From: Elusimicrobia bacterium RIFCSPLOWO2_02_FULL_39_32
GTDB lineage: Bacteria > Elusimicrobiota > Elusimicrobia > 2-02-FULL-39-32
Assembly (NCBI GenBank): GCA_001800135.1
Contig: MGUU01000011.1
Location: 72,842 to 136,841 of the forward strand
Length of the DNA: 64,000 nt
Direction of reading: 5' to 3'
The notes under the pieces were generated by a model. It ran no database searches, was not told the origin of the DNA, and saw nothing but the letters and a program-made list of their open reading frames with translations. Below, in pieces: positions 1 through 64,000 of this stretch. A program made the translations under genes and the position numbers. How positions within the stretch are numbered: position 1 is the stretch's first letter; each line of letters starts with the position of its first letter.

Positions 1-99
1 ATTCAAGGTAACGTCTTGCGCAACGAATCTTTCGATGATTAGATTCTTGCCTAACAGGGGGTAAAGAATTTTAGTCAAAAGGAAAGAAGAGGGTGAATT

Positions 100-1008
100 G
101 TGTTAAAATGTGATCTTATGAAAAAATGGAGCAGGAAACCTGAATTAAAACCAGAAATTTCAGTTGTGATTGCAGCCTATAACAGACCTCGAGAACTTGA
201 AATGTGTCTGGAAGGGTATAAAAAGCAAAGCGTTTTAATTCAAGATTATAAGCCCTTTGAAATTATTCTAGCGGATGACGGTTCTGATCCTAAAATTGAA
301 CAAATTTTTAAACAATTCTCTAAAGAATATCCTTTTCCAACAACCTATCTTTACCAACCAGATCAAGGCTGGGGTAAATTAAGAATGCTTAATTGGGCAA
401 TCTTAGAATCCCAAAGTGAAAAAATTATCTTTACAGATGGGGATTGCGTGCCGCATAAACATTTCGTAAGAGCTCACCTTTTAAGCTGTAAAGAAAACGA
501 GGTTGCTTGCGGCAGACGGGTAGATTTAATGGAAAAAATTTCTAAACGCATCACACTTAGAGATATTGGGCAAGGCAAATTGGACTCTTATCTTTTTCTT
601 CTTCAAGGTATCTTTAAAAAAGAGATTGAATTTGGCGAAAAAGGATTTTATTTTCCAAGCTGGGTTTCAAAACTTCTCTCCCCTTTTTTAAAAAATGAGG
701 AGCCTACAATTTTAGGATCCAATTTTTCGATTTATAAAAATTGGCTTTTTCAAGTTAATGGCTTTGATGAATCTTTTGAAACTCCTGGTTTAGGAGAGGA
801 TACAGATTTGGAACGCAGGCTTAAATCCTCTGGTTTAAGTTTAAAATGGATCACTCACCAAGCTATTCAGTTTCATCTTTGGCATCCTTTAACTGAGGTA
901 GGAGAAAAATCTCATAAAACTTTTGAAATCTTAAAACAAAAAGGGAATATCAAAGCTCTAAAAGGAATTGAAGAACTCAAAAATCTTCTTAATAGGGTCA
1001 AACCTTAA
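100..1008 (+). CDS. Family 2 glycosyltransferase with C-terminal galactosyltransferase-like domain
   Basis: Predicted cytoplasmic or membrane-associated sugar transferase using a nucleotide-sugar donor; the acceptor cannot be read from sequence. The N-terminal GT-A fold starts at ISVVIAAYNRP (about residues 20-30), followed by a donor-binding ADDGSD and a DXD-like TDGDC near residue 112. The C-terminal third has GFDESFETPGLGEDTDLERRL, as in the galactosyltransferase C-terminal (Glyco_transf_7C) domain; the ED pair is the usual catalytic or metal site. No membrane segment is seen. GTG at 100 has a purine-rich stretch just upstream; ATG at 118 is an alternative, favoured if the -10-like element at 101-109 is a promoter. 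Convergent with the minus-strand amylase gene. Family assignment is firm, substrate unknown. Confidence 0.85.
   Translation: MLKCDLMKKWSRKPELKPEISVVIAAYNRPRELEMCLEGYKKQSVLIQDYKPFEIILADDGSDPKIEQIFKQFSKEYPFPTTYLYQPDQGWGKLRMLNWAILESQSEKIIFTDGDCVPHKHFVRAHLLSCKENEVACGRRVDLMEKISKRITLRDIGQGKLDSYLFLLQGIFKKEIEFGEKGFYFPSWVSKLLSPFLKNEEPTILGSNFSIYKNWLFQVNGFDESFETPGLGEDTDLERRLKSSGLSLKWITHQAIQFHLWHPLTEVGEKSHKTFEILKQKGNIKALKGIEELKNLLNRVKP
101..109 (+). promoter_or_regulatory. Possible extended -10 promoter element before the glycosyltransferase
   Basis: TGTTAAAAT matches an extended -10 (TGn-TAAAAT). No convincing -35 box lies 17 bases upstream. If used, transcription would start near 116 and the ATG at 118 would be translated from an essentially leaderless mRNA; this conflicts with the GTG start at 100. 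Confidence 0.3.
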
Positions 1009-1021
1009 AAAATTCATAGAC

Positions 1022-2953
1022 TTATTTCAGTCGAAAAATTTTAACTTCCCCTGGTTTTAGATGCAAGGGAATAGAGTGGTCGGCTAAAACAAAAGTATCT
1101 TCGCTGATTAAATCTTTTACATCCTTTCTGTTAGTATGCAAACGAAGATGAATAAAAAAATCCCTCTCCATATTAGAATTAGCCACAATTAAAACATCCC
1201 GGTCAGAACTTTTTCTTTCAAAAGCAAAGATATCCCATACATCGCAAGGAATGACTCTTAAAGTCTGGTGATGATAATCTAAAATTAAATCCTCGTATTT
1301 TTTACGAATCTCTGCTATCTTTTTGATCCATTCACACAATTGGTTTGGATTAAGCCAATTGAGTTCAGCCAGATTAAAGAGCGGCAGTGTTTCTGAAGAA
1401 ATTTTTTCTATCTCTTCCTTTGTAAAATCTAAACCAGTATTTACTGGCCTTTCTTCGCCTAATTCAAATCCTGAATGGATAAAAGGGATCACTGGCAAAA
1501 AATTATTGATTGCCCATGAATAACGAGAATAACCTATTCCACCGGCTCTGGCGCTAGAGCGCGGCGTGTTATGGCTTTCCGCTGTTCCAAAAAATGGAAG
1601 AGGAAAAGTTTCTCTTTCGAAACGATAAAACAAATCTTTTAATTTATAGGGATGGCGCTGGTCAGCCCAAATATATCCTATAGCGGCATTATACCCCTGT
1701 TTTTTACTTTCATAGGAGAGATGAAAATTCTCTTCCCAAAAAACAAAATCAGGATCAATTTGACGGGCTTGTTCCTTCATTTTTTTTAACAAAGAATAGG
1801 GCAGGGCATGACCCATGTCAATCATGACTCCATCAATCTTAAATTCCTTCTGGTAATAAGGAATAATCTGAATAATATTATCCCATAAAGAACTATTCCT
1901 ATTTGGTTTCTGGGCAAGATCAGAATCATACATCCTTATAGTATTGTAAGCGATATAATTAAAATCTGGATGAGAAAATAATTTTAAATAAGTTACATCT
2001 CCCCAAGGGGGCTGCGGGTCATCTGGAGGCCAATCCGCGAAAGCTCCTGGAATTTTTACTCGAGAGCCATCTTCCAGTTCTCCAATCCATTTCCCATTTT
2101 CTTTAACAATACGTTCAGAGGAAGGTGGGTTAGTAAATAATCCTCTATGGATTAAAGAAGGGGGCGGGGACTGGTTCAAATTTCCATTATTCACTTTCTC
2201 TAAAATTTGAATTAAATCTTCTTGCTTAAAAATTGGGGAACCATACTTAGATTCATCCATGCTGCCTTGAGGCCTATCTTCCACAAATTCCTTTATCCAA
2301 TAAAACCAACCTGGATGCTCTTTAACCCAGTCGCTGTCTTTAGAAGCTGTACGAAATACAAACTCTACCACTACTTTCATGCCTAAATGATGAGCCGCCT
2401 CAACCAAACCACAAAATTCATCTTCCACTCTCATTCCTAAAAATGGTTCTGATAAATTTTCATCTAATTTAAATGGATTGCGTATTGCATAAGGAGAACC
2501 CAAATTCCCTTTTCTTCCATCTTCTCCAATAGTAGTAATTGGAAGAAGATGCAAGGTATTTACCCCCAAACTTTTTATATAAGGTAAAAGAGCAATCGTC
2601 TTTAAAAATGTGCCTGTATCTCTAAATCCAGTCGCGGAGCGCGCGCTTTCTAAATGACCTTTCTGACTATGGTCAAATGCCGTAGTATGACGCGCAAAAA
2701 GATTATAAACTACAGCTTTTCTGCTCCATTCTTCTCCTTTTAAATAATCCGCCTCATTAGAACTTAATGAAAAATTTAGAATTTCATCTATTTTTTGAAC
2801 AAAAAATTGACAAGGATTTACCTTAACTCTTCTTAGCGGCTCTTTCAAACTTGTCCCTAACCACAAACTAGGAATAAAATAAGAAATTTTTTCTCCATGA
2901 TCCATTTTAGACTGTAAATTGTCTCTGATAGTTCTTAAAATCTGAGATTTCAT
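1022..2953 (-). CDS. GH13 alpha-amylase family protein
   Basis: Predicted glycoside hydrolase or transglycosylase acting on alpha-glucans. The catalytic (beta/alpha)8 barrel shows VNTLHLLPI near residue 130, conserved region II as DGVMIDMGHA with the nucleophile Asp near 379, region III FWEENFH with the acid/base Glu near 405, and region IV GTAESHNTPRS near 460. The last ~80 residues look like the usual C-terminal beta-sandwich. Region I is divergent (VVVEFVFRTASKD rather than DVVxNH), so specificity (amylase, maltosyltransferase or branching-like) is open. No signal peptide, so probably cytoplasmic glycogen or maltodextrin metabolism. Its ATG directly follows the stop of the upstream DNA glycosylase gene, suggesting co-transcription. 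Confidence 0.82.
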   Translation of the reverse strand: MKSQILRTIRDNLQSKMDHGEKISYFIPSLWLGTSLKEPLRRVKVNPCQFFVQKIDEILNFSLSSNEADYLKGEEWSRKAVVYNLFARHTTAFDHSQKGHLESARSATGFRDTGTFLKTIALLPYIKSLGVNTLHLLPITTIGEDGRKGNLGSPYAIRNPFKLDENLSEPFLGMRVEDEFCGLVEAAHHLGMKVVVEFVFRTASKDSDWVKEHPGWFYWIKEFVEDRPQGSMDESKYGSPIFKQEDLIQILEKVNNGNLNQSPPPSLIHRGLFTNPPSSERIVKENGKWIGELEDGSRVKIPGAFADWPPDDPQPPWGDVTYLKLFSHPDFNYIAYNTIRMYDSDLAQKPNRNSSLWDNIIQIIPYYQKEFKIDGVMIDMGHALPYSLLKKMKEQARQIDPDFVFWEENFHLSYESKKQGYNAAIGYIWADQRHPYKLKDLFYRFERETFPLPFFGTAESHNTPRSSARAGGIGYSRYSWAINNFLPVIPFIHSGFELGEERPVNTGLDFTKEEIEKISSETLPLFNLAELNWLNPNQLCEWIKKIAEIRKKYEDLILDYHHQTLRVIPCDVWDIFAFERKSSDRDVLIVANSNMERDFFIHLRLHTNRKDVKDLISEDTFVLADHSIPLHLKPGEVKIFRLK

Positions 2954-3676
2954 CTAGTTTAAAGATTCTCCTAAATAATACGCGCAATCCTTATTTAACG
3001 GACACCCTTCACATAAGGGCTTAGTCCGGCAAAACTCTTTTCCCAATTGGACCAGTAGAGCGTGATACTCATTAAAAAGTTTTACAGATTTTTTAAGATA
3101 ACTTTGAAAATATTCCTGGATTTGAGAATAATCCTCAGTATGAAAAAGGCCAACCCTATTTCCAATTCTTCTAGTATAAGCATCTACTACAAAAATAGGG
3201 TACGCGCCTGCATAAAGTAAAATAGAGTCCACGGTTTCTGGGCCAAACCCATAACAAGCAAGCAGCTCTTTTCTCGCTTCCACCAGAGGCTTAGAAAAAA
3301 TTTTATTTAGATCCCCTTGATAGCGCTTTATGAGAACCTTAACAAAAATTTTTAATCTTTTAGATTTTTGCCTAAAATAACCAGAAGAACGAATTAAACC
3401 TGCCATGCGGCTAAAAGAAATCTTTACAAGTTTCTGCGGAGTAAGAACTCCTGCTTTATTTAACTCTACCAACGCTTTGACAACATTGCTCCAAGCTGTA
3501 TTTTGAGTTAAGAGAGCTCCTACGCAGATTTCAAACATTTCCTGATTTGAAAGATCGGAAGTTCTAGCTTCAGTCTGATAAACAGGGTAAAATTTTCCTT
3601 TAGGTGTTAAAGGCCACCAGCCTTGGTGTCCAAAACGCTTTAAGAGGTTCTGATAAATTTTATTGGCTTTATTCAC
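2954..3676 (-). CDS. Endonuclease III-like HhH-GPD DNA glycosylase (4Fe-4S); 5' end next to an IS remnant
   Basis: Predicted base-excision repair glycosylase/lyase. It has a helix-hairpin-helix (LLACYGFGPETVDSILLYAG), the catalytic Asp in VVDAYTRRI, and a C-terminal iron-sulfur loop with four cysteines spaced C-x5-C-x2-C-x5-C near the end. The usual helix Lys of Nth is Glu here, as in the endonuclease III-related/3-methyladenine glycosylase branch, so it may be a monofunctional alkyl-base glycosylase. The open frame extends upstream to 3826, but that part is IS3-family sequence. The start is therefore uncertain: in-frame GTG at 3676 or TTG at 3682 are the only candidates close to the conserved domain (IYQNLLKRFG). 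The native start and promoter may have been lost to the IS. Confidence 0.75.
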   Translation of the reverse strand: MNKANKIYQNLLKRFGHQGWWPLTPKGKFYPVYQTEARTSDLSNQEMFEICVGALLTQNTAWSNVVKALVELNKAGVLTPQKLVKISFSRMAGLIRSSGYFRQKSKRLKIFVKVLIKRYQGDLNKIFSKPLVEARKELLACYGFGPETVDSILLYAGAYPIFVVDAYTRRIGNRVGLFHTEDYSQIQEYFQSYLKKSVKLFNEYHALLVQLGKEFCRTKPLCEGCPLNKDCAYYLGESLN

Positions 3677-3692
3677 AGGCAAAGGTACAATT

Positions 3693-4041
3693 TGATCTTC
3701 CCCTGGTTTTGTGGACACAAAGTTAAGCCGGAATACCTTTCTGTTCAAATTCCCATGGAGACAAATAACCCAAGGATGAATGTCTTCTTTGTCTATTGTA
3801 GAATATTTCAATGTAATCAAACACAATAGACCGCGCCTGATTTTTGGTTAATGGAATATCAGGATAAAGTCCTTCCATTTTAAAAGAATGAAAGATTAAT
3901 TTTCGTATTTCTGTCCGATTTGATAAAGCCATTTGTAAAGCATCCAGAGTCAATGCTGTGTCAATTCTTTCACTCATCGCCCATCCCACGATCTTTCTAG
4001 AATAAAGATCCATTACCGCTTACAGATAAAGCCAGCCCTCT
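3693..4041 (-). mobile_element. Decayed IS3-family insertion sequence remnant (3' part)
   Basis: Holds the C-terminal part of an IS3-type DDE transposase gene and the right terminal sequence TGTCCACAAAACCAGGGGAA (minus strand, about 3698-3717), typical of IS3-family ends. No left end, orfA or N-terminal half of orfB is present. Upstream the element stops at about 4042, where a dispersed repeat begins. Not capable of moving on its own. Confidence 0.7.
3723..4040 (-). pseudogene. IS3-family transposase (orfB) fragment, internally deleted and with a premature stop
   Basis: The readable part, 3723-4013, encodes 96 residues. It starts MDLYSRKIVGWAMSERID and ends with the DYIEIFYNRQRRHSSLGYLSP block of IS3/IS150 transposases. 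Two lesions are visible. In the same frame just upstream, the usual LYLAVV is interrupted by TAA (reads EGWLYL-stop-AVMDLYS). Near residue 44, IFHS is joined directly to FKMEGLYPD, skipping the segment with the second catalytic Asp and the Glu. A working transposase would carry about 60 further residues there. It is therefore inactive. Confidence 0.8.
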
Positions 4042-4136
4042 GCTATGAAAATAGGCAATAAGTCGTTTATATTGCGTATTTTCATGCTTCAGGATGTGCG
4101 CAGCTCATGACAGCTAATGCAAAATTCGGGTTAAAC
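4042..4136 (-). repeat. Dispersed ~95-base repeat, copy 1 (inverted relative to copy 2 at 34138-34233)
   Basis: Read on the minus strand, this stretch matches 34138-34233 over its whole length, including an unbroken GTCATGAGCTGCGCACATCC followed by TGAAGCATGAAAATA. It carries a stem formed by GCATGAAAATA and TATTTTCATAGC, with a less conserved loop. One end touches the IS3 remnant; the other ends in the motif TTCGGGTT. No coding function is apparent. Confidence 0.75.
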
Positions 4137-4208
4137 GAAGGGACGTTGCTCCCGGCATAGATCCAAGAATGAGTATTTTTGGATTGGTTTGTATTCCTAT
4201 CTTTAATT

Positions 4209-6224
4209 TCATAGTCCTGTAAGCAAAGTTTTGGCTTTTTTTCGTTGATCGGGCATTCCCCAGATCACTAAAATATCGTTGGCCAATAGTTCTGTATCTG
4301 GAGGGGGGTTGGTAATTAGATCCCCCATTCGATAAATTGCTGAAATGGTTGCTCCTGTTTGTTCCCTAATTCTTAACACTCGGATACTCTTAGAAACACC
4401 CAAAGAATTCTGAGTGAGCGCTAATTGTTCTCCCAGATCGTTAATAAGATTGGCATGCTGTCCAGTAATTAAAGCGGCTTGATGCATGGGTTCGCTGCTG
4501 GCCAATCCTAGAACATCATCTAGGTGTTTTTCAATCTGCTCTTTAACGAAGATTATAAATGATTTAAAAAGAACTCCCACAAGAATAAGAGCTGCCACTA
4601 AGATAACAATTAAATCAGATTTAACATAGGAACTGGCTAGTAAAATATAGGCGCTTCCCAAAGAAAAAATCACAAAAATTTGCAATAAATTGTAAAACAA
4701 ATTAATGTTGATAACCCCTAGTATTTTAGAAGATTCCATTGCTATTGTGAGTAAGATTAGAAGGATATGATTGATATATTTTGAGATCGCCATGAGTAGG
4801 GGAAGCGAGGTCATCCCACACAAAAACCATAAAACTAAATAGAGGAATGGCAAATGTTCACTTGAGGGAGAACTTACAATACGCGAGATCACTTGCGTCA
4901 CTAGTAGGATGCCCACCCAGATGGCAAAATAGATTAACAATCGAATTAAATATTTTACAAATATGCTTTTTGTTTTGGATTCAGTTTTTTGATTCCCTAA
5001 TCTTTGAAACCAATTCTCATAACTTTTTAGCAAAGACTGAATAGGGAGCGGAATGGTTTGGACGATTCTTTCCACTAAAGAATCTGCTTTGCGGATTAAA
5101 TAGGGAGTAGAAAATGTAGTGATCGATGAAACAGCCACAGCAATTGGATATAAAAAATTGCTAGTTACATTATTTGCTGCGCCCAGGCTTGCGATGACAA
5201 AAGAAAACTCCCCAATCTGCGCCATGCTCACTCCAATTTTAACAGAATTCTTTAATCCATATCCGGCTAAAAAAGTTCCCATTCCCACTGTTAAGATTTT
5301 ACCGCTTAGGGTAACCAAAGTAATGATGAGAATGGGCCATTTATAAGTCCACAATAGTTGTGGCTGGATTAGCATCCCTACGGCCACAAAAAAGATGGCG
5401 GAAAACATGTCTCGAATTGGATGGATCCATTCTTCAATTTGGGCTGCAGATTTCGACGCGGCAACGACGGCGCCCATTAAGAAGGCTCCGAGTGCGACCG
5501 AAAAGCCAACCACATAAGCTAAAATTGCTCCCAAAAGACAAAACCCTAAGGTTGAAATTCCTGTCATTTCGGTCGACTGAAAACCAACGACCCAATCTAA
5601 AAAACGCGGAATTAGAGAAAGGCCAGCGACCAGAAAGATAATAATAAAAAGACTTATTTTTAATAATGTCCAAAGTGCCATAGAAGCGCCAGCACTAGGG
5701 GTGAACGCAAATCCGGAGAGTATGGATAAAATTAAAACAGCAACGATATCTTCTAAAATTAAAATACCAAAAACGACTTGCGCAAAATTTTCACGCATCA
5801 TTTTTAAGTCCGTAAAAACCTTCACGATAATTGTGGTGCTGCTAATAGAAAGGATCGCGCCCAAGAAAATGCTATCTTTTTGGCTCCACCCAAAAAGCTG
5901 TCCTAACTTATATCCAATCCAAACCATGCCTAAAACTTCCAATAGCGCTGCAAGAGCGGCGGATGCTCCTACCTTGCGAAGTTTGGGCAAATTAAATTCC
6001 AGGCCCAGCGTAAACATTAAAAAAACTAAGCCAAGCTCTGCCAAAGTTTGAATACTATGAAGATCGTGGACTAATGAAAACGGAGGCGTATAGGGCCCAA
6101 TAATAAATCCGGCGATAATATAACCTAAAACCACTGGTTGCCGAAGCAAATGGCAGAGCAATGTCATAACTCCTGCGATGACTACAACAATGGCAAGATC
6201 TTGTAGGAGATGAGCTTCACTCAT
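4209..6224 (-). CDS. CPA2-family monovalent cation:proton antiporter with C-terminal TrkA_C domain
   Basis: Inner-membrane antiporter of the Na+/H+ exchanger, KefB/YbaL-like group. The N-terminal ~390 residues form about 12 membrane helices, with the family marks PVVLGYIIAGFIIGP (residues 30-44), GLVFLMFTLGLEF and the ILEDIVAVL helix carrying acidic residues. A second hydrophobic region (about 425-560) follows, and the last ~85 residues are a TrkA_C ligand-sensing domain (ALITGQHANLI...DILVIWG). No TrkA_N/Rossmann domain separates them, unlike KefB/KefC. The transported ion (Na+ or K+) cannot be told. No strong ribosome-binding site precedes the ATG. Single gene, flanked by intergenic stretches of about 200-250 bases. 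Confidence 0.85.
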   Translation of the reverse strand: MSEAHLLQDLAIVVVIAGVMTLLCHLLRQPVVLGYIIAGFIIGPYTPPFSLVHDLHSIQTLAELGLVFLMFTLGLEFNLPKLRKVGASAALAALLEVLGMVWIGYKLGQLFGWSQKDSIFLGAILSISSTTIIVKVFTDLKMMRENFAQVVFGILILEDIVAVLILSILSGFAFTPSAGASMALWTLLKISLFIIIFLVAGLSLIPRFLDWVVGFQSTEMTGISTLGFCLLGAILAYVVGFSVALGAFLMGAVVAASKSAAQIEEWIHPIRDMFSAIFFVAVGMLIQPQLLWTYKWPILIITLVTLSGKILTVGMGTFLAGYGLKNSVKIGVSMAQIGEFSFVIASLGAANNVTSNFLYPIAVAVSSITTFSTPYLIRKADSLVERIVQTIPLPIQSLLKSYENWFQRLGNQKTESKTKSIFVKYLIRLLIYFAIWVGILLVTQVISRIVSSPSSEHLPFLYLVLWFLCGMTSLPLLMAISKYINHILLILLTIAMESSKILGVININLFYNLLQIFVIFSLGSAYILLASSYVKSDLIVILVAALILVGVLFKSFIIFVKEQIEKHLDDVLGLASSEPMHQAALITGQHANLINDLGEQLALTQNSLGVSKSIRVLRIREQTGATISAIYRMGDLITNPPPDTELLANDILVIWGMPDQRKKAKTLLTGL

Positions 6225-6475
6225 AAGTTATCTAGAGCGTAGGGAGAAGTTTTTGAGCGGTATTTCTAAGGCGCCCGCGCCAATCCCGCCCGACATCGTT
6301 CGTCCGTTAGATCTTTGCTCCGCGTTGTGAACGCGAGAAAGGCGCGTCAATGAATCAATTATTGTAATTTGCAATGTTTTAGCTTAAACCCGAACTCCAC
6401 ATAATCTTTCTTGTGAATAGAAAATGGTTATTTTTTTCGTTTCTCTTCTCGCTTCCAAGTGATATTCGGGTTAAA
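6225..6475. other. Intergenic stretch of 251 bases between antiporter and gamma-carbonic anhydrase genes
   Basis: No ORF, tRNA or clear promoter. The first half is GC-rich with GGCGCCCGCGCC-type sequence; the second half is AT-rich. It contains AACCCGAA (6387-6394) and its reverse complement TTCGGGTT (6465-6472), which could pair across about 70 bases. The second lies just past the stop codon of the carbonic anhydrase gene. Confidence 0.4.
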
Positions 6476-6997
6476 TCAAAAAATCTTGCGGGAAGTTTTC
6501 CGGTGAGCATCGCTTAAACGCAAATATTCTTGCGCATTCCAAAGAATATGTTCAATTTCATCCAGACGAAGGGGTCTGACAACCCTTGCTGGAACGCCTA
6601 GAGCCATCGAGCCTTTAGCTACTTTTGTATTGGGAGAAAGCACAGCTCCTGCTCCAATAATACATTCTTCTTCTACAACTGTCCCGTCCAGCAAAATCGC
6701 CCCCATCCCAATAATACAATGATCTTTTACTGTGCAGCCATGTAAAACTACAGAATGTCCTACAGAAATTCCTTTACCTAAAATTGAGGGTTTACCTTCA
6801 TTAGTGTGTATCACAGTATTATCTTGAATATTGGTGCCTTCCCCAATCAGGATCTCAGCAATATCCCCTCTTAAAACACAATAAGGCCAAACTGATGCGT
6901 TTTTTTCCAAAGTAACTTTGCCAATGATTTCCGCGGTTTCATGCACAAACGCGCTTGGATGGATTGTAGGTTTATGACCTCCAAATTCTCGAATCAT
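6476..6997 (-). CDS. Gamma-carbonic anhydrase-like hexapeptide-repeat protein
   Basis: Predicted left-handed beta-helix protein of the YrdA/PaaY/CaiE-type gamma-carbonic anhydrase family, 173 residues (usual ~170-180), active as a trimer. Repeating hexapeptides (such as IGEGTN, VEEECI, IGAGAV) run through most of the chain. The metal-binding histidines are present in NTVIHTNEG and GHSVVLHG. The family includes real carbonic anhydrases and inactive or acyl-CoA-related members, so the activity is inferred. No SD sequence precedes the ATG. Probably a single-gene unit, on the same strand as and downstream of the DegT aminotransferase gene (77-base gap). Confidence 0.85.
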   Translation of the reverse strand: MIREFGGHKPTIHPSAFVHETAEIIGKVTLEKNASVWPYCVLRGDIAEILIGEGTNIQDNTVIHTNEGKPSILGKGISVGHSVVLHGCTVKDHCIIGMGAILLDGTVVEEECIIGAGAVLSPNTKVAKGSMALGVPARVVRPLRLDEIEHILWNAQEYLRLSDAHRKTSRKIF

Positions 6998-7074
6998 ATT
7001 GTTTTAAATTTTCTTTAACCTGAACAACCCATTTTCATAAGTGCAAACTTCGGGTTTTAATCAGCGTTTTAACT

Positions 7075-8193
7075 CTAAATTTTTGAATTAAATTTTGCGA
7101 TGCAGTCAACAATTTTTTTTATCTCGCTATTTTTTAATTCTGGAAAAATTGGAAGAGAAAGAATCTCTTTTGCGATCTTTTCCGCAACAGGAAAATCCCC
7201 TTCTTTATAATTTAAATATTCAAAAGCTTTTTGCAGGTGGAGGGGTATGGGATAATGCACGCCAGTAGCAATCCCATTTTCTTTCAAAAATTGAGACAGT
7301 CCATCCCTATTCTTTGCCCGTATTGCATACACGTGGCGCACTTCTTTTACAAAGGTTCGAGTTTTAAATGTTTGAATTCCTATTTTGGATAAAAGTTTGC
7401 TATAAAGATTCCCATTTTTTCTTCGACTTTCATTCCAAATCCCAAGTTTTTTTAATTTAACCCTTAAAATGGCGGCTTGGATAGTGTCTAATCTACGATT
7501 AAATCCTAATAGATCATGTTGGTATTTTCCTGTTCTGCCGTAATCTCTTAAGAGTTTTAGTTTTTGCGCTAAGGAATCATCGTTTGTAACTACCATGCCG
7601 CCATCTCCATAAGCCCCTAAATTTTTACCGGGATAAAAACTAAAACATCCCATAAGCCCCATGCTCCCGGCTCTTTTCCACTCACCTGGAGTTATCTCGA
7701 TTTCAGCTCCATGAGCCTGACAAGCATCTTCAATAATAGGAAGGTTATGTTGTTTTGCGATTTTAAGAATTTCCGGCATGTTTACAGGCTGCCCAAAAAG
7801 ATGCACGGGGATAAGCGCGCGCGTTTTAGAAGTAATAGCTTGTTCCAATTTCGCAGGATCCATGTTTCCTGTATCATCTTCAACATCCACAAAAACTGGT
7901 TTAGCTCCTAAAGAAGCTACGCTGGAAGCAGTGGCATAAAAAGTAAAAACCGGAACAATTATTTCATCTCCGGCTTTAATCCCTAAAGCATGCATTGCAA
8001 GCTCCAAAGCCCCAGTGCCAGAATCTACGCCTACCGCGTATTTAACCTGACAAAATTTTGCAAACTCTTCTTCAAAAGCGCTGACCTCCTTCCCTAAAAT
8101 AAAGTCTGTCTGATCAATCACATTTTGAACAGCGCTTTTCACCTGTTTTTTAATTGTTTTGTACTGCCGGTTAAGATCTACAAGAGGAATCAC
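7075..8193 (-). CDS. DegT/DnrJ/EryC1/StrS-family PLP aminotransferase
   Basis: Sugar aminotransferase, fold type I, that places an amino group on a nucleotide-linked keto-sugar for surface glycans. The PLP-binding Lys lies in CFSFYPGKNLGAYGDGG near residue 190. Upstream are VDSGTGALELAMHALGI (cofactor phosphate contact) and IIEDACQAHGA with the conserved Asp. Length 372 is normal. The start is GTG, supported by AAAGGAGA seven bases upstream. The substrate is not predictable; no nucleotide-sugar dehydratase lies next to it. It is divergent from argG across about 118 bases. Confidence 0.9.
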   Translation of the reverse strand: MIPLVDLNRQYKTIKKQVKSAVQNVIDQTDFILGKEVSAFEEEFAKFCQVKYAVGVDSGTGALELAMHALGIKAGDEIIVPVFTFYATASSVASLGAKPVFVDVEDDTGNMDPAKLEQAITSKTRALIPVHLFGQPVNMPEILKIAKQHNLPIIEDACQAHGAEIEITPGEWKRAGSMGLMGCFSFYPGKNLGAYGDGGMVVTNDDSLAQKLKLLRDYGRTGKYQHDLLGFNRRLDTIQAAILRVKLKKLGIWNESRRKNGNLYSKLLSKIGIQTFKTRTFVKEVRHVYAIRAKNRDGLSQFLKENGIATGVHYPIPLHLQKAFEYLNYKEGDFPVAEKIAKEILSLPIFPELKNSEIKKIVDCIAKFNSKI

Positions 8194-8200
8194 TTAAAGT

Positions 8201-8208
8201 TCTCCTTT
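8201..8208 (-). promoter_or_regulatory. Ribosome-binding site deciding the GTG start of the DegT aminotransferase
   Basis: AAAGGAGA on the minus strand ends seven bases before GTG (8191-8193), one of the strongest SD sequences in the window. It supports the non-ATG start. Confidence 0.7.
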
Positions 8209-8274
8209 AAAAAGAATAAGTCTTAAAAATTTGTTTTTGATTATACCAGATCAAGATTCTGCCAACAAGGATGT

Positions 8275-8304
8275 TTGACTAAAAGGAAGGGGGTTTGATA
8301 GAAT
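8275..8304 (+). promoter_or_regulatory. Predicted sigma-70 promoter of argG
   Basis: TTGACT (-35, 8275-8280) and TAGAAT (-10, 8299-8304) are 18 bases apart, and TG at 8296-8297 makes an extended -10. The expected transcription start falls at about 8311, one base before the ATG, so the argG mRNA may be leaderless. Confidence 0.6.
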
Positions 8305-8311
8305 CTCTCGA

Positions 8312-9529
8312 ATGCAGACGATTAAAAAAGTTGTGCTTGCCTACTCTGGAGGGTTGGATACCTCCATCATCATCCGCTGGCTCATAGAAACTTACCATTG
8401 CGAAGTGATTGCCGCTTGTGTCAACTTAGGGTCTAAAGAAGGCGGGGCAGCCTCTTTTAAAGATATAGAAAAAAAAGCTCTTGCCACAGGGGCTAAAAAA
8501 TGTTTCATTGTAGATGGAAGAAAAGATTTTGCTGAAAATTTTATTTTCCCTGCCTTAAAATCCAGAGCCACTTATGAAAGCAAATATCTTCTGGCCACCA
8601 GCCTTGCCAGACCCCTCATTGCCAAAGAAATAGTAAGGATAGCTAAAGAAGTAAAGGCAGACGCTCTCTCCCACGGAGCTACAGGTAAAGGTAATGATCA
8701 AGTTCGTTTTGAAATTGGATTCCGCACTCTTATGCCTGGGGTTAAAATTATAGCGCCTTGGAGAGAGTGGGACATCCACTCTAGGGAAGATGCTATCCGC
8801 TACGCGCAAAAATATAATATTCCCATACCAGTCACTAAAGACAAGCCCTATTCCTCAGACGCTAATATGTGGCATATTTCTTATGAGGGCGGCATTTTAG
8901 AAAATCTAGAAAAACCCTATCCGGAAGAGATGTTTCAAATGACAGTTTCTCCGGAAAAAGCGCCTGTAAAGGCAACTAAAATTGAAATTGAATTTAAGCA
9001 CGGGGTTCCTGTAAGTTTAAATGGGAAAAAAATGGATGCGGTCTCTTTAATTCTAGAATTAAATAAAATTGGCGGACAAAATGGAGTGGGAAGAATAGAT
9101 ATTGTGGAAAATCGCTTGGTAGGAATGAAATCTAGAGGGGTGTATGAATGTCCAGCTGCAACCATCCTTTATCAGGCTCACCGGGAATTAGAAACTATCA
9201 CACTTGACCGGGAGACATTTCACTTTAAAGATTCCCTCTCTCTAAAGATAGGCGAATTAATTTATTACGGACTATGGTTTACCACTTTACGACGGTCTCT
9301 CTCTGCCTTTATTGATGAAACCCAAAAATTCGTTAGTGGAAAAATAACCATGGAACTCTATAAAGGAAATATAAAGATAGTTTCAAGAAATTCCCCGCAT
9401 TCGCTCTACTGGGAAAAACTCTCCACCTTTGGATATTCAGGCGAAGAAATTTATGACCATAAAGATTCAGAAGGTTTCATTAAACTTTTTGGTCTCCCGC
9501 ACACAGTTGAGTCGCTTTTAAGAAAATAA
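8312..9529 (+). CDS. argG: Argininosuccinate synthase
   Basis: Joins citrulline and aspartate with ATP to argininosuccinate, the penultimate step of arginine synthesis, in the cytoplasm. The N-terminal ATP pyrophosphatase motif is AYSGGLDTSI at residues 9-18. Conserved ArgG blocks follow: SHGATGKGNDQVRFE, the region after KPYSSDANMWHISYEGG, and GRIDIVENRLVGMKSRGVYE. Length 405 is typical. It is the first gene of an argG-argH pair (31-base gap). There is no SD sequence; a promoter ends seven bases before the ATG. Confidence 0.97.
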   Translation: MQTIKKVVLAYSGGLDTSIIIRWLIETYHCEVIAACVNLGSKEGGAASFKDIEKKALATGAKKCFIVDGRKDFAENFIFPALKSRATYESKYLLATSLARPLIAKEIVRIAKEVKADALSHGATGKGNDQVRFEIGFRTLMPGVKIIAPWREWDIHSREDAIRYAQKYNIPIPVTKDKPYSSDANMWHISYEGGILENLEKPYPEEMFQMTVSPEKAPVKATKIEIEFKHGVPVSLNGKKMDAVSLILELNKIGGQNGVGRIDIVENRLVGMKSRGVYECPAATILYQAHRELETITLDRETFHFKDSLSLKIGELIYYGLWFTTLRRSLSAFIDETQKFVSGKITMELYKGNIKIVSRNSPHSLYWEKLSTFGYSGEEIYDHKDSEGFIKLFGLPHTVESLLRK

Positions 9530-9560
9530 TGCCCAACATTCTATTTTTTTTTAAAACCAA

Positions 9561-10892
9561 ATGATGCCGCAAGATTATATCTCCTCTTTTTCATTTGACC
9601 AACGGCTCGCCCCTTACGACATTCAAGGCTCTATCGCGCATGTCACAATGCTTGCCGATCAAAAAATCATTCCGATTTCAGATTCTAAAAAAATCATTGC
9701 AGGTCTTGAGGCGATTCAAAAAGATTTAGAAAAAGGAAAAACAATCCCTAAAGCAGAAGATATTCACTTTGCCATTGAAAACGAACTGGTGAAAAGAATT
9801 GGAGAGGTGGGTAAAAAAATGCACACAGCCCGCTCCAGAAACGACCAAGTAGCGCTGGATCTTAAACTTTACGTGCGTGACTTTGCAAAAAAAATCATTG
9901 AAGAAATTAAACAAACGCAAAATGCGATTTTAAAGTGCGCCATTAAAAATCAAAAAATTGTCATGCCTGGATTTACCCATCTGCAGCATGGCCAGCCAAT
10001 CTTTTTTGCCCACCACATTTTAGCCTATGCATGGATGCTGGAAAGGGATAAAAGCAGATTTCTGGATTTATTGAAACGACTGGATGAATGTCCTCTTGGA
10101 GCCTGTGCAATGGCTGGAACCACCTTTTCCATAGATCGGAATGAAACCGCCAAACTTTTAGGATTTTCTAAAATCACTGAGAACTCGGTGGACACAGTCT
10201 CAGACAGAGATTTTATTTTAGATTTTAATTTTAGTTCTGCGCTCCTCATGGTTCATCTTTCCCGGCTTGCAGAGGAATTCATTATTTGGTCCAGCCAAGA
10301 ATTTAATTACATTATATTGGCGGATCAATTCACATCTGGATCCTCCATCATGCCCCAAAAAAGGAACCCAGATACGCTGGAACTTTTAAGAGGAAAAACA
10401 AGCCGCGCCATTGGCAACATTACAGAACTCCTAACTCTTATAAAAGGGCAGCCCCTTTCCTATAACAGAGACCTTCAGGAAGATAAACCCCCGCTTTTCG
10501 ATACAGCGGATACTACTCTGCTATCCCTCTTGCTTACGCGCCAAATTTTTGAGACATTAAAAGTAAATAGCGAAAAAATGGAAGAATCTTGTCACAAAGG
10601 GTTTCTGCTCTCTACGGAAGTTGCGGATTACCTTGCAAAAAAAGGAATGCCTTTTAGAAAAGCTCATGCGATTGTTTCTAAAATTGTAAAAAGTATCTCG
10701 GCAGAAAACAAAGACTTCAAAGATTTAAGCCTGGCAGAACTAAAATCTTTCTCTCCACTCTTTGAGAAAGATCTGTTTCAGATTTTATCTCCCCAAAAAG
10801 CAGCGCAATTAAAGAACTCCTATGGCGGCACAGGAATCGAAGCCTTAACTACCCAGATCAGTAAACTCAAATCCCTCTTAAAAATAAACTAA
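9561..10892 (+). CDS. argH: Argininosuccinate lyase (short N terminus)
   Basis: Cleaves argininosuccinate to arginine and fumarate; homotetramer of the fumarase/aspartase superfamily. It shows FDQRLAPYDIQGSIAHV near the start, the HTARSRNDQVALDLKLY block, HLQHGQPIFFAHH and the signature GSSIMPQKRNPD near residue 258. At 443 residues it is slightly short: most ArgH proteins begin with a WGGRF motif about 15-20 residues before the first conserved block, but here an in-frame TAA (9552-9554) lies just upstream of the ATG, so the motif is absent. The start follows a run of nine T and has no clear SD. Confidence 0.95.
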   Translation: MMPQDYISSFSFDQRLAPYDIQGSIAHVTMLADQKIIPISDSKKIIAGLEAIQKDLEKGKTIPKAEDIHFAIENELVKRIGEVGKKMHTARSRNDQVALDLKLYVRDFAKKIIEEIKQTQNAILKCAIKNQKIVMPGFTHLQHGQPIFFAHHILAYAWMLERDKSRFLDLLKRLDECPLGACAMAGTTFSIDRNETAKLLGFSKITENSVDTVSDRDFILDFNFSSALLMVHLSRLAEEFIIWSSQEFNYIILADQFTSGSSIMPQKRNPDTLELLRGKTSRAIGNITELLTLIKGQPLSYNRDLQEDKPPLFDTADTTLLSLLLTRQIFETLKVNSEKMEESCHKGFLLSTEVADYLAKKGMPFRKAHAIVSKIVKSISAENKDFKDLSLAELKSFSPLFEKDLFQILSPQKAAQLKNSYGGTGIEALTTQISKLKSLLKIN

Positions 10893-11022
10893 CCCAATTA
10901 TTCTAAAGTCTGTATATTACAATGATTTTTACGATTTAATGAAATAAAGTAATTTATAAAGCAAGCAGCTGGCGCGTACCCCAACCACTTTATTAGCAGT
11001 GTCAAAAACAGGTTCCTAAAAA

Positions 11023-11031
11023 TGCTAAAAT
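11023..11031 (+). promoter_or_regulatory. Possible extended -10 element before lysA
   Basis: TGCTAAAAT lies 15 bases before the lysA ATG and about 130 bases after argH. There is no good -35. The predicted transcript would have a leader of roughly nine bases and no SD. Confidence 0.4.
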
Positions 11032-11046
11032 TTAAGTTTATTATCC

Positions 11047-12279
11047 ATGTTTAAAACTATTAAAAATTCTCTTTATGTTGAGGGAGTAAAGGTGGAAGAA
11101 ATTGCGGAGAAGTTCGGCACCCCGCTCTACCTATACAGCCAAACTCAAATGATTGAAAATTTCAAAAAATTTGATCTTGCTTTTTCTTTTTTCCCCCACC
11201 TTATTTGCTACGCGTTAAAAGCAAACAGCAACCTGACTATTGCAAAAACTTTGCGCCAAGAAGGGGCGGGCAGCGATATTGTTTCCGGCGGGGAGCTTTA
11301 TAGAGCCCTGCTTGCTGGTTTTAACCCAAAGAAAATAGTTTTCTCAGGAGTAGGAAAAACTAAAGATGAGATGCGCGCTGCGCTTAAAAAAAATATTCTC
11401 GCCTTTAACGTAGAATCGCTGGAAGAACTAAAAGTTCTAAACAGCGTTGCAAAGGCCATGGGTAAAAAAGCGCCCATTGCAATTCGAGTGAACCCGGATG
11501 TGGATGCAGGCACCCACCGCCATATTACCACCGGCAAAGCGGAAAACAAATTTGGCATTCATAAAAAATTTATTTTTGAAGCTTATAAAACCGCTCAATC
11601 TCTTAAAAATATCTCAATTCAAGGCATTCAGGCGCATATTGGCTCTCAAATTACTTCAACCGCTCCATTTGTAACTTTGCTGAAAACATTGCTAAATTAT
11701 GTGGACGAACTAGCCAAAGCGGGAATTAAAATTTCTCATCTGGATGTAGGCGGAGGCCTTGGCATTTGCTATGATAATGAAAATCCGCCTTCGCCTCAAG
11801 AGTTATCCAAAGCATTCATCCCGCATCTTAAAGGTAGAAACCTAACTTTACTGTTTGAACCGGGAAGATTTTTAGTGGGGAATACTGGAATCTTAGTGAC
11901 AAAAGTTCTTTATAGAAAAAAGAGCGGAACAAAGACTTTCATCATTGTGGATGCAGCCATGAACGACCTGGCCAGACCCGCGCTTTATGACGCTTATCAC
12001 GAAATTGTTCCTGTAGCATCAAAAAATGGGACAAAAAAAAAGGTGGATGTGGTGGGTCCAATATGTGAATCTGGAGATTATTTTGCCAGAAACAGGACTT
12101 TAGAAATTCCAGAACAAAATGATCTCTTAGCAATAAAAAATACAGGAGCGTACGGCTTTGCAATGTCTTCCCAGTACAACTCCCGACCCCGCTCTGCTGA
12201 AGTTTTAGTTAAAGGAAAAAAATATTCTGTGATTAGAAGAAGAGAAAATTTCTTAGATTTAGTCTGCCATGAACAATAA
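11047..12279 (+). CDS. lysA: Diaminopimelate decarboxylase
   Basis: Converts meso-diaminopimelate to L-lysine and CO2; PLP enzyme of the alanine racemase-like barrel fold. The PLP Lys is in CYALKANSN near residue 59; HIGSQI and the glycine-rich LDVGGGLG phosphate site follow, then EPGRFLVGN and, in the C-terminal domain, GPICESGDYF with the substrate-contacting Cys and Glu. Length 410 is typical. It leads lysA-dapF-dapA-dapB, whose coding regions overlap by a few bases each, so the four are almost certainly co-transcribed and translationally coupled. Confidence 0.96.
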   Translation: MFKTIKNSLYVEGVKVEEIAEKFGTPLYLYSQTQMIENFKKFDLAFSFFPHLICYALKANSNLTIAKTLRQEGAGSDIVSGGELYRALLAGFNPKKIVFSGVGKTKDEMRAALKKNILAFNVESLEELKVLNSVAKAMGKKAPIAIRVNPDVDAGTHRHITTGKAENKFGIHKKFIFEAYKTAQSLKNISIQGIQAHIGSQITSTAPFVTLLKTLLNYVDELAKAGIKISHLDVGGGLGICYDNENPPSPQELSKAFIPHLKGRNLTLLFEPGRFLVGNTGILVTKVLYRKKSGTKTFIIVDAAMNDLARPALYDAYHEIVPVASKNGTKKKVDVVGPICESGDYFARNRTLEIPEQNDLLAIKNTGAYGFAMSSQYNSRPRSAEVLVKGKKYSVIRRRENFLDLVCHEQ

Positions 12280-13090
12280 ATTACTCTCATTTTATAAGAT
12301 GAGCGGCGGAGGCAATGATTTTGTTCTTTTTGACAATCGCAAAGAGAACCTTCCCAAAAATTACAGCCCTATTGCAAAAAACGTTTGTGACCGCAAATTT
12401 TCTATAGGCGCAGATGGAATGCTGGTTTTAGAAAAAACCCAAGAGGCTCATTTTCGCATGATCTATTTCAATGCGGATGGTTCCAGAGCAGAAATGTGTG
12501 GGAACGGAGCGCGCTGTATCGCCAGATTCGCGTTTCTTCTGGCCATAGCTCCGGAAAAAATGACTTTTTTAACTGATGCAGGCATCCTTTCCGCAGAGAT
12601 TGACCAGGACTTTGTAAAATTGCAAATGTCCAAACCTAAAGATTTAAAACTAGATTTCCCCCTAAAGTTAGAGGAAGGAAAAGAGCTCCATATTTCTTTT
12701 ATCAATACAGGGGTCCCTCACGTGGTTTTGATCGTGACAGATACGGACAAAACTCAAGTGGATGAGCTTGGGAGAGCAATCCGTTATCACAGAGAATTTG
12801 CTCCAGCTGGAACCAATGTAAATTTTGTTGAACATAAAGACCTCCATAATCTTATTGTTAGAACTTATGAACGAGGCGTGGAAGATGAAACTTTAGCCTG
12901 CGGCACAGGGGTGGTGGCATCTTCTTTAATTTGCGCTACTAAAAATTTGGTAGAATCGCCGGTATCCTGCCTAACCAAAGGAGGGGAGACCTTAAAAATT
13001 CATTTTCATAAAAAAGAAGATAACACATTCACAGATGTCTTTTTAGAAGGTCCAGTAAAAGTGTGCTATAAAGGAGAAATTGAACTTTAA
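12269..13090 (+). CDS. dapF: Diaminopimelate epimerase
   Basis: Interconverts LL- and meso-diaminopimelate without a cofactor, using two cysteines. Both are visible: MCGNGARC near residue 76 and ACGTGVVAS near residue 211. The N-terminal MSGGGNDFVLFDNR is the usual start of the family. Length 273 is normal. It overlaps lysA by 11 bases and its TAA shares a base with the dapA ATG (TAATG). In a DapL-type pathway this step gives the meso form for LysA and for peptidoglycan. Confidence 0.96.
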   Translation: MNNKLLSFYKMSGGGNDFVLFDNRKENLPKNYSPIAKNVCDRKFSIGADGMLVLEKTQEAHFRMIYFNADGSRAEMCGNGARCIARFAFLLAIAPEKMTFLTDAGILSAEIDQDFVKLQMSKPKDLKLDFPLKLEEGKELHISFINTGVPHVVLIVTDTDKTQVDELGRAIRYHREFAPAGTNVNFVEHKDLHNLIVRTYERGVEDETLACGTGVVASSLICATKNLVESPVSCLTKGGETLKIHFHKKEDNTFTDVFLEGPVKVCYKGEIEL

Positions 13091-13974
13091 TGTTTTATGG
13101 TTCGTGCGTAGCTTTAGTCACGCCATTTAAAGATGGCGGGATAGACGAAGAAAAACTAAAAGAACTGGTTCATTACCACATAGAGAATAAAACCGAAGGG
13201 TTAGTACCATGCGGCAGCACCGGAGAATCCGCCACCATGACCCACAAAGAACATGCGCGGGTAATTGAGATTGTGGTTAAAGAAGCTGGGAAAAAAATTC
13301 CAGTTATTGCAGGCACAGGCTCAAACTCTACTCAAGAAACCATTGAACTGACCCAGCACGCAAAAGAAATAGGAGCGGACGCGAGCTTGCTGATTGTTCC
13401 CTATTACAATAAACCCACCCAAAGCGGTGTGGTTCAGCACTTTTCAGCTGTATGCAAAAAAATTTCTTTGCCAATCATCGTCTATAATATACCGGGCAGA
13501 ACTGGAATTAATATGCTGCCTTCCACCTTTATTCAACTGGTTGAAAAAAATAAAAACATTGTTGGCATCAAAGAATCTTCCGGCAATTTGGATCAGATCA
13601 GCGAAATAGCCGCGTCTCTAAAAGATAAGGAAAACTTTACAATCCTTTCCGGGGACGATTCTCTTACCTTGCCCATCCTTTCTGTAGGAGGTAAAGGAGT
13701 CATTTCTGTTTTAGCCAATATCGCGCCAAAAGATACCTATGACCTCTGCTCATTTTTCAAACAAGGCCAATTAGAAAAAGCTCAAAAAATTCATTATAAA
13801 ATGTTTCCTTTAATGAAAGCTCTTTTGCTTGAAACAAATCCTATCCCCATAAAAACCGCAATGGAAATTTTAGGAATCTGTACCGCTAGCTTTAGGCTTC
13901 CCCTATGCGCAATGGATGAAAAAAATAAGGAAAAATTAATTGAAGAATTAAAAAATGTTGGGTACCTGCAATGA
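13090..13974 (+). CDS. dapA: 4-hydroxy-tetrahydrodipicolinate synthase
   Basis: Condenses pyruvate with aspartate semialdehyde, the first committed step to diaminopimelate; class I (Schiff base) barrel enzyme, usually a tetramer. Motifs are GSTGESATMTHKEH (pyruvate site), the YNIPGRTGINM tyrosine region and the Schiff-base Lys in NIVGIKESSGNLDQ near residue 161. Length 294 is typical. It sits between dapF and dapB with overlapping ends (ATGA at the dapB junction). Confidence 0.96.
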   Translation: MFYGSCVALVTPFKDGGIDEEKLKELVHYHIENKTEGLVPCGSTGESATMTHKEHARVIEIVVKEAGKKIPVIAGTGSNSTQETIELTQHAKEIGADASLLIVPYYNKPTQSGVVQHFSAVCKKISLPIIVYNIPGRTGINMLPSTFIQLVEKNKNIVGIKESSGNLDQISEIAASLKDKENFTILSGDDSLTLPILSVGGKGVISVLANIAPKDTYDLCSFFKQGQLEKAQKIHYKMFPLMKALLLETNPIPIKTAMEILGICTASFRLPLCAMDEKNKEKLIEELKNVGYLQ

Positions 13975-14750
13975 TTAAAATTATTGTAAGCGGCGCTGCG
14001 GGAAGAATGGGCTCTAGAATTTTAGAGCTTGCGTCTAAAAATCCAAAATTTAAAATTATTGGAGCTCTTGAATCTCAAAATCACCCTTCCATAGGTAAAA
14101 AAATTTTAGATGGGACCATTACCATTCAAGCTCATCTGGAACTCTTTAAAGAAGAATTTGATGTTTTAATTGATTTTACCTCTCCAGAAGCTACGCTTTC
14201 TCATTTAAGAATCATTAAAAATTGGAATAGGGTGAGAGCAGTGATTGGAACTACAGGTTTTTCCAAAGAAGAAACTGCCTTTATTCAAAAAATTTCTAAA
14301 AAAATGCCGATCCTCATTTCTTCTAACATGAGTGTGGGAATTAATCTGATGTTTGAAATCGCAAAAATAATTGGGCGCAAATTGCCAAACTATGACATTG
14401 AAATTATTGAATCTCATCATAACCAAAAAAAGGATGCTCCTTCTGGAACCGCGCTAACCTTAGCTAAAGAACTTGTAGAGGAACTAAAAAGAGATTTTGA
14501 AGATGACCTCATCTATGGACGCAAAGGCAATGTGGGCAAAAGAAAAGATAAAGAGATCGGGATTCATTCTGTGCGAGCAGGAGATATTGTTGGAGATCAC
14601 ACAGTGCTTTTTGCTACCCAAGGGGAAAGGCTGGAACTCACCCATAGAGCCTCATCCAGAGATGCCTTTGCTACGGGCGCATTACATGCCGCAGAATGGA
14701 TTAGCCATCAGAAACCGTCTCTTTATTCCATGAAAGAAGTCCTACGTTAA
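13971..14750 (+). CDS. dapB: 4-hydroxy-tetrahydrodipicolinate reductase
   Basis: NAD(P)H-dependent reduction to tetrahydrodipicolinate, the substrate of DapL. N-terminal nucleotide-binding site VSGAAGRMGSRI (residues 5-16); IDFTSPEATL; catalytic ESHHNQKKDAPSGTAL near residues 145-160; HSVRAGDIVGDHTVLF. Length 259 is normal. Last gene of the overlapping lysA-dapF-dapA-dapB group; 143 bases without a recognisable terminator follow. Confidence 0.96.
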   Translation: MIKIIVSGAAGRMGSRILELASKNPKFKIIGALESQNHPSIGKKILDGTITIQAHLELFKEEFDVLIDFTSPEATLSHLRIIKNWNRVRAVIGTTGFSKEETAFIQKISKKMPILISSNMSVGINLMFEIAKIIGRKLPNYDIEIIESHHNQKKDAPSGTALTLAKELVEELKRDFEDDLIYGRKGNVGKRKDKEIGIHSVRAGDIVGDHTVLFATQGERLELTHRASSRDAFATGALHAAEWISHQKPSLYSMKEVLR

Positions 14751-14893
14751 TTGATAAATGGATGTTCGTTAAGAAATCGTTCGAAATTTGCTCAACTAGG
14801 TAAGCAAACAAATTTACTCCCTCTGTAAAGGAATTTTCAATAAATCTTATAATTCACAGTTCATTAAATTCTAAAATATCTTAGCGTAAATAT

Positions 14894-15658
14894 ATGATTT
14901 TCTGTCGTTTTATTCTCAAAGGCCAGTCTATTGATGAATGGAAGTATGGGATTGTAAGAAATCATCAAGTCCAATCACTTAGCCCTAATCCATTTTCCAC
15001 CTATGAAATAGGGGAAGAAGAAATCCCTTTTAACGAAATTAAATTGTGTTCCCCTGTTCTCCCTACAAAAATTGTTGCTGTAGGGGTCAATTACAAAGAA
15101 CATGCTAAAGAAATGGGTCACCTTCCTCCGGAAAATCCTCTGCTTTTTTTAAAACCTCCCAGCAGTGTGATTGGTCCTGAAGAAATCATATGTTATCCTA
15201 AAGCTTCTTCCAGAGTGGATTATGAAGCAGAGCTGGCTGTGGTTATAAAGAAAAAAACAAAAAATATTTTGCCAGAAGCAGCCAAAGATGTTATTTTAGG
15301 TTATACCTGTTTTAATGATGTCACTGCGCGAGATTTACAAAAAAAAGATGGTCAGTGGACAAGGGCTAAAGGTTTTGATACCTTTTCTGCGATTGGCCCT
15401 TGGATTGTGACAGACTTAGAACCCTCGGAACTGGTAGTGGAATCTTATCTAAATGGTGAATTAAAACAAAGCGGAAAAACAAACGATATGATTTTTGACG
15501 TTCCTCATATAGTCTCATTCATATCTAATATAATGACTCTTGAACCCGGGGATATTATCTCTACAGGAACACCTGTAGGCATTGGACCCATGCAACCCGG
15601 AGACATGATTGACATTCGCATTGAAGGAATTGGGATTTTGAGAAATTTTGTAGAATAA
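14894..15658 (+). CDS. Fumarylacetoacetate hydrolase (FAH) family protein
   Basis: Cytoplasmic enzyme of the FAH superfamily, which includes hydratases, isomerases and oxaloacetate decarboxylases acting on 2-oxo acids. An N-terminal ~45-residue domain precedes KIVAVGVNYKEHAKEMGH. The metal-binding acids lie in DYEAELAVVI and the following FNDVTARDLQ; ISTGTPVGIGPMQPGD is near the C terminus. Length 254 is typical of the FahA/YcgM-like group. There is no catabolic gene beside it; its position before a small membrane gene and dapL (gaps of six bases or overlap) suggests co-transcription rather than a shared pathway. Confidence 0.85.
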   Translation: MIFCRFILKGQSIDEWKYGIVRNHQVQSLSPNPFSTYEIGEEEIPFNEIKLCSPVLPTKIVAVGVNYKEHAKEMGHLPPENPLLFLKPPSSVIGPEEIICYPKASSRVDYEAELAVVIKKKTKNILPEAAKDVILGYTCFNDVTARDLQKKDGQWTRAKGFDTFSAIGPWIVTDLEPSELVVESYLNGELKQSGKTNDMIFDVPHIVSFISNIMTLEPGDIISTGTPVGIGPMQPGDMIDIRIEGIGILRNFVE

Positions 15659-15664
15659 AAACCT

Positions 15665-16084
15665 ATGGATTGGAAAATAAAAATTATAGAACTGTTAAAA
15701 AAATTCTGGCAAGAATTTTCCTATTATTTTTCTGATGAAGAAGATCCAAATGAACCTATTTATGACCCGGCTCATTTTGCTTCCATGATTATTCTTGTGA
15801 TATTTATCATAGGGATTTTATTTTGGCTGCTTTGGACTTTACTTGTTTTTGAAGGAGGCATTTTTAAAAAAATAATACCTTCCTTAGAAGTAGCCTTCAC
15901 CTCTAAAACATTGCAAGATTTTGGCTGGCTAGGATACCCTTATGAAATGGGAATTTTTTCAGGATTCATTGGCAATGGGGCAGCTCTTATTTTAACCATT
16001 GCTTTTGTGGTCGGGATCTGGTGGGTTTTTAAAGATTTGCCAAAATTAAAAGAAAGAGAAGAAAATAAAAAAAATGGAATTTGA
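15665..16084 (+). CDS. Small membrane protein of unknown function
   Basis: I do not recognise this 139-residue protein. A charged amphipathic N terminus with an acidic patch (SDEEDPNEPIYDP, about residues 22-34) precedes a strong membrane helix (MIILVIFIIGILFWLLWTLLVF, about 40-61). A second hydrophobic helix lies at about 105-125 (AALILTIAFVVGIWWVF), and the tail is very charged (KLKEREENKKNG). Start and end are tight: six bases after the FAH gene and an 11-base overlap with dapL, so it is very likely translated. It may be lineage-specific. Confidence 0.7.
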   Translation: MDWKIKIIELLKKFWQEFSYYFSDEEDPNEPIYDPAHFASMIILVIFIIGILFWLLWTLLVFEGGIFKKIIPSLEVAFTSKTLQDFGWLGYPYEMGIFSGFIGNGAALILTIAFVVGIWWVFKDLPKLKEREENKKNGI

Positions 16085-17237
16085 AATTAGCCAAAAACTT
16101 CAAAAACTCCCTCCCTATCCTTTTGCGGAAATAGACAAAAAAAAGAAAAAAGCGATTGAGGAAGGAAAAGATATTATCTCCTTTGGAGTAGGGGATCCGG
16201 ATCTTCCCACACCTAAACATATTATTCAGGCAGGGCAAAATGCTCTCTTAAATCCTAAACATCACCAATACCCTTTTGGCGCAGGGCTCCTAGATTTTAG
16301 AAAGGCTGTGAGCAACTGGTATTTAAAACGATTTAATGTGTCTTTAAATCCAGAAACAGAAATACATGCTTGCATAGGCTCTAAAGATGGTCTTTCTCAC
16401 ATGCACTTTGCCTTTGTAAATCCAGGAGAACTTGTTTTAATCCCCAGTCCAGGATACCCGGTTTACAATACCAGCACTATCTTTACAGATGGAACTCCCT
16501 ACTTTCTTCCTTTAAAGAAAGAAAATAACTTTTTACCAGACTTAAATTCCATCCCTGAAAAAATTCTTTGCAAAACAAAAATACTTTTTTTAAATTCTCC
16601 GAATAATCCTACTGCCAGCGTAGCGGATAAAAAATATTTTAAAAAAGCTATTGATCTTGCTCATAAATACAATTTTTTAATTGCCCATGACGCGGCTTAT
16701 TCAGAAATCTATTTTGAAAAGCCTCCCATCTCCTTCTTAAATGTTCCCGGAGCAAAAGAGGTGGGGTTGGAATTTCATTCCTGTTCCAAAACCTATAACA
16801 TGACCGGCTGGCGCATTGGCTGGTTTTGTGGAAATGAGAAATTAGTTTCTGCCATTGGCAAAGTAAAGGATAATTTTGATTCTGGAGTATTTGAAGCGAT
16901 TCAGGTTGCTGGAACGACCGCATTATCTTCTTCCCAAGATTGTGTAGAAGAGATGAGAAAAATTTATAAAGAAAGAAGGGACATGCTTGTTTCAGGGCTG
17001 CAAAAGCTTGGATGGAAACTTTTTACGCCCACAGCCACTTTTTATCTGTGGGCAGAAACTCCCAAAGGATTTTCCTCAGCCCAAACTGTAGAAAAATTAA
17101 TTGAGGAAGCCTCTCTTGTAACAACGCCCGGCACAGCCTTTGGCAAAGAAGGCGAAGGCTACATCCGTTTTGCTCTAACCACCCCTAAAGAAAGAATCCA
17201 AACCGCGCTAGAACGCCTTTCAAAAATCCACTGGTAA
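16074..17237 (+). CDS. dapL: LL-diaminopimelate aminotransferase
   Basis: PLP-dependent enzyme that turns tetrahydrodipicolinate into LL-diaminopimelate in one step, with glutamate as donor. Fold type I features are visible: FGVGDPDLPTP near the start, GSKDGLSHMHFAFVNPGE, NSPNNPTA, the Asp in AHDAAYSEIYF and the PLP Lys in SCSKTYNMTGWRIGW near residue 240. The EGKDIISFGVGDPDLPTP block and the GSKDGL cofactor loop resemble DapL. No dapD, dapC or dapE lies in the window while dapA, dapB, dapF and lysA do, which supports this role. A broad-specificity aspartate/tyrosine aminotransferase is the alternative. Confidence 0.88.
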   Translation: MEFEISQKLQKLPPYPFAEIDKKKKKAIEEGKDIISFGVGDPDLPTPKHIIQAGQNALLNPKHHQYPFGAGLLDFRKAVSNWYLKRFNVSLNPETEIHACIGSKDGLSHMHFAFVNPGELVLIPSPGYPVYNTSTIFTDGTPYFLPLKKENNFLPDLNSIPEKILCKTKILFLNSPNNPTASVADKKYFKKAIDLAHKYNFLIAHDAAYSEIYFEKPPISFLNVPGAKEVGLEFHSCSKTYNMTGWRIGWFCGNEKLVSAIGKVKDNFDSGVFEAIQVAGTTALSSSQDCVEEMRKIYKERRDMLVSGLQKLGWKLFTPTATFYLWAETPKGFSSAQTVEKLIEEASLVTTPGTAFGKEGEGYIRFALTTPKERIQTALERLSKIHW

Positions 17238-17447
17238 AAGTCAAAAAAAATAGTTCATAAAGATTGTTAAAATCAGTTACAGCAAAATCAATTAAGCTCT
17301 CATCTTCAAAGTTGAGATAGAAAGATTCTATTTAAAGATAACGAGCTTATTCTTCAAAAAGAGACACTAGAGTTAGAATTAAACAAAACAGAAGAATATC
17401 ATAGAAAAACCTTACATTTTAAATTCCAAGCATAACCTATTTTTCTA
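17238..17447. other. Intergenic stretch of 210 bases between convergent dapL and namZ-like genes
   Basis: No convincing terminator or RNA gene is visible. On the plus strand a short open frame (about 17318-17434) reads as charged, helix-like protein without a start codon, possibly the decayed 3' end of a lost gene; too short to call. Confidence 0.3.
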
Positions 17448-18722
17448 TCAATATAAAAGGTAAGGTTTTACTGTTTCTTGAAATTGGGCTGCTCGTTCAT
17501 GCACTAAGAAAAGAATGGTTTCAGCAGAGTGACCCATTTCCAGCCATGTTTTAAATTCTTTAGAGCCTGTGACCCGCTCTATCTCTTCCCATCTTAAAAT
17601 AAATTTATCTGGATAATAATCCCGCAGGATCACAGCTAAATGCACAAAAAGGTCAAAAGATCTTGCGCTATTTTTATCCTCAACACCTACCTCAATTCCC
17701 TGACACAATTCTCCTTTATAAAGATCCTGTTTTGGCGTAAATTGAGTTTTTTTAATTTTAAAACCTGAAACCCTAAAAAAATTAATCCGTTCAGCCACAA
17801 GAGCTCCATCCATCCAAGGAGCGCCTAAAAGTTTAAATGGTTTTTTTGTTCCTCTTCCAACTGAGACATTGGTTGCTTCAAACGCTCCAATTCCAGAATA
17901 AAGCAGCGCTGCCTCAAGATTTCGTATGTTGGGTGAAGTGGGAACAAATCTCAAATTTGTATCTTCCCACCATAAAGATCTTTTCCAGCCTTCCATTTTA
18001 ATTATTTTTAACCTGGCGTTAATATGTGAGGTTCGGTTGTACCAGTTCGCAAGCTCTCCCACTGTCATTCCATGCCGAACAGGCACTTTAAGATAAGCGG
18101 TAAAATGATTGATTCCAGGATGAAGCGCTTCCCCCTCTACAATGGTCCCTGTAATTGGATTTGGCCGATCCAACACAATCAGTTCAATATCTTTTTTTGC
18201 GCACTCTTCTAACATGTAAGCTAATGTTGTGATATAGGTATAAAAACGAGTTCCGATATCTTGAATATCAAATATCACAGCATCCAGGGATTCAAGCATT
18301 TCTGGAGTTGGCCTTTTTGTTTTTCCATATAAGCTGTAAACCGGAATCCCTGTTTTTTGATCCTTCTCATCCGCAATCATCATTCCGTGTTCCACCTGAC
18401 CTCTAAACCCATGTTCTGGCGCAAATAAAGCCACAAGTTTTGTTTGAGAAGCATTTTTTAAAATCTCCACAGTTCGTTTGCCCTTGCTATCCAGACCCGT
18501 ATGATTTGTAACTAACCCAATCCTTTTGCCTTTAACAGACTCAAAATTCTCTTTTTGCAAAACATCAATTCCCAACAAAACTTTTGTTTTTGTGGAGGCG
18601 GAATAAACAAAATTTCCTGACAATAAAACTAAAAAAATCCCAAAGGGAATCATTTGTAACAGAACCCTTTTTCCTAAAAAATTTTCAAAATCCATTAAAA
18701 AACTAACTTTTAAATAAATCAT
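17448..18722 (-). CDS. namZ: DUF1343 exo-beta-N-acetylmuramidase NamZ-like protein, secreted
   Basis: DUF1343 proteins include NamZ, which removes MurNAc from the non-reducing end of peptidoglycan fragments. The family core starts at VLLGIDVLQKENFESVKGKRIGLVTNHTG; APEHGFRG, FDIQDIGTRFYTYITTL, DRPNPITG and GIGAFEATNVSVGRGT are recognisable. A signal peptide (basic FENFLGKR, then the hydrophobic stretch VLLQMIPFGIFLVLLSGNFVYSA) sends it out of the cytoplasm. ATG at 18722 is chosen because AAGGAA lies seven bases upstream; 18767 and 18695 are alternatives. It is the last of a minus-strand salvage set with anmK and murQ. The role is inferred from family and context. Confidence 0.82.
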   Translation of the reverse strand: MIYLKVSFLMDFENFLGKRVLLQMIPFGIFLVLLSGNFVYSASTKTKVLLGIDVLQKENFESVKGKRIGLVTNHTGLDSKGKRTVEILKNASQTKLVALFAPEHGFRGQVEHGMMIADEKDQKTGIPVYSLYGKTKRPTPEMLESLDAVIFDIQDIGTRFYTYITTLAYMLEECAKKDIELIVLDRPNPITGTIVEGEALHPGINHFTAYLKVPVRHGMTVGELANWYNRTSHINARLKIIKMEGWKRSLWWEDTNLRFVPTSPNIRNLEAALLYSGIGAFEATNVSVGRGTKKPFKLLGAPWMDGALVAERINFFRVSGFKIKKTQFTPKQDLYKGELCQGIEVGVEDKNSARSFDLFVHLAVILRDYYPDKFILRWEEIERVTGSKEFKTWLEMGHSAETILFLVHERAAQFQETVKPYLLY

Positions 18723-18819
18723 AGAATGATTCCTTAGTTGACTTATGGAAAAAGATAAAAAATCCATCCATTTTTTCTAAACAAAAAAATACTCTTTTGC
18801 AAATCATGAGCTATTTCCT

Positions 18820-19977
18820 TTATTCTACAGGCGTAATTTTGCCAAGGATCGTAGCAGAACGCGCTCCAGTCGCCTCTGGACAATGATTGATTTTACCTTG
18901 TATGGCTCGTAGAGCAAAAAAAGCAAAAGCTAGCGGTTCTTTAGCTTGGGTAGGAATATTCCACTTCTCTATGGTTAAAACTGGAATAGGGTAAAGAAGA
19001 GTTTTTAAATGTTCCATTAAAGTATTGTTTAAAGAACCACCCCCGCTCACTATCATTTCTTCTAATGAATAAAATGGCAAAACAAATTTTTCATAAGAAA
19101 GAGCAATGGAATAAGCTGTAAAGTAAGTTAAGGTGTGTAAAACATCGTATGGGAATCTTTTTAAGTTTGCTTTTAAAAACAATGGAATAAAATTTTCATT
19201 AAATAGTTCTTTGCCTGTTGCTTTAGGCGGGTTTTTTTTAAAATAAGAGTGTTGCCACATCTTTTTTATTATTTCCATTCGGATTTTTCCCTTTTTTGCC
19301 ATTTTCCCGTCACAGTCAAACTTTAACTTTCCCTTTGTAATTTTGTTCACTGCCCAATCAATCAAAACATTCCCGGGGCCTGTGTCAAACGCAAGAACTT
19401 TCTTTACTTTTTTCCCCACCACTGAGACATTGGCAATCCCTCCAATATTTTGGAATGCCCGTACAGCTCCTTGACCATAAAAATAAAAATCAAAATAAGG
19501 AATTAAAGGAGCGCCACATCCGCCCAATGCCATATCTCTTGTTCTAAAATCAGAGACCACCGGGATTCCAGCACTTTGAGCTAAAATAGAGGATTCCCCA
19601 ATCTGTAGGGTGCTTGGCTCATTCCCATCTGGGTTATGAAAAATAGTATGGCCGTGTGAACCAATTACGCTTACTTTCTTAGGTGAGACTTTAACTTTAT
19701 CTAATAACTGCAGGAGCACTTTAGCCCAAATCTTAGCAAGCTCAAAATTCAAAGAAGAGATTTCAGAAACAGGAAGGAGTTGAGGTACTGGGGTCAGTTG
19801 CTTCCTCTGAAATTGCCAAGTAGTTTGCACAAAAGAAGAGGAAAGTCGCTTTTGAATTTTTTTTGGATAGAGAACTGTTTTGTAGGCTAAAATTTTAAAT
19901 TTCCTATTTTTAAAATCTGCTAACACGCAAGAAACCCCGTCACAGGAAGTTCCAGACATCAACCCTAACGCTAACAT
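18820..19977 (-). CDS. anmK: Anhydro-N-acetylmuramic acid kinase
   Basis: Opens the 1,6-anhydro ring of anhydroMurNAc and phosphorylates it to MurNAc-6-phosphate, the substrate of MurQ. The ASKHA-kinase phosphate loop is at the start (GLMSGTSCDGV, residues 5-15); IGSHGHTIFH, the ADFKN-like strand, FDTGPGNVLIDW with the catalytic Asp region, and VSGGGSLN near residue 315 follow. Length 385 is typical. An SD-like GAGGG stands four to five bases before the ATG. Its presence implies lytic transglycosylases that release anhydro sugars. Confidence 0.94.
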   Translation of the reverse strand: MLALGLMSGTSCDGVSCVLADFKNRKFKILAYKTVLYPKKIQKRLSSSFVQTTWQFQRKQLTPVPQLLPVSEISSLNFELAKIWAKVLLQLLDKVKVSPKKVSVIGSHGHTIFHNPDGNEPSTLQIGESSILAQSAGIPVVSDFRTRDMALGGCGAPLIPYFDFYFYGQGAVRAFQNIGGIANVSVVGKKVKKVLAFDTGPGNVLIDWAVNKITKGKLKFDCDGKMAKKGKIRMEIIKKMWQHSYFKKNPPKATGKELFNENFIPLFLKANLKRFPYDVLHTLTYFTAYSIALSYEKFVLPFYSLEEMIVSGGGSLNNTLMEHLKTLLYPIPVLTIEKWNIPTQAKEPLAFAFFALRAIQGKINHCPEATGARSATILGKITPVE

Positions 19978-20075
19978 AATCCCTCTAATTGTTCAATTTT
20001 AATTAACCCTTTGAGAATTGCCTGATTTAGCTTCTGATAAGCTCTGCCTAATCCATGAGACTACTTTCTATAGTT

Positions 20076-20161
20076 GCTCAATTTATTGAAACCACTAAAT
20101 TGGGAAACTGCAAATAAATATAAAACTAGATTGAAAAAACAATTTGTTCAATAAATTGAGC
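20076..20161. repeat. 15-base inverted repeat spanning the 3' end of the nucleoside phosphorylase gene
   Basis: GCTCAATTTATTGAA (20076-20090) is the exact reverse complement of TTCAATAAATTGAGC (20147-20161). The arms are 56 bases apart; the right arm lies within the last codons of the phosphorylase gene. It could fold the 3' end of its mRNA but lacks the U-run of a terminator. Confidence 0.45.
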
Positions 20162-20971
20162 CAGCGTCAATTGAAATTTTTTTCCTGTTTTTAGCACTTC
20201 CTCATGGGAACACTTCTCTTTTGAAATGCCAGCGCACCTATTGGTCACTAAAGCTAAACCTAAAACTTCTAGCCCTAAAAATCGAGACACAATCACTTCC
20301 GGAACCATAGACATTCCTATGACATCTGCTCCCAAAACTTGATAAGCTCTACCTTCACTTTTTGTCTCATAAGATGGACCGCTAACAGCACAATAGACTC
20401 CAGAAGCGATCCGCATGCGCAAGCCCCGAGCGATCCCAAGAGCGATCTTTTGCAACCGTTTGGAATAACAATCAGTCATATCCACAAACTGATCCCCAGC
20501 TACGAGTGAACGCATCCCAATTAAAGGATTAGTTCCCATTGAATTAATATGATCTTTAATAACAACCAATTGTCCTGTCTTATAGCTTTTATTGATGGCA
20601 CCCACTGCTGCAGTAAGGATCAAAGTTTTTATCCCTAACTCCCCAGCTAGTTTCACTGTCTGTATAACTTTCTCCATGGAATGGCCTTCATAATAATGCA
20701 ATCGTCCTAAAAAAAGAGCAACTTTTTTTTCTGCTAAAGTTCCAAGAAGAAGTTTCCCGGGATGGCCAGGAGTGGTAGGGACGATAAATCCAGGAATAGC
20801 TGTGTAAGGAATTTGGGCAATAGTTTTTAAGCCTGAAAAACTCTGACCCATTCCAGAACCTAAGATAATCCCAATTTCTGGGTTAAAATCTTTAGGAAAT
20901 AATTTTTTTCTTAAATGCTTCTGCAAAAATGGCGCGCACCTCGAATGAATAAAAATTTTTCTTGATTTCAT
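20126..20971 (-). CDS. Purine nucleoside phosphorylase (class II-type PNP)
   Basis: Phosphorolysis of purine nucleosides to base and (deoxy)ribose-1-phosphate, cytoplasmic, usually a trimer. GIILGSGMGQ (phosphate site) sits near residue 35 and VPTTPGHPGKLLLG contributes a substrate His. GRLHYYEGHSMEKV, TAAVGAINKSYKTGQLVVIKDHIN, SGPSYETKSE with the base-contacting Glu, and DVIGMSMVPEVIVSR all fit the PNP/MTAP family. Length 281 is typical. It could also act on methylthioadenosine. It lies between murQ (18-base gap) and anmK, so the salvage genes are apparently co-transcribed with it. Confidence 0.9.
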   Translation of the reverse strand: MKSRKIFIHSRCAPFLQKHLRKKLFPKDFNPEIGIILGSGMGQSFSGLKTIAQIPYTAIPGFIVPTTPGHPGKLLLGTLAEKKVALFLGRLHYYEGHSMEKVIQTVKLAGELGIKTLILTAAVGAINKSYKTGQLVVIKDHINSMGTNPLIGMRSLVAGDQFVDMTDCYSKRLQKIALGIARGLRMRIASGVYCAVSGPSYETKSEGRAYQVLGADVIGMSMVPEVIVSRFLGLEVLGLALVTNRCAGISKEKCSHEEVLKTGKKFQLTLAQFIEQIVFSI

Positions 20972-20989
20972 ATTTTAATAAAACCCTTC

Positions 20990-21880
20990 CTAAATTATCA
21001 TCCCTAAGAAGCCCTGGGAATTTTTAAGTTCTGTTTTAGCTGCGTCGTAAGAAAGATTCTTTTTCACCATGACAATCGCTGTTTTAACGTTCCAATGAGC
21101 TTTGGCTAATGCTGCCAGCGCTTTTGGACGATTTAAACCAGTGATCTCCTGAACTAAACGAATTCCCCGCTCTTTGAGTTTTTTAGATTTAGCTTGTAAA
21201 TCTACCATACGGTTTCCATAAACTTTGCCTAACCGCACCATACTGATAGTGGTCAACATGTTTAAAACCATTTTAGTTGCTGTGCCGCTCTTTAACCGTG
21301 TGGAGCCAGCAATGATTTCAGGCCCGACTCCTAGAGCAATCACAACTTGCGCGATCTTAGCAAGAGATTGATGTTGATTGCAGGTGACTAAAATTGTATT
21401 TGTCTTTATTTTTTTTGCCTGCTCTAATGCGCTTAAAACAAAAGGGGTAATCCCGCTGGCTGCAATGCCAATGACCACATCCTTTTTTGTAACTTTTCTT
21501 AAAATAAGAGATTTGATTTTAAGTTCTTCATCTTCTGCGCCTTCTTCTGAACGAAACACGGATTTTTTTCCTCCTGCCATCCAGGCTTGCGCTAAAGTTG
21601 GCGGAGTATCAAAAGTAGGAGGAAGCTCTGCGGATTCTAAGACCCCTAAACGGCCACTAGTGCCAGCTCCTATAAAAAAGATGCGCCCTCCATTTTTTAA
21701 ACTGGCAACTACTAAATCAATCGCTTTAATTATTTTTTCTTTCTGATTGGCAATCGCTTTAGGGATTTTAAGATTTTCCTGATTCATTAAGGAAAATATC
21801 TCTTCACGCGTAAGGGAATCCAAAAATTTAGATTTAGGATTGCTTTTTTCTGTGGGAAGCTTATGATACAACACTTTCAC
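20990..21880 (-). CDS. murQ: N-acetylmuramic acid 6-phosphate etherase
   Basis: Removes D-lactate from MurNAc-6-phosphate to give GlcNAc-6-phosphate. A SIS domain is clear: FFIGAGTSGRLGVLESAELPPTF near residues 69-91, with the Glu of the active site, then VIGIAASGITPFV and LVTCNQ. The second half has GPEIIAGSTRLKSGTATKMVLNMLTT. Length 296 is normal. It overlaps the 3' end of the symporter gene by 20 bases and belongs with anmK, namZ and nagZ as the meeting point of muramic acid recycling. Confidence 0.95.
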   Translation of the reverse strand: MKVLYHKLPTEKSNPKSKFLDSLTREEIFSLMNQENLKIPKAIANQKEKIIKAIDLVVASLKNGGRIFFIGAGTSGRLGVLESAELPPTFDTPPTLAQAWMAGGKKSVFRSEEGAEDEELKIKSLILRKVTKKDVVIGIAASGITPFVLSALEQAKKIKTNTILVTCNQHQSLAKIAQVVIALGVGPEIIAGSTRLKSGTATKMVLNMLTTISMVRLGKVYGNRMVDLQAKSKKLKERGIRLVQEITGLNRPKALAALAKAHWNVKTAIVMVKKNLSYDAAKTELKNSQGFLGMII

Positions 21881-23378
21881 TCTCTTTTTTACCTCCTAGC
21901 CAACCAATGGCAAAGGTCAAACAAGTGCCAATGATTAATAGCCAGCTCCAACCCAAAGCAATCATCTTTTTTTCTGAAAGAATGAGTAAAACTAACATGC
22001 ACAGAGCTGAAAAACCCATGGCAAAAATATTTAACTTATTAACTCTTCTTTTAGTGCATAAGCCCAACAAAAAGATTCCGAGTAAAGAGCCGTAGGTAAC
22101 CCCTCCGATTTTAAAAGCTAGCCAAAGAATTTTATCAAAATGACTAAAAGAATAAGCGATCGCGGCAAGGACAATTCCAAAAATAATCACCCCTATTCGG
22201 GATACTAAAAGATAATGTTTCTCAGTTCCATTTTTATATACCAGCGGCCTATAAATATCTGTTACGAAAGAAGTAGTGAGCGAACCTAATGGAGAATCAA
22301 TGCTTGCCATCACAATTGCGGAAAGCATCAATCCTCGCATAAAAGCCGGCATGCTCTGTTCTATAAAAAAAGGAAAAATCTTATCCATCTTTTCTGGAAG
22401 GACAATTGAACTATGCTGAGCATAAAAAGCAAAAAGGCAAGAACCTATGGAAAGATAAATCATTAAGACAGCGAAACTTCCCAAGGTGGTAAGCATCATG
22501 GTTTTCTGGCTCTTATTCCTAGTTTCTACAGTTAATAAACGTTGCATCAGTTCCTGATCCGTGCCAAAAGCAGCCATAGAACCAAAAAGTCCGTTTAAAG
22601 TGGCGATCCAAAAAATATTAGGATCCATCAGCCATTTTTTTATCAGGGCAATTCCCTGGGTTTCAGTCCCGCTGGGTCCCCAATTAAAAACATGCAGTCT
22701 TCCCGCATCTCCTGCAATTTGGATGACACTGCTTAAACCTCCCTCAATCTGATACAACAAAAATAAAATTGTAATGGTGCCACCTAAAATAAAAGTTAAG
22801 GCTTGGATCACATTGGTCCAGATCACTGCTTTAATTCCGCCCCAGGCAATATAAATCATGCTCACCACAGAAAATAATAAAATGGTTGGGAGAATATGCC
22901 AGCCAATCAACACACTGACCGCCAAAGAAGCAGCCATTAAACGAACCCCAGAAGCCAACAAGCGCGTTATAAAGAAAAAAATAGAAGCTGTGGTTTGGGT
23001 GTGCGGGCCAAAACGATAGTTCAAGAACTCATAAATAGAAGAGCAATTATAATGATAAAAGGCTGGAATAAAAAGTGTGGCGATCACGACCCGCGCCAGA
23101 AAAGAGCCAATAAAAAATTGAGCATACTGCCAATTTTCCGTAAAGGCTACTGCCGGCACAGAAATAATAGTGACCGCGCTAATTTCTGTGGCTACAAAAG
23201 AAAGGCAAGCAGCCCACCAAGGAATTTTTCTTGAACCTAAAAAGAAATCCTGAGTATTCTCTTCTTTTTTACCGGCAAAAATCCCAATAAATAAAGAAAA
23301 GAAGATAAGGAAAAGGAGGAGAGAATAATCTTCCCAACTTAAATTGGTGTTCCCAGGAAACCATTGAAAGATATCCAT
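21861..23378 (-). CDS. Sodium:solute symporter (SSS family)
   Basis: Inner-membrane transporter with about 13 helices, driven by Na+. The family start FLGSRKIPWWAACLSFVATEISAVTIISVPA, the SIYEFLNYRFG loop and the GSMAAFGTDQELMQRLL segment are typical. The substrate is unknown; overlap with murQ makes a peptidoglycan-derived sugar (MurNAc, GlcNAc or sialic acid-like) the natural guess. The open frame reaches a TTG at 23438, but ATG at 23378 (MDIFQWFPGN) is preferred because the family starts soon after it; SD support is weak either way. Confidence 0.85.
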   Translation of the reverse strand: MDIFQWFPGNTNLSWEDYSLLLFLIFFSLFIGIFAGKKEENTQDFFLGSRKIPWWAACLSFVATEISAVTIISVPAVAFTENWQYAQFFIGSFLARVVIATLFIPAFYHYNCSSIYEFLNYRFGPHTQTTASIFFFITRLLASGVRLMAASLAVSVLIGWHILPTILLFSVVSMIYIAWGGIKAVIWTNVIQALTFILGGTITILFLLYQIEGGLSSVIQIAGDAGRLHVFNWGPSGTETQGIALIKKWLMDPNIFWIATLNGLFGSMAAFGTDQELMQRLLTVETRNKSQKTMMLTTLGSFAVLMIYLSIGSCLFAFYAQHSSIVLPEKMDKIFPFFIEQSMPAFMRGLMLSAIVMASIDSPLGSLTTSFVTDIYRPLVYKNGTEKHYLLVSRIGVIIFGIVLAAIAYSFSHFDKILWLAFKIGGVTYGSLLGIFLLGLCTKRRVNKLNIFAMGFSALCMLVLLILSEKKMIALGWSWLLIIGTCLTFAIGWLGGKKESESVVS

Positions 23379-23485
23379 GAACTCAGCTATTCTATCATAT
23401 TGAACTTTTTTTAAGTAAATTTTTCCCTTAAGAGACAAAACAGGAAATCGTTTGTGGTAAAAGTATCAATACTTGATTCAGATAT

Positions 23486-26400
23486 CTATGCCTGAATGTT
23501 AATCGTCAGTATCTCTCTAAATTTATTATTAATATCCTCAAGGCTGCGGTACTCTCTCATCTGCATTCCCATAATCAAAAGAATTTGGACTCTGGCTGTA
23601 AAGCTTTCCAACCATCGATCCATGCTATCAGTCATGATTTGAACGCCAAGGCTGGCCCATTTCCAATCTTCCAACTGATGATATACGAAGTCAACGTGAA
23701 TTTTTCCATCTAAGTTTGGATCCACAAGCAAACGCAGCTGTTGGCCCACTATGAGTTCATTTAATTTTTGGAGCCCTTCGGTGTTTGACTTTAATCCATA
23801 TCTCAATCCCTTCACCATATTGTCCAACTCGCCCTGTGATTTAGCCACAAATACAATTCCGCTATTCTTGCCCAGGGCTTCAGGATCAACTTGATTCAGC
23901 ATTCGCATAATGGCACCTTGTACAGCCTTAGGATTACTGACGTCAAATACCTTCGTCTCTGACCCTAAATCAGAAACTTGAAACGTTCTGCCAAAGCGGT
24001 CATTTTCATGCAACATCGCCCACATCCAGGAATAGCCTCTTGCAAAAGCTTCCTCCAGCCGGTCCGCGATATGTCTTTCGACATTATCACCAAGGCTAAA
24101 GGCATCCATCAGATATTTGAATTGTCGAGCAAATTCTAAATCGTCAACCGTTACAGTAATCTTATTGCCTTCGAGTTGCCGGGTTAAAATATTTCTTTCG
24201 ATCTGCGGAAAAATTTCAATTTGGCTTCGTGGGAAGGCTTCGCCAAACGTCCGCCTCACTTGAGGCTCATTCCCTAAAATATGCAGTTTTCCCAAAGTAT
24301 CGAATAGAGAGATTACAGCTTCAATATTCGCTAAATTTCCTGGGGACTGACTTTGAATCTGCTGACCAAGATGATTTTGAATCCTTGCCAATGCTTGCGT
24401 CAATTCCTGGTAGCTCAAGTGCCGCAAACTGCGGACATCCGCATCAAATTGATCCGATGGATGTAGAACTTCCCATAAATCGCCTCGCTTTAGGATAACG
24501 GATAGAAGAATGTCAGAAATAAAAAGCGTCAAGTTCATTACGATGAATAGGCTGGTAAAAGTATGAAGAGGCCAAAGGTTATTGAAGTCAAAGGTAGGGT
24601 GGCCAAACATGGCCCATGTTAGGAGTCCTACTGCAAGATTGCCGAAGAGCCCTCCCAGGCGCACAATGGTTGCTTGCCAGGGCGGCGCACGGCTGTAATC
24701 AATGTTTACCATGCTCCAAAGGGAACCAATACCCAACTGAGTTGGCATCTTAAAAAATTTTGCTAGCGCCCAGTGCAGGAGTTCCTGGACTGGGATGGCG
24801 AGGAAAAATACCGCTCGGGCTGGCAGATTTTTGAGCCATGCTAAATTTCCTCTATACATCGTTGCCGTAATTGAGGGAGTTCCATCGCTTTCAGCAACAT
24901 GGTTTTTGGTTTTTTCTTGTTCCTGGAGAACGAAATTTATAGCACGATCTACATTTGATAAATCAGATCCTATACTCGTTGCGTGACGCACTTCTCCATA
25001 TGCAATGTAGAATGCTTTTAGCCATAAAAGACTGTCTATGGCTACTGAAAAGTGCTCTTCAGCAACATCCGCCTCTTCCGAAATTTCTTCTTTTACCTCA
25101 AAAGTTTTTGCCATGAGTTGATCCAATTCCTGATCGAGTATCCGGCCACTATATGGGAAGAACAATTTTTTCTTCATTCCCGGAAAATAAAGTTCTTTAT
25201 AGGACAAAATGTTCTCCATATTGGCGATAGGCCGTCCATATCCCGCATAAATCATGGGTACAATATTGACATAAGCTCCCCGAAGCGCGTAAGAAATAGT
25301 TATATCCACGGTTCTTTTTAGCTTGTCTACGCTGTCCCATGGCGTGAAAAGAATCATATTTATGCCTGGGCGAATTCCGCTTTTCAATGTGCTTTCTAAG
25401 GCTCGAATATTATCTTCGGGGGTGGACCTTTTGCCTATTTCATCTAAAACTTTGGGATTGAAGGACTCAATCCCATAAGCCATAATTTCAATGCCGGCCT
25501 CTTTAAAAAGACTGGTTATTTCATCCGTGACCCGAGTTACGCGGCACACAACAATTTTTGGCACATCCTTAAATTTCGATTCTTTAAGCGCCTGCGCCAG
25601 TTCAATCGCATAGCTCGGTTTAAACAAAAAATCCACGTGTTCAAAATGAATGCTGTCATGGTCATCGAAATTTTCTTCAATAAATCGCATCACTTCAGGA
25701 ACCGGTGGAAATCTTCTAAGAAACAAGTTCACGCCGCAAAAAATACAATCGGCTTCGCAGAAGTCAGACATGACAACCCTCAATGGATTCTTGCCAATGC
25801 GGTCAAACATAATCGGTACGTTTTTAGATTCCATTTGTTCCCGATAATAATTGAAATGCGTCAAATCATCTTCGCGATATGGGATGTCTTCATCGACATT
25901 TTGGTATACAGGCTGAAGCCTATTCGCGCTTTTGGTGATATAAATCTTGGAATCATACACGGTCATTAGACCGGGGATACTACTCAAATGATCCAAATTG
26001 TGCTCCCGACTTTTATGGGCATGAATGTGTCTCATAACGTCTATGATTGACAAGGGATCAATGATGTACAAAGACACCGGAACCGCCTGAACGAAATTTA
26101 AAAAAGGATTTTGCGAGACTAAAGGCAGGCCTAATGGTAAATCTCCAAAATTAAAACTCTTTGTAATGATCGGGAGCTCATGGCCTCCCATCATGATCAA
26201 TGCTTGTGGTTGCATCTGATGAACCCGAGACAGAATTTCAAGGTTCCTCTCGATAACGGACTGAAGAAAACTAAAAGCAATTACGTCGAATTTTTCATTT
26301 TGAACGAATTCGTAAAGATCCTCCATGCTTGTCAAATTGGGATTGTAAACTCGCGCGTCTACGTCCTCCAACTGCCTCAAAAGGAGGAAGGAAATGTATT

Positions 26401-29400
26401 CAACCCCCTTGTGAGGCGTAAAATATTTCAGTTGACCCCCTTGTTGGTTTCCATATGGGGCGATGAGCAAAATCTTCTTATAATCGGAAGTTGCTTTTAT
26501 CCCGTTTCTTTGGAAGGCTTCCAAAGGACTTACCCCTTCGTTTATCACGGCTAATAATGCTCTATCAATCAAGTCCTTCGAGTCGTTTCTTAAAGCTAAA
26601 AGAATAGAAGACTCTTGAGAAGGCATGGAATTCCCCAATGACTTGGCCAAAGATTGAGGAATAGGCAGCCGTAAGCTTCCTCTACGAAAAACCCATTGGG
26701 CTAGCTTTTTATTGAACTCAAAGACAACGTTTGCCGTCTGGTTGGATAACACCTCTGATGCCTCGTTAATGGGCGAACTGTTTTCAATTTTGGAAGCGGC
26801 CCGCCCTGTGCCATTGCCAATAAATAAGTAACGAGCCAAAGCACGCCAAGTTGTGTGTCGTTTCAAGGGGTCCCGATATCCTGGCACAATCGTTCCAAGG
26901 GAACTTTCCTTTTTTCTTGGGTTCGTCGTTGGATTGTCATGAATTTCATAAAAGGCGCGAAATGTGACCTCAGGGTGGTTTGCCAGGAACCGAGCCAAAT
27001 AACCTAATTCAAGTTCCAATCCGCCTCCTCCGAGTTGTTTGATCCGTTGCGTTAAAGTAATTGGTTCGTTTAACATCGTGGGCACAGTCCAAATTGGAAT
27101 TTGATGGATTTTAACCCCTTCTGGTAACTCTAACTCGTCGATATTTACATTATTAGTAGGAACTCTATTTAATTTCCTCCCCTCCAAATAAATATCGGAA
27201 TAAAGAATTAAATCATTGATATGATTGCCCTCCCCAATTCCTCCGCAGACGTCGTGAAGTGTGATGTCCCGAATACCAAGTCCATCCTCAGCGGATGATT
27301 TGATAAAAAATTCACCGGTCTCTGCAATAGCCCAACTCCCAGTGTTTTGAATATTAAACAGAAGAACCGGCTGACCTCCGTTTACTCGGATCACGGCAGC
27401 ATCTACATAATCGGCTTTAATCCTGTCAATCACTTCAACGTGAAGAAGAGGATCTTCCGAAATCACCTCGATATACTTGTCCACTTCAAAGAGCAATATG
27501 GCTTTTTGAATATTTCCTGAGTATTTCCTCAAATGTCGCGCCAAAACCTTCTGAATCCCTCCATCGTTGAATATTCTGATAAGGATGAGATCCTCTGGAT
27601 AGCCATAATATTTGTAAAGGGCTTGAAGCAAAAATAATTCTCTAGCTCCTCCGCCAATATTTGCAATCACATATCTCAACGTTTCTCCTTGCTGGACGAA
27701 ATAGAATTTTTGAGGGGATCGTACGTCTGGAAGCTCTGTAACGCTATACCCTTGCTTTTTAAGGTTCTCGAGATATGCGGCAGTTACGGTGAGGGAGCCT
27801 CTATGCAATTCAATTTTATGCTTCTTTTCTCTTATTTCCGATAGAATCTCGCGGGGAAATTTTGTTTCCAGCATTTGGGCCACATTAAGCGAATGGTCCT
27901 CATCCCTTTTCGAAATGTCCATATGAAGATAATCGTTTGGTTTGAATGGAATTTCCTTTGAACCCACAGAAATATTCATTTGCGGATGCAAGGCATCCCA
28001 TAAATCGCCTCGCTTTAGGATAACGGATAGAAGAATGTCAGAAATAAAAAGCGTCAAGTTCATTACGATAATTAGGCTGGTAAAAGTATGAAGAGCCCAA
28101 AAGTTATTGAAGTCAAAGGTGGGGTGGCCAAACATGGCCCAGGTTAAGAGTCCTACTGCAAGATTGCCGAAGAGCCCTCCCAGTCGCACAATGTTAGCTT
28201 GCCAAGGTGGCGCGCGGCTATAATCAATATTGACTGCGCTCCAAAGGGAACCGATGTTTACTTGAGTCGGCATCTTAAATAGTTTTGCGAGAGCAAGATG
28301 CAATGTCTCTTGGACTGGTATAGCAAACAGAAAAACGATTCGAGCGGAAAGGTTTTTTAGCCAACTCAACCTGCCATTAAATGCTGTGGCGCTAATGGAT
28401 GCTACCTGACCAAAAATATCTTCAGGCTGAGAGTGAACTATTGAGTACCTATAGCCCTTGTGGCTGAGGCTTGTATTCAAAGGCATTATATATCCATTTT
28501 TAACCTGTATCGAACCTTCGGAATCTTCTCGTTGAACGACCAGTGTCATCTCAACATCTCTATGATCAATCTGATCTCCAGCTAACTCTAATTCTATAGT
28601 TAGCTGTTCAACCTGTCCTTTTTCATTCCTTACTTCTCTAACCTTTTTAAGTTCCGCATGATCAATGACTTGCTTCCAAAAAGCTTGAGAATCAGGACTT
28701 TGCGTTCTGACGAGCTCAAAAATTTTTGCTATGTTACCCCTTAAAGTTTCCTCAAACTTATCGTCAAAATTTGTCACATCCAGTGCGGTTTTAAGGGTCT
28801 CCTCTCCAATTTCCAAAGTGACCGCTAGTTTGGGAATGAGCACCATGTTAGGAAGAGCCTGTCCTCCTATTGGCTGTGCAGCGCCGATCCCTTGGGATTT
28901 AAGAGTAATTTTTTCGCAGCTGAATAGCTTTTCCAACGGCGTTTTTTCGCGGCGGAAAACATTAAGATATTCTGTTCCATCTCCTTCTACCTTGCCCAAC
29001 TGAGGCGTGAAGACAGCATAGGCGACTTGCTCATGCCTTAGGATTTCAGTAATCCCTGTGGTATGGAACCCTCCAGCAACCAAAACGGCAATGCGCGATT
29101 CTTGTGAAGCGCTTTGAGACTGGATTTTAGCGAGAAAATTTTTTACGATAATTGTATTTCGAGCAATCGCGGCTTCGCTGAATTTTTCAAAAGGCCTAAG
29201 GAATCGAGAGAGGTTTGGTTGCGGTACTGATTGAACATTTCCGGAAAGCCGTTCAATCCGATTTTGAATATTCTGAATCTCCTGAATACGAGAGCTATAT
29301 TCTTGCCATTCTACCGGGCTCAATCCAAATGCGACTAATTTCTCCAAGAGCAAAATATCTTGAGATATACGAACTAGCTCTTTTTCCTGGGGTGTCTGGA

Positions 29401-30751
29401 TCAGCGCCTGGAGCCTTTTATTCTTCAGTGCTTCAATCTCCGCAAAAAGATCTTCCGCTTGTACCTTGTCACACTGAAAGACGTAACGGATGTACTTGTC
29501 CATTTCCGGCCAATCTCGGATGCTCACCCCATAAGCCTGGCTCATATCTCGGAGGTACTGATAAAATGCTCCATAGGTTAATTCGCCCAGTTGATAGGAG
29601 AGACTGGCGGAAACCAAATTCTTAAGCTCTGCTTTGGGAAGTTTGCTGACCAATTTTTCTGTCAGTTCCTTCCGCTCTTTTTCGACCTGACTGTAATTGA
29701 GAGATTCTTCCAGCTTTAATGTGGCCAAGAATTTACCGATGGCGTTCTTATCGGAAACCAAAGAGCCGTCTTTGGCTAGGAACTTGATATATTCTCCTAA
29801 CTTCAGTTGTCCCTTGACGTTTTGGGCAATCTTAGTGTCCAGATCTTTCAATTCTGAGTGGAAAATTTTCTCTTTTAGAAGACTTGCTTCGCCATTGAGC
29901 TTTAGGCATATTGCTTTAGCATTCTTCTCTGATCCCGTGGTGTCCTTGAAAGCTTGAACATGCTCCAAATAAGGCTTTTCATCTTCGACGCCCCAGAAAA
30001 GCGGGAGCTGTTCGGTTGTAAACCCGACATATTCCGGTCCTGTGATGAAGGATTCTTTCAAGAAATAATCGGCGATGGCTTTAGTAATTTCCTTATCCGG
30101 GAAGGACCTATAGAGCGTGAAATCAAAAGCTCCGCGCGCGCCTTCTATGCCAACGACAACTGGAGACTGAGCTTTAGCCGGTGAAATAGCGGCGCTGCCG
30201 TCCAACTTGGAACCTTCAACTTGGGACTTAACGAGCGCCTCGATCATCCTGGCTATATTTCTCTGTGCCTCATAATTTTCATGAACGTCCTGAATATGGA
30301 TAACCATGGGATCTGAAGGTTTCCATGAGGGCGGGAGGTAAAGCTCTTTCAAATTCACGTGGTTCATAGGAACGGATTTGACCCACTTTGGTAAGGAGTT
30401 AGACTTTGGAACGGAAGGGAAATTTTCTTTAATTTGCTCTTGAGCTTGCAAGCTCAGGAAAGATGAAAAGGTATTTTGGCCAAGATTGGAAACGGTAGGA
30501 AACGAATTTGATAAGACATTTACATCTATTGAAGACAGTTGAGCCAAAAGAGTATTGCCGTTCTCAGGCAACGGCACTTTGGCGGCAACATTCTCTTCTG
30601 CGCCTCGCCTTTTATCGTTATAAAGTTTCTCGGTTGCCTTTCTTCTTTCCTGCCAAAATTTTGATACAGGCTCGATGGCTCCATAAGCAATATGGACATA
30701 AAAAAAGACTATCGCCATGCCTAAGGAGATATAGCGAAGCCATTGTTTCAT
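23486..30751 (-). CDS. Giant multi-domain membrane protein: ChaN/TraB-like, two M50-like membrane modules, B12-binding/radical SAM core
   Basis: About 2,421 residues. In order: a signal-peptide-like start (MKQWLRYISLGMAIVFFYVHIAYG). At about 148-570, a ChaN/TraB-like domain (MVIHIQDVHENYEAQ, VVVGIEGARG, and LVAGGFHTTGI near its end). At about 792-918, a hydrophobic module with VQETLHLALAKLFKMPT and RLGGLFGNLAVGLLTW. Then a long unassigned region. At about 1424-1560, a B12-binding-like fold (KILLIAPYGN, VIAFSFLQSV, IMMGGHE). A radical SAM domain follows with CEADCIFC near 1665 and IEIMAYGIESFNPKVLDEIGK. At about 1967-2094, a second, nearly identical copy of the hydrophobic module; then an unassigned C-terminal domain. 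In each module E-x-x-H plus GN resembles the metal site of site-2 proteases with the first His replaced by Gln. ATG at 30751 is favoured because it opens the signal peptide. Function unknown. Confidence 0.8.
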   Translation of the reverse strand: MKQWLRYISLGMAIVFFYVHIAYGAIEPVSKFWQERRKATEKLYNDKRRGAEENVAAKVPLPENGNTLLAQLSSIDVNVLSNSFPTVSNLGQNTFSSFLSLQAQEQIKENFPSVPKSNSLPKWVKSVPMNHVNLKELYLPPSWKPSDPMVIHIQDVHENYEAQRNIARMIEALVKSQVEGSKLDGSAAISPAKAQSPVVVGIEGARGAFDFTLYRSFPDKEITKAIADYFLKESFITGPEYVGFTTEQLPLFWGVEDEKPYLEHVQAFKDTTGSEKNAKAICLKLNGEASLLKEKIFHSELKDLDTKIAQNVKGQLKLGEYIKFLAKDGSLVSDKNAIGKFLATLKLEESLNYSQVEKERKELTEKLVSKLPKAELKNLVSASLSYQLGELTYGAFYQYLRDMSQAYGVSIRDWPEMDKYIRYVFQCDKVQAEDLFAEIEALKNKRLQALIQTPQEKELVRISQDILLLEKLVAFGLSPVEWQEYSSRIQEIQNIQNRIERLSGNVQSVPQPNLSRFLRPFEKFSEAAIARNTIIVKNFLAKIQSQSASQESRIAVLVAGGFHTTGITEILRHEQVAYAVFTPQLGKVEGDGTEYLNVFRREKTPLEKLFSCEKITLKSQGIGAAQPIGGQALPNMVLIPKLAVTLEIGEETLKTALDVTNFDDKFEETLRGNIAKIFELVRTQSPDSQAFWKQVIDHAELKKVREVRNEKGQVEQLTIELELAGDQIDHRDVEMTLVVQREDSEGSIQVKNGYIMPLNTSLSHKGYRYSIVHSQPEDIFGQVASISATAFNGRLSWLKNLSARIVFLFAIPVQETLHLALAKLFKMPTQVNIGSLWSAVNIDYSRAPPWQANIVRLGGLFGNLAVGLLTWAMFGHPTFDFNNFWALHTFTSLIIVMNLTLFISDILLSVILKRGDLWDALHPQMNISVGSKEIPFKPNDYLHMDISKRDEDHSLNVAQMLETKFPREILSEIREKKHKIELHRGSLTVTAAYLENLKKQGYSVTELPDVRSPQKFYFVQQGETLRYVIANIGGGARELFLLQALYKYYGYPEDLILIRIFNDGGIQKVLARHLRKYSGNIQKAILLFEVDKYIEVISEDPLLHVEVIDRIKADYVDAAVIRVNGGQPVLLFNIQNTGSWAIAETGEFFIKSSAEDGLGIRDITLHDVCGGIGEGNHINDLILYSDIYLEGRKLNRVPTNNVNIDELELPEGVKIHQIPIWTVPTMLNEPITLTQRIKQLGGGGLELELGYLARFLANHPEVTFRAFYEIHDNPTTNPRKKESSLGTIVPGYRDPLKRHTTWRALARYLFIGNGTGRAASKIENSSPINEASEVLSNQTANVVFEFNKKLAQWVFRRGSLRLPIPQSLAKSLGNSMPSQESSILLALRNDSKDLIDRALLAVINEGVSPLEAFQRNGIKATSDYKKILLIAPYGNQQGGQLKYFTPHKGVEYISFLLLRQLEDVDARVYNPNLTSMEDLYEFVQNEKFDVIAFSFLQSVIERNLEILSRVHQMQPQALIMMGGHELPIITKSFNFGDLPLGLPLVSQNPFLNFVQAVPVSLYIIDPLSIIDVMRHIHAHKSREHNLDHLSSIPGLMTVYDSKIYITKSANRLQPVYQNVDEDIPYREDDLTHFNYYREQMESKNVPIMFDRIGKNPLRVVMSDFCEADCIFCGVNLFLRRFPPVPEVMRFIEENFDDHDSIHFEHVDFLFKPSYAIELAQALKESKFKDVPKIVVCRVTRVTDEITSLFKEAGIEIMAYGIESFNPKVLDEIGKRSTPEDNIRALESTLKSGIRPGINMILFTPWDSVDKLKRTVDITISYALRGAYVNIVPMIYAGYGRPIANMENILSYKELYFPGMKKKLFFPYSGRILDQELDQLMAKTFEVKEEISEEADVAEEHFSVAIDSLLWLKAFYIAYGEVRHATSIGSDLSNVDRAINFVLQEQEKTKNHVAESDGTPSITATMYRGNLAWLKNLPARAVFFLAIPVQELLHWALAKFFKMPTQLGIGSLWSMVNIDYSRAPPWQATIVRLGGLFGNLAVGLLTWAMFGHPTFDFNNLWPLHTFTSLFIVMNLTLFISDILLSVILKRGDLWEVLHPSDQFDADVRSLRHLSYQELTQALARIQNHLGQQIQSQSPGNLANIEAVISLFDTLGKLHILGNEPQVRRTFGEAFPRSQIEIFPQIERNILTRQLEGNKITVTVDDLEFARQFKYLMDAFSLGDNVERHIADRLEEAFARGYSWMWAMLHENDRFGRTFQVSDLGSETKVFDVSNPKAVQGAIMRMLNQVDPEALGKNSGIVFVAKSQGELDNMVKGLRYGLKSNTEGLQKLNELIVGQQLRLLVDPNLDGKIHVDFVYHQLEDWKWASLGVQIMTDSMDRWLESFTARVQILLIMGMQMREYRSLEDINNKFREILTINIQA
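24471..24849 (-). repeat. Internal direct repeat, C-terminal copy of the membrane module in the giant gene
   Basis: About 380 bases matching 27996-28376 in the same orientation. The first 74 plus-strand bases (24471-24544) are identical and the next ~140 differ at only about a dozen sites; similarity falls off toward 24849. It encodes about 126 residues, including VQELLHWALAKFFKMPT. Confidence 0.9.
27996..28376 (-). repeat. Internal direct repeat, N-terminal copy of the membrane module in the giant gene
   Basis: Partner of 24471-24849. It encodes VQETLHLALAKLFKMPT, then RAPPWQANIVRLGGLFGN and NLTLFISDILLSVILKRGD. Identity at synonymous positions over the first part points to a recent duplication or gene conversion. 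Confidence 0.9.
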
Positions 30752-31009
30752 GTTGTTTTTTTCCGTTCTCATTCTGGTCGTGGATGGATATTTATATCCT
30801 GTAATTAAGCCCAAAAAGGGACTTATTTTTCAACTATATAATTATAGCTGAACGACCTAAACTTTTCTTAAACTTTTTGTAACGAAAATGTAACAAAATT
30901 CGCCTCGAACACCGTTTTTCACCCAACTTTTTTATAAAAAACCATCTCCATACAACAAAAAAATTTAGAGAAACCAGTAAGAGAAAAATGGGGAAATCAA
31001 ACTATTTTT

Positions 31010-31018
31010 TGATAAAAT
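31010..31018 (+). promoter_or_regulatory. Possible extended -10 element before nagZ
   Basis: TGATAAAAT lies six bases before the nagZ ATG; no clear -35 or SD is present. Transcription would begin at about the first base of the start codon. The ~210-base region between the divergent giant gene and nagZ also holds a short direct repeat of TGTAAC (TTGTAACGAAAATGTAACAA, near 30880). Confidence 0.45.
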
Positions 31019-31024
31019 CAAAAT

Positions 31025-32611
31025 ATGAATTTAGAAGAATTAGTTGGAAAACGATTAGTCATTGGAATCCCTGGCACAAAAATCACTCCGGAAATAGTAA
31101 ATCACTTTAAAGAACTGCGCGCAGGGGGCATCATCCTATACCGCATTAACTTTGAAAATCCTGGCCAGCTAAAAAAATTAATTCAAGATTTGGAACTTGC
31201 CTTGCAAAGAAAACTGCTGGTCATGGCGGATCATGAAGGTGGAAGAGTGATCATGTTTGAAAAAGGCGTTACTATTTTTCCAGATAATCTTGCGTTAGGC
31301 AAAACAGAAAAAATTGAGTATGCCAGACTTCAAGGAAAAATAGAAGCTAAAGAATTAAGACGATTAGGAATAGATGTTAATTTATCCCCGGTTTTAGATG
31401 TTTTAACAGATGCTTATAGTCCAAATATTGGGATTCGTTCCTATGGTAAGGATTGGAAACTAGTATCTGAAATGGGCTGCGCTAGAATCAAGGCACTGCA
31501 AGAACATGGCATCTCAGCCTGCGCCAAACATTTTCCCGGCAAGGGTCATGCGCCGGTAGATGCGCATCTAGGGCTGCCAGTGATCCAATCCAGTTGGGCT
31601 GAGATGAAAAAATCTCACCTTAAACCATTTATAAAAGCCATTGAAATTGGAATTGACATGATTATGTCTTCCCATCCCTACTATCCCAAATTAGATTTAA
31701 CCCCCCAGACTATTGCCACATTTTCTAGGAAAATTATTCACGATACTTTAAGAAAAGAATTAAATTTTAAAGGAATTATTTCTAGTGATGATCTGGAAAT
31801 GGGCGCAATCAAAGCGGTTTGCCCTATTGGGGAGGCTGCTGTCAAAGCGGTTCAAGCTGGACACGATATTCTTTTAGTTTGCCATGATTTAAACGCGCAA
31901 AAAGAAGTTTTTCATCATCTCATGGATGCTTACAAAAATGATCGGTTATCTATCAATGAACTAGAAGAATCCGTTGAGCGGATTAACCAGCTTCAAAATA
32001 AAAGGAAAAAAAGGTTTGAAGGAGGCGCTCCTCACGCAGAAAAAAATGGAAAAAAATTAGTTCAAAAAATTACCCAGGAATCAGTCACAATTCTACAGGA
32101 TAAAAATAGAATTTTGCCGCTTAAAACAAAAAATAATATTCCGCAACCGCAAAAAGCGCTGTATCCAAGAAAGAAAAACAGTTACGAAAAAATAAAGAAA
32201 ACTCTGATTATTTTCCCAAGATTTTCAGAGCTTGCGAAAAAAATCATGATAGAAAAAGAACTACAGGATGAAAAGAAATTCTTGTTGAACTCTTTTAAAC
32301 GGTTTAATTTAAAACCCAAACTTTTCCTTATTGCCATTGAACCTTTAAATAAAGAGATAGAAGCAGTTAAGCTGTCCATTAAAAATGTTGAAAGGATCAT
32401 CTTATTCTGTTTTGATGCGCATCTTTACCCCTCCAACAAAAGACTTTTGGAAGTGGTTCAGGATTCTAAAAAAGAGGGGATCATCATTCTCTTGCGAGAC
32501 CCTTATGATATTGAAATGGTTAAAAAGTCAGCAGCCTGTATCACTAACTTTGGCTATCGCGCCTGCCAAATCAAATCCTCCATTGAAAAAATTTTTCTCT
32601 CCTCTATCTAA
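31025..32611 (+). CDS. nagZ: Beta-N-acetylhexosaminidase, GH3 family
   Basis: Removes GlcNAc from GlcNAc-MurNAc fragments. The GH3 barrel shows VMADHEGGRVIMF near residue 66 and the NagZ signature CAKHFPGKGHAPVDAHLGLP near residues 173-192. That loop carries the Asp/His pair used as acid/base; the nucleophile Asp is in GIISSDDLEMGAI near 250. Residues from about 350 to 528 form a second domain like the C-terminal GH3 domain of Bacillus-type NagZ. No signal peptide is seen, so probably cytoplasmic. The kinase gene follows within 50 bases. With NamZ, AnmK and MurQ it completes a muropeptide-sugar salvage set. Confidence 0.88.
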   Translation: MNLEELVGKRLVIGIPGTKITPEIVNHFKELRAGGIILYRINFENPGQLKKLIQDLELALQRKLLVMADHEGGRVIMFEKGVTIFPDNLALGKTEKIEYARLQGKIEAKELRRLGIDVNLSPVLDVLTDAYSPNIGIRSYGKDWKLVSEMGCARIKALQEHGISACAKHFPGKGHAPVDAHLGLPVIQSSWAEMKKSHLKPFIKAIEIGIDMIMSSHPYYPKLDLTPQTIATFSRKIIHDTLRKELNFKGIISSDDLEMGAIKAVCPIGEAAVKAVQAGHDILLVCHDLNAQKEVFHHLMDAYKNDRLSINELEESVERINQLQNKRKKRFEGGAPHAEKNGKKLVQKITQESVTILQDKNRILPLKTKNNIPQPQKALYPRKKNSYEKIKKTLIIFPRFSELAKKIMIEKELQDEKKFLLNSFKRFNLKPKLFLIAIEPLNKEIEAVKLSIKNVERIILFCFDAHLYPSNKRLLEVVQDSKKEGIIILLRDPYDIEMVKKSAACITNFGYRACQIKSSIEKIFLSSI

Positions 32612-32660
32612 TCTATCCAGAGAAAAATATTTAAAACCTTGCGCTAGAAATCTTATTTAT

Positions 32661-33461
32661 ATGTTAAAAAACCTCACGCTTTCTATTGACTATGGAGGAA
32701 CCTGGGTGCGATTGGTTTTAACCAACAAAAAAAACAAAAAAATCCGAAGGTTGAAAATTCCTTCTATCCCCCTTGATCAAATCCCTCACCTCATTCAATC
32801 TGCTCTCAATCAATGGAAAGTAAATCAATGTTCCCAACTTAAAATTGGGGCAAAAGGAGTTTGGAAAAAAAAGAATAAAAGGATGCTAGCTCTTAAATTA
32901 AAAAAATTAGCAAAGAAAGTCATTGTTCTCTCCGATGTAGAAATGGCGTATAAAAACACCTTTGGAACAAAGCCTGGAATTCTTCTCATTGCTGGAACTG
33001 GTTCAATCGCCTATGGAAAAGATATTAAAGGACGCTGGGCAAGAGCTGGTGGGTTAGGACCTAAAAAAGGGGATGAGGGTTCAGGCTATTGGATTGGAAA
33101 AGAATTTCTTAAACGTAAATTGAATTTAGATAAATCTTCAGGAAAAGGAATTCAAAAAAAATCTTACTCCTCATTGCCTAATAAAAGTTTTGGGTTAAAT
33201 AAAAATGAAGATAATAAATCCGTCCGCGAAAGCGCAGCCTTAGCAAAAAATATTATTGAACGCGCAGAAAAAAAAGAACCTCTCCCTTACAAAATTGTAC
33301 TTGAAGCTATCAATCATCTCGCAGGATTAGTTGTAAATGTGTCCAAAAAACTCGATTTCAATCATCAAATTTGTGTTAGTTTACAAGGAGGTTTATTCAA
33401 AAATCGCTTTTTTCTAAAACTCTTCCTGAAAAATCTAAGAAAGAGTTTGAATTACTTGTGA
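32661..33461 (+). CDS. BadF/BadG-family sugar kinase (GlcNAc/MurNAc kinase-like), short C terminus
   Basis: ATP-dependent kinase of the ASKHA fold, most like GlcNAc kinases and clostridial MurK, which phosphorylates MurNAc and GlcNAc. Seen: LSIDYGGTWVRLVL (phosphate 1 loop, residues 6-19), VIVLSDVEMAYKNTFG, ILLIAGTGSIAYGKD, RAGGLGPKKGDEGSGYWIG and VSLQGGLFKN. The open frame runs upstream into nagZ, but ATG at 32661 opens the conserved domain. At 266 residues it ends about 30-40 residues early: the usual final pxxGALLLA segment is missing. Another frame stays open over the end and on to TAA at 33509-33511, so a late frameshift is possible. Context fits MurNAc/GlcNAc salvage. Confidence 0.78.
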   Translation: MLKNLTLSIDYGGTWVRLVLTNKKNKKIRRLKIPSIPLDQIPHLIQSALNQWKVNQCSQLKIGAKGVWKKKNKRMLALKLKKLAKKVIVLSDVEMAYKNTFGTKPGILLIAGTGSIAYGKDIKGRWARAGGLGPKKGDEGSGYWIGKEFLKRKLNLDKSSGKGIQKKSYSSLPNKSFGLNKNEDNKSVRESAALAKNIIERAEKKEPLPYKIVLEAINHLAGLVVNVSKKLDFNHQICVSLQGGLFKNRFFLKLFLKNLRKSLNYL

Positions 33462-33538
33462 ATGAGGACGGAGAAAAAAGAAGAATCTACCTCTCAAACA
33501 AATCGCATTAAGTGATCTCATCTTTACAAAACACGGGC

Positions 33539-33566
33539 TTGAAATATAGTTTTAATCTGCTATGAT
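33539..33566 (+). promoter_or_regulatory. Predicted sigma-70 promoter of the DUF4258/YgiT pair
   Basis: TTGAAA (33539-33544) and TATGAT (33561-33566) are separated by 16 bases, with TG two bases before the -10 (extended). The expected start at about 33573 leaves only a few bases before ATG 33578. Confidence 0.6.
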
Positions 33567-33577
33567 AATTAAGAACG

Positions 33578-33886
33578 ATGATAACTCAAATACAAGAACA
33601 AATTATATCAGGGCGCTATCGTCTTACACAACATGCACATATTGAAATGGCAGATGAAAACATTATATTAGACGAAGTTTTCGATGCAATACTTAAAGGC
33701 AAAATATTAGAAGATTATCCCGAACATAAGCGAGGACCTTGTTGCTTATTGTGCGGGAAAACAAAAGCAGGAAAATTTTTACATGTTGTTTGTACAACCG
33801 CGTTATCTGTGCTTGTGCTTATTACTGTCTATGAGCCTAAACTGCCAAAATGGAAAACACCATTTAAAAGAGGGGGTGAAAAATAA
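33578..33886 (+). CDS. DUF4258 protein, probable toxin of a toxin-antitoxin pair
   Basis: 102 residues. The DUF4258 pattern is visible: RYRLTQHAHIEMADENIILDEV near residues 12-33, KILEDYPEHKRGPCCLLCG, then FLHVVCTTALSVLVLITVYEP. DUF4258 proteins are RelE/ParE-like in fold and often sit just before a YgiT-type zinc-finger gene; a ribonuclease-toxin role is plausible but unproven for this branch. It shares a base with the next gene (TAATG), so the two are translationally coupled. Unlike most of the window it lies next to a dispersed repeat, which hints at a mobile or recently gained cassette. Confidence 0.8.
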   Translation: MITQIQEQIISGRYRLTQHAHIEMADENIILDEVFDAILKGKILEDYPEHKRGPCCLLCGKTKAGKFLHVVCTTALSVLVLITVYEPKLPKWKTPFKRGGEK

Positions 33887-34110
33887 TGAAGTGCAGCATT
33901 AAAGGATGTCCTGGAACTTATAAAGATAAAAAAATCACTCATACGGTGCGGTATCATGGTGAAATTGTAGTGATTGATCATGTACCTGCAGAGATTTGTT
34001 CAGAATGTGGGGATGTACTTTTAAAACCGGAGACAATCCGTCATCTTGAGGAACTCTTGAAAACTTCCCGCCAGCCCTCCACTACTGTGCCGTTATATGA
34101 ATTCGCTTGA
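33886..34110 (+). CDS. YgiT-type zinc-finger protein, probable antitoxin
   Basis: 74 residues. An N-terminal zinc site is formed by MKCSIKGCPG (Cys 3 and Cys 8) and ICSECGDVLL (Cys 38 and Cys 41), the YgiT/MqsA N-terminal pattern. The stretch after it (LKPETIRHLEELLKT) is a short helix. The C-terminal HTH DNA-binding domain of full-length MqsA is absent, as in many small YgiT-type partners of DUF4258 proteins. It overlaps the upstream gene by one base. Most likely it neutralises the DUF4258 protein by direct binding; this is inference from gene pairing. Confidence 0.8.
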   Translation: MKCSIKGCPGTYKDKKITHTVRYHGEIVVIDHVPAEICSECGDVLLKPETIRHLEELLKTSRQPSTTVPLYEFA

Positions 34111-34137
34111 TTTGGCGTTGTACCAACACTGAATCGG

Positions 34138-34233
34138 GTTTAACCGAGATTATGCATTAGTTGTCATGAGCTGCGCACATCCTGAAGCATGAAAATAATG
34201 AATATAATGCATCTTTTGGCTATTTTCATAGCA
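34138..34233 (+). repeat. Dispersed ~95-base repeat, copy 2, with hairpin
   Basis: Matches the reverse complement of 4042-4136. Arms GCATGAAAATA (34187-34197) and TATTTTCATAGC (34221-34232) can pair. It ends four bases from the lpxA stop codon and starts 27 bases after the zinc-finger gene, so it could act as a two-way transcription end or as the trace of a mobile element. Confidence 0.75.
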
Positions 34234-34236
34234 GGT

Positions 34237-35007
34237 TTAAGTTGTTGGACGGCAGATGCCGCGCTCAGCTGCTTTTATAAACTCTAAAAAATGCAGGATT
34301 TCTTTTGGAGATTCTTGAGCAAGACGGTCTTTAATTGACTCTGCTAATGGTTTGGAAGAATAAAAAATCTCTTTATAATTTTTTTTAATTTCCCGCACAA
34401 CTATTTTAGAAAAACCCCGCCTTTCTAACCCTATGGTATTAATTCCACGAATAGTATTGGCATCATCCGCAATGCAATAAGGGGGAAGATCAAGAGAAAT
34501 ACGGGATCCTCCCCGCATCATGGCAGATTCCCCAATGCGCGTAAACTGATGCACTAAACAAAGCCCGGAAATAAACGCATAATCTTCCACTTCCACATAT
34601 CCTGCAAGCAAAGCGCCGTTGGCTACAATAATATGACTGCCTAATTTACAATTATGGGCAACGTGAGAAAAACCTAAAAAAAAGTTGTGATCCCCAATAA
34701 TCGTGGAACTGCCCTCTTTTGTGCCCCGATGGATCTGCACATACTCTCTAATATTGTTTGAATTTCCAATTTTTACAAAAGATTTTTCATTTTGATAAGC
34801 CAAATCTTGAGGTTCTAACCCAATCACTGCGCCAACGCCAATCTGATTATTGCATCCAATTTCTGTAAAACCCGTTATAACTGCATGTGAGGAAATTTTT
34901 GTGCCTGTGCCGATGGAAACATCAGAACCGATAATAACGTAGGGACCAACTTCCACATCACTGGCAATTTTCGCTTTTGGATTTATAACTGCTGTAGGAT
35001 GAATCAT
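34237..35007 (-). CDS. lpxA: Acyl-ACP:UDP-N-acetylglucosamine O-acyltransferase
   Basis: First step of lipid A synthesis: adds a 3-hydroxyacyl chain to UDP-GlcNAc in the cytoplasm; homotrimer. A left-handed beta-helix of hexapeptides starts at IHPTAVINPKAKIASDVEVGPY. The catalytic His lies in FLGFSHVAHNCKLG near residues 117-121, and the helical C-terminal domain follows SRISLDLPPYCIADDANTIRG. Length 256 is typical. It overlaps rng by four bases and ends the long minus-strand array. Its presence is the main sign of an outer membrane with lipid A. lpxB, lpxD and fabZ are not beside it. Confidence 0.94.
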   Translation of the reverse strand: MIHPTAVINPKAKIASDVEVGPYVIIGSDVSIGTGTKISSHAVITGFTEIGCNNQIGVGAVIGLEPQDLAYQNEKSFVKIGNSNNIREYVQIHRGTKEGSSTIIGDHNFFLGFSHVAHNCKLGSHIIVANGALLAGYVEVEDYAFISGLCLVHQFTRIGESAMMRGGSRISLDLPPYCIADDANTIRGINTIGLERRGFSKIVVREIKKNYKEIFYSSKPLAESIKDRLAQESPKEILHFLEFIKAAERGICRPTT

Positions 35008-36455
35008 TGTTCTTCAATAATCAGACGGTAATCATCATAAGGCAGAGTCCCGTCCTTTTCCAATTCAAAATTTCTGCGAACAGATTTTTTCAACTGTTCC
35101 ATTCTCTCTAAAAAGTAGGCAGCCACTTCTGGATGAAGAACAATCCTTAATTTACCTTCTGGACGTCCCTGAGTTAATTTAAGCACCTCTTTTTTTACTT
35201 TAATAAAAATTGATTCATTGGAAAAAACCATTCCGGATCCCTCACAATCTAAACAGGGCTGGCAAAGCGTAGAAAGCATGGATTCTCTTTTCCTTTCCCG
35301 TGTCATTTCTACCAGACCCAGTCTTGTAATCGGCAAAATCTTAATCTTAGCTCGGTCTCTGGATGTGGCGCGATAGAGCACTTCCACCACTTTCTGACGA
35401 TTTCTGGCTCTTCTCATGTCAATAAAATCAATCACTATAATCCCGCCAATATTTCTTAAGCGCAGTTGTCGGGCAGTCTCTTCTGCAGCTTCAATGTTCG
35501 TTTGGGTTACAGTCTCTTCTTGAGATTCTTTTCCAGTGAATTTCCCTGTATTTACATCAATGGCGCAAAGGGATTCTGCTTCCTGAATAATAATGGTCCC
35601 GCCAGAAGGCAAACTGAGCCGAGAAGATAAAAGGTTATCGAACTCTTTCTCCACCTTAAAAGCGTCAAAGATTGCGGTATTGCCTTCAAACAATTGGATT
35701 CGGTTAGAAAGTTCAGGGGAAAGCATCTGCACAAAACCAAGCACCTCTTCTTTTTCCGATTTAGAGTCAATCATGAATACAGAGGTCTCTTCTGAAAGAA
35801 CATCCCGAACTGTTTGAAACACTAAGCCCAAATCTTTATGCACCAAGCTTGCAGGAGGAGCGTTTTCAGTGCGTCTTTGAATATTTTCCCAAAGACGGCA
35901 AAGATAACGGATTTCTCTTTTTAGATCTCTTTCTTCAATCCCTTCAGACTCTGTGCGAGCTATAAAACCGCCTTTTTTAGGCCGAAAATTTTCAAGCATA
36001 TCTTTTAAACGGCGGCGCTCGCTTTCCTCTTCAATATTCTTAGATATGCCGATCGTTGACTGATAAGGCAAATAGACCAAGAACCTGCCGGGTAAAGATA
36101 TGTCCATGGAGACTTTAACCCCTTTAGTGCCAATCGCTTCTTTAGCGATCTGCACAAGGATAATTTCTCCCCGTTTTAAAATTTGATCTATGGGTTTATT
36201 TGGAGTGTCCCCTTTAGAATTTGGAGATTGATCAATAATGTCAGAAATATAAAGATAGGCATTTTTTTCAAGGCCAATATTGACAAAAGCGCTGGAGATT
36301 CCAGGCAAAACATTTTCTACCCTGCCTTTATAAATATTCCCAACAATCTTTTCCGAGCCCCTTCTTTCAATTCCCAGTTCTACAAGCCGCCCATCCTCTA
36401 AAACAGCCACCCTTGTTTCTTCCTGGGTACAGTTGGCAATAATCTCTTGCTTCAT
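35004..36455 (-). CDS. rng: Ribonuclease G/E family endoribonuclease
   Basis: Single-strand-specific endoribonuclease in rRNA maturation and mRNA decay. An S1 RNA-binding domain starts at GNIYKGRVENVLPGISSAFVNIG (about residues 38-60). Next come the 5'-sensor region, the DNase I-like catalytic core with metal Asp residues in AIDVNTGKFTGK and VIDFIDMRR, and the zinc-link CLDCEGSG near residue 410. At 483 residues it is RNase G-sized, lacking the long C-terminal scaffold of E. coli RNase E. ATG at 36455 is chosen over the one six bases upstream because AAGGAG is correctly spaced only from it. Two hairpins lie upstream. Confidence 0.93.
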   Translation of the reverse strand: MKQEIIANCTQEETRVAVLEDGRLVELGIERRGSEKIVGNIYKGRVENVLPGISSAFVNIGLEKNAYLYISDIIDQSPNSKGDTPNKPIDQILKRGEIILVQIAKEAIGTKGVKVSMDISLPGRFLVYLPYQSTIGISKNIEEESERRRLKDMLENFRPKKGGFIARTESEGIEERDLKREIRYLCRLWENIQRRTENAPPASLVHKDLGLVFQTVRDVLSEETSVFMIDSKSEKEEVLGFVQMLSPELSNRIQLFEGNTAIFDAFKVEKEFDNLLSSRLSLPSGGTIIIQEAESLCAIDVNTGKFTGKESQEETVTQTNIEAAEETARQLRLRNIGGIIVIDFIDMRRARNRQKVVEVLYRATSRDRAKIKILPITRLGLVEMTRERKRESMLSTLCQPCLDCEGSGMVFSNESIFIKVKKEVLKLTQGRPEGKLRIVLHPEVAAYFLERMEQLKKSVRRNFELEKDGTLPYDDYRLIIEEQ

Positions 36456-36461
36456 AAGCAT

Positions 36462-36467
36462 CTCCTT
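36462..36467 (-). promoter_or_regulatory. Ribosome-binding site deciding the rng start
   Basis: AAGGAG on the minus strand ends six bases before ATG 36455 but directly touches the other in-frame ATG at 36461, so 36455 is the likely start. Confidence 0.65.
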
Positions 36468-36541
36468 CCAAGATCAAAATTTTTAACCAGATTTCCATGT
36501 TAGTTATAAAAGCAGAGATGAAACCATCCCACCTCCTAACC

Positions 36542-36581
36542 AACTTAAGGAATTCTAAGTTACCTGAATAATGATTCAGGT
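36542..36581 (-). promoter_or_regulatory. Two tandem hairpins ahead of rng
   Basis: AACTTA (36542-36547) pairs with TAAGTT (36556-36561) around an 8-base loop. ACCTGAAT (36562-36569) pairs perfectly with ATTCAGGT (36574-36581) around a 4-base loop. They are back to back, starting at the stop codon of the radical SAM gene, within the 119-base gap before rng. No U-run follows, so a terminator is less likely than a processing or control structure. Confidence 0.55.
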
Positions 36582-39166
36582 TAAGGTTCAACATAAGAAC
36601 CTTCAAATCTTTCCATAAAAAAACTTTTCCGCGTCACTAAAAGAGAACGCGATTCCTCTGGGCTCAGTTTTAAAAAAAGCGAAACCACTTGTTCCGGCTT
36701 TATATTTTTTCCAGGACCAAATCTTAAAACGAGAGTTAGAGTTTTTTCTTGTCTTCCTTCCAGCCAAGCCAGATTCAAAATAAGAGGCTTAATAGGAATT
36801 TTAATGATTTCTTTAGTCCCTTTTTTAAGTTTCTCCAAAAATAGATCCGGCTGATTTAAAAAATTTTCTATGTTCAAATCTTCCTCTTTTAATTTTTCAA
36901 CAAAAAAATGTTCTGGAATGCTTATTTCATAATCTACTCTTGTAATTAAAGATTCAAGAGACGGAAAAAAAACCGGCGCAGAGCTTAAACTAACAAGAGA
37001 AAAACCACTGGGAAGAACAGTCAAAAATCTCTTTTTTACTTCCTCAATATTTATTTTACTATAAAAATCCGCCTCAAAATATTCACATTCAGATTCAGTC
37101 CCCACGCTGATCGCAGGCCCAAATGAAATTTTCATTTGAGGATGAAACCCGGAAGTAAAACAAACTGGAAACTCTGCCCTGCGAATGGTTCTGCGGATCA
37201 TTTCAATCTGTTCTAAATGAGAAAGAAAACGAACCAAGCCTTTGCGGGCAAGTCTAAATCGAACTCTCTGCGCGGTTTTATCAAGGATCTTTTGAGCTTT
37301 CTCAATCTTGGAAATAGTTCTGATTTCAGGCCTTGGCTTTAAATGAGGGTTTTCAGGCACAGGAGCTTCAGCTTGGCATAAAGCGGTTTGCCAATCATTC
37401 CAAAGCGCTTTTTTGTCTGGACCGCCCTCCAAATGATCCCATGGAAAAATTTCCTGAACCGTTCTCTGCCGATAACAATAAAATTCAGGAAAAATTTTAG
37501 TTTGATCGCAAGCCTTTTTCCAAAGTTCATTTTGAAATCTCTCGCTCCATTCATCAAATTTTGCGCCAAAACTCCAAGCTGTTTCCAATAAAAAAGAGGT
37601 CCGCCGATCCCCTCTGGAAAGTAACCCCTCTAATTCAATCTGTTCTAAACCATGGGCTCGAATTTGAGCTGGTAAATTTTTACGCAAGAATTGGAGTTTG
37701 CTTTTAAGAACTTCCTGCCGGTCTTGCGCCTGCCACTGGTAAGGCGTGTGTGGTTTAGGCACAAAAGGCGAGAGCGTTAAAGTTAAAGAGAGCCCTGGAT
37801 TTTCTTTTCGTGAGTGCTGAACCACTTGCACAATGCCTTGTAAATCTTCTTTTGTTTCCGTAGGAAGCCCATACATAAAATAGAGCTTTACATTTTTCCA
37901 TCCATGCTGATAAGCCATTTTTAAAGTTGCGCGAATTTCCGATTCCTGCAATTCTTTTCGTATGACTCTGCGTAAACGCTCAGTGCCTGCTTCTGGCGCA
38001 AAGGTAAGGGATTGGCGCCTGACAGTTTGAAGGATTTCAGCTAAAGCTAAAGTAAAACGATCCGCGCGAGTAGAAGGAAGACCAATCGAAATTCTTCTGG
38101 GGGTTAGCTTCTCTGAAAGAGTTTCTAAAAGAGGAACAATCTCTCTATAATCCGCGGCGGAAAGTCCAGCTAAAGTGACCGCGTCATAGCCTGTATTTTG
38201 AAGCCCTTGTTCAATGATTTTTAGCAGTTCATCTTTGTTTCTTTCTCTATAGCTATGATAAGAAAATCCCGCCTGACAAAATCTGCATCTCCAAGGGCAG
38301 CCTCTTTGGATTTCCACATTCAAGCGATCATGCACTGTTTGCACAAATGGCACAACAGGCGCAATAGGAAATGAAAAACCATTGGTTTGAAAAACTCCAA
38401 TTTGAGTTTGACGGTAAGAAATTTTTTCAGGGATCCCGGGAAATTTTGGAAATATCTTCTTAATGGTTTGATCTTCACAATAGTCAACTTCATAAAGGCT
38501 GGGCACATAAACCCCTTTGATTTTTGCCAGCTCTAAAAGAAGTTCTTCTTTTTTATATTTAAATAATTTATACTCTTTAAATTTTTCAATGATTTCAGCC
38601 ATTGCCTCTTCCCCATCCCCTAAAACAATGCAATCGAAAAAATCCGCAAGCGGCTCTGGATTTACCGCGCAAGGTCCTCCTCCAATCACTAAAGGATAGG
38701 AAGCATCTCTAAACTTTGATCTTAAAGGCAACCCAGACAAATCCAGCATCTCCAAAATATTGGTGTAACAAAGCTCATAGGGAAGTCCAAAACCAAGAAT
38801 GTCAAATTCAGAGATTGCGGTCTGGGTTTCTAAAGAAAATAAAGGAAGATTCTTCTGTCTTAAAAGTTGGGCTAGATCATTGTCTATTGCATAAAGACGT
38901 TCAGCGTACGCATCCTTGCGCTGATTGATCAAAGAATAAAGGATTCCTATGCCGGTGTTTGCAAAACCAGTTTCATAAAGATCCGGAAAAGCAAGACAAA
39001 CGCTAACGCTGTTTTTGCGAAATTCTTCAGATGGGAAATACGCGTTCCATTCTCTGCCAATATAGCGGCTGGGTTTTTGCACATATGACAAAAGGGAGTC
39101 AATTTGGCTTTCTCTTTGTCTCTTAACTCTTAAAGGATTTAAAATTACAGAAATATTCTCAATCAT
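36581..39166 (-). CDS. TIGR03960-type B12-binding radical SAM protein fused to a TIGR03936/DUF2344 domain
   Basis: 861 residues. The N-terminal ~190 residues are a cobalamin-binding-like region (VSVCLAFPDLYETGFANTGIGILYSLIN). The radical SAM core carries C-x3-C-x2-C in RGCPWRCRFCQAGF near residue 290, followed by VTLAGLSAADY and APEAGTERLRRVI. From about residue 635 a separate domain (VRFRLARKGLVRFLSHLEQIEMIRRTIRRAEFP) matches the TIGR03936/DUF2344 family, often encoded next to RNase E/G. Substrate unknown. The gene lies between rodA (4-base overlap) and rng, an arrangement seen in many bacteria that hints at a tRNA, ribosome or RNA-related job; this is inference. Confidence 0.9.
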   Translation of the reverse strand: MIENISVILNPLRVKRQRESQIDSLLSYVQKPSRYIGREWNAYFPSEEFRKNSVSVCLAFPDLYETGFANTGIGILYSLINQRKDAYAERLYAIDNDLAQLLRQKNLPLFSLETQTAISEFDILGFGLPYELCYTNILEMLDLSGLPLRSKFRDASYPLVIGGGPCAVNPEPLADFFDCIVLGDGEEAMAEIIEKFKEYKLFKYKKEELLLELAKIKGVYVPSLYEVDYCEDQTIKKIFPKFPGIPEKISYRQTQIGVFQTNGFSFPIAPVVPFVQTVHDRLNVEIQRGCPWRCRFCQAGFSYHSYRERNKDELLKIIEQGLQNTGYDAVTLAGLSAADYREIVPLLETLSEKLTPRRISIGLPSTRADRFTLALAEILQTVRRQSLTFAPEAGTERLRRVIRKELQESEIRATLKMAYQHGWKNVKLYFMYGLPTETKEDLQGIVQVVQHSRKENPGLSLTLTLSPFVPKPHTPYQWQAQDRQEVLKSKLQFLRKNLPAQIRAHGLEQIELEGLLSRGDRRTSFLLETAWSFGAKFDEWSERFQNELWKKACDQTKIFPEFYCYRQRTVQEIFPWDHLEGGPDKKALWNDWQTALCQAEAPVPENPHLKPRPEIRTISKIEKAQKILDKTAQRVRFRLARKGLVRFLSHLEQIEMIRRTIRRAEFPVCFTSGFHPQMKISFGPAISVGTESECEYFEADFYSKINIEEVKKRFLTVLPSGFSLVSLSSAPVFFPSLESLITRVDYEISIPEHFFVEKLKEEDLNIENFLNQPDLFLEKLKKGTKEIIKIPIKPLILNLAWLEGRQEKTLTLVLRFGPGKNIKPEQVVSLFLKLSPEESRSLLVTRKSFFMERFEGSYVEP

Positions 39167-40548
39167 GTGTAGGTAAATCTACGGATATGTATGGATAAAA
39201 GAATTCCAACTGCGGCTAAAGAAGAAATCAAAGAAGATCCTCCGTAAGATAAAAATGGCAAAGGAAGCCCTGTTACTGGAGCAAGCCCCATAACCATGGC
39301 TAAATTAAGAATAGCATAAAAAGCAAACATCGTGCCAATCCCAGAAGCGACTAAAGCTCCAAAAAAGTCTCTGGAGCTTTCCGCAATCAAAAAAGCTCTC
39401 CAGACCAGCCCTAAGTAAAGCAGGATCACTAAACCGCTCACAAGAAAACCCAGCTCTTCCCCTAAAACAGAAAAAATAAAGTCTGTATGTTGCTCCGGCA
39501 AAAAGCCCAGCCTGCTTTGGGTGCCTGAAAAAAGCCCTTTGCCTAAAACTTTACCTGAACCTAAAGTAATCACAGATTGAATCACATGATATCCAGAACC
39601 TGTAGGATCAATTTCCGGACTAAAAAAAACCATAAGCCTTTTTCTTTGATAAGATTTAAGGAGACCCGTCACCATGGAACTGCTAAAAAGTCCTAAAAAA
39701 ATAAGCAAAAAAAGATTAACAAAATAAAAACCAAAGTTTCTAAATTTTAAACCCCTTAAAAACCACCAGCAAATAAATAAAAATAGAATGATTCCCAAAT
39801 GAATCAGAAAAAATTCTTTGGACAAACTTAACCCCCTATACAAAAATGAAATAAACGAATTCTTCATAACCAAAAATGGAGACAATGACAAATAGGTGTG
39901 CAGAAGAATGCCGCCCGAGGTCACCCCCAAATAAAAAAGAATCGCGAAAAGGAAAAAAGAAGGGACCCCTGCGATAAACATCATCCCAATTAAAATCGGA
40001 AAATAAACCAGGGTAGAGCCAAAATCCGGCTGCAATAAAATTAAAAAAACATGCGAAAAAATCAGTAAAAAAGGAACCATGATATTCTTTAATTGAGTCA
40101 TGTCCCGCTCACGCTTTCCACACCAGCTAGCCAGGATTAAAATCACTAATAGTTTGGAGATTTCAGTGGGCTGGAAAGAAAAAGGGCCAAACATAAACCA
40201 GGATTTAGCCCCTCTATAACTTTTCCCTATAAAAAGCACTAAAAGCAAAAGAAAAACTGAAACCAAAAATAAAAATCGAGGGTGCTGATAGAAAATCTGA
40301 TAATTTAAAATTGAAAATAAAGCTAATAAAAGAAACCCAATCAAAAACGCTAACAACTGTTTTCCTAAAAAAATTTCCTGCCTTTGAAATCTTAAACTTG
40401 CGGAATAAATCATGAGGAAACCTATGAATGTTAAAGCTAAAACATCAATCAATAAGTTCCAATCCATATGTTTAAAAAATCTGGAAACAAACGAATCTTC
40501 TTGAGGGATTAAGGAAAAAAAAAGAGGAGCTTTAGAATCTTCTTTCAT
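39163..40548 (-). CDS. rodA: Rod shape-determining SEDS glycosyltransferase RodA
   Basis: Polymerises lipid II into glycan strands during cell elongation, working with PBP2. About ten membrane helices. The SEDS family marks PHFSFQPTE-like GPFSFQPTEISKLLVI, QPDFGSTLVY (with the catalytic Asp region nearby), GSGYHVIQSVITLGSGKVLGKGL, LPEQHTDFIFSVLGEE and PFLSYGGSSLISSLAAVGILLSI are all present. Length 461 is on the long side because of a hydrophilic N terminus and an extended loop in the middle. Overlaps mrdA and the radical SAM gene by four bases each. Confidence 0.94.
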   Translation of the reverse strand: MKEDSKAPLFFSLIPQEDSFVSRFFKHMDWNLLIDVLALTFIGFLMIYSASLRFQRQEIFLGKQLLAFLIGFLLLALFSILNYQIFYQHPRFLFLVSVFLLLLVLFIGKSYRGAKSWFMFGPFSFQPTEISKLLVILILASWCGKRERDMTQLKNIMVPFLLIFSHVFLILLQPDFGSTLVYFPILIGMMFIAGVPSFFLFAILFYLGVTSGGILLHTYLSLSPFLVMKNSFISFLYRGLSLSKEFFLIHLGIILFLFICWWFLRGLKFRNFGFYFVNLFLLIFLGLFSSSMVTGLLKSYQRKRLMVFFSPEIDPTGSGYHVIQSVITLGSGKVLGKGLFSGTQSRLGFLPEQHTDFIFSVLGEELGFLVSGLVILLYLGLVWRAFLIAESSRDFFGALVASGIGTMFAFYAILNLAMVMGLAPVTGLPLPFLSYGGSSLISSLAAVGILLSIHIRRFTYT

Positions 40549-42377
40549 TCAAAATCTTCGGGCAAAAGAGCTTTTGAGTCGGGTTTCTTAATCTCAAGCT
40601 CTCGGTCAAAAGCCGCTGACAATACTTCCCGCGCTATCGGAGCTGCTGCTGCGGAACCTTTTATTCCATGTTCCACAAACACGCTCAAGGCGATCTTAGG
40701 ATTTTCAACCGGAGCATAAGCCACAAACCAAGCATGATCTTTCCCATGAGGATTTTGAGCCGTGCCTGTTTTTCCAGCGATTTTAATTCCATCCACTTTA
40801 GCTGCTTGACCTGTGCCCTGATCTACCACCAGACTTAAAGCATGACTTAAAAAATTCCAAGTCTCATCGCTTAAAATAACTTGATCTAAGAGTTGAGGTT
40901 TGTTCACCGACACAATTTCACCTTCAGGTTTTTTGATTTCTAACCAAAAATAAGGGCGAACCACCTTGCCTCGATTAGCCACAATCGCAATCATCTGAGC
41001 TGCTTGTAAAGGAGTAAATAAAACCGTTCCTTGGCCAATTGAAAAATTGAGCGTATCTCCGTCAAACCACCTGCGCCTTCCTCCTTTAAACATGGAGCGT
41101 CCAGGTATAAAACCATTTTTTTCTCCTTGCAGTTCTATGCCGGTTGCGCTCCCTAAATTAAATTTTTTAGCCATAGCTTCTATTAAATCTGGACCTACTC
41201 TTAAACCCAAATGATAAAAATAGACATTGCAAGATTGTTCTATGGCCTGCTCCAAATTTACTAGACCATGTCCCTCTTTTTTCCAACAATAAAATTTTTT
41301 TCCCCCTTGTCCTCCTAAAATATAGTATCCCGGGCAATAAAAATTTTGGGTACCAGTTACTTTCCTTGCTTCTAGGGCGCTGGCTGCCACGATAATTTTA
41401 AAAATAGACCCTGCGGGATAAGTGGCTTGAATCGCTCGATTAAAAAAAGGAAGATCTTTTCTCTCTAAAAGTTCTTGGGGCATGGAATGATCTGTTTTAG
41501 TTAAGCTCCCTTCAATAAATACATTAGGATCAAATGAAGGATAAGAAGCAAAAGCAAGTATCTCTCCAGTCTTTGGCGAGATGGCTACCACCGCCCCTGG
41601 TTTCCCTTGTTTTTCTAAAGCCTCTTCCGCTGCTTTTTGAATTTTTAAATCAATGGTAGTCTTAATCTCATAGCCAGAAACTGTTTTCTTTCTATCTAGT
41701 ATCCTTAAAGAGCGACCCAAAGCATCCACTTCCATTCTTAATCCCCCATGTTTTCCTCTTAAAAAAGAATCAAAAATTTTTTCTAATCCCATTTTTCCAA
41801 TTAATAATTCGCCATAAGCTCCTTCAAAAGCAAGCTCCCTTAGATCCACCTCCGAAACTTTACCTAAATAGCCAACCAGATGAGAAGCAGCTCTGCCCTG
41901 CGGATATCTTCTTTGCATCTCTGTAACGATAGAAACCCCGGGCAATTCCGGCCTATGTTCCAATATGGAAAAAGCTGAATCCTTAGAAAGATGTTCCGCT
42001 AAACGGATCATGCTTCCATGTTTAAATGCCCCCTTTAATTTTAATTTTAAATCTTCTTCTTTTAATTTAAGAATGGAGGAAAGAAGCGCGTAGAATGTTT
42101 CCTGTTTCTCATTTTTTAGATTAAAAGGAGCAAAAAAAACAACAAAACTTGGGTTATTATCCGCTAAAATTTTTTCCTCTCTATCTATGATTCTGCCCCG
42201 GGGAGCTCGTTCAAAAAAAAGAGCCGTGCGATTAGCTTCAGCAACTTTTTTAAAACTCTCTCCTCGAATCACTTGTAAATAAAAAAGACGAAAAAGAAGA
42301 AAACAAAAAAAGATGAAAAATAGTAAAGCAACTATTTTTATGCGCTCTTCAGCTTCACTTAATCTAAACGATTCCAT
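40545..42377 (-). CDS. mrdA: Penicillin-binding protein 2 (elongasome transpeptidase)
   Basis: Cross-links peptidoglycan in the periplasm during elongation. A single N-terminal membrane anchor (about residues 12-33) leads into the PBP dimerisation domain (ANRTALFFERAPRGRIIDR). The transpeptidase domain has the active-site Ser in YPAGSIFKIIVA near residue 323, SCN in IEQSCNVYFYHL near 375 and KTG in KIAGKTGTAQNP near 543. Length 610 is typical. Part of mreB-mreC-mreD-mrdA-rodA, with an SD-like GGAAG about ten bases before the ATG. Confidence 0.95.
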   Translation of the reverse strand: MESFRLSEAEERIKIVALLFFIFFCFLLFRLFYLQVIRGESFKKVAEANRTALFFERAPRGRIIDREEKILADNNPSFVVFFAPFNLKNEKQETFYALLSSILKLKEEDLKLKLKGAFKHGSMIRLAEHLSKDSAFSILEHRPELPGVSIVTEMQRRYPQGRAASHLVGYLGKVSEVDLRELAFEGAYGELLIGKMGLEKIFDSFLRGKHGGLRMEVDALGRSLRILDRKKTVSGYEIKTTIDLKIQKAAEEALEKQGKPGAVVAISPKTGEILAFASYPSFDPNVFIEGSLTKTDHSMPQELLERKDLPFFNRAIQATYPAGSIFKIIVAASALEARKVTGTQNFYCPGYYILGGQGGKKFYCWKKEGHGLVNLEQAIEQSCNVYFYHLGLRVGPDLIEAMAKKFNLGSATGIELQGEKNGFIPGRSMFKGGRRRWFDGDTLNFSIGQGTVLFTPLQAAQMIAIVANRGKVVRPYFWLEIKKPEGEIVSVNKPQLLDQVILSDETWNFLSHALSLVVDQGTGQAAKVDGIKIAGKTGTAQNPHGKDHAWFVAYAPVENPKIALSVFVEHGIKGSAAAAPIAREVLSAAFDRELEIKKPDSKALLPEDFE

Positions 42378-42414
42378 GCGGTTTATCTTCCCTTCATTTT
42401 TTTACGCTCCTGTT

Positions 42415-42912
42415 CTACTGCGCTTTAAAATCTTTTAAAAATTTGCACCAACCGCGCAATAAAATAAAAAAAAGAGGCGTAAAAAAACTGGTATAAATCA
42501 TTTGAAAAAAAGAAGGGAGGATCCAAGATGAAATAAAGGAATTCCTAAACAAAATTTCAAAAAAGAAAAGCCCAAACAGATTAATAAAGGACATGAATAA
42601 AACCAAACCAATCTGAGCTAGAGGTTTTCCCTGATCAATATCTTTTCTAATTTTACCTACAGTATAACCCACCAAAGTCAGCATAAAGGCTTGTGAGCCA
42701 AAAAGCGCATTGCTTGCAAAATCTTGCAAGAATCCCCAAATAAAACCTAATAGCATTCCCTCCATGGGACCAAAAGATAAAGCAAAAAAAACTACTGATA
42801 AAAGTAAAAAATTTGGAAAAGTATTAAATAATAAAAGAGGCTGCTCTAAACTCATTTGCAGTAAAAAAATGCCTAAAATGGTAAATCCCCAAAAAAATAG
42901 TTTTTGAATCAT
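42415..42912 (-). CDS. mreD: Rod shape-determining protein MreD
   Basis: Small integral membrane component of the elongasome; 165 residues with about five hydrophobic helices (FFWGFTILGIFLLQM at the start, then FPNFLLLSVVFFALSFGPMEGMLLGFIWGFLQDF, a conserved MreD stretch). Sequence conservation in MreD is low, so the call leans on position: it overlaps mreC by four bases and precedes mrdA. Confidence 0.88.
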   Translation of the reverse strand: MIQKLFFWGFTILGIFLLQMSLEQPLLLFNTFPNFLLLSVVFFALSFGPMEGMLLGFIWGFLQDFASNALFGSQAFMLTLVGYTVGKIRKDIDQGKPLAQIGLVLFMSFINLFGLFFFEILFRNSFISSWILPSFFQMIYTSFFTPLFFILLRGWCKFLKDFKAQ

Positions 42913-43769
42913 TGTTTTTTATTAGGAAGCAATACCAACACTTCTTTTATGCGGCCTAAAGGAATTGCGGAACGCACTTGAACTTTTTTAAATTCTTGAG
43001 AATCTAAAATTTTTGTGACCCTTCCAACCAATAGACCCGGCGGAAAGACTCCTCCTAAACCGCTGGTGTGAACCTCCTCTCCTATCTGTATCTGCGCGCT
43101 CGGGTCCAAATAATCAAGAGAAATATTTACAGAACCTTCTCCCTGAAGCAGTCCCTGATCTTGAGTGCGGGGTAAAGTCACGGCAATAGAAGATAAAGGA
43201 TCTGAGATAAGAAGAACCTTGCTGGTATGAGCGGTAGATTCTAGAATCCGCCCAATCACCCCAGCGATCAAATGTTTTTCATTATTGGAGTCTGATCTAA
43301 ACCCTAAAACAGGAACCATGGGTTCCACTCCCTCTTTAAGTCCGCAATTAATGTACAAAATCTGATTCCAATGTTCAGGGTCTCTGGAGATCACTTGCGC
43401 GGGGATGGTCTTAAAGAAAAGGGTGGATTTTAAATTTAAAAGTTCTTTTAATCTTAAATTTTCCTTTAAGGTTTCCTGAAGAAGTCCTTCCAAGAGAGGA
43501 ACTTGTTTTAATTTTTCCTTTAAAATTTCATTTTCTTTATGCGCCAAAACCAATGCTTTTAAACGAAACCCTATTCCTTTTCCAGCTTCAACACTTTTAA
43601 AAGTTATTTCATAAGTAGGCAACAACCAATATAAGAAAAATTTTCTTGAATTCTCCACGGTTTTATTCAAGCGCAATGTCATGCAAAGAAATGATATAAA
43701 AAGAAGACTAAAACAAAGGATGGTATTTTTGGAGAGACGATAGTGTTCCCAGCGCCTTAAGGGACTCAA
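42909..43769 (-). CDS. mreC: Rod shape-determining protein MreC
   Basis: Periplasmic scaffold that activates PBP2/RodA. A membrane helix at about residues 14-33, then a coiled coil (LAHKENEILKEKLKQVP..., about 70-115), then the beta-barrel pair with PAQVISRDPEHWNQILYINCGLKEGVEPMVPV, GVIGRI and GEEVHTSGLGGVFPPGLLVGRV. Length 286 is normal. The start is TTG at 43769 with no good SD; no ATG exists before the membrane helix, so a non-ATG start is needed. Confidence 0.93.
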   Translation of the reverse strand: MSPLRRWEHYRLSKNTILCFSLLFISFLCMTLRLNKTVENSRKFFLYWLLPTYEITFKSVEAGKGIGFRLKALVLAHKENEILKEKLKQVPLLEGLLQETLKENLRLKELLNLKSTLFFKTIPAQVISRDPEHWNQILYINCGLKEGVEPMVPVLGFRSDSNNEKHLIAGVIGRILESTAHTSKVLLISDPLSSIAVTLPRTQDQGLLQGEGSVNISLDYLDPSAQIQIGEEVHTSGLGGVFPPGLLVGRVTKILDSQEFKKVQVRSAIPLGRIKEVLVLLPNKKQ

Positions 43770-43785
43770 CTGATTAAAAAGAGGT

Positions 43786-44814
43786 TTAACGGCGAAGACG
43801 ACTGCGAATCTTTAGATTGTCTATTTCTTCTAAGTATCTGCCAGCTCCTAAAGCAACACAGGTCAATGGTTCCGGCGCTAAATTTACAGGCAACTCTGTT
43901 TCCTGAGAAATTAAATCTGCCATGCCTCGAATTAAAGCTCCTCCACCGGCTAAAACAATGCCTCGATCTACCAAATCAGCGGAAAGTTCCGCAGGCGTTT
44001 CTTCTAAGGTTTCTTTAATCACATCCACAATTAACTGCATGGATTCTGTCAGAGACTGCCGCACCTCTTCCGAAGTAATACTAATCGTTTTAGGAAGTCC
44101 AGTGACTTGGTCGCGGCCTTTAACTTCCATGGATTGGTTTTCCAATGTAGGATAAACTGATCCAATCTTAATTTTTACTTCTTCCGCAGTCATATCCCCA
44201 ATAAGGAGATTATATTTCTTTCTAAAATATTGGACAATGGACTCATCCATTTCATCTCCAGCTACATCCAAAGATTTAGAGACCACCATCCCGCTTAAAG
44301 AAATCACAGCTACTTCAGTGGTGCCTCCTCCAATGTCCACAATCATGTTTCCATAAGGTTCGCTAATGGGAAGGTTCGCTCCAATTGCGGCAGCCATGGG
44401 CTCTTCAATTAAATAGACCTCTCTAGCGCCAGCCTGCTCTGCGGATTCTCGTACTGCTCTTCGTTCCACCTCTGTAATTCCAGAAGGGATGCCAATCACA
44501 ATTCTAGGATGTAAGAGACTTCTTCTATTATGGACTTTTTTAATAAAATAGCGGATCATCTGCTGCGTAACTTCAAAATCCGCAATCACGCCATTGCGCA
44601 AGGGCCGAACCGCAATAATATTGGCTGGAGTTTTACCCAACATCCGCTTTGCTTCAACGCCAATAGCGATCACGTCGCGGGTATCTTTTTCTATGGCTAC
44701 CACGGACGGCTCGCGCAAAACAATCCCTTGACCTTTAACATAAACCAAGGTATTGGCTGTGCCTAAGTCAATTCCCATGTCATTGGAAAAAAGTCCTAAG
44801 AAAGCGTTAAACAT
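43786..44814 (-). CDS. mreB: Actin-like cell-shape protein MreB
   Basis: Membrane-associated actin homologue that directs elongation. The phosphate loop [19 protein letters not shown] (residues 13-31), [31 protein letters not shown] and [12 protein letters not shown] are as in all MreB proteins. The N-terminal [11 protein letters not shown] forms the amphipathic membrane helix. Length 342 is typical. It lies 22 bases downstream of rplQ, so cell-shape genes may be transcribed together with the ribosomal operon. Confidence 0.97.
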
Positions 44815-44836
44815 TTAGAATTAAGGGAACTTATTT

Positions 44837-45187
44837 TTAAGGAAGTAAGCGCACAACTGCCATTGGAGCGGCATCGCCTGTGCGCTGACCATTTCTAATA
44901 ACTTGAGTGTACCCTCCATTTCTAGAAAGGTATCTGGGAACAATCGTATCAAATAATTTGCGCCGAATCAGTTCTTGATGTATCGCCTTTGCCACCTGCC
45001 TATGCGCGTTAAATCCTCCAGCCTTGGCGTCTGTAATGATCTTTTCAACAGTACGGGCTATTTCTTTAGCTTTTGGAAAAGTAGTAATAATCTTTTCGTT
45101 TTGAAGCAGGCTCTCCGCCATATTTTTTAATAAAGCTGAACGGTGTCCTGGTTTGCGTCCTAATTTTCTGCCGGCAAAAGTCTTCAT
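44837..45187 (-). CDS. rplQ: 50S ribosomal protein L17
   Basis: 116 residues with the L17 start GRKLGRKPGHRSALLKNMAESLL, the middle VEKIITDAKAG, and the C-terminal GGYTQVIRNGQRTGDAAPMAVVRLL. A normal bacterial L17 length. Last gene of the alpha-operon segment, ten bases after rpoA, as in most bacteria. Confidence 0.98.
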   Translation of the reverse strand: MKTFAGRKLGRKPGHRSALLKNMAESLLQNEKIITTFPKAKEIARTVEKIITDAKAGGFNAHRQVAKAIHQELIRRKLFDTIVPRYLSRNGGYTQVIRNGQRTGDAAPMAVVRLLP

Positions 45188-45197
45188 GGGACGCGCT

Positions 45198-46160
45198 TTA
45201 TATTTCCATTCCTAAAGAAAGGTTTATTTCCTTTAACTTTTCTTTAATTTCAGTTAAAGAAACTTTTCCAAAATTTTTATAAGAAAGAAGTTCTTCTTCA
45301 GTTTTGCTCACCAACTCCTGCACAGAACTAATTTTAGCGTTTTTTAAACAATTCATGGCCCGAACAGAAAGATTCAGTTCTGAAACAGATTTACTTAATA
45401 TGTCATTGGATGCCTGTTTCTCTTGAGAGGTTGAGGAAAGCGCTAAAGGGGGTGGAATTTTTTCTTCCTCCACAGGGATAAACACTGAAAGGCTGTCTTT
45501 TAATATCTTGGCGGAATAGGCCATGGCGTCTATTGGAGCAATAGAGCCATCGGTCCAAACCTCTAAGATCAAACGGTCATAATCTGTAATTTGGCCCACG
45601 CGCGCGTTTTCTACCTCATAATAAACTTTAGTTACAGGAGAAAAAAGAGCGTCTGTGGCGATAAAATCCACAGGACGATCTGCCCGCTTATTTCTTTCCG
45701 CAGGAAGATACCCTCTGCCTAAAGAAACTTCAATCTCTAATTCCAGCTTACCCCCTGGATCTAAGTGAGCCAAAATCAAATCTTTATTTACAATTTCAAT
45801 ATTAGAATTTTCTTCAAACGCGCTGGCTAAAACTTCGCTTTTTTTAGAAATATTTAAACGCAAAATTTCAGTTTGGGAGGAATAAACCTTAAAACGAAGC
45901 TTCTTTAGATTTAAAATAATCTCCATCACGTCTTCTTTTACTCCACGAACCGTGGAATATTCGTGAGGCACGCCTGGAATTCTTAAAGCAGTGACAGCAG
46001 CCCCTTCTAAAGAGGATAAAAGAATTCTGCGCAATGAATTTCCAATGGTATGACCATAACCTCTTTCAAAAGGCTCGGCGGTAAACTTACCGTAATTCTC
46101 CGTAATTTTTTCTTTTTCAAACTGAATTTTTTCAGGTAATACTAGATCATGCAATTTCAT
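45198..46160 (-). CDS. rpoA: RNA polymerase alpha subunit
   Basis: Nucleates assembly of RNA polymerase and contacts UP elements and activators. N-terminal dimer domain with FERGYGHTIGNSLRRILLSSLEGAAV (residues about 32-57), HEYSTVRGVKEDVMEIILNLK, and the GYLPAERN and VDFIATDALFSPVTKVYYEVENARVG blocks. After a linker (about 235-255), the C-terminal helix-hairpin-helix domain has LSVRAMNCLKNAKISSVQELV and YKNFGKVSLTEIKEKL. Length 320 is normal. Confidence 0.98.
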   Translation of the reverse strand: MKLHDLVLPEKIQFEKEKITENYGKFTAEPFERGYGHTIGNSLRRILLSSLEGAAVTALRIPGVPHEYSTVRGVKEDVMEIILNLKKLRFKVYSSQTEILRLNISKKSEVLASAFEENSNIEIVNKDLILAHLDPGGKLELEIEVSLGRGYLPAERNKRADRPVDFIATDALFSPVTKVYYEVENARVGQITDYDRLILEVWTDGSIAPIDAMAYSAKILKDSLSVFIPVEEEKIPPPLALSSTSQEKQASNDILSKSVSELNLSVRAMNCLKNAKISSVQELVSKTEEELLSYKNFGKVSLTEIKEKLKEINLSLGMEI

Positions 46161-46185
46161 GCCTTAATTCCTCCACGCGTATTTC

Positions 46186-46818
46186 CTATTTAGAATATAA
46201 TTCTACAATCAACTGTTCATTCACAGGAAAAGAGATTTCATCCCTTAATGGCCAGTTCTTCACTTGCCCGCTGAATTTCTCAAAATTACTTTCTAACCAA
46301 GAAGGTAAATTAGAAGACTCGTGTGTCTGTTCCCACCATTTTTTAAAATGACTGTTCTCGCGGGAACCTTCTTTTAAAACAACCTGATCCCCGGGCTTTA
46401 ACTGATAAGAGGGGATATTGACAGCCTTGCCATTGACCAGCACATGACCATGGAGAACCATTTGCCTGGCTGCAACTCGGGAACTAGAAAAACCCAACCG
46501 GTGCACAACATTGTCTAATCTTGTTTCCAACAAAACTAATAAATTTTCTCCGGTTAAACCTTTTTTTCTGGAAGCGTTTTCAAAATAACGGCGAAATGGA
46601 CGTTCCGAAACTCCAATCATACGTTTTAATTTTTGTTTTTCTCTTAAACGCTTATGATATTCTGAAACTTTTTTTGCGCGGAATCCCTTGCCATGTTGTC
46701 CCGGTATTTCTTTACGCTTTTCTAAAATACATTTACTAAAACATTTATCCCCTTTTAAGAAAAGTTTAGTTCCTTCTCTTCTGCACAACTTACAAACTGG
46801 ACCAATATACCTAGACAC
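46186..46818 (-). CDS. rpsD: 30S ribosomal protein S4
   Basis: Primary 16S rRNA-binding protein and, in many bacteria, a translational repressor of its operon. The N terminus has four cysteines (CKLC, then two more near residues 27 and 31) forming the zinc-binding type of S4. The S4 RNA-binding fold follows: LETRLDNVVHRLGFSSSRVAARQMVLHGHVLVNGKAVNIPS. Length 210 is typical. Sits between rpsK and rpoA, the usual order. Confidence 0.98.
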   Translation of the reverse strand: MSRYIGPVCKLCRREGTKLFLKGDKCFSKCILEKRKEIPGQHGKGFRAKKVSEYHKRLREKQKLKRMIGVSERPFRRYFENASRKKGLTGENLLVLLETRLDNVVHRLGFSSSRVAARQMVLHGHVLVNGKAVNIPSYQLKPGDQVVLKEGSRENSHFKKWWEQTHESSNLPSWLESNFEKFSGQVKNWPLRDEISFPVNEQLIVELYSK

Positions 46819-46834
46819 TAAAAACCCCCTTTAC

Positions 46835-47260
46835 TTATACCCTGCGCGGTTTTGGCGGACGACAGCCATTATGCGGAAGAGGCGTTACATCTCGAATAGC
46901 TAAAACAGATAGACCAGCAGCCTGTAAAGATCTAACTGCGGTTTCTCTGCCAGAACCCGGCCCTCTCACTAAAACCATCACCTGTTTTACGCCTGCTTCC
47001 AACGCTTTCTTTGCCACGGTCTCCGCTGCTACGGAAGCGGCAAAAGGCGTTCCTTTTTTTGTTCCTTTAAAACCACAAGATCCGGAAGATGCCCAAGCAA
47101 TGGTATTTCCAATCTCATCCGTAATACTCACAATCGTATTATTAAATGAAGATTGAATGCAGACTTTAGCTAACCCTATATTTCTCCAAACTTTTTTGCG
47201 ACGGCTTGTTCCCTTGGTTGCTGAAGAAGCAACAGGTGTTGTTTTTTTGATCTCTGCCAT
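46835..47260 (-). CDS. rpsK: 30S ribosomal protein S11
   Basis: Platform protein of the 30S subunit. 141 residues, slightly long because of an alanine/lysine-rich N terminus. Core motifs: [46 protein letters not shown], and the C-terminal [17 protein letters not shown], near-invariant in S11. Between rpsM and rpsD with gaps under 20 bases. Confidence 0.98.
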
Positions 47261-47277
47261 GATTAAAATCTCCTAAA

Positions 47278-47676
47278 CTATTTTGCCGGAGCTGGAGCTT
47301 TTCTCTCTTCAGCTCTTGCGGAACCCACGGTTTTTCTCTTGCCTCTACGGGTACGCGCATTGGTGCGCGTCCTTTGACCGCGCAGCGGCAAATTCCTTCT
47401 GTGGCGCAATCCCCGGTAAGATCCAATTTCTATTAAACGACGCACATTTTGTTGAATTTCTCTGCGCAGATCCCCTTCCACTTTAATATTTTGAGAAATA
47501 TAATTATTTAATTTATTAATATCCGCGTCCGATAAATCTTTCACTCGTACTCCAGCTTGCACCCCGGTTTCCGCTAAAATTTTTTCTGTCAAAGGCCTGC
47601 CAACCCCATAAATATAAGATAGCGCAATGTCAATCCGTTTATGTCTTGGTATTTCTACTCCAGCAATTCTAGCCAT
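47278..47676 (-). CDS. rpsM: 30S ribosomal protein S13
   Basis: Head protein contacting tRNA and forming intersubunit bridge B1a. [26 protein letters not shown] at the start and the basic end [25 protein letters not shown] are typical. At 132 residues it is about ten longer than usual owing to an alanine/proline-rich tail ([14 protein letters not shown]). Eight bases after rpmJ. Confidence 0.98.
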
Positions 47677-47684
47677 AATTTATT

Positions 47685-47798
47685 TTACCCTTGCCTTTGT
47701 TTGTGTCTGGGTTCTTTGCAGATAACCCGCACCACGCCTTTGCGCCGGATGACTCGGCACTTATCACAAATAGGTTTTACGGATGCTCGCACTTTCAT
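47685..47798 (-). CDS. rpmJ: 50S ribosomal protein L36
   Basis: A 37-residue protein easily missed by length filters. It starts [20 protein letters not shown] and continues [15 protein letters not shown]. Three cysteines and a histidine (CDKC, then C and H near residues 27 and 32) form the zinc-binding (C+) type of L36. It lies between infA and rpsM, the standard place. AGGAG-like sequence precedes the ATG. Confidence 0.97.
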
Positions 47799-47824
47799 AA
47801 AAACTCCTAATTTTTTGCCCTGAT

Positions 47825-48073
47825 CTATCTAACTTCTGAACTTTTAGGTTCCTGTTTAACGCCTCTATAAATAATTCTGCCGCGAGTCAAATCATAGGGA
47901 GACATTTCTACCCGAACCGTATCCCCGGTTAAGATACGGATATAATGCATGCGCATTTTTCCAGATATATGGGCTAAGATCTTATGCCCGCCGTCAATCT
48001 CAACCCGAAACATCGCATTGGGCAGAGCTTCTAAAACTTTTCCGTCCACTTCAATTTTTTCTTCTTTTGCCAT
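47825..48073 (-). CDS. infA: Translation initiation factor IF-1
   Basis: Single S1/OB-fold protein that occupies the A site during initiation. Blocks [44 protein letters not shown] and [11 protein letters not shown] are diagnostic. At 82 residues it is about ten longer than most because of a short C-terminal tail ([11 protein letters not shown]). Between map (16-base gap) and rpmJ. Confidence 0.98.
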
Positions 48074-48089
48074 AAATTTTTAAATTTTT

Positions 48090-48836
48090 TTAAGCTGCCT
48101 TTGTCAAAAGTTCTGTTTTACCATCCAATATCGCAACCATGTGCTCATAATGCGCTGAAAGAGAGCGATCTTCTGTAAGCACGGTCCAGCCGTCTGGTTT
48201 ATGCACCACATGAGGAGTTCCACAGTTGACCATCACTTCTAATGCTAAAACCAACCCATCTCTGATCAGAGCCCCTGTTCCAGGCTGTCCCAAACAAGGC
48301 ACATGAGGATCTTCATGCATGGCCCGTCCAATTCCATGTCCTCCATAATTGCGAACCACATGAAATCCCTGACTCTCTGAAACTGACTGCATGGCATAAG
48401 ATATGTCCCCAATCCGATTCCCCATGCGAGCAGCTTTAATCGCTTCATCCAAAGCTTGTTCTGAAACTCTTAGCAATTTTTGAGCGCTTTCAGAAATGGC
48501 GCCAACTGGAATGGTTTTTGCGGTATCCCCACACCAACCTTCATAAAAAAGACCAACATCTATGCTGACAATATCGCCGTTTAAAATTTTTCTAGGGCCA
48601 GGAATTCCATGCACCACTTCCTCATTAATAGAAACACAAATGGTTTTAGGATACCCTCGATAATTCAAAAAAGCAGGTTTAGCGTCATGCTGCTTAATCC
48701 ATTTTGCCGCGCAGTTGTCTAAATCTTCAGTGCTAACTCCAGCCTTAACTTCTTTACAAACCGCATTCAATAATTCTCGAGCTAAGCGACCAGAAGTCCT
48801 TAAACGCTCAATCTCTTGTTCACTTTTTAATTCCAC
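48090..48836 (-). CDS. map: Methionine aminopeptidase, type I
   Basis: Removes N-terminal methionine from new proteins. The M24 pita-bread fold has all five metal ligands: VSIDVGLFYEGWCGDTAKT (two Asp), YGGHGIGRAMHEDPHVP (His), LALEVMV (Glu) and TEDRSLSAHYEHMVAI (Glu region). Length 248 is normal for type Ia. Six bases after adk, the typical secY-adk-map-infA order. Confidence 0.97.
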   Translation of the reverse strand: MELKSEQEIERLRTSGRLARELLNAVCKEVKAGVSTEDLDNCAAKWIKQHDAKPAFLNYRGYPKTICVSINEEVVHGIPGPRKILNGDIVSIDVGLFYEGWCGDTAKTIPVGAISESAQKLLRVSEQALDEAIKAARMGNRIGDISYAMQSVSESQGFHVVRNYGGHGIGRAMHEDPHVPCLGQPGTGALIRDGLVLALEVMVNCGTPHVVHKPDGWTVLTEDRSLSAHYEHMVAILDGKTELLTKAA

Positions 48837-48842
48837 AAACTT

Positions 48843-49490
48843 TTATTTCCACAGCAGAATTTTAGATTGTAGCATATTTTTTAAATTTTGCAAAATTTTA
48901 TCTGGAGCAAGCGTTCCATCCACAAACTCTAAACGTCCTGTTCTTTGATAATATTCAATTAAAGGAGCTGTTAATTTTACATAAACTTTTAGCCTTTCTC
49001 TTACGGTTTCTGGTTTATCGTCTCCTCTTAAAATTAAAACCGCGCCGCACTGATCGCAAACATTCTCTTTTTTTGGAGGATGATTCACCGGGTTATAAGT
49101 TAATCCGCACCCAGGACAAGTTTTTCTACTGGCTAATCTTTGCACGCATTCCTCTTCTTCTACTTTTAGGGCAACCACCAAATGAATCCGAGTAAACGCC
49201 TCTAACATTTCCGCCTGATGGATTGTGCGCGGGAATCCGTCTAAAAGAAACCCCTCTTTACAATCTAAAGCCTTTAACCTTTCTTGAACGATCTCAATCA
49301 TAACTTCATCCGGCACTAATTGGCCTGTATGAATATAATGATTCGCTTTTTCTCCCAAGTAACTTTTTGAACGCACGGCTTCGCGCAAAATTTCTCCTGT
49401 AGAAATATGAGCGAGCTTAAACTCTTTTGCAAGGCGGGAGCTTTGAGTTCCTTTACCTGAACCAGGAGGGCCTAATAAAATAAGATTCAT
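48843..49490 (-). CDS. adk: Adenylate kinase (zinc-binding LID)
   Basis: Balances AMP, ADP and ATP. P-loop GPPGSGKGTQSSRLAKEF (residues 7-24), AMP-site GFLLDGFPRTIHQAE near 80-95, and a LID domain with CPGCGLTYNPVNHPP and CDQCG, i.e. four zinc-binding cysteines as in Gram-positive-type long adenylate kinases. Length 215 is typical. Between secY and map. Confidence 0.97.
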   Translation of the reverse strand: MNLILLGPPGSGKGTQSSRLAKEFKLAHISTGEILREAVRSKSYLGEKANHYIHTGQLVPDEVMIEIVQERLKALDCKEGFLLDGFPRTIHQAEMLEAFTRIHLVVALKVEEEECVQRLASRKTCPGCGLTYNPVNHPPKKENVCDQCGAVLILRGDDKPETVRERLKVYVKLTAPLIEYYQRTGRLEFVDGTLAPDKILQNLKNMLQSKILLWK

Positions 49491-49523
49491 TTAGGTTAAA
49501 AAGGAGGAATATTTTTTAAAATT

Positions 49524-50852
49524 CTATTTCACATTAAACCATCGGCCCTTGATCCGGGATTTTTTCATAAAACCCTCATAGTGACGCATGATCAAGTGAG
49601 ATTCTATTTGGCCAACAGTATCTAATGCAACTCCGACAGCAATTAGTAAAGAAGTGCCTCCAAAAAAGAATGGAGCATTGAGCTGCTTTCTTAAAATGTC
49701 TGGCAAAATCGCAATCATGACAATAAAAAGCGCTCCCCACAAAGTAATCCTCTCTAAAATTTTTTGAATGTACTGAGCAGTCGCTTCTCCGGGCCTTATC
49801 CCGGGAATAAAGCCACCCCATTTTTTCATATTTTCAGCCAAATCTATTGGGTTAAATTGGATGGAATTATAAAAGTAACAAAAGAAAATAATCAAGCTGG
49901 CGTAAATCACCTCATACAGCCAGCCTCCTCGATTCCAAAGGCTCATGAATTGAACAGCTAGAGGGGATTCTGGAAAAAACTGCGCAATCGTAACCGGCAC
50001 AGAAAGAATGGAAACCGCAAAGATAACCGCAATCACTCCGGAAGTATCCACTTTAATCGGCAAAAAAGTGCTGGTGCCTCCCATGACTCTCCGTCCTACA
50101 ACCCTTTTTGCGTACTGCACCATAATTTTCCTTTGTCCGGTTTCAACCAGCACTGTAAACGCGGTAAAACCTAAAACAACAGTTAATAAAAATAAAGCTC
50201 CGAAAATAGATATCTCCTCAATTCTTAAAAGGCGAAAAAGATCTTGAATCCCTCTGGGAAGCCCTACCACAATGCCTGTAAAAATAATCAAAGAAATTCC
50301 ATTGCCAACTCCAAACTCCGTAATCTGTTCTCCCATCCACATCACCAACATGGTGCCGGTCATCAAAGTTAATACGCTCAAAGCGTAAAAACCAACAGTT
50401 AAATTGTCCACGATCGGCACTCCCCCTGGAGTAGGCAGGCGCGCAAGACTATAAACTAAGCCAAAGGATTGAATCACGCCTAGAACCATGGTTAAATACC
50501 GGGTAATCTGATTTAATTTTTTTCTGCCAAGCTCTCCTTCTTTTTGAAGGTGATCTAAATAGGGAAAAACATGCGCGCCCTGCAAAAGACTCATAATAAT
50601 GGAAGAATTAATATAGGGCATGATCCCCATGGAGAAAATAGAAAACCTGCCTAATGCTCCGCCAGAAAAAATATCTAAAAAGCCTAAAAGGGTATTTCTT
50701 TGTGTTTCAAAAAGAAGCCGCATCGCCTCCCCATTAATTCCCGGCAAAGGGACCACTGCTCCCAAACGATAGGCTGTTAATATCCCAATGGTAATCAGGA
50801 CTTTCTTCTTTAATTCTGGAACCTGAAAAATATCCGCAAATGATTTTAGCAT
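49524..50852 (-). CDS. secY: Protein translocase subunit SecY
   Basis: Central pore of the Sec translocon, ten membrane helices. Clear family blocks: KKVLITIGILTAYRLGAVVPLPGI at the start, FSGGALGRFSIFSMGIMPYINSSII (plug region), GVGNGISLIIFTGI, and the cytoplasmic loop with GQRKIMVQYAKR. Length 442 is typical. It starts only six bases after ilvC, so the usual upstream neighbours (rplO, rpmD, rpsE) are not here. Confidence 0.97.
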   Translation of the reverse strand: MLKSFADIFQVPELKKKVLITIGILTAYRLGAVVPLPGINGEAMRLLFETQRNTLLGFLDIFSGGALGRFSIFSMGIMPYINSSIIMSLLQGAHVFPYLDHLQKEGELGRKKLNQITRYLTMVLGVIQSFGLVYSLARLPTPGGVPIVDNLTVGFYALSVLTLMTGTMLVMWMGEQITEFGVGNGISLIIFTGIVVGLPRGIQDLFRLLRIEEISIFGALFLLTVVLGFTAFTVLVETGQRKIMVQYAKRVVGRRVMGGTSTFLPIKVDTSGVIAVIFAVSILSVPVTIAQFFPESPLAVQFMSLWNRGGWLYEVIYASLIIFFCYFYNSIQFNPIDLAENMKKWGGFIPGIRPGEATAQYIQKILERITLWGALFIVMIAILPDILRKQLNAPFFFGGTSLLIAVGVALDTVGQIESHLIMRHYEGFMKKSRIKGRWFNVK

Positions 50853-50858
50853 GGGAGA

Positions 50859-51872
50859 CTATTCCTTTTTTTTAAGCCAAGGCATCATGGCTCGAAGTTC
50901 GGCTCCCACTTTTTCAATGGGATGATTCTCTAAATTTTTTCTGGAAGAATTGAATACAGGTCGGCCTACTTTATTTTCCAGCAGATATTCTTTGGCAAAC
51001 TGACCAGAACGAATTTCACCTAAAATTTTTCGCATTTCCTCTTTTGTCTTTTCATTCACTAAACGCGGGCCCCGGCTATATTCCCCATATTCAGCAGTGT
51101 CTGAGATAGAATAGTTCATCCAAGAAATTCCGCCTTCTTGAATTAGATCCGTAATCAATTTTAGTTCATGCAAACACTCAAAATAAGCGATTTCTGGTTG
51201 ATACCCAGCTTCCACTAAAGTTTCAAAACCCGCTTTAATCAAGTCAACCACGCCTCCGCAAAGCACGCACTGTTCTCCAAAATTATCGGTTTCTGTTTCC
51301 TCAGAAAAAGTAGTTTCAATCACTCCTGCTCGGGTAGCCCCAATGCCTTTGCAATAAGCCAGAGCCAACTGCAAAGCCTTTTTAGAATAATTTTGTTCTA
51401 TGGCTACCAGGGCTGGGGTGCCTTTACCTTCTTCATAAGTTCTTCGCACTAAATGTCCCGGCCCTTTGGGCGCAACTAAAATCACATCCGCTTCTTTAGG
51501 GGGAACAATCTGATTATACCGAATATTAAATCCATGAGAAAAACCCATTACAGCGCCTTTCTTAAAATTTGGCAAAACATCATTTTCCCAAACCTCTTTT
51601 TGGGTTTCATCTGGCAGAAGAAAATGGACCCAATCCGCTCCCTTGACCGCTTCTTTATTATTTGTAAAAAGATTTTTTCCTTCCTGCCAGCCATGTTTCA
51701 AAGCCAGATTGTAACCCCGTCCGCCTTTACGCACTGAAACCGTAACATTCAATCCGCTGTCTCGCAAATTAAGAGCCTGGCCATGCCCCTGTGATCCATA
51801 ACCTAAAATAACAATCTTTTTCCCTTTCAAAAATTTTAAATCCGCATTCTTCTCTGAATAATGTTTTGCCAT
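50859..51872 (-). CDS. ilvC: Ketol-acid reductoisomerase
   Basis: Second step of valine, leucine and isoleucine synthesis: isomerisation plus NAD(P)H reduction. N-terminal Rossmann motif [19 protein letters not shown] (residues 22-40) and the cofactor loop [11 protein letters not shown]. Metal ligands appear in [22 protein letters not shown] and [18 protein letters not shown]. Length 337 is that of class I enzymes. A strong AGGAG stands eight bases before the ATG. Last gene of the ilvD-like-ilvB-ilvN-ilvC group. Confidence 0.97.
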
Positions 51873-51880
51873 AAACCGAT

Positions 51881-51885
51881 CTCCT
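51881..51885 (-). promoter_or_regulatory. Strong ribosome-binding site of ilvC
   Basis: AGGAG on the minus strand, eight bases before the ilvC ATG. Notable because many genes in the window lack a recognisable SD. Confidence 0.6.
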
Positions 51886-51953
51886 CTATTTGAATCTACA
51901 GTTTAAGAAATGAAATTCATCTCTTCTTTCATTCCCTAATAATTTAAGTTTTA

Positions 51954-52502
51954 TTAAATGGTCAATGAATTATTGCCGCGCGCCATGGCCACAATTCCTG
52001 TTCGGCTCATCTCTAAAATTCCAAAAGATCCAAGCATGCGAATCAAAGCTTCGATCTTATCTTCATCTCCAGTCACTTCAATAATCACAGAATGGTCCGC
52101 AACATCCACGATTTTTGCCCTAAAAATATCCACGATTTGCAAAAGTTCAGAACGATCATTCTTATCTGCTTTTACTTTAATCAAAGCTAAATCTCTTTCT
52201 AAATGCGGGATCTCGATATAGTCCCCTAATTTGATCACATCCACTAATTTGTTTAACTGTTTTTCAACCTGCTCCAGAATTTTTTCATCCCCTTTAACCA
52301 CAATGGTCATCCGCGAAACTGTAGGGTCATCTGTTTCTCCCACAGCTAAAGAATCAATATTAAAACCGCGCGCGGAAAATAGACCAGAGATTCTGGCTAG
52401 TACGCCCGCTTTATTTTCCACTAAAATGGAAATAGTGTGCTTAGGTTCAAAATTTTTATCTTTCATTAATAACCCTGCCTTTACAAAAATCTCCGATTCC
52501 AT
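51954..52502 (-). CDS. ilvN: Acetolactate synthase small (regulatory) subunit
   Basis: ACT-domain subunit that stimulates IlvB and gives feedback inhibition by valine. Typical opening HTISILVENKAGVLARISGLFSARGFNIDSLAVGETDDPTVSRMTIVV, then VIEVTGDEDKIEALIRMLGSFGILEMSRTGIVAMAR. The first ATG (52502) adds about 20 residues before the conserved start; ATG at 52466 (MKDKNFEPKHT) has an AGGG seven bases upstream and may be the true start. Between ilvB and ilvC. Confidence 0.95.
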   Translation of the reverse strand: MESEIFVKAGLLMKDKNFEPKHTISILVENKAGVLARISGLFSARGFNIDSLAVGETDDPTVSRMTIVVKGDEKILEQVEKQLNKLVDVIKLGDYIEIPHLERDLALIKVKADKNDRSELLQIVDIFRAKIVDVADHSVIIEVTGDEDKIEALIRMLGSFGILEMSRTGIVAMARGNNSLTI

Positions 52503-52535
52503 TTTTAAGCAATAATGAAATCAGTAGATTTGGTT

Positions 52536-54272
52536 TCAAGCCATATCTACAATAATGTCGTCCAACCCTGCCCCGGCTGGAACCATGGGGAACACTTTTT
52601 CTTCTGGATGTATGATCACATCCAAAATTACAGGAACTTTTGAATCCAGAGCCTGCTTTAGAGCCCCTTCCACCTCTTCCTTATGAGTTAAACGCAAGCC
52701 CAAAGCGCCATAAGCTTCCGCAAACTTAACAAAGTCAGGAATATACTTTAAAGATCTTGGATCCGGCTCATTCTCTTTTGTGCGCCGGCCCCCCTGCGCT
52801 GTTAAGCAGGAAGCGGAAAAACGTTCCTTATAAAAAAGCTCTTGCCATTGACGCACCATGCCTAAATAATAATTATTTAAAATAATCACGATCACCTTTA
52901 CGTTTTCATGGATCGCTGTAGCCATTTCACTCATGGTCATTTGAAAAGAACCATCTCCATCAATGCAGATCACAGGCTTTTCAGGAAAAGCGAGCTTAGC
53001 CCCAATGCTGGAAGGAAACCCATACCCCATGGTGCCTAACCCGCCGCTCGTTAAAAAATGGCGCGGGTATTTGCAAGGATACCACTGCATGGCCCACATT
53101 TGGTGTTGACCCACGCCAGTGGTAATAATAGCTTCCCCTTTAGTCAAACGATGAAGTTCTTGAATCACATACTGAGGTTTTATAAAAGGATCTTTTCCCT
53201 GATCTTCTTTATAGCTAAAAGGATGCTTTTTGTCCCATTCCTTAATTTGTTCAATCCAGGGCTTATGATTTTTCTCCGGCATTTGATCATTTAATTCTTT
53301 TAAAACAGTTTTTAAATCTCCCACCACAGGAACATCCACAGCCACGCTTTTGCCAATATTGGCAGGATCAATGTCAAAATGAATTTTTTTAGAATGAGGA
53401 GAAAAACTAGAGAGTTTTCCTGTGACTCGATCGTCAAACCGCGCCCCGCAAGAAATCATTAAATCGCATTTTTGCATGGCAGTGTTAGTAGAATACTTGC
53501 CGTGCATTCCTAAAGGTCCTAAATAAAGAGGATGGTCAAAAGGCATTGCGCCGTTAGCCATTAAAGTTGTGGCTACCGGAATATTTGCTTTTTCCGCCAA
53601 AGTTCTTAATTCTTTGGTTGCTCCAGAAAGAATGGTTCCACCTCCCACATAAAGCAAAGGACGTTCAGCTGCTTTAATAAGCTCTAAAGCTTTTTTAATT
53701 TGCAGAGGGTGACCTTTAATCGTAGGTGAATAAGAACGAATAGAAATTTTTTCAGGATAACTAAATTCAATTTTTGCCCGCTGAATATCCACCGGCACAT
53801 CAATATGCACTGGGCCAGGCCGTCCCGTAGAAGCGATATAAAACGCTTCCCGAATCACATGAGCCAAATCCTTCACATCTTTTACTAAATAATTATGTTT
53901 GGTCACAGGACGCGTGCAGCCAATCGCATCCGCTTCTTGGAAAGCGTCAGAGCCTATCACATCGGTTCTCACTTGTCCTGTAATCGCCACTAAAGGGATA
54001 GAGTCCATATGAGCTGTAGCAAGACCGGTCACAAGATTAGTGGCTCCGGGCCCAGAGGTAGCTGTGCAAACCCCAACCTTGCCTGTAGAGCGAGCATACC
54101 CATCTGCCATGTGAGAAGCTCCCTGCTCATGACGAGTAAGAATCAGTCTTATCTTTGAATCGTAAAGCTTGTCAAAAAAGGGAAGATTACAGCCTCCTGG
54201 AATTCCAAAAATAAATTCCACTCCCTCTCTTTCCAAACACTCTACAATGATTTCAGCGCCTGTTTTTTCCAT
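52536..54272 (-). CDS. ilvB: Acetolactate synthase large (catalytic) subunit
   Basis: Thiamine diphosphate- and FAD-dependent condensation of pyruvate, first step of branched-chain amino acid synthesis. The ThDP-activating Glu lies in ILTRHEQGASHMADGYAR near residue 48. FAD-domain motifs LGMHGKYSTNTAMQKCDLMISCGARFDDRVTG follow, and the ThDP-binding GDGSFQMTMSEMATAIHENVKVIVIILNNYYLGMVRQWQ near 430-475. Length 578 is typical. Its ATG directly follows the stop of the ilvD-like gene. Confidence 0.97.
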   Translation of the reverse strand: MEKTGAEIIVECLEREGVEFIFGIPGGCNLPFFDKLYDSKIRLILTRHEQGASHMADGYARSTGKVGVCTATSGPGATNLVTGLATAHMDSIPLVAITGQVRTDVIGSDAFQEADAIGCTRPVTKHNYLVKDVKDLAHVIREAFYIASTGRPGPVHIDVPVDIQRAKIEFSYPEKISIRSYSPTIKGHPLQIKKALELIKAAERPLLYVGGGTILSGATKELRTLAEKANIPVATTLMANGAMPFDHPLYLGPLGMHGKYSTNTAMQKCDLMISCGARFDDRVTGKLSSFSPHSKKIHFDIDPANIGKSVAVDVPVVGDLKTVLKELNDQMPEKNHKPWIEQIKEWDKKHPFSYKEDQGKDPFIKPQYVIQELHRLTKGEAIITTGVGQHQMWAMQWYPCKYPRHFLTSGGLGTMGYGFPSSIGAKLAFPEKPVICIDGDGSFQMTMSEMATAIHENVKVIVIILNNYYLGMVRQWQELFYKERFSASCLTAQGGRRTKENEPDPRSLKYIPDFVKFAEAYGALGLRLTHKEEVEGALKQALDSKVPVILDVIIHPEEKVFPMVPAGAGLDDIIVDMA

Positions 54273-55862
54273 CTAAATTAATTTTGCTCCTTGAACGGTT
54301 GAAGAAACATGTTTTAAATAACGGTGCAGCAAACTATTTTTTGGTTCTGACGTTTGAGCTTTCCAACGGGAAAGCCTCACTTTAATCTCTGTTTCTGTTA
54401 AACGAGCTGTCAATGTCCCTTCTAAAAAATTCCAAATGATAGTGTCCCCATCTTCCAAAATAGAAAATGCGCCGCCCACAGCTGCTTCCGGACATATATG
54501 AGAAATGACAGGAGTTTTCCCTGAATTAGGCATCCTGCCGTCTGTTAAAATTGCGACATCTTCCTCTAAATCCATGGTGGATAGCGCTGCCTTTAAGCCC
54601 TCTAAAGCAGGCATGCCAGGGGTTCCTCTAGGCCCAGCATAACGCACAGCTAAAATCTCTCCCTTTTTAATTTTTTTATTTAGAACCGCTTCTATACAAG
54701 CTGCTTGACTATTAAAAACTTTTACTTTTCCAGAATAAGAAAGCCAATTTTCTTTTAATGCGGAAACTCTGAAAAGCGCTCCTTCTTTTGCTAAAGAGCC
54801 ATAAAGAATTTTAAGTCCCCCATATTTTTTAACAGGGTTATTCACTTTAAATGAACTACGCATCTCGTGGCTTGCTTTGGCGATATCCACGATATTTTTT
54901 CCCATCACCGTAGGGCTAGGCTTTAAAAAACTGTAAAGAGCGCTAAGAAGAGGCGCTAAACCTCCGCATTTCTCAAACTCAGCCAAACTCAAATTCCCGG
55001 AACGGTCCATGCCAATGAGTTGCGGCACTTTTGAAAATTGACTAAAAGTCGCCAATGGCAATGGCACTCCTGCTTCCTGAGCCAGGGCCGCCAAATGCAA
55101 TACGGTTTCAGAACTGCCGCCTAAAGACATGTCAACAGCAATCGCATTATGAATGGAGGCTTCAGAAAAAAATCTTCGAACAGAAACTTTTTGTTTCACC
55201 ATTTCAAAAATTCTTTGCCCGCACCATTTAGCGCTTTCGTTTAAATCTTCGGAAAGAGCTAAAGCTTCCTGTTTTATAATCTTCTCTAGGCTTCCCATTT
55301 TCGCTAAACCAAATACTTCTAAAAGTAAAAGCATGGAACAGGAACTGTAGGGGAGCCCTAAAAATGAAGCCTCCTTATTTTCCGCATTTTCCGCAGCTGA
55401 ACTTCCATTATAAAGACGATTCCAACTGGAATAAGAGGGCATAAAAACTGCGGGAAGCCCTGAACGCACTGTTGCCATGAGCATGCCCACTAAAGAATTA
55501 ATGGACCAAGGGATCATCACCAATCCTGCTAAACGCTCTTCACACGCGATCATCTCAATTTGGTCTGCTGCCATGTCTCTGGATGGGAGATGATAAAATA
55601 AGGGAAGAGAAGCATGAGAAGATTTCTTCTGCCCGTTAGAAACAGTCAAATCAAGCTGATCTAAACTGCCGGAAATACCAAAAAAAACAGGAGCAAGGTC
55701 ACAAGAGGCGATATTGGTTTTTAATGCTTCCATAAACTGAGAATGCGACTCCAAAAATCTAGGAGAATTCCAGCCAATAATCCCAATGCGGGAATGTACA
55801 GCCTCTTTAAGCTGTAAAGGATTCTTCTGCTTCTTATTTTCTCTTTTCTTTTTTCTACCCAT
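54273..55862 (-). CDS. Degenerate IlvD/EDD-family protein, probably lacking dehydratase activity
   Basis: By fold and position this is a dihydroxy-acid dehydratase homologue (529 residues; usual ~550-570). HLPSRDMAADQIEM, MLMATVRSGLPAVFM, NAIAVDMSLGGSSETVLHLAALAQEAGVPLPL, YGGLKILYGSLAKEGAL, AGPRGTPGMP and TDGRMP..PEAAVGGAFSILEDGD align with IlvD. Metal-site residues are missing: CDGI is absent, CDK is Ser-Ile-Asn at about 120-122, and of CPGAGSC only one Cys (about 175) remains. The Glu of RYEGP is Ala and PEM is PAL. It should not bind the Fe-S cluster and Mg2+ normally. It starts with a very basic stretch (MGRKKKRENKKQKN) and sits between cimA and ilvB, so it is kept in a working operon. 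Confidence 0.82.
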   Translation of the reverse strand: MGRKKKRENKKQKNPLQLKEAVHSRIGIIGWNSPRFLESHSQFMEALKTNIASCDLAPVFFGISGSLDQLDLTVSNGQKKSSHASLPLFYHLPSRDMAADQIEMIACEERLAGLVMIPWSINSLVGMLMATVRSGLPAVFMPSYSSWNRLYNGSSAAENAENKEASFLGLPYSSCSMLLLLEVFGLAKMGSLEKIIKQEALALSEDLNESAKWCGQRIFEMVKQKVSVRRFFSEASIHNAIAVDMSLGGSSETVLHLAALAQEAGVPLPLATFSQFSKVPQLIGMDRSGNLSLAEFEKCGGLAPLLSALYSFLKPSPTVMGKNIVDIAKASHEMRSSFKVNNPVKKYGGLKILYGSLAKEGALFRVSALKENWLSYSGKVKVFNSQAACIEAVLNKKIKKGEILAVRYAGPRGTPGMPALEGLKAALSTMDLEEDVAILTDGRMPNSGKTPVISHICPEAAVGGAFSILEDGDTIIWNFLEGTLTARLTETEIKVRLSRWKAQTSEPKNSLLHRYLKHVSSTVQGAKLI

Positions 55863-55905
55863 GTTTTTTAAAAACTATAAAAAAATAATTATAGCATTTT
55901 AAATC

Positions 55906-57489
55906 TTATTCTACCCCATCTTTTAATAATTTATATTCAATGGAATCCACCAAAGCTTTCCAAGAAGCTTCAATGATGTTTTCCGAAACCCCAATACAGC
56001 CCCACTCATCCTTTTCATCTCTAGATTCAATATACACCCTTACTTTGGCTTTAGTGCCTGCCTGGGCATTGATCACCCGCACCTTAAAATCAGTTAAGGA
56101 CATTGTTTTTAAAGAAGGATAAAATTTTTCCAGAGCTTTTCGCAACGCATTATCTAACGCATTCACCGGGCCGTCCCCTTCAGCTACCGACTGTTGGGAC
56201 ACTCCCATCACTCTTAATTTTAGCTCTGCTTTTGAAACCACTTTACCCTCTGCTTTTTGTTTTTCATCGCTCACCTTAAAACCGATTAACTCAAAAAAAG
56301 TCTTATGCTGGTTTAAAGCCTTGCGCACTAAAATCGCAAAGGATGCTTCTGCGCCTTCAAATTGATACCCTTGATGCTCCATTTTTTTAATGGTGTCAAT
56401 CACCTGTTTAACTAAACTCGTATTTTTAGAAAAATCTAATTTTAATTCCTTTGCTTTTAACAATACATTCGCTTGCCCGGAAAGTTCTGAAATCAAAATT
56501 CTGCGCGTATTGCCCACAATGGCAGGGTCTATATGTTCATAAGTTTGGATATGGCGGGCCATGGCAGAAACATGCACTCCTCCTTTGTGCGCAAAAGCGG
56601 AAAAACCCACATAAGGCTGATGATCGTTTGGCACAATATTGGCGATTTCAGAAACATACCGAGAAATCTCGGTTAGAGATTGAAGCTGTTCCTCTGACAA
56701 TACAGAGATTCCTAACTTCAACTTTAAATTAGCAATAATGGAAACAAGGTTTGAGTTGCCGCACCTTTCTCCATAACCGTTGATGGTTCCCTGAACTAAA
56801 CTGCAGCCTTCTTCCACAGCTGTAATGGCATTCGCTACAGCGCAATCAGAATCATTATGGGTATGCACTCCCAAAGCTAACTTGGGGTAAGAACTTCTAA
56901 CTTTTTTTACAATCTCTGCGATTTGAGAAGGGATGGAGCCTCCGTTAGTATCGCATAAAGTGATATTGCTAGCGCCTGCTTTTTTTGCAGAAGCGATGGT
57001 GGCTAAAGCATACTCCGGGTTAGCTCTAAAACCATCAAAAAAATGTTCCGCGTCATAAATGACTTCCAATTCTTTGGATTTTAAATATCGGACTGAATCA
57101 TAAATCATCTTTAAATTATCTTGTAAAGAGGCTCTTAAAGCATGGATCACCTGAAAGTCCCAGGACTTTCCAAAGATGCAAGCGCAAGGAGTTTTTACCC
57201 TTAGAATGCTTTTAAGGTTGGGATCTTGTTCCGCTGTTTTATCTTTTCTGCGAGTAGAGCCAAAAGCTGTTAATTTAGAAAATTTCAATTTAAGTTTTCT
57301 TGCTTGTTTAAAAAAAACTTCATCTTTAGGATTCGATCCTGGCCAGCCTCCTTCAATGTAATGGATGCCCAGCCGATCTAAAGCCAAAGCGATTTTGAGC
57401 TTATCTTCTACGGAAAAAGAGACCCCAGCCCCTTGAGATCCATCCCGCAGAGTGGTATCAAAAAGTTTTACTTCTCTTTTTTCTATCAT
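55906..57489 (-). CDS. cimA: Citramalate synthase
   Basis: Condenses pyruvate and acetyl-CoA to (R)-citramalate, opening the threonine-independent route to 2-oxobutyrate and isoleucine. HMGL-like barrel with [14 protein letters not shown] near residues 9-22, [13 protein letters not shown] and the metal His pair in [16 protein letters not shown]. The C-terminal regulatory (LeuA-dimer) domain begins near 400 ([27 protein letters not shown]). [11 protein letters not shown] and the 527-residue length fit CimA better than LeuA. It overlaps lysC by four bases and precedes the ilv genes, consistent with isoleucine supply. Confidence 0.92.
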
Positions 57490-58709
57490 GATTTAGAATT
57501 TAAATTAAACGCCTTGTGCAAAACTTTAACCGCCTTTTCACAATCTTCTTCTTTCAGCACGCAAGCCACTTTAATCTCTGAGGTGGAAATCATCTCAATA
57601 TTAATCTTTGCTTTTGCTAAAGTTTGAAACATCTTAGCAGCCACACCCGGATGGCTTCTCATGCCCACTCCCACAATTGCGACCTTTGCCACTTTTTCCT
57701 CGCATAAAATATCTTTAGCGCCCAATTCCTCTTTTACTTTTTCTAAAATGGGCATGGCCTTTTTTAGATCTGTGCGCGCTACTGTAAAAGAGATGTCATT
57801 AGAAAATCCACTGGCTGCGGACTGAATAATCATGTCCACATTAATTCTGACATCCGCTAAAGCTCCAAAAATTTTAGCAGCCACTCCCGGACGATCTTCA
57901 ATTTCTAATATAGAAAGTTTTGCCTGATTCCTGTCAAATGCAATGCCTGAAACCACCACATCTTCCATGCCCCTCACCTCCCTCACGATCCATGTTCCTT
58001 CATCCTCTAAAAAAGTAGAACGAACATGGAGCTCCACATTATATTTTTTAGCCACTTCAATAGAACGAGCCTGCATCACTTGAGATCCAGCTCCAGCTAA
58101 TTCCAACATTTCATCATAAGAAATTCTATCTAACTTCTTTGCTTCTTTCACAACTCGAGGATCTGCGGTATAAACCCCTTTTACATCTGTATAAATTTCA
58201 CAACGATCCGCGCTGATAGCGGCAGCCAAAGCCACTGCGGTTAAATCTGACCCGCCCCTGCCTAAAGTAGTTATATCCTGGTTCGGATTCATTCCTTGAA
58301 ACCCGGCCACAATCACTACCTTGCCTTTAGCCAATTCTGAATGAATTTTTGTTGGCAATATTTTTGTGATCCGCGCGCGCGTATGATTTGCATCCGCATA
58401 AATGCCAGCTTGCGGGCCAGTCAAAGAAACCGCATCTGTATTAAAAGAATGAAGCGCCATGGAAAGCAACGCGATAGAGACCTGTTCTCCTGTTGCCAAA
58501 AGCATGTCTAACTCCCGCTCTGAAGGGGAATCAGTAATTCTGTGCGCCATTTCCAAAAGATCGTCTGTGGTATCTCCTGGGGCAGAAACCACAACCACCA
58601 CATGATCTCCTAACTTTCTAGCCACTTTAATCCTAGAAGCGACCCTTTTTATTTTTTCCGCATCTGCTACAGAAGAGCCGCCAAATTTCATGACCACCTG
58701 CTTTAACAT
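57486..58709 (-). CDS. lysC: Aspartate kinase
   Basis: Phosphorylates aspartate, the entry to lysine, threonine, methionine and diaminopimelate. The kinase domain starts [68 protein letters not shown] is near-invariant. Two C-terminal ACT domains (about 265-330 and 340-405) imply feedback control by lysine and/or threonine. Length 407 matches the class of Bacillus/Corynebacterium-type enzymes, which often carry an internal start for a beta subunit. It overlaps thrB by seven bases. It feeds the dapA-lysA genes elsewhere in the window. Confidence 0.96.
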
Positions 58710-59647
58710 AAACTTTGCGCCCCTTTAAAATCAAAATCTAAAATAAAACTAGAAGCTTTTTTTCCATATTTTAAAAATCCTTTTTCCATTGCTTCTCCTA
58801 CTTTTTTCGCGTTTTTAGGATAAGCAAAAGCTAACACTGAAGGGCCTGCTCCAGAAAGAGCCATTCCCAATGCGCCTTGATCATAACCATTCTTAATCAC
58901 CTGATCAAATCCTGGAATTAATTTTTTCCGATAGTCCTGATGTAAACGATCCTGCATCGCTTCTTTTAAACAGCTAAAATTTTTTGTAGAAAAAGAAGCT
59001 AAAAAAAGAGCGGTCCTTTGCAGATTAAAAACCGCATCTTCTCTGGAAACATGTGAGGGCAAAATTTTACGGGCTTTCTCTGTAGAAAGCTCAAAATCCG
59101 GAAGACAAACAACTGCGCAAAGCTCCCTTGGCGGATTTAACTTTATCGCTTGAACTTCTCCGTCAACTAGACAAGAAGCAACTAATCCGCCCATCACTGC
59201 TGGAGCGGCATTGTCTGGATGACCTTCCATGGCAGCAGCTAAATTTAAAATCTCCTTTTGATTTAAAAAATGTTTAAACAAACCATTGCCTGCTAAAATC
59301 CCGCCTACTCGGGCCCCAGCGCTAGAACCTAACCCCTTAGCCAAAGGGATTTTATTTTCTAGCTTTAAATAAAAAGAAAAAGATTGAATAGGAAACCCTT
59401 TTTTCTTCAATACCTTTTGGATCCCTTGCCAAACCACATTGGATTCATCTTCTGGTAAAGAGCCTTTGCCTTCCCCTTTGATTTCAATGGTTAATAAATG
59501 TTTGCGATCTTGGTTCTTAACGGTTTTTTTTTCGCAAAAGAGCTCAATCGTATTATAAAGAGTAAGCGCGATCCCTAATGCGTCAAACCCTGACCCTAAA
59601 TTACCAGAAGTCGCTGGGACTCTAACTTTAATTTGCTTTTTAAGCAT
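58703..59647 (-). CDS. thrB: Homoserine kinase
   Basis: GHMP kinase making O-phosphohomoserine for threonine. [26 protein letters not shown] at the N terminus, the ATP loop [21 protein letters not shown] near residues 100-120, [16 protein letters not shown], and the C-terminal [15 protein letters not shown]. Length 314 is typical. Overlaps both thiE and lysC; hom and thrC are not in the window. Confidence 0.95.
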
Positions 59648-60317
59648 AACGCCCTATGGTTTCTCTCAAGGAATGAACAGAACCTTGAATATCCTCGCTT
59701 GCAAATACCGCTCTCACCACAGCTATGGCCTTTGCTCCTGCTTTTAAAACCTGCTCTATATTGGTTGGGTCAATTCCGCCGATAGCAAAAAATGGGATGT
59801 GAATTCTTTTCCTATATTCTTTTATTAATTCCAACCCTACCGCAGCGCGATCCGGTTTTGTAGGAGTGGCAAAAATTGGGCCGCAGCCTAAATAATCCGC
59901 GCCTTCTTCTTCAGCTTTTAAGGCTTGCTCTAAAGAATGGGTGGAACATCCTAAGAGAAAAGGAACCTCTTCTTTTAAATAGGAACTTCCATAAAACTGA
60001 TTCACAATTTTCCGCGCATCTGGCAAAGGACAATCCTCCTGCCCCAGATGCGCTCCATCCGCGCCAGAAGCAAGCGCCAAATCTAAACGGTCATTGACAA
60101 TAAAAAGAGCTCCATAAAGGTGGCAAAGTTCCTTTAAGGATTTGGCTAAAAAAAGAAATTCTTTAGAAGAAAGTTGCTTTTCTCTTAGCTGAATGACTTC
60201 AGCCCCTCCCATCAAGGCTGCTTTTACCATTTCTAAATAGGTTTTACCGGGCTTTGGCTGAGCAGTAATAGCAACTAGTTTTGCGCGCTTTAATTTTTCT
60301 CTTGGGTTATCTTTCAT
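59640..60317 (-). CDS. thiE: Thiamine-phosphate synthase
   Basis: Joins the pyrimidine pyrophosphate and thiazole phosphate moieties. TIM barrel with VIQLREKQLSSKEFL (residues about 40-54), FIVNDRLDLALASGADGAHLGQEDCPLPDARKI, LLGCSTHSLEQALKAEEEGADYLGCGPIFATPTKPDRAAVGLE and FAIGGIDPTNIEQVLKAGAKAIAVVRAVF. Length 225 is normal. It follows a ThiD2-like gene by 33 bases; in some bacteria the two are one fused protein. Confidence 0.95.
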   Translation of the reverse strand: MKDNPREKLKRAKLVAITAQPKPGKTYLEMVKAALMGGAEVIQLREKQLSSKEFLFLAKSLKELCHLYGALFIVNDRLDLALASGADGAHLGQEDCPLPDARKIVNQFYGSSYLKEEVPFLLGCSTHSLEQALKAEEEGADYLGCGPIFATPTKPDRAAVGLELIKEYRKRIHIPFFAIGGIDPTNIEQVLKAGAKAIAVVRAVFASEDIQGSVHSLRETIGRYA

Positions 60318-60350
60318 TTGAATTTAACTATTCAACCTACAAAAATAGAA

Positions 60351-60782
60351 CTACAGGGCGATCTTCCCTTCGGGTTGAAGGTGATCGGAATCTTTTTCTA
60401 AATCGTAAATTCTATAACGAATTTCTTTAAATTTGGGAGCTGTTTTTTTAGAAAGCAATTTCCCATATTCTTCCAAAACTCTTAAAGACTCTTCACACCT
60501 CCTAAAATTCGCGCAGACCAAATCTTTAATTTTTTTTCTGTTACCTTCTTTAACGGTTCTACCCCTATCGTTTTGACTTTCCCTGGAAGAGATTAATTGC
60601 GGCAAAAATTTTCTTGTCATGCGATCTAAAGAGTGTCTTTGACCGCGGAACTGAAGAAATAAGGACTCTTTCTGCCAAACAAAACGAGCGGTATCTTCCA
60701 GAACCCTTAACCCCTCCCTGCAACGATTCAAATTCGCATCTAACACCCTTAAATATTGCTCAGGAATTTTTTCGCGTTTCAT
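60351..60782 (-). CDS. ThiD2-like protein (stand-alone domain usually fused to ThiE)
   Basis: 143 residues. YLRVLDANLNRCREGLRVLEDTARFVW opens the domain (residues 10-36), then FRGQRHSLDRMTRKFLPQLISSRESQNDRGRTV; a second ANFRRCEESLRVLEEYGKLL repeats the first motif in weaker form. It matches the ThiD2 family, found at the N terminus of some ThiE proteins and linked to hydroxymethylpyrimidine phosphate phosphorylation in thiamine synthesis. Separate from thiE here but next to it. It overlaps rfaE2 by four bases. Family call is good; the reaction is by analogy. Confidence 0.82.
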   Translation of the reverse strand: MKREKIPEQYLRVLDANLNRCREGLRVLEDTARFVWQKESLFLQFRGQRHSLDRMTRKFLPQLISSRESQNDRGRTVKEGNRKKIKDLVCANFRRCEESLRVLEEYGKLLSKKTAPKFKEIRYRIYDLEKDSDHLQPEGKIAL

Positions 60783-61264
60783 TGGGCATTGTTTGAACTA
60801 CGCCCATAAGACTTGATTATCTTTGTTACTAAGCTACTGGTAGAATAACCCTGAATCAAAGGAATGCGCGCTACTTTTAGAACATGATTCCTGCCCACAA
60901 TTTGTTCCAATGGGTAATCGCTTCCTTTTACAAGGATATCTGGTTTCAAAAGTTGAATTGTTTTTTCCGGGGTTTCCTCTGAAAAAAAAGTGACATAATC
61001 CACAATCTCCAATGCGGCAATGAGTTCTGCCCTTGCGCGTTCATTCACCAATGGCCTCAAAGGCCCTTTAATCCGCCTAACAGATTCATCTGAATTAAGA
61101 GCAACTACCAAAATATCTCCGCATTTTTTTGCTCCTTGCAACAAGCGCAGATGACCTAAATGTAAAAGATCAAAACAACCATTTGTAAAAACAATCTTTT
61201 TTTTATTTTTTTCCTTTTGCAAAATTTTGGCAAGGCGATTGCGGGAAACAATTTTTGTTTTCAT
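60779..61264 (-). CDS. rfaE2: D-glycero-beta-D-manno-heptose 1-phosphate adenylyltransferase
   Basis: Makes ADP-heptose for the LPS core. Nucleotidyltransferase fold with VFTNGCFDLLHLGHLRLLQGAKKCGDILVVALNSDESVRRIKGPLRPLVNERARAELIAALEIVDYV, in which HLGH is the active-site motif, and KPDILVKGSDY. Length 161 corresponds to the second half of HldE; the kinase half is not adjacent. Together with lpxA it supports an LPS-bearing outer membrane. Starts 131 bases after accC. Confidence 0.92.
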   Translation of the reverse strand: MKTKIVSRNRLAKILQKEKNKKKIVFTNGCFDLLHLGHLRLLQGAKKCGDILVVALNSDESVRRIKGPLRPLVNERARAELIAALEIVDYVTFFSEETPEKTIQLLKPDILVKGSDYPLEQIVGRNHVLKVARIPLIQGYSTSSLVTKIIKSYGRSSNNAQ

Positions 61265-61395
61265 GCATTTAATTTTAAAAATTTAAAGGGAAATCTTAAA
61301 GGACAACTTAAATGAACTTGGTTGCGCGAATCGAAATGAATTTTTTGAATCTAATGTCACTTCTGGAGTAAAAGCAAGAAAGGTGTAGAAAAAAT

Positions 61396-62751
61396 TCATC
61401 TTCCATTACCAAAAATATGTTTTGCCACAAAATTGGTGGTAATATCCCCATAACGAAAAGTATCATGTTCCAGCACTTTTTTATGAAAAGGAATGGTTGT
61501 TTTAATGCCTTCAATTTTAAATTCATCTAAAGCTCTTCGCATGCGAATAATAGTTGACTCCCTGTCCGTATGATTTACAATCACCTTAGCTATGAGAGAA
61601 TCGTAATAAGATGGCACGGTATAGCCTGCAAAAATATGGCTGTCAATTCTTACTCCAGGGCCTCCGGGGAAAATTACCTGTTCAATTTTTCCTGGGTTAG
61701 GCACAAACTCATGCTCTGGATCTTCCGCATTGATGCGGCATTCCATGGCATGCCCTCGAATCCGTATATCATCCTCATCAAAATCTAATCTTTCCCCTGC
61801 GCTCAAACGCACTTGCCATTCTACCAGATCTAAACCTGTGACCATTTCAGTAACAGGGTGTTCTACTTGAATGCGAGTGTTCATCTCCATAAAATAAAAA
61901 CGATCTTCTTTATCCAGTAAAAATTCTATGGTGCCTACTGTGGTATAACCAACTTCTTCCGCAATCTTACGCGCGGCTTTCCCTAATTTTTTTCTTAATT
62001 TAGAATCCACCTGAGGAGAAGGAGTTTCTTCAATCAGTTTCTGATACCTTCTTTGCACGGAACAATCCCTTTCCGGCAAATAAATTACTTTTCCCTCTTT
62101 GTCCGCTAAAATTTGAACTTCTACATGACGAGGCTCTTCAAAATATCGTTCCAAATAAACACTGCCATCTCCAAAAGATAGTTTAGCTTCATTAGAAGCC
62201 ATGCGAACCATCTCAATTAAAGCTTCTTCATGGGTCACAATCCTCATGCCTTTTCCGCCGCCACCGCCAGAAGCTTTTACAATCAAAGGATAGCCAATTT
62301 TTCTGGCAAGCTTTAAAAGGTTAGGATCTTCAGGAGTCACAGGATCCTCTGAGCCTGGGATCAGTTCTACTCCAGCCTTTCTTGCGATTTTTTTTGCCTG
62401 TATTTTGTTACCCATCATGGCAATCGCATCTTTACTGGGCCCAATAAAAGTAAGCTTATGAGCTTCGCAGACTTCTGCAAAATCTTCATTTTCTGAAAGG
62501 AATCCATAGCCAGGATGCACTGCGTCTGCTCCAGAAATTTCACAAGCAGAAATAATACTGGGGACATTTAAATAACTGTCTGAAGCAGGACCCGGTCCAA
62601 CGCATATGGATTGATCCGCATTTCTTACATGCAGGCTATCGCGATCCGCTTCCGAGTGGATAGTGACAGTTTGAATTCCCATTTCCCGGCAAGCGCGAAT
62701 CACCCGTAAAGCGATTTCCCCGCGATTAGCGATCAATATTTTTTTAAACAT
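61396..62751 (-). CDS. accC: Biotin carboxylase subunit of acetyl-CoA carboxylase
   Basis: ATP-dependent carboxylation of biotin on AccB, first step of fatty acid synthesis. KILIANRGEIALRVIRACREMGI at the start, the ATP-grasp loop KASGGGGGKGMRIV near residue 160, RDCSVQRRYQKLIEE, MEMNTRIQVEHPVTEMVTGLDLV and GHAMECRINAEDP. Length 451 is typical. Overlaps accB by eight bases. A pyruvate or propionyl-CoA carboxylase subunit is less likely given the accB partner. Confidence 0.96.
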   Translation of the reverse strand: MFKKILIANRGEIALRVIRACREMGIQTVTIHSEADRDSLHVRNADQSICVGPGPASDSYLNVPSIISACEISGADAVHPGYGFLSENEDFAEVCEAHKLTFIGPSKDAIAMMGNKIQAKKIARKAGVELIPGSEDPVTPEDPNLLKLARKIGYPLIVKASGGGGGKGMRIVTHEEALIEMVRMASNEAKLSFGDGSVYLERYFEEPRHVEVQILADKEGKVIYLPERDCSVQRRYQKLIEETPSPQVDSKLRKKLGKAARKIAEEVGYTTVGTIEFLLDKEDRFYFMEMNTRIQVEHPVTEMVTGLDLVEWQVRLSAGERLDFDEDDIRIRGHAMECRINAEDPEHEFVPNPGKIEQVIFPGGPGVRIDSHIFAGYTVPSYYDSLIAKVIVNHTDRESTIIRMRRALDEFKIEGIKTTIPFHKKVLEHDTFRYGDITTNFVAKHIFGNGR

Positions 62752-63247
62752 TTTTCTTTTCGTTCTCTTCTTCTAAAACAATCTGAAAGAGTTCCTGTCC
62801 ATATTCCACAGGATCCCCATTTTTTACTAAAACCCTTGACACTTTACCAGTATAAGCGGAAAAAACCTCTTTTTTAATCTTCATGGCTTCCACAATCGCT
62901 ACTTTTTGGCCTGCAGTCACTCTCCCTCCCTCTACAGCCAAAGCAGGAAGGTCTCTTCCCATAGAGCTGTAAAATCGTCCGACAATCGGAGATCGAATGG
63001 AAAAAACAGGACTGGTTTCAGACTCTTTTTCTTTTTCTTTTATCTGCCCATTTTCCTGCAGACTCTTTTGATTTTTAATCGCAGCTACGCTCGATCTGCG
63101 CAAAACAATTTTCTTGCCGTTTCTTTCTATTTGAATCAATTCTAAATCCGTATTTTCCATAAAATTCAAAATATCTTTGAAAGTCTGTTTATCTGAGTCT
63201 GTCTGATTTTTTATAGAATTATTTTTTTGCGGATCGTTTTTATCCAT
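62744..63247 (-). CDS. accB: Biotin carboxyl carrier protein of acetyl-CoA carboxylase
   Basis: Carries biotin between AccC and the carboxyltransferase. An N-terminal charged region and flexible linker (about residues 1-85) precede the barrel domain starting SPIVGRFYSS. The biotinylated Lys is in VEAMKIKKEVFSAYTGKV near residue 122; the usual EAMKM is EAMKI here. Length 167 is typical. Downstream of efp, a common efp-accB-accC arrangement. Confidence 0.95.
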   Translation of the reverse strand: MDKNDPQKNNSIKNQTDSDKQTFKDILNFMENTDLELIQIERNGKKIVLRRSSVAAIKNQKSLQENGQIKEKEKESETSPVFSIRSPIVGRFYSSMGRDLPALAVEGGRVTAGQKVAIVEAMKIKKEVFSAYTGKVSRVLVKNGDPVEYGQELFQIVLEEENEKKNV

Positions 63248-63283
63248 TCTCTTTCATCCTTTGAACCAAAATATTACCTAATG

Positions 63284-63302
63284 TAGTGCGTCACACTAGT
63301 GT
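63284..63302. promoter_or_regulatory. Palindromic site between efp and accB
   Basis: ACACTAGTGT (63293-63302) is a perfect 10-base palindrome, and TAGTG (63284-63288) can also pair with CACTA (63294-63298). It lies in the 92-base gap before accB and could be an operator or mRNA hairpin. It does not match the FapR box well. Confidence 0.3.
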
Positions 63303-63339
63303 CCAAAAAATTTTCATTCTCTGCCATTCCTTATCGGAT

Positions 63340-63897
63340 TTAAACCCTGGACACATATTCGCCGGTGCGGGTATCTACGCGAATAGAATCTCCTTCTTTA
63401 ATAAAAAGAGGAACTGAAAGTTCCACCCCTGTTTCTAAGGTGGCGGGTTTAGTCATGTTGGAGACAGAATCACCCTTAATGCCTGGAACTGTTTGAACCA
63501 CTTTAAGCTCTACTGAAGCAGGCAAATCCAATGCTAAAAATTCTTCCCCTAAATAAAGAGCATCCACTTCTAAACCCTCTTTTAAAAATTTTAAAAGATC
63601 CTCCACTTTTTCCTTGGGAATAGTAATTTGTTCATAAGTTGCCACATCCATAAAAGTGCAGGCTCTCTCATCGCTATAAAGAAACTGATTTTTCTTTCTC
63701 TGCATGCTGGCTTCTTTAAATTTTTCTCCAGACTTAAAAGTTTGATCTATAATAGAACCTGTGCGCACATTTTTTAGTTTGGTGCGCATCACAGCTCCCC
63801 CTTTACCGGGTTTATGATGCTGGAACCAAACCACTTGATAAATGGCTCCCTCACTTTCAAAAAGAATGCCGTTTTTAAAATCTGCTGTGCTAATCAT
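63340..63897 (-). CDS. efp: Elongation factor P
   Basis: Relieves ribosome stalling at polyproline. Domain I has [25 protein letters not shown] with the tip Lys (KPGKGGA, about residue 32) that may be modified. Domain II holds [22 protein letters not shown]; domain III ends in [30 protein letters not shown]. Length 185 is typical. Its ATG overlaps the TGA of the upstream peptidase gene (ATGA). No modification genes (epmA, epmB, earP) are in the window. Confidence 0.97.
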
Positions 63898-64000
63898 TTA
63901 GTTAAAACCTCACATCCATTTTTTTTAACAAGCAACGTATCTTCAATGCGTACGCCAAACTCACCCGGCAGATAAATGCCAGGCTCCACTGTTACGATCA
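63894..64000 (-). CDS. M24-family aminopeptidase (Xaa-Pro type), C-terminal fragment cut by the window edge
   Basis: Only the last 34 codons are inside the window. They read [20 protein letters not shown] then [14 protein letters not shown] and a stop. The EPGIY and RIEDT motifs carry the final metal-ligand glutamates of aminopeptidase P and prolidase (M24B), distinct from Map. M24B-efp is a common gene pair. The TGA overlaps the efp ATG. The rest lies beyond 64000. Confidence 0.85.

Follow-up and report, generated by a model that had tools for sequence, protein, structure and literature searches.

A giant Elusimicrobiota gene with a Tiki/ChaN-like head, and the gene family and promoter element to which it belongs

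Why should one bacterial chain join a signal peptide, a hydrolase-like head, membrane modules and a cobalamin (B12)-dependent radical SAM domain, and is such a chain a single odd fusion or a member of something larger? The question is raised by a gene in a 64,000-nt stretch (the window) of contig MGUU01000011.1 from Elusimicrobia bacterium RIFCSPLOWO2_02_FULL_39_32, in which a first-pass annotation had seen a giant chimeric protein. Giant open reading frames (ORFs) are known in Omnitrophota and Elusimicrobiota, and adhesion or predation is their usual reading (PMC10066038, PMC12057145); the functions of those catalogued are described in the literature as poorly understood. The window gene is of this kind, with thousands of codons in a single frame, a predicted signal peptide and membrane helices. 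The reading that we favour, with a probability of about 0.6, is that it belongs to a family of giant modular membrane proteins, presumably exported, which combine a Tiki/ChaN head with variable middles of captured enzymes, share a common promoter and have a role in the cell envelope.

The gene is a single open frame (Table 1), and the uninterrupted frame of about 2,420 residues reported earlier holds at 2,442 codons from a TTG, with the correction that it lies on the minus strand. The plus-strand reading of 23486-30751 is ruled out by stops throughout, and an in-frame ATG at 30751 reproduces exactly those limits. All of the sequence blocks quoted at first sight were recovered, namely HIQDVHENYEAQ (H178), VVGIEGARG (E224) and CEADCIFC (C1686), as was the E-x-x-H of both hydrophobic modules (QETLH at Q835 and QELLH at Q2010). 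Similarly, the signal-like N terminus is predicted to be a Sec signal peptide from hydropathy and the family alignment, with cleavage probably after AYGA; typical sibling sites in the alignment are FAEA or FAQA, followed by W-x-ERR.

Table 1. Features of the giant gene and its surroundings in the window (residues counted from the TTG).
Feature	Residues	Position	Strand	Basis or remark
Whole ORF		23486..30814	minus	2,442 aa from TTG
Likely start, ATG	22	30751	minus	ATG at 30772 as alternative
Predicted Sec signal peptide	22-46	30677..30751	minus	hydropathy and family alignment
Family head: W-x-ERR and putative Tiki/ChaN-superfamily domain	24-641	28892..30745	minus	motifs; model pLDDT 78
M50-like 3-helix module 1, QETLH	804-942	27989..28405	minus	hydropathy, motif
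Region without detectable relatives	about 943-1440	26495..27988	minus	genome searches, Pfam
B12-binding domain	1474-1546	26177..26395	minus	PF02310, E 1.1e-6
Radical SAM domain, CEADCIFC	1681-1834	25313..25774	minus	PF04055, E 1.7e-14; Foldseek
M50-like 3-helix module 2, QELLH	1979-2117	24464..24880	minus	hydropathy, motif
Tail	2118-2442	23489..24463	minus	core 2200-2440 common to six other giants
Peptidoglycan-sugar salvage genes, probably co-transcribed (SSF symporter, MurQ, purine nucleoside phosphorylase, AnmK, NamZ)		17448..23438	minus	
-10 element TATAAT		30841..30846	minus	19 nt after box
Giant-gene promoter box GTTACATTTTCGTTACAAAAAGTTTAAGA		30866..30894	minus	11-bp direct repeats, Pho-box-like

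A frame of this size might be an artefact of misassembly or frameshift, and an internal 368-bp repeat in the gene and the break of the sister-species assembly at the same locus would fit such a view, which we nevertheless regard as hardly credible. The repeat copies, which are the two membrane modules, have 84.5% DNA identity over the 368 bp. They differ at 57 sites, are never identical for more than 74 bp in a row and show a dN/dS of 0.08/0.64 (= 0.13), and these differences and this ratio point to a genuine, selected duplication rather than an assembly echo. Also, the contig runs on for tens of kilobases on either side of the gene, the frame is open throughout and sibling giants of equal length occur in many assemblies. 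The gene is real, and is predicted to encode a membrane protein of about 2,400 residues, probably exported, with a B12 radical SAM domain. In the sister species (G001), only the last 249 codons of the gene were found, at a contig end, so that no second full copy backs the exact window architecture; the order of tail, symporter and MurQ is kept there at the contig start. Elsewhere in the sister genome (C39, about 41.8-45 kb; L156), the gene next upstream of the window gene adjoins a transposase-like gene and the truncated head of a different giant, at the place where the window gene would be expected to start.

The head carries the blocks IQDxH, xxEGA and GG(F/Y)H. In the Tiki superfamily, which has endopeptidases among its known members, the active proteins contain a pair of His, a pair of acidic residues and a single basic residue (PMC6254334). 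In the window head, the corresponding set follows in the expected order (D176-x-H178, E224, R552, H584). It is invariant in 18 paralogs except for one Asp-to-Glu change, and its residues are kept in 36-39 of the 39 relatives compared in other genomes. The Pfam family Cofac_haem_bdg (PF04187; Tiki, ChaN) is recognised in 12 of the 39 heads, at best with E 7e-7, the window head itself giving no match to this profile. The head model places strand-helix elements at the motifs; Foldseek returned no significant match for it in the PDB, HopBA1 standing at rank 45 (probability 0.12) and the long helices of the model making this search uninformative. From the motifs and the weak profile matches, support for the head as a Tiki-like hydrolase is good but not final, and the ChaN/TraB-like domain first proposed is in this form upheld, with its putative catalytic residues kept. 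The heads share with the Tiki/TraB/ChaN/erythromycin-esterase superfamily the motif order acid-x-His, Glu, Arg, His, the usual His-to-Glu spacing (most commonly 27-28 in the heads) and the weak PF04187 matches among relatives, whereas they carry a large helical insert between the second and third motif and usually have Asp, not Glu, as the first acid. They also differ in always forming the N terminus of a long ORF: among the loci examined, no head was found as a closed stand-alone gene.

Of the two Pfam domains, Radical_SAM lies over its cut-off and B12-binding just under; the Pfam scan gave no other match of weight in the window protein. Among NCBIfam models, the domain lies near HpnR, RiPP C-methyltransferases and BchE, and the BchE and Sden_1168 profile models align over both the B12-binding and the radical SAM domain. 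The closest solved structure by sequence is AprD4 (E 0.018). The AlphaFold model of residues 1440-1980 is of low confidence (pLDDT 44, from an alignment of 4 sequences), and its Foldseek result was used only as backing for the profile match; the top ten PDB matches are the cobalamin radical SAM enzymes CysS, MgmA, TokK and AprD4 (E 3e-8 to 1e-6). The B12/radical SAM segment of the first-pass annotation is supported by both lines, and the structural matches speak against a CxxxCxxC segment that is something other than a radical SAM barrel. A B12-binding domain followed by a CxxxCxxC radical SAM domain is the layout of CysS, TokK, MgmA, AprD4, HpnR and BchE, which are the best structural and profile matches of the window domain; it differs from them in being embedded in a membrane giant and in falling far below every curated equivalog cut-off. 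Radical SAM chemistry tethered to the membrane may take place in such a protein.

The two M50-like modules, as first described, are borne out as three-helix membrane modules with E-x-x-H, but not as carriers of HExxH, the motif being QExxH in the window modules and in most relatives. They resemble M50 site-2 proteases in their three hydrophobic helices, E-x-x-H and motifs similar to GPxxN and N...D, and one relative, in which the head is fused with an inositol monophosphatase (L053), has a full HELFH with a Peptidase_M50 match below cut-off (E 0.006); the window protein itself has no M50 match in Pfam. Because the first zinc-ligand His is replaced by Gln, zinc proteolysis by the modules is unlikely, and 'M50 protease' denotes a likeness in motif layout only. 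Helix 1 of the module fails a stricter hydropathy threshold and passes a laxer one, hydropathy topology being crude.

Proteolysis matters for one other view of these chains, which is that they are polyproteins, cut after export or membrane insertion by the Tiki head or another protease into enzymes that act separately. The head has a complete Tiki active-site set, from a superfamily with known endopeptidases (PMC6254334), and M48 and S8 protease domains occur in siblings and relatives. However, the same head precedes middles of very different kinds, the chains showed no conserved linker resembling a cleavage site, and the S2P-like modules of the window protein lack the first zinc ligand, and we consider this view unlikely.

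Two long regions had been said to match nothing recognisable. This stands for residues of about 943-1440, for which there was no match in the giants and no Pfam family (residues 985-1445 were also searched without a match in 147 genomes of the class), but not for the C-terminal region, which is also present in six further giants of this genome. The tail is under purifying selection, with 98% amino-acid identity to the sister species and a dN/dS of 0.007/0.040 (0.17). No orthologue of the whole window architecture was found. The region without relatives would suit a one-off fusion in which a radical SAM enzyme is anchored in the membrane for new chemistry, unrelated to the role of the other giants, as would a head-bearing ORF of 2,413 aa in another genome (G033, contig 432), which also has B12 and radical SAM domains, beside an aldo/keto reductase and NUDIX, and a membrane segment with HEFLAH. 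We hold such a fusion to be very unlikely, since the head, the tail and the promoter are a property of the family, and similar giants carry quite different cargo.

The chimera is not one of a kind: the genome encodes 19 further giants that have the complete head. Including the window gene, the whole head is found in 20 ORFs of 2,033-13,472 aa (E < 1e-140), and a further ORF has a minimal head. These 21 head-bearing ORFs and one more giant amount to 128,510 residues, about 15% of the 2.52-Mb assembly. Nor is the phylum Omnitrophota, as first supposed: the genome is congeneric with an Elusimicrobia MAG and belongs to Elusimicrobiota. Of 248 genomes sampled across this phylum, 57 have the head, the named records being Elusimicrobia MAGs and Ca. 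Obscuribacterium magneticum. The middles vary and have up to 64 predicted membrane helices. In the part of the giants scanned with Pfam, they contain SecA, triosephosphate isomerase (TIM), GAPDH C-terminal, M48 peptidase, PP2C, cNMP-binding, SLOG/LSDAT and UDPGP domains and ABC1 kinases.

Several giants deserve separate description. About 133 kb of one contig (G000 C16:206,900-339,300; L030-L037) is taken up by six giant ORFs of 2,311 to 11,491 codons in tandem, all on the same strand and with few boxes in between, possibly as one or a few enormous transcripts. On the same contig (C16:113,629-154,047; L019-L021), the frame of 13,472 codons contains a repeated block with ABC1 kinase and M48 peptidase; a giant on C18 has this block too, about 35-37% identical across 2,000 residues. 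A SecA-like motor occupies residues of about 2141-2708 of a giant with a signal peptide (G000 C25:133,994-147,295; L015), with 35% identity to the cell's SecA and intact Walker A and DEAD-like motifs.

Such captured domains could be evolutionary debris, that is, non-working pieces that pile up in fused genes. The captured SecA and TIM are indeed divergent extra copies (32-35% identical to the cell's ordinary ones), and ordinary SecA and TIM genes persist elsewhere in the genome. In addition, the sister species keeps a mere remnant of the window gene, and one membrane-rich stretch of a sibling reaches a dN/dS of 0.7-0.8. Debris would nevertheless hardly be expected to keep frames of up to 13,472 codons without a stop, or catalytic residues in the head, SecA (Walker A and DEAD-like motifs) and TIM (IGHSE and YEP), and GAPDH also retains SCTT. 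Comparison with the sister species shows two complete sibling giants to be under purifying selection (overall dN/dS 0.26 and 0.34), with most 300-codon windows below 0.4 (0.14-0.36), and the promoter box is kept across genera. We regard decay of this kind as quite unlikely.

A promoter element is also shared by most of the family. The box KTYACANNNNNNTTACAAAAAGTTKAAGA, with repeats GTTACA..., was found through similarity upstream of the window gene, and has 38 sites in the genome against 0 for a backward control. It precedes 13 of the 21 head-bearing ORFs within about 550 nt and in the correct orientation, against a chance expectation of about 0.1. A further 14 sites stand before large, predicted exported ORFs with other N termini, mostly >1,000 aa, several of which are cut off by the sequence stretch examined. 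A match of at least 5/6 to TATAAT follows 32 of the 38 boxes at 17-23 nt, nearly always at 19-20 (shuffles, 4.8). Conservation of the box extends to two genera of the bacterial family (42, 27 and 7 sites in three genomes), with no site in five genomes of other families; in genome G003, four of the five listed heads have it within about 75 nt upstream. A plain sigma-70 promoter was considered and rejected: about 20 nt separate the -35-like TTKAAG from the -10 element, a longer spacing than usual, which makes an activator more likely. At loci L192-L211, the box precedes a second class of large, predicted exported proteins with a different N-terminal domain. It also stands before a CheY-like receiver (C16:206,769) and a LacI-type regulator (C20:65,370).

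Which activator might act here is suggested by the surroundings of a sibling. The genes phoB-phoR-porin-pstS-C-A-B-B-phoU lie directly upstream of a giant with TIM and GAPDH domains (G000 C8:25,990-46,700; L014, L214), whose own box is in the gap; its sister-species counterpart also has a box upstream. This adjacency makes PhoB the leading guess, and we give roughly even odds to control of the box by PhoB or a closely related regulator. In Bacillus subtilis, the Pho half-site is TTAACA. The giants' box resembles PhoB/PhoP Pho boxes in its 11-bp direct repeats, in a half-site similar to TGTCAT (E. coli) or TTAACA, and in lying where a -35 element would be, but differs in standing mainly before giant genes, its strong form being absent before phoB and the pst genes. 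What precedes the porin-pst genes are 11-bp repeats of the form GTCATA-N5-GTTACA-N5-TTTACC, which score low with the box matrix. A Pho box is defined as two 7-nt repeats with a 4-nt spacer, i.e. an 11-bp period (PMC3131613); no definition with TTAACA repeats was found in the literature.

The window giant probably opens an operon for peptidoglycan-sugar salvage. The salvage genes from the SSF symporter to NamZ begin 47 bp downstream on the same strand. No terminator-like site was found in this gap, and the giant's promoter may therefore drive them. Upstream and divergent are NagZ and a BadF-type ATPase, a possible GlcNAc kinase. These neighbours bear on an ecological reading, in which the giants act as surface proteins or weapons with which the bacterium, as predator or parasite, attaches to other cells and digests them; the head and the captured enzymes would work on the prey, and the salvage operon would take up the released material. 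Besides NamZ, AnmK, MurQ, NagZ and the symporter, precedent speaks for it: giant ORFs of Omnitrophota with many membrane helices have been read as predatory (Seymour et al., PMC10066038), and giant genes are said to be common in Elusimicrobia and are read as surface weapons (PMC12057145). However, MurNAc salvage genes serve ordinary self-recycling too, and Pfam found no adhesin, glycosidase or carbohydrate-binding domain in the window protein and few in the siblings scanned. Predation therefore seems to us the less likely account, though one with a real chance, and it is compatible with the modular-family reading as an ecological purpose.

Under the modular-family reading, every giant begins with a predicted Sec signal and a head of the Tiki/ChaN hydrolase type, the C-terminal tail is common to several, and the variable middle consists of membrane modules and captured enzyme domains, several with catalytic motifs kept; in the window protein, the captured enzyme is the B12 radical SAM domain. 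Most giants would be switched on upon phosphate limitation from the common promoter, which would depend on an activator, PhoB or a near relative of it being the likeliest candidate. The secreted head would act as a hydrolase in the periplasm or at the surface. The first three-helix module would thread the chain back to the cytosol, where SAM, cobalamin and reductant would be available to the radical SAM domain, and the second module and the tail would close the membrane anchor. Across the family, the helices before cytosol-type cargo are odd in number in about 8 cases and even in 4, which is suggestive but not significant, and this parity weakly supports the proposed topology. Against that topology, near-identical modules in one chain would need opposite insertion orientations. 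Given its probable co-expression with the import and salvage of MurNAc and GlcNAc, we place the likely job of the window giant in the turnover of the cell wall or envelope, or in scavenging at nutrient shortage.

Compared with the giant ORFs published for Omnitrophota and Elusimicrobiota (Seymour et al. 2023; PMC11573180), the present family shares the very long frames, the signal peptides, the many membrane helices, the few annotated domains and the same bacterial radiation. Accounts of those giants stress few domains, adhesins and poor conservation, whereas in the present family the conserved head has a catalytic set, the tail recurs, the promoter is shared and enzymes of housekeeping type are embedded in the chains. 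In the papers on giant ORFs that we found, there is no account of the head, the promoter box or the captured enzymes, though a preprint by West-Roberts et al. may overlap. The conserved head, the recurring tail and the common promoter make a single family of what were unrelated oddities, and probably a single regulon, in which the inducing signal, the substrate of the head and the membrane side of the captured enzymes become testable. Divergent copies of core genes (SecA, TIM, GAPDH) appear to have been recruited into proteins predicted to be exported. A bolder proposal, which we advance tentatively and with less than even confidence, is that about 15% of the genome forms a coordinated, phosphate-controlled regulon, in which each secreted Tiki-type hydrolase is joined through membrane passes to captured enzymes. 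If this were true, a B12 radical SAM enzyme, a SecA motor, glycolytic enzymes and kinases would be wired covalently to an envelope hydrolase.
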